A stretch of 10,219 bases of DNA, taken from contig PKUY01000191.1 of NCBI GenBank assembly GCA_003131705.1, forward strand, positions 1 through 10,219, written 5' to 3'. Of the stretch, positions 1-10,219 are shown piece after piece. This stretch comes from Acidobacteriota bacterium (GTDB lineage: Bacteria > Acidobacteriota > Terriglobia > Acidiferrales > UBA7541). The notes beneath the pieces were generated by a model. That model did no database searches and was not told the origin of the DNA. It saw only the letters and a list, made by a program, of their open reading frames with translations. The position numbers and the translations under genes were made by a program. Each line of letters begins with the position of its first letter. Position 1 is the first letter of the stretch.

Positions 1-384
1 GGGAACATCAGCAAACAGTGCCTCCGCTAGTTCCGCCTTGATTGGCTCGAGTTGATCCGCTGTCAGTGCGGTGCGGAGTGCCCGAACCCCGCAGGAGATG
101 TCGAAGCCCACACCTCCTGCCGAGATAACGCCTCCCTCCTTGGGATCAAAAGCGGCGACTCCGCCGATTGGGAATCCGTAGCCCCAATGGGCGTCGGGCA
201 TGGCATAGGCTGCCCTCTGGATTCCCGGCAGTGTTGCGACGTTAGTCAGCTGTTCGCGAACCTTGTCATCCATTCCCTCGATCAAGGGCTTGCTCGCATA
301 TACGATACCCGGAACGCGCATCTGCCCGGTGGGTTCGATCCACCATTCGTAGTCGGATTTTCGGGTCAGCAATTGGGTATCCAT
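1..384 (-). CDS. rtcB: RNA-splicing ligase RtcB, archaeal-type (N-terminal part, cut by window edge)
   Basis: RtcB joins RNA 2',3'-cyclic phosphate or 3'-phosphate ends to 5'-OH ends using GTP and Mn2+, in tRNA splicing or repair of cleaved RNA. Only the first 128 codons are in the window; the gene continues past position 1. The visible part carries the family signature: [14 protein letters not shown] (residues 62-75) and [18 protein letters not shown] (84-101). Asp95 and Cys98 fall at the same numbers as the Mn2+ ligands of Pyrococcus RtcB, and the sequence is of the archaeal/eukaryotic type rather than the E. coli type. The ATG at 384 has GGAG 8 nt upstream. It lies 18 nt downstream of archease, its known activating partner, as last visible gene of a four-gene minus-strand operon. 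Identity is very secure. Confidence 0.95.
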
Positions 385-402
385 GACCACACTCCAATCG
401 AG

Positions 403-819
403 TCATACATCGACAATGCATTGCGCGAGCCAACGCCCCGCACTGTCGCACTCGACCTTGAGATCCGTGACCGTGGCTCCTTTGGCTTCGACGGCTAGCT
501 GATGGCGTTCTGGGTCAATAGCCTCCCCGACGAGCGTTCCAATGAGCGAAAGTCCCGACAGAACGACGCTGTAGCTGCTAAACAGCATGTTCCGCACTGC
601 CATCTCGTAGATGATGGTATTGAGCCAGCTTACCAACAGAAGTTCCAGGTCTGGGGCGTCGCAATGAATCTCGATCCGCTCTGACTGGCGCACACTGGAA
701 ACGTCAGCCACAACAGCGGTGAGCGCAATTGCGGCTTGCTCAAATGCCTCTTCAGCTGAGCGTCCGAAGCCGCGGACTCCGATATCAGCGCCATGCGAAT
801 AGTGTTCCCAACTCGCCAC
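403..819 (-). CDS. Archease (RtcB activator)
   Basis: Archease is a small protein that helps RtcB through multiple turnovers by promoting guanylylation of the ligase and widening its NTP use. The 138-residue product has the family length and shape: the N-terminal motif [11 protein letters not shown] (9-19) with its conserved Asp12, a central hydrophobic stretch [15 protein letters not shown] (61-75), [10 protein letters not shown] (98-107) and a C-terminal VDV ending with a conserved acidic residue at 137. Translation starts at a GTG with GGAG 5 nt upstream. It sits 37 nt after the phosphoribosyltransferase fusion gene and 18 nt before rtcB, so the pair is almost certainly cotranscribed and makes a functional unit. 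Confidence 0.93.
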
Positions 820-856
820 AGTTTCTCCGGTATGTCATATCGAAAGTCGGCTTGCA

Positions 857-2302
857 CTATTTACGGCCCTTCGCCGCTTGTGCCCGAGCGGGGTTCGGAC
901 GTGCGAGGTGGTAGCTGAACCAATTCGCGGCAAGGCGCGATACCTCTTCCAGCGTTCCCGGTTCTTCAAACAGATGGGTCGCACCTTGAACGATAACCAA
1001 TTTCTTCTCGGGACATTCTAGCCTCGCCAGTGCTTCCCGGTTCATACCAATCACAGGCTCGTCGTCCCCTCCGACGATGAGGAGTGTCGGGGCGCGAACA
1101 GCGTCCAGAGCACCTTGCGCGAGATCTGGCCTTCCTCCACGCGATACCACCGCCGAGATCACACCGGGCATCTGTGACGCCGCCACAAGGGCGGCGCCTG
1201 CTCCCGTGCTGGCTCCGAAGTAACCTAGTTGAAAGTCCGAGGTGCCCGGATTACCCATAATCCACCGGGTTGCATCGACCAAGCGCTTCGCAAGAAAAGG
1301 TATGTCGAAACGCAGCTCGCCTGTGTATTGATCGATTGACTCCTCTTTGCGAGTCAGCAGGTCAAATAGCAAAGTGGCGATTCCTCGAGAGTTAAGCACC
1401 TGTGCGACATAGCGGTTTCGCGGACTATGGCGGCTGCTGCCACTTCCATGGGCGAAAAGGACCAGCCCGCTCGCGCCCTTGGGGATAAATAATGTGCCCT
1501 GCAGCGTCGCTCCCTCGACGTCGATGGAAACCTCACTCTTCGTGCCCCCTCCTTCTGACGTTCCACTTGGAATCACGTTCAAGCCGCCTCTTGTCTCCGG
1601 CGGATCGTCTTGTCCAACGATCTGAGCAACCGGCTGCGCCGCTCGATGAAGAAGTCTCATCACTTCCTCATCTGCCACTTGCGAGAAGTCCTCATAGAAC
1701 TGGCCGATGGCATAGAAATCTTCCGGCGTTTGCACACAGATGAGTTCATCTACTTCCTGTCTGAGACGGTTACAAGTTGATAGCGGAGCTACAGGGACGG
1801 CGACCACGAGCCGGACAGGTTTCATCTGCCGAAGGGCGCCAATGGCCGCGCGCATGCTGGATCCCGTAGCAATGCCGTCGTCCACAAGAATGACTGTGTG
1901 TCCCTGAACGATCAGGGGTTGACGACCGCCCCTGTAGACTTTTTCGCGGCGTTCGACTTCCTTTCGAACATTCGCCGTGATCCGTTCCACTTCCGCGTCG
2001 GAGATTCCCACTGCTTCCGTGATTTCCCTATCGAGAATGCGCACCCCGCCGCTGGCGACCGCCCCGAAGGCTAACTCCTCTTGTCCGGGAACGCCCAGCT
2101 TGCGCGACACGAAAACATCCAGAGGGGCGTCCAGTGCTGCTGCGACCTCAAAGGCCACGGGAACACCACCGCGCGGGATTCCAAGTACGACTACATCCTT
2201 GCGGTTTCTGTACGCCCCTAATCGGCTGGCGAGCCTGCGGCCCGCATCCGCTCGATTTGCAAAAATAGTCTCTTCTGTTTCGCGGTCCACTGGCACGTTC
2301 AC
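857..2302 (-). CDS. Phosphoribosyltransferase / dienelactone hydrolase-like fusion protein
   Basis: Two-domain cytosolic protein of 481 residues. Residues about 10-220 form a type I phosphoribosyltransferase, with the PRPP-binding loop VILVDDGIATGSS at 137-149 and the N-terminal GIPRGGVPVA segment (41-50). Residues about 255-465 form an alpha/beta hydrolase of the dienelactone hydrolase type: oxyanion region FAHGSGSS (283-290), nucleophile elbow GASTG with Ser365, acidic residue in GGDDEPV (411-417), His443 in GATHLFEEPG. A linker rich in Gly, Ser and Pro (about 225-255) joins them. Substrates are unknown. Related fusions occur in Acidobacteriota and in actinobacterial stress regulons. The start is uncertain: a GTG at 2302 abuts the Shine-Dalgarno GAGAGGG, whereas the in-frame GTG two codons later (2296) has normal spacing. 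It is 43 nt after the CBS gene and probably in the same operon. Confidence 0.9.
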   Translation of the reverse strand: MNVPVDRETEETIFANRADAGRRLASRLGAYRNRKDVVVLGIPRGGVPVAFEVAAALDAPLDVFVSRKLGVPGQEELAFGAVASGGVRILDREITEAVGISDAEVERITANVRKEVERREKVYRGGRQPLIVQGHTVILVDDGIATGSSMRAAIGALRQMKPVRLVVAVPVAPLSTCNRLRQEVDELICVQTPEDFYAIGQFYEDFSQVADEEVMRLLHRAAQPVAQIVGQDDPPETRGGLNVIPSGTSEGGGTKSEVSIDVEGATLQGTLFIPKGASGLVLFAHGSGSSRHSPRNRYVAQVLNSRGIATLLFDLLTRKEESIDQYTGELRFDIPFLAKRLVDATRWIMGNPGTSDFQLGYFGASTGAGAALVAASQMPGVISAVVSRGGRPDLAQGALDAVRAPTLLIVGGDDEPVIGMNREALARLECPEKKLVIVQGATHLFEEPGTLEEVSRLAANWFSYHLARPNPARAQAAKGRK

Positions 2303-2345
2303 CCCTCTCGATTGCTGCGGTGCAGCTGAAGCAACCCGTTACCGC

Positions 2346-2801
2346 CTAGACAGCGGCACGTGCTTCGCGTGCCGGCCCCAGAGTCTTGGAAATTTCCGCT
2401 AGAGTTTTTGCCACCATGCCAGCCGGAGCATGCAACGCGATATCGGCTTGGGCCACCATGCCGATGCAACGTCCCTGAGCGTCTATGACGGGAATCCTGC
2501 GGATTTGGTGCTTTTGCATCAGCTTCTCACAGTCTTCCAGCGTGTTTTCAGGCGTGCATGTGACTGGGCTGCTTGTCATGAGTTCTGCCACCCGAGTGGC
2601 TTCGGCAGGCTTCGCGTTTGCGACGACGATGCAACACAAATCGCGGTCGGTTACGATGCCTTCCAGTTTCTTAACTGCGCCGTCGGAAACCACCGGCAAA
2701 GCGCCGACCCCCCGATCTTTCATCAGCTTGGCAGCAGCCTGTGCCGTGTCCGATGGCGTGCACCAAATGAGGTCCCTTGACATGATCTCTTTTACCAGCA
2801 T
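2346..2801 (-). CDS. Two-CBS-domain protein (adenylate-sensing type)
   Basis: Small soluble protein made almost wholly of a tandem CBS pair (Bateman module). The first CBS domain spans about residues 2-58 (VKEIMSRDLIWCTPSDTAQAA to GIVTDRDLC) and the second about 69-127 (VAELMTSSPVTCTPENTL to GMVAQADIALHAP). Such pairs bind AMP, ATP or related nucleotides and often act as stand-alone energy or stress sensors; no effector domain is fused here. Two starts are possible: ATG at 2807 directly abuts AGGAGG (2808-2813), leaving no spacing, while the in-frame ATG two codons later (2801) has AGGAGG exactly 6 nt upstream, so I choose 2801 (151 residues). It is first gene of the minus-strand operon and lies behind a Crp/Fnr-type promoter. 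Its ligand and partner cannot be told from sequence. Confidence 0.92.
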   Translation of the reverse strand: MLVKEIMSRDLIWCTPSDTAQAAAKLMKDRGVGALPVVSDGAVKKLEGIVTDRDLCCIVVANAKPAEATRVAELMTSSPVTCTPENTLEDCEKLMQKHQIRRIPVIDAQGRCIGMVAQADIALHAPAGMVAKTLAEISKTLGPAREARAAV

Positions 2802-2854
2802 GTTCATCCTCCTGACCTGCCTCTCGATCGAATCGAATCCGATCGTAGGTCTTC

Positions 2855-2924
2855 TTTCTACGCGTATCGGTTTGGAGAAGATGTGATTGGAATCACAGTC
2901 AGCAGAGCTTGGGCGAATTACTTT
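2855..2924. promoter_or_regulatory. Divergent Crp/Fnr-family promoter pair with shared activator site
   Basis: A perfect TGTGA-N6-TCACA site, TGTGATTGGAATCACA, occupies 2882-2897. On the plus strand a -10-like TACTTT (2919-2924) starts 21 bp after it. On the minus strand a -10-like TAGAAA (2860-2855) starts 21 bp after it. Both put the site centre at -41.5 from predicted starts near 2931 (+) and 2848 (-), the class II activator position. One bound dimer could thus drive the sigma-factor unit and the CBS/RtcB operon together. No good -35 box is seen at either promoter, as expected for activator-dependent ones. The site is read directly; the starts are predicted. Confidence 0.75.
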
Positions 2925-2984
2925 CGAGCCGTGATGGGATTAATTGAAATGAAAGAACTCAGCCATTGTCAAAGGAGCGACAAC

Positions 2985-3578
2985 ATGCGGACCCAGGCGG
3001 ATACAAACGAAGCCTTGCCGCCTCTTGTTTCGGCGAGAAAATCCGAGATTCCGACCGGAAGCAGCTCAGAGGAGTTGGAGAGAACGGCGCTACAGTACTC
3101 ATCTCGCCTCCATCGCATAGCGTTCCGTCAGCTTGGCAATCATGAGGATGCGGAGGATGCTGTTCAAGATGCTCTTGTTTCCGCTTTTTGCCATCTTTCA
3201 CAATTCGAGGGTCGCGCTCAGATGTCGACGTGGCTCACCCGAATTGTCATAAACTCTGCCCGCATGAAAGCGAGGCGACGGCCCAGGCAAGCGGTCTTGT
3301 CGATCGACGAAATGAGCAAACAGCAAGGGGACGCAATCTGGGACCAATTTCCCTATTCTGGACGTAGCCCCGAGGAAGCGTGCCGAGAGCGGGAGCTTCG
3401 AGAGTTGTTGCATGCACAACTGAGGTGGCTCTCCTCCCAGTTTCGCGAGGCGCTGCAGCTATTTTATGTGGATGGTCTTACGACTAGGGAAGCTGCTCAG
3501 ATATTGGGAATCACCCACAGTGCTCTGAAATGCCGGGTTAGTCGCGCGCGCCCAACTCGTCTCCAACTGTCGAAGTAG
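2985..3578 (+). CDS. ECF-type RNA polymerase sigma factor (sigma-70 family)
   Basis: Secondary sigma factor that would direct RNA polymerase to its own promoter set. The 197-residue protein has region 2 at about 31-100, including DAEDAVQDALVSAF (55-68) and FEGRAQMSTWLTRIVINSARMKARR (74-98, quoted here as the region 2.3/2.4 core), and region 4 at about 135-189, with the helix-turn-helix LTTREAAQILGITHSALKCR (165-184). The frame is open from 2883, but the ATG at 2985 has AGGAG 8 nt upstream, and the 34 extra residues would overlap the promoter and activator site, so I place the start at 2985. No anti-sigma gene adjoins it; a Mut7-C gene follows. The last eight residues look atypical for the family and may reflect a 2-nt deletion in a CG run near 3543-3550. 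Confidence 0.9.
   Translation: MRTQADTNEALPPLVSARKSEIPTGSSSEELERTALQYSSRLHRIAFRQLGNHEDAEDAVQDALVSAFCHLSQFEGRAQMSTWLTRIVINSARMKARRRPRQAVLSIDEMSKQQGDAIWDQFPYSGRSPEEACRERELRELLHAQLRWLSSQFREALQLFYVDGLTTREAAQILGITHSALKCRVSRARPTRLQLSK
3363..3377 (+). repeat. 15-bp direct repeat, copy 1 (second copy 3595-3609)
   Basis: The 15 bases CGTAGCCCCGAGGAA occur here inside the sigma-factor gene, encoding RSPEE, and again at 3595-3609, just downstream of its stop codon. In the second copy the repeat supplies GAGGAA, a possible ribosome binding site. In the +1 frame, which reads on from the sigma gene if a 2-nt deletion is restored, the second copy again encodes GRSPEE. It may be a trace of a short duplication, or chance. 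Confidence 0.5.
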
Positions 3579-3629
3579 GTACCTTCAATGCGGGCGTAGC
3601 CCCGAGGAAATGTCCGCGCAGAATCTATA

Positions 3630-4364
3630 ATGAAACAAATCTGCATCCGGTTTTACGCGCAGTTGAATGACTTTCTTCCACCCGAAAGAAAGAAGCAAGC
3701 CATTTCGTCCACCTTCGTTGTCAGTGGGTCTATAAAAGACACCATCGAAGCCATCGGTGTTCCGCACACCGAGGTGGACTTCATCCTTGCAAATGGCGAG
3801 CCGGTGGATTTTGGCTATCGTGCCCAAGATGGCGATCGAGTCAGTGTTTTTCCCAAGTTTCGATCCATCGACATCGGCCCGCTTGCGCATTTGCAGCCCG
3901 TGACGACCGGCGAGAAACGTTTTGTCGCCGATGGGCATTTGGGCCGGCTCGCAGCGTATCTTCGGATGTTAGGGTTCGACACCCTCTATCGAAGCGATTA
4001 TCGGGATGAAGAAGTAGCTCGCCTGTCTTCGAGTGAAAACCGCATTTTGTTGACCAGGGATTGTGGGTTGCTGAAGCGCAATGAAGTCAGGTACGGCTAT
4101 TATGTGCGAGGGACTGAGCCCGCCCAACAGTTGGTTGAAGTGTTACGCGAGTTCGATCTAATCCCAGAAATCATCCCATTTCGCCGATGCATGCACTGCA
4201 ATGCGCTACTCCATGCGACTCGGAAGGAGTCCATCCTGCAGCGTCTTTTGCCGGAGACGGCGAAGTACTTTGAAGAGTTTTACTCTTGTCCCGGCTGCAA
4301 GAAAGTCTACTGGAAGGGCTCTCACTACCGCCGGATGACGCGCTTCATCGAGAGTGTCACGTGA
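3630..4364 (+). CDS. Mut7-C RNase-fold protein with N-terminal ubiquitin-like domain and zinc ribbon
   Basis: A 244-residue protein of the Mut7-C family (formerly DUF82). Residues 1-85 form a ubiquitin-like/beta-grasp domain of the Mut7-C-associated type. Residues about 97-175 form the PIN-like nuclease fold, beginning RFVADGHLGRLAAYLRMLGFDTLY (97-120) with Asp101, and continuing with LLTRDCGLLKR (140-150) with Asp144 as candidate metal ligands. A C-terminal zinc ribbon is formed by Cys187-x2-Cys190 and Cys220-x2-Cys223, followed by the conserved WKGSHYRRM (228-236). The family is predicted to cut RNA; the substrate is not known. It follows the sigma-factor gene by 51 nt on the same strand, is probably cotranscribed, and its stop codon lies inside the stem of the terminator hairpin. 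Confidence 0.9.
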   Translation: MKQICIRFYAQLNDFLPPERKKQAISSTFVVSGSIKDTIEAIGVPHTEVDFILANGEPVDFGYRAQDGDRVSVFPKFRSIDIGPLAHLQPVTTGEKRFVADGHLGRLAAYLRMLGFDTLYRSDYRDEEVARLSSSENRILLTRDCGLLKRNEVRYGYYVRGTEPAQQLVEVLREFDLIPEIIPFRRCMHCNALLHATRKESILQRLLPETAKYFEEFYSCPGCKKVYWKGSHYRRMTRFIESVT

Positions 4365-4405
4365 TTGTCGGAGGCAGCCTCTTCTAGGCTGCCTCCGACA
4401 ATCAC
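4361..4405. terminator. Perfect 20-bp-stem hairpin between convergent genes, probable bidirectional terminator
   Basis: GTGATTGTCGGAGGCAGCCT (4361-4380) pairs perfectly with 4386-4405 around a 5-nt loop, CTTCT. The TGA of the Mut7-C gene (4362-4364) is within the left arm, and the dps stop lies 25 nt to the right. There is no U-tract on either side, so classic Rho-independent release is not assured, but the stem is very stable and ideally placed to end both convergent transcripts or to protect their 3' ends. Confidence 0.8.
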
Positions 4406-4429
4406 CTTTGGCTAGATTCCGTTTGGGGC

Positions 4430-4942
4430 TCAGGCTACCAAACCGTCCTTCTTCTTCAGAATGTCCCGCAAAAACCATTCGTGCTTTTCGTGGATTTGAA
4501 CGACCCGGGAAAGCAAATCGACCGTACCGGGATCGTTGCTTTCGTCGGCGGACTTGGCTGCCTCCCGCATTTCCTTGATAATCACAAGCAGGTTTGCATC
4601 AGCGTCTTCAATCGCCTCGCGCATGGACTGGTTGGCGGACGCCGATTGGACGCTGGCCGCTTCCTGCATTTGCCGCAATTGGACGTTTTGCACATCTTGC
4701 CCGATCATGCGTACGCGTTCCGCGAACTCGTCGGCCGTGCCCAACACGTCCTTGGCGAATTCGTCGAACATCAAATGCAAGTCTCGGAACAAAGGGCCAA
4801 ACGTCTGCCAATGATAATGTTTGTAGTTGGCATAAAGAACGAGCGCGTTTGCAACCTGACGCTGCAAATACTGCACGACCGGATGATCTTCCCGATTTTC
4901 CTGCGATACATCTTTTGCCAGAGCGGTACGCGTGGCAGGCAT
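4430..4942 (-). CDS. dps: Dps-family ferritin-like DNA-protection protein
   Basis: Dps forms a hollow 12-mer that oxidises Fe2+ with H2O2, stores the iron and shields DNA in starvation or oxidative stress. The 170-residue product keeps the inter-subunit ferroxidase ligands with the same spacing as E. coli Dps: His44 (in YHWQTFGP), His56 and Asp60 (in LHLMFDEF), Asp71 and Glu75 (in DEFAERV). The N-terminal tail (1-20) has two Lys/Arg-type basic residues, and the C-terminal tail is KKKDGLVA, so DNA binding by either end is possible but not shown. ATG at 4942 has GGGAGG 7 nt upstream. It is monocistronic, with its own Crp/Fnr-type promoter upstream and a shared hairpin downstream. Confidence 0.95.
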   Translation of the reverse strand: MPATRTALAKDVSQENREDHPVVQYLQRQVANALVLYANYKHYHWQTFGPLFRDLHLMFDEFAKDVLGTADEFAERVRMIGQDVQNVQLRQMQEAASVQSASANQSMREAIEDADANLLVIIKEMREAAKSADESNDPGTVDLLSRVVQIHEKHEWFLRDILKKKDGLVA

Positions 4943-4991
4943 AACCTAACCTCCCTCAGATTTGTGTTCTAAAACTCCCGAATAATGGACC

Positions 4992-5033
4992 AATATAGGT
5001 GACGGGTATATGCAGTCAGTGATCTCGGTCACA
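4992..5033 (-). promoter_or_regulatory. Crp/Fnr-family promoter of dps
   Basis: AGTGATCTCGGTCACA at 5018-5033 matches the TGTGA-N6-TCACA consensus at 9 of 10 positions. On the minus strand a good -10 box, TATATT (4997-4992), begins 20 bp further on, predicting a start near 4985 and putting the site centre near -40.5, the class II activator position. This leaves a leader of about 43 nt with GGGAGG near its end. The site lies downstream of the lipid-fusion gene, so dps need not depend on readthrough. Confidence 0.72.
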
Positions 5034-5087
5034 CCTACTTATCCCTAGTAATAGGCTGCAATCCACACCGATCTTCCGGTTGTTCGC

Positions 5088-7568
5088 TTACAAGGCTTTG
5101 ACTGTCTCTTCAATTCTTTTTGCAATCGTGGCGTAGTCTTCACCCTGCAGCTGTAGTGGCGGACCGAAAACGACTTCGACACGTCCCGGTCGCGGCCAGT
5201 GCGTGTGCCGGTGGAGCACCTTCTCCACACCCAGCAATCGGACGGGCACCAGGGGCACTCCTAGCCGACCAGCGATCAGGCCGACGCCCGGCTGGAAGGA
5301 GTGGATCTCCCCGGCTTCTGTGCGCTCGCCTTCCGGGAAGTACAAGATGGACCAATTGTCGCTAACCAAGTCCCCAAGATACCTGAGGGATTGGCGAGCA
5401 CCGATTTCGGTCTGAGGAAGCGGAAATGCATTGAAGAACAATGCAACCAACCAATAGATGAGGCTTTCGCGAAGCCATTCAAACCGCGTGTGGCGCTCGG
5501 GCCAGAAGTGGGCATCGAAGTACTCTTTCCACATGGCCACAGCCATACGGCGTCGAAAGCGGCGAGGTACAGCGGACAGGATCAGAGGCGTATCTAGATG
5601 GCTCTGGTGGTTTGAGGCAAAGATGACGGGACCTTCAAGCGAAGCCAAATGCTCCAGACCCGCGATGTGAGCATGCGCAAACATCCGAGTGAGTGGCAGC
5701 CACAGTGTATTGAGCGCCACATTTCGAATAAGCCTTGCAGGCCAGCGGCGGCTCCACATTGGAACTTCTTCGGGCTTCGGGGGCGCGGTGATTTCAGCCA
5801 GTGCGGAGACCGTGCGTGCGCCGGTCAATAACGATTCGTCGATGCTGCTATCGAACCGCCGCTCCAAATCAACCATGAGTTCCACGCGATCAAGTGAACT
5901 CAAACCGAGTTCATCTAGCGTGGTTGCCGAGGTTATGGTCCGGTGCGGGGCATATCTCTGCAGAAGGTCGATGATCCGGTCTTGACCGGACGCCGCTACT
6001 GCTGAGGCGCCACTCTCCACCCACGACTGGATCTCACGGTGCTTTATCTTTTGCGTGCCTTCCGTCCGTGGCAGCCGATCGCTCGGCCAAACCGAGACAT
6101 TCCGGATTTTCTGGTGATCTTCGAGTCGCAGATTGGCGCGGCGAATGATTTCGTCCGTATTAGCGCCGCCTTCGACCACCAGAACGGCGTGCACGCGGTC
6201 TTTGCCGACCACGGCGGATTCCCGCACGCCCGCTAGCTGATTGAGTACATTCTCCACATCCTCGGGGAAGACGTTCAGCCCTTCTGGTGTGACAATCATT
6301 TCCTTTTTGCGTCCCCGAATCGTCAGATTACCGGCCTCGTCAAACGTCCCGATGTCACCAGTGCGAAACCATCCGTTTTCGAATGCCAAGGCGGTCTCGT
6401 CCGGAGCGCCGTAGTAGCCAGACGTCACACTTTCACCCCGCACGAGGATTTCACCGTCCGGCGCAATCTTTACCTCCACGCCAGCTACGGGCTTGCCGAC
6501 TGTGCCTTCCGCAATGGCAAACGGGTTGTTGAAGGTAACGACAGGCGCGGTCTCAGTGAGTCCATAGCCTTGAATGACCGCGAATCCAAGCCCAGACCAA
6601 TACTCCTCGACCTCCCTTGTGAGCGGTGCCGCTCCGACGATAAAAGCCCAGAACTTCCATCCAAGCGACCAATGTACGCGACGGTATCGCCACCAGCGGA
6701 AGACCCAATGGGCTGTACCCGAAGGCAGGCCAGCTGTTTCTTGAAATTGTGTCAGAAGGTGTTTCCGCAGCAATTCGAGAATCTTGGGAACGCCGACGAG
6801 TACCGACACGTGCTGGCTACGAATCTGCCGCACGATTTCGTGCGGGCTATAGCCATGCATGAAGACCGCGGTTCCGGGAATAATCGGCACGAGGAACATC
6901 GTGACGACCTGACCAAACATGTGACTCAGCGGAATCAGGCTTAGGAAGCGCAGAGGGAGTACAGGTCGGAACCATTTGCGGTAGGTGCGAATAATCTGCT
7001 CAGGCGACACAATGTCAGCCAGAATGTTACGGTGTGTGATCAACACTCCTTTTGGCTCGCCGGTGGCACCCGACGTAAAGACAATCTCGACAAGATCGTT
7101 TTTGTCGATCGAGACAGACGGAATCTCGCACTGCGTAGTGGGCCATTCAAGGTCACGAAGACGGCAAACAGGCGCTCCCCCTTCCTCGGCGGGCAGATGA
7201 ACTTCCTCTCCGATCAGAATCATTCGGACATCGACGATCTGTTGGACGCGGTGCAGAAAACCGGCTGAAGCTCGGAAGTCGATCGGCACAACGATCACAC
7301 CCGCAAGCACACAGCCCCAAAACGCAGTGATCCACTCAGGGCGGTTTTCGGACCAAATGATGACCTTGTCGCCTTTACGGATGTTCTGTCCAGCCAAGCG
7401 TGCGGCGAAATGACGCGCGGCAAGGCCCACTTGCGCGTACGCATATTTCCATCTCCGATAGCCGTCATCGTATTGAAGGAATTCGACCGGAGAGTCGGAG
7501 AACTCGGCGAATAGATCAACCAGGGTCCGGCGAGGTTCCGTCGCTGTGATTGAGTTGTTCTTCGACAC
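5088..7568 (-). CDS. Acyl-CoA/acyl-ACP synthetase - acyl carrier domain - PlsC acyltransferase fusion
   Basis: An 826-residue, three-module enzyme. Residues about 15-520 are an AMP-forming acyl-activating enzyme: P-loop FTSGATGEPKGV (164-175), YGLTETAP (335-342), GWFRTGD (399-405), and a C-terminal lysine near 507-509. Residues about 528-595 are an acyl carrier domain; Ser558 in LGLSSLDRVEL is the likely phosphopantetheine site (usual GxDS, with Ser in place of Asp). Residues about 635-826 are a PlsC-type acyltransferase with NHQSHLD (653-659, the HX4D motif), YFPEGERT (743-750) and VPLVPVRLLG (771-780). The protein could activate a free fatty acid, hold it on its own carrier and pass it to a lysophospholipid or glycerol phosphate, compactly resembling E. 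coli Aas but in reverse domain order and without a transporter domain. The start is GTG with a weak GGGA 7 nt upstream. It is transcribed alone. Confidence 0.92.
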   Translation of the reverse strand: MSKNNSITATEPRRTLVDLFAEFSDSPVEFLQYDDGYRRWKYAYAQVGLAARHFAARLAGQNIRKGDKVIIWSENRPEWITAFWGCVLAGVIVVPIDFRASAGFLHRVQQIVDVRMILIGEEVHLPAEEGGAPVCRLRDLEWPTTQCEIPSVSIDKNDLVEIVFTSGATGEPKGVLITHRNILADIVSPEQIIRTYRKWFRPVLPLRFLSLIPLSHMFGQVVTMFLVPIIPGTAVFMHGYSPHEIVRQIRSQHVSVLVGVPKILELLRKHLLTQFQETAGLPSGTAHWVFRWWRYRRVHWSLGWKFWAFIVGAAPLTREVEEYWSGLGFAVIQGYGLTETAPVVTFNNPFAIAEGTVGKPVAGVEVKIAPDGEILVRGESVTSGYYGAPDETALAFENGWFRTGDIGTFDEAGNLTIRGRKKEMIVTPEGLNVFPEDVENVLNQLAGVRESAVVGKDRVHAVLVVEGGANTDEIIRRANLRLEDHQKIRNVSVWPSDRLPRTEGTQKIKHREIQSWVESGASAVAASGQDRIIDLLQRYAPHRTITSATTLDELGLSSLDRVELMVDLERRFDSSIDESLLTGARTVSALAEITAPPKPEEVPMWSRRWPARLIRNVALNTLWLPLTRMFAHAHIAGLEHLASLEGPVIFASNHQSHLDTPLILSAVPRRFRRRMAVAMWKEYFDAHFWPERHTRFEWLRESLIYWLVALFFNAFPLPQTEIGARQSLRYLGDLVSDNWSILYFPEGERTEAGEIHSFQPGVGLIAGRLGVPLVPVRLLGVEKVLHRHTHWPRPGRVEVVFGPPLQLQGEDYATIAKRIEETVKAL

Positions 7569-7590
7569 GGGGCTATCCCAACACCAACCG

Positions 7591-7633
7591 ACAGGAAGCT
7601 TACAACGCTCGCATGTTTGCCATGTCTTCCTGT
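7591..7633 (-). repeat. Inverted repeat in the leader of the lipid-fusion gene
   Basis: ACAGGAAG (7591-7598) and CTTCCTGT (7626-7633) form an 8-bp stem around a 27-nt loop, ending 22 nt before the GTG start on the minus strand. The stop codon of a 34-codon leader frame (7600-7602) falls in the loop beside the stem. It may be a regulatory leader hairpin; there is no further support. Confidence 0.4.
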
Positions 7634-7745
7634 TCGGGACACACGACGATCAGTCTTTCGATACAATCGTCACCGGACACGATAATTTCCTCGGTTGTGG
7701 TCATAGCACCGTATCGTCATGGCTGAAGGTTGATTCCATACTTTC

Positions 7746-7788
7746 TTTTTATCTCGGCTCTCCGCCTACTGCTGTGACTGCAATCACA
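7746..7788 (-). promoter_or_regulatory. Crp/Fnr-family promoter of the lipid-fusion gene
   Basis: A perfect consensus site, TGTGACTGCAATCACA, lies at 7773-7788. On the minus strand a -10-like TAAAAA (7751-7746) begins exactly 21 bp after it, predicting a start near 7739 with the site centre at -41.5. The hexamer itself is only a moderate match (4 of 6), and the resulting leader is long. The site is certain as a sequence; its use is inferred from the spacing shared with the other promoters here. Confidence 0.68.
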
Positions 7789-7948
7789 GGATCGATGACA
7801 AAAGCGATGCCCCAGGAAGAAGCGAATCAACGGAGCAAGGCTTCGATCGCGGCCAGCATGCGGCACTGGTCTCCATTTCAGTAACTATCAAGAACATGGT
7901 ACGGGAGTACTCTGGTCACTACAATGAACGGTCAGCCACTGTAGTTGC

Positions 7949-8110
7949 ATGAAGAGAACAGTCGTGTGGCTTACCGATCAGCAGACCAAGGAATTGGGAA
8001 GGATGTCGAAGCGTTCCTTGGCTCCCATCTCAGCCTTGGTGCGAGAGGCCGTGAAGGACTTCCTGCGACGGATGCGGGACCGACCGGGCCGCAAAGCTGC
8101 CAAGCGCTAA
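7949..8110 (+). CDS. Small ribbon-helix-helix (CopG/Arc-type) protein
   Basis: A 53-residue basic protein with the layout of a ribbon-helix-helix DNA-binding protein: a short N-terminal strand MKRTVVWL (1-8) followed by TDQQTKELGRMSKRS (helix 1, about 9-22), a turn LAPIS (24-28), and helix 2 ALVREAVKDFLRRMR (29-43), with a lysine/arginine-rich tail. Such proteins bind DNA as dimers and are often antitoxins or autoregulators. The start is fixed by an in-frame stop at 7925-7927, with ATG 7949 the only start after it, although no clear ribosome binding site precedes it. No recognisable toxin gene adjoins. The match of strand and helix pattern is good; the partner and operator are unknown. Confidence 0.7.
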   Translation: MKRTVVWLTDQQTKELGRMSKRSLAPISALVREAVKDFLRRMRDRPGRKAAKR

Positions 8111-8291
8111 CCCCACCCAAGCCAAAATAGCGTCGGGGTTTCAGAAACTGTCGAGGTCCGTTCACGGGAGCTCCTGGTGCTGGAATCTCGCGATGCTCTT
8201 GTGCAAGCGAGGCGCCCTAGGAATTCTGCCATCACAGTGCTTGCAATCCATCAGAACCGAACCCTAAACGCACTGTCAAAAATAGCCGTAG

Positions 8292-8305
8292 TGCACTATA
8301 GTGCA
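8292..8305. repeat. 14-bp perfect palindrome
   Basis: TGCACTATAGTGCA reads the same on both strands and contains two inward-facing TGCACTA half-sites. It stands in non-coding DNA 181 bp after the ribbon-helix-helix gene and 192 bp before the next activator site. Its form fits an operator for a dimeric regulator, but nothing in the sequence ties it to a particular protein. Confidence 0.5.
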
Positions 8306-8497
8306 TGTCTGGTATCTACTACAAATGGTTACGACAATCGAAGCCACCCGGGCTATGCTAGTTCTCGATTCCACTCGCCCGGCTTGTTCCATGAGATCCC
8401 GATTGTACCCTTGAACTCACCGCCGCGCGCAGGTGAAGAGGTCATTGCCGCCGCACTCCCGTGAGTTCTCGATCAGGGAACGGCTGTCACTTGAAGA

Positions 8498-8540
8498 TGT
8501 GACCTGTGTCACCGCCGCCCTTCACCCAGCCCAATATCTT
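8498..8540 (+). promoter_or_regulatory. Crp/Fnr-family promoter of the 2-oxoacid oxidoreductase gene
   Basis: TGTGACCTGTGTCACC at 8498-8513 matches the consensus at 9 of 10 positions. A -10-like TATCTT (8535-8540) starts 21 bp after the site, predicting a start near 8547 with the site centre at -41.5. The leader would be about 68 nt, with a GAGGG ribosome binding site before the ATG at 8615. No -10 box is found at the matching distance on the opposite strand. Confidence 0.72.
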
Positions 8541-8614
8541 TAAGCCGACAGCCTGGAAGGCAACCCGAACTGGCCACCAAATCGCGAGGAATTGACGAAC
8601 ATGATGAGGGCGTG

Positions 8615-10219
8615 ATGAAGCAGACCTTTGCCATCGGCATCGGAGGTGCAGCCGGACAGGGTGTCGCCACCCCGGGCGACATTTTCGCAAGGATCTTCAG
8701 CCGGCGCGGCCTCCACCTCAACGCCTATAATGCCTATCAGTCAATCATTCGCGGCGGCCACACATTTCTCACCATTCGCGCGGGCCCGGAAAAGGTTACC
8801 AACATGGGTGACCGCATCGACCTGCTCATTCCCCTCAACCAGGACAGCATGGATCGCCACCTGAACTTCCTCACTGCAGGCGCCTCGTGTATCTACAATG
8901 CCGACACGATTAAGCCCGGCTCTGCCGCTGACGGCGTGCAGCTCTGCCCACTTCCGGTTTCAGAGTTGGCTGACATCACGCGCAACAAGGTTGCCCAGAA
9001 CACGCTCGCTCTCGGCGCCGGCCTCAACATGATGGGTATCGACTTCCAGGCGCTGGGAAAAGTCCTCATAGAGCAGTTCGGGAAGAAGGGCGAGGCCGTG
9101 GTCGCCGAAAACGTCGCAGTTGCGCGGGCCGGCTATGATTACGCCACCTCTAACTTCAGGCCATTTCCGAGTTCACTTCCCATGACTGACAATCGCTTCG
9201 CGGTTCTGAGCGGCAACGTTGCGTTGGCCATGGGAGGCGCAGCAGCGGGCGTGAAATTCTACTGTGCTTATCCAATGAGCCCTTCGACGGGCGTTCTGCA
9301 CTGGATGGCGGCCCACGCACGCAAGGCTGGCATCATGGTCCGGCAGGTGGAGGACGAAATCGGCGTGATTAACATGGCCATCGGTGCGGCTCACTCAGGC
9401 GTCCGCGCTATGTGCGCTACCTCCGGCGGCGGCTTCGCCCTGATGAGCGAGGGCCTCGGCATGTCCGCCATGATCGAAACCCCCGTCGTAGTCATCAACT
9501 GTCAGCGCGCTGGCCCGTCCACCGGCGTTCCCACCAAGACCGAGCAGGGCGATCTCTGGCAGATGCTCGGCGCTGCATTTGGCGATTATCCCCGGATAAT
9601 CGCAGCTCCGTTGGACATCGGCGATTGCTTCAAGCTCATCCCCGAGATATTCAACGTCGCCGACCGCTTCCAGTGCCCAGGACTCGTGCTTTGCGATCTC
9701 CTCTTGTCGGAAGGTCGCCTCAGCGTCCATCCAAACGACCTGGATTTCAGCCCGCCCATCGATCGCGGCGAGCTCATCACCACCGCCAATGGTGCCCCCT
9801 CTGCGGCTCCCCCAAACGGCGGCTACAAACGCTACAAAATCACCGACAGCGGCCTTTCACCTCGCGCCGTTCCCGGCGTGCCCGGTTACATTCACACGGT
9901 GGCCACCGATGAACACCAGGAAGACGGCGTAATCATCAGCGATGAGTTCACCAATTCCATCAAGCGCCGCGCCATGATGGAGAAGCGCATGCGCAAGGTC
10001 GCAGGCATTGAAGCCGCCATTCCCCCACCCGCGCTTTCAGGTCCGACCAACGCTGATGTCACCTTGATCGGCTGGGGTTCAACCAAAGGGGTAATCGAGG
10101 AAGCTTGTGAACTCCTCAACGAACAAGGAATCTCTGCCAATCAGCTCCAGATCCGCTGGCTAGTGCCACTGCATGGCGAAGCCATTCTCGAAATCCTGCG
10201 AGGCTCGCGCCACACTATC
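8615..10219 (+). CDS. korA: 2-oxoacid:acceptor (ferredoxin) oxidoreductase, alpha subunit with fused gamma domain (C-terminus cut by window edge)
   Basis: Part of the enzyme that oxidatively decarboxylates a 2-oxoacid such as 2-oxoglutarate to acyl-CoA, reducing ferredoxin. The 535 visible codons are open to the window end. Residues 1 to about 185 are the gamma domain (GIGGAAGQGVATPGD, 8-22; YQSIIRGGHTFLTIRAG, near 46-62). From about residue 193 comes the PFOR/KorA alpha domain, with YPMSPSTG, EDEIGVINMAIGAAHSGVRA, TSGGGFALMSEG and QRAGPSTGVPT motifs. The beta subunit, carrying thiamine diphosphate and usually the iron-sulfur cluster, would be expected just beyond 10219. ATG 8615 has AGGG 4 nt upstream; a GTG directly before it is also possible. 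The substrate is not determined by what is visible, so korA is the family name rather than a proven substrate. Confidence 0.9.
   Translation, partial: MKQTFAIGIGGAAGQGVATPGDIFARIFSRRGLHLNAYNAYQSIIRGGHTFLTIRAGPEKVTNMGDRIDLLIPLNQDSMDRHLNFLTAGASCIYNADTIKPGSAADGVQLCPLPVSELADITRNKVAQNTLALGAGLNMMGIDFQALGKVLIEQFGKKGEAVVAENVAVARAGYDYATSNFRPFPSSLPMTDNRFAVLSGNVALAMGGAAAGVKFYCAYPMSPSTGVLHWMAAHARKAGIMVRQVEDEIGVINMAIGAAHSGVRAMCATSGGGFALMSEGLGMSAMIETPVVVINCQRAGPSTGVPTKTEQGDLWQMLGAAFGDYPRIIAAPLDIGDCFKLIPEIFNVADRFQCPGLVLCDLLLSEGRLSVHPNDLDFSPPIDRGELITTANGAPSAAPPNGGYKRYKITDSGLSPRAVPGVPGYIHTVATDEHQEDGVIISDEFTNSIKRRAMMEKRMRKVAGIEAAIPPPALSGPTNADVTLIGWGSTKGVIEEACELLNEQGISANQLQIRWLVPLHGEAILEILRGSRHTI

Follow-up and report, generated by a model that had tools for sequence, protein, structure and literature searches.

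Acidobacteriota are common soil bacteria. The mycobacterial DosR regulon holds gene kinds similar to those described below (Usp, CBS, phosphoribosyltransferase-hydrolase and nitroreductase proteins), which is a resemblance only; DosR itself is a response regulator and recognizes a different site. In E. coli FNR, Cys20, Cys23, Cys29 and Cys122 are the cluster cysteines. For E. coli CRP, one study reports that the helix RETVGR reads TGTGA and gives the roles of Glu72, Arg82 and Ser83 in cAMP contact (PMC11253593). HcpR in its Desulfovibrio form belongs to the Crp/Fnr family, uses TTGTGA-N6-TCACAA sites and has Arg180 (PMC545781). In Acidobacterium capsulatum, transcripts of usp genes and rbr were higher at low oxygen; the terms Fnr and Crp are absent from that text, and no regulator of such a kind is named (PMC11636273). 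Within the part of the listed literature that was covered, we found no description of such a regulon in Acidobacteriota.

We analyzed a window of 10,219 bp (the whole stretch of DNA under study) from an Acidobacteriota genome. Judged from sequence, its four palindromes are quite probably operators of a Crp/Fnr-superfamily activator that acts in the class II manner on a dispersed regulon. The mechanism would be that of a textbook class II Crp/Fnr protein; the network itself and the regulator that probably controls it seem to be undescribed.

Palindromes and promoter geometry in the window

The earlier note had reported four TGTGA-N6-TCACA palindromes matching at 9 or 10 of 10 positions and confined to intergenic DNA. 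All four are indeed located outside the nine genes (Table 1), and there is no other match of at least 9/10 in the window. A first-order Markov model of the window predicts 0.28 such matches, and four were reached in none of 300 runs. The refined core described below, GTGAY-N4-RTCAC, occurs four times in the window, against 0.13 expected. The phosphoribosyltransferase-hydrolase fusion gene, separated from the CBS gene by a 43-bp gap, likely belongs to the same operon. A small ORF lies near 7949, and no Rfam matches were found in the window.

Table 1. Genes, palindromes and -10-like hexamers of the window
Feature	Position	Strand	Remarks
RtcB	1..390	-	PF01139; cut by window end
Archease	403..819	-	PF01951
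Phosphoribosyltransferase-hydrolase fusion	857..2302	-	PF00156, PF01738
Two-CBS-domain protein, 153 aa	2346..2807	-	PF00571, two stretches
Hexamer TAGAAA	2855..2860	-	21 bp from site 1, CBS side; 4/6 vs TATAAT
Site 1, TGTGATTGGAATCACA	2882..2897	.	between CBS and sigma genes; 10/10 match to TGTGA-N6-TCACA
Hexamer TACTTT	2919..2924	+	21 bp from site 1, sigma-gene side; weak, 3/6
ECF-type sigma factor	2985..3578	+	PF04542, PF08281; TIGR02937 above cut-off
Ub-Mut7-C/Mut7-C protein	3630..4364	+	PF14451, PF01927
Dps-like ferritin-family protein	4430..4942	-	PF00210; in NCBIfam, Dps models match best, none reaching its cut-off
Hexamer TATATT	4992..4997	-	20 bp from site 2 (dps); 5/6
Site 2, AGTGATCTCGGTCACA	5018..5033	.	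dps upstream region; 9/10 match
AMP-ligase/carrier/acyltransferase fusion, 826 aa	5088..7568	-	PF00501, PF00550, PF01553
Hexamer TAAAAA	7746..7751	-	21 bp from site 3; 4/6
Site 3, TGTGACTGCAATCACA	7773..7788	.	5' of ligase-ACP-acyltransferase fusion gene; 10/10 match
Site 4, TGTGACCTGTGTCACC	8498..8513	.	5' of 2-oxoacid oxidoreductase alpha gene; 9/10 match
Hexamer TATCTT	8535..8540	+	21 bp from site 4; 4/6
2-Oxoacid:acceptor oxidoreductase alpha (KorA)	8612..10219	+	PF01558, PF01855; TIGR03710 above cut-off; continues beyond window

All five -10-like hexamers claimed for these sites are in place, exactly 21 bp from the site, or 20 bp for dps. Individually, they are weak matches to TATAAT (3/6 to 5/6), and the geometry is convincing only when pooled outside the window. 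TANNNT was found 20-22 bp from the site in 8 of the 31 oriented promoters examined elsewhere in this genome (background mean 0.62). Among 46 promoters of relatives, 16 have hexamers of at least 4/6 against a background mean of 2.28, and in 11 of these the spacing is exactly 21 bp. A TA at 20, 21 and 22 bp is present in 3, 5 and 5 of the 31 promoters outside the window, respectively. The idea of one fixed geometry holds for the window and for the peak at 21 bp in relatives, but the rest of this genome spreads over 20-22 bp. TA alone at 20-22 bp was also seen on 7 of 31 site sides without a near outward gene. Counting five promoters was generous because the sigma-side one has a 3/6 hexamer, and it was left out of the pooled test. 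The pooled spacing would suit class II promoters, and it resembles that of E. coli CRP class II promoters, in which the site edge lies 20-22 bp from the -10 hexamer. A dimer would bind GTGAY-N4-RTCAC centred near -41.5, touch RNA polymerase as class II activators do and presumably activate the target genes.

Motif and proposed regulon content in the genome

Plain TGTGA-N6-TCACA with at most one mismatch occurs 86 times in the genome, against 30 for the reversed control, an approximately threefold excess. As a motif it was rejected as too unspecific; of the 26 strong sites lacking Y..R, 17 are intragenic. In this genome the motif becomes specific once a Y and an R are required next to the half-sites: the refined core GTGAY-N4-RTCAC is found 51 times and the reversed pattern 3 times. 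Strong Y..R sites are intergenic in 26 of 28 cases, against 9 of 26 for strong sites without Y..R (Fisher 8.6e-6, a post hoc value because Y..R was picked after seeing the same sites). The core motif exceeds its control in all 61 genomes. A palindromic GTGA/TCAC operator is thus enriched 5' of genes, and the mostly intergenic excess supports the proposed Crp/Fnr-type regulon. The TGTGA-type specificity is likewise supported and is refined here to GTGAY-N4-RTCAC.

The first genes behind the sites include a stress type (Usp, Hsp20, rubrerythrin) and a metabolic one (isocitrate lyase, thiolase, acyl-CoA dehydrogenase, 3-hydroxyacyl-CoA dehydrogenase, LigA and a cytochrome oxidase subunit). The suggestion of one stress or low-oxygen response agrees with the former but is too narrow, as carbon and energy genes also follow sites. 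The window is probably one dense cluster in a regulon whose approximately 26-30 sites are dispersed. Its stress part would comprise Usp, Hsp20, rubrerythrin, CBS, nitroreductase and probably archease/RtcB, and its carbon/energy part a PPDK-type enzyme, isocitrate lyase, acyl-CoA enzymes and the oxidase subunit.

Candidate regulators and conservation of the sites

The genome holds 13 PF13545 matches, 12 of them over the cut-off. The recognition helix reads RE[T/S]VTR in proteins on contigs C101, C22 and C346 and RELVSR in one on C234. The genome therefore encodes regulators with a cNMP-type sensor, a Crp HTH and a helix fitting the site, and they are located outside the window, as the earlier note had stated for the regulator gene. 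None of the four exceeds the cut-off of any NCBIfam model. The binding protein is likely to be among the RE[T/S]VTR regulators, either a single one or several, and possibly also the C234 protein; three or four paralogues fit.

RE-T-[VI]-[TS]-R is present in all 30 regulator homologue loci. In 14 of these 30 loci a site lies within 400 bp on the upstream side of the regulator gene or within 250 bp on its downstream side. The loci of L203-L209, L211 and L213, which are the nearest homologues of the C346 protein, contain none. Motif excess per Mb was higher in the 34 genomes with the regulator than in the 27 without (medians 7.5 vs 3.7, p 5e-6), in statistics on 61 genomes that ignore phylogeny. 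Within the genus, with the own genome left out, the medians were 11.2 vs 3.7 (11 vs 8 genomes, p 2.5e-4); the rank correlation of regulator and motif in the order/class subset was not significant (rho 0.31, p 0.14).

At least two of the Crp/Fnr paralogues (C101, C22, C346, C234) may share the sites in overlapping regulons, which comes close to an even chance. Four RE..[TS]R-helix proteins in one genome, a site adjoining both the C22 and C234 regulator genes and up to four homologues per genome point this way, although one motif serves all of them.

Conservation in relatives was found for part of the proposed sites. The CBS gene has a site 71-95 bp upstream in all four orthologues of 64-74% identity, with TA-hexamers at 21 bp in three of these promoters; neither of two CBS homologues of 46% identity has one. 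The fusion gene is preceded by a site in 4 of 5 orthologues, the exception being L073 (53%), and in 0 of 26 paralogue loci. Its orthologues L069 and L070 carry TAAAAG and TAAAAA, respectively, at 21 bp from the site. Some conserved sites depart from the refined motif: L069, L070 and L239 are without Y..R, and L071 and L236 match at only 8/10. Sites also accompany nitroreductase and PPDK-type genes, both here and in a relative. In contrast to CBS and the fusion gene, no site was found at dps in the 29 homologue loci listed besides its own, or at korA in the 15 homologue loci having upstream DNA (16 loci, with L092, which is cut off, left out). Five of the 29 dps homologues are 52-79% identical, all from another family. 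The Dps protein has no match in 60 relatives at 1e-20; across the class, 57 of the 399 genomes searched, its own among them, matched at 1e-15.

This pattern would also arise if only the CBS and fusion sites were functional and those of dps, korA and the sigma side were chance or newly gained, which we regard as rather unlikely. With the four closest korA relatives, similarity at the DNA level begins at 8598-8606, downstream of site 4, and the sigma-side hexamer is 3/6, both in keeping with that reading. Against it stand the number of core sites in 10.2 kb and the dps and korA hexamers of at least 4/6 at 20-21 bp.

Signal and relation to CRP, FNR and HcpR

The candidate regulators pair a CRP-type recognition helix with FNR-like N-terminal cysteines, which the C22 protein does not have. 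"Crp-like rather than Fnr" was thus right for the helix but too simple for the proteins, since the cysteines are FNR-like and cAMP-contact residues are absent in three of the four. Alignment with E. coli CRP showed that Glu72, Arg82 and Ser83 are replaced in the C101, C22 and C346 proteins, and that the C234 protein keeps only the Glu. The system resembles E. coli CRP in its TGTGA-N6-TCACA site and in the helix (RETVGR vs RE[T/S]VTR), but differs in these residues, in its N-terminal cysteines and in other targets.

Like E. coli FNR and FnrL-type sensors, the C101 and C346 proteins have a CxxC, which aligns with Cys20/Cys23, and the targets are of a low-oxygen type. Their third and central cysteines lie near Cys29/Cys122 of E. 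coli FNR, but the third is three residues later and the central one three earlier, so that two of the four cysteines are at the exact E. coli positions and two are shifted by three. Three N-terminal cysteines, mostly C-X2-C-X8-C, are kept in 28 of 30 homologues, and the central one in only 13 of 30. Unlike in FNR, the helix is RETVTR rather than VETISR, and the half-site is GTGA rather than TTGAT; the combination of TTGAT with an E..SR helix was not found. HcpR in its Desulfovibrio form shares the family, the TTGTGA-N6-TCACAA sites and Arg180. HcpR controls hcp, frdX and sulfate-reduction genes, whereas no Hcp was found among the 20 target proteins scanned here.

A classic cAMP-CRP regulon, in which cAMP is sensed, the genes answer the carbon state and the stress genes are secondary, would suit the TGTGA half-sites, the RETVTR helix and targets such as isocitrate lyase, thiolase and acyl-CoA enzymes. 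The best NCBIfam match of the C346 protein is also the CRP model, although far under the cut-off (82 vs 266 bits). We consider this reading improbable in view of the replaced cAMP-contact residues and the three cysteines, which are absent from CRP.

For the class II Crp/Fnr-type regulon preferred here, the signal may instead be oxygen, NO or redox state perceived through the N-terminal cysteines, and from its sequence features the regulon is probably redox- or oxygen-sensing. We propose tentatively, at somewhat below an even chance, that a global regulator family of Acidobacteriota, as yet undescribed, joins an FNR-like cysteine module (three near-invariant cysteines, fourth ligand not fixed) to a CRP-type RETVTR domain and controls a low-oxygen/dormancy regulon. 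If true, this would be the Acidobacteriota counterpart of DosR's role in mycobacteria, and the family would account for the higher usp and rbr transcript levels of Acidobacterium capsulatum at low oxygen. The motif, the geometry, the short list of regulators and the targets make the low-oxygen/stress response of Acidobacteriota directly testable.

That the palindromes are chance matches has a negligible probability: six window matches at up to two mismatches are nothing out of the ordinary (38 of 200 shuffles), but the genome-wide motif excess, the -10 spacing outside the window, the site counts against expectation and the Markov model, and the CBS site conserved in 4/4 orthologues all contradict it.

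Occurrence of the palindromes and promoter geometry

The palindromes in the window, of the type TGTGA-N6-TCACA, are more than a chance occurrence. The four sites, the five -10-like hexamers, and the genes described in an earlier note were all found at their places. Pfam matches identified the encoded proteins as RtcB (partial), archease, a phosphoribosyltransferase-hydrolase, a two-CBS protein, an ECF-type sigma factor, a Ub-Mut7-C/Mut7-C protein, a Dps-like ferritin, an AMP-ligase/carrier/acyltransferase fusion, and the alpha subunit of a 2-oxoacid:acceptor oxidoreductase (KorA). Four sites in 10.2 kb compare with 0.13 expected (Poisson p ~1e-5; 0.003 after correction for 386 windows), and comparable clusters occur on contigs C72 (four sites) and C435 (three sites) of the same genome.

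Coordinates of palindromes, genes, and other features
Feature	Sequence	Positions	Remark
Site 1	window	2882-2897	before the CBS gene
dps	window	4430-4942
Site 2	window	5018-5033
Site 3	window	7773-7788	before the fusion gene
53-aa ORF	window	7949-8110 (+)	between the fusion gene and korA
14-bp palindrome	window	8292-8305	TGCACTATAGTGCA
Site 4	window	8498-8513	before korA
Similarity of korA region to relatives	window	8598-10219	begins just before the gene
Two overlapping back-to-back sites	L031 (C22)	1498-1527 (C22:4497-4526)	immediately 3' of the C22 regulator gene
8/10 site	L129 (C234)	1500-1515	between a Crp/Fnr-type regulator gene and a RIC-type ScdA_N/hemerythrin gene

The source genome (3.94 Mb in 441 contigs, 81% complete, 3% contamination) contains 86 matches to TGTGA-N6-TCACA with at most one mismatch, compared with 30 for the reversed pattern. 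Comparison of intragenic and extragenic sites suggested that likely real sites have C/T after GTGA and G/A before TCAC. The refined pattern, GTGAY-N4-RTCAC, occurs 51 times, compared with three for its reversed control, and exceeds its control in all 61 genomes searched (smallest margin, 18 vs 12). The surroundings of all 51 sites were retrieved, and genes were called with a simple codon-usage script; these calls are rough and overlook, for example, the sigma factor gene of the window. Intergenic positions were found for 26 of the 28 refined sites matching at 9-10 of the 10 positions and for 7 of the 23 matching at eight. Strong sites lacking the Y..R flanks, with mismatches only at the ends, were intergenic in 9 of 26 cases (Fisher's test against the Y..R sites, 8.6e-6); this test is post hoc because Y..R was chosen from the same sites, while the 61-genome count in relatives is independent.

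A 16-bp site that ends 21 bp before a -10 hexamer is centered near -41.5, the class II position. The spacing proposed for the window was also observed outside it. At 20-22 bp from the site, 31 oriented promoters elsewhere in the genome have TA in 12 cases (background mean, 2.9), TANNNT in 8 (0.62), and hexamers of 4/6 or better in 11 (1.8). The controls gave 2/31 (4/6 or better) and 7/31 (TA) for sides of intergenic sites with no outward-directed gene nearby, and 4/35 and 3/35, respectively, for sites within genes. Among 46 promoters of relatives, some of them interrelated, 16 have hexamers of 4/6 or better (background, 2.3), 11 of these at exactly 21 bp. The assignment to the Crp/Fnr family is supported, as are the sites and their geometry, and the mechanism is of the ordinary kind. 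No such regulon was found described for Acidobacteriota in the literature searched.

Putative target genes and conservation

Outside the window, 26 first genes lie behind sites (strong and 8/10 sites pooled; at divergent sites both flanking genes were counted, of which perhaps one is a real target). Of the 20 scanned, 19 had Pfam matches, which are listed here together. Stress-type matches are Hsp20, rubrerythrin, two Usp, and nitroreductase, and those related to carbon and energy are a PPDK-type enzyme, isocitrate lyase, thiolase, an acyl-CoA ligase, an acyl-CoA dehydrogenase, a 3-hydroxyacyl-CoA dehydrogenase, and cytochrome oxidase subunit II with cytochrome c. OsmC, LigA, URO-D, B12-binding, flavoprotein, and HAD phosphatase matches, and the ScdA/hemerythrin protein behind the 8/10 site adjoining the C234 regulator complete the set. 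Judged from these matches, the predicted regulon is a mixed stress and energy one.

Each of the four orthologues of the CBS gene at 64-74% identity is preceded by a site, at a distance of 71-95 bp compared with 74 bp in the window: 9/10 with Y..R in L234 and L235, 8/10 in L236, and 9/10 without Y..R in L239, which has an additional 10/10 site at 171 bp. Of these promoters, three carry a TA-hexamer at 21 bp (TATAAA, TAGAAG, and TATGCA). No site was found at two CBS homologues of 46%. The fusion gene is preceded by a site in L069 and L070 (10/10, Y..C), L071 (8/10), and L072 (9/10), at 81-118 bp from the estimated start, compared with a distance of 204 bp in the window, and with TAAAAG/TAAAAA at exactly 21 bp in L069 and L070, as in the window. 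No site precedes the orthologue in L073, nor a 37-40% paralogue in any of 26 loci. PPDK-type genes have sites in both the source genome and L072. In a relative's genome, G001, a nitroreductase gene at the head of a series of genes on one strand that includes archease and rtcB is preceded by two sites, and a phosphoribosyltransferase gene by one more; the nitroreductase gene on C435 of the source genome likewise has sites. No site was found in 29 dps or 15 korA homologue loci, or directly before the Mut7-C gene in L069, L116, and L117; in L070, a site stands before the gene upstream of Mut7-C.

Candidate regulators

The genome has 13 matches to PF13545, 12 of them over the cut-off. The recognition helix reads RESVTR in the protein from contig C101, RETVTR in those from C22 and C346, and RELVSR in that from C234; seven other PF13545 proteins read (L027 and L028 left out) have TTRSRV at that place. 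The aligned helices of E. coli CRP and FNR are RETVGR and VETISR, respectively. CRP Arg180, Glu181, and Arg185 touch G and G:C pairs of TGTGA, as described in PMC11253593, and PMC545781 ties Arg180 to CRP-like versus FNR-like sites. The C101, C22, and C346 proteins resemble CRP in the helix; at CRP Glu72, Arg82, and Ser83 they carry other residues. Two N-terminal cysteines of the C346 and C101 proteins align with FNR Cys20 and Cys23; the third lies three residues past Cys29 and the central one three before Cys122. The C22 protein, as called, is without FNR-like cysteines. Because of the N-terminal cysteines and the replaced CRP residues, cAMP is unlikely to be the effector; a putative switch of the Fe-S or thiol type would be plausible. 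Among 30 homologous loci examined out of 57 matches, all have the helix, and 13 have the central cysteine. The set of three N-terminal cysteines is complete in 28 of them, spaced C-X2-C-X8-C in 27 and with X7 in one. This type of candidate regulator deserves testing.

A match to the C346 protein (E <= 1e-25) is present in 34 of the 61 genomes. Kinship being ignored throughout, the median motif excess per Mb is 7.5 with and 3.7 without a match (p 5e-6), and 11.2 and 3.7 in the genus minus the source genome (11 vs 8 genomes, p 2.5e-4); p is 0.004 for the genus subset of at least 79% completeness (10 vs 5), 0.012 for other genera of the family (10 vs 7), and 0.044 for the order and class (12 vs 12), where the rank correlation is not significant. 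In 14 of the 30 loci, the regulator gene has a site no more than 400 bp upstream or 250 bp downstream of it (upstream in nine, downstream in eight, both in three), which suggests that the candidate regulators are autoregulated. Those of the 30 loci whose proteins are most similar to the C346 protein have no flanking site.

Origin of the contig

The best relative of korA, with 88% protein identity, belongs to another genus, and no match at 1e-100 was found in 19 genomes of the same genus; this pattern is suggestive of recent transfer or of misbinning of the contig. The closest match of dps (79%) is from another family of the class, a search of 60 nearer relatives at 1e-20 having found none, and the best relatives of the fusion and CBS genes (72-74%) are from a third genus. 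In the named collection, Acidobacteria/Terriglobia MAGs account for five of the six loci homologous to the fusion gene. The taxon of the best relatives differs from one part of the window to another; the contig may be a mosaic or may have been assigned to the wrong bin. The finding for the whole genome does not hinge on this contig, since 47 of the 51 sites lie elsewhere.

The 53-aa ORF has a ribbon-helix-helix match (PF12651, 22.9 bits; cut-off, 21.6). The perfect 14-bp palindrome is unlike the Crp/Fnr-type sites; as a guess, it might serve some other factor as operator, for instance this nearby protein.
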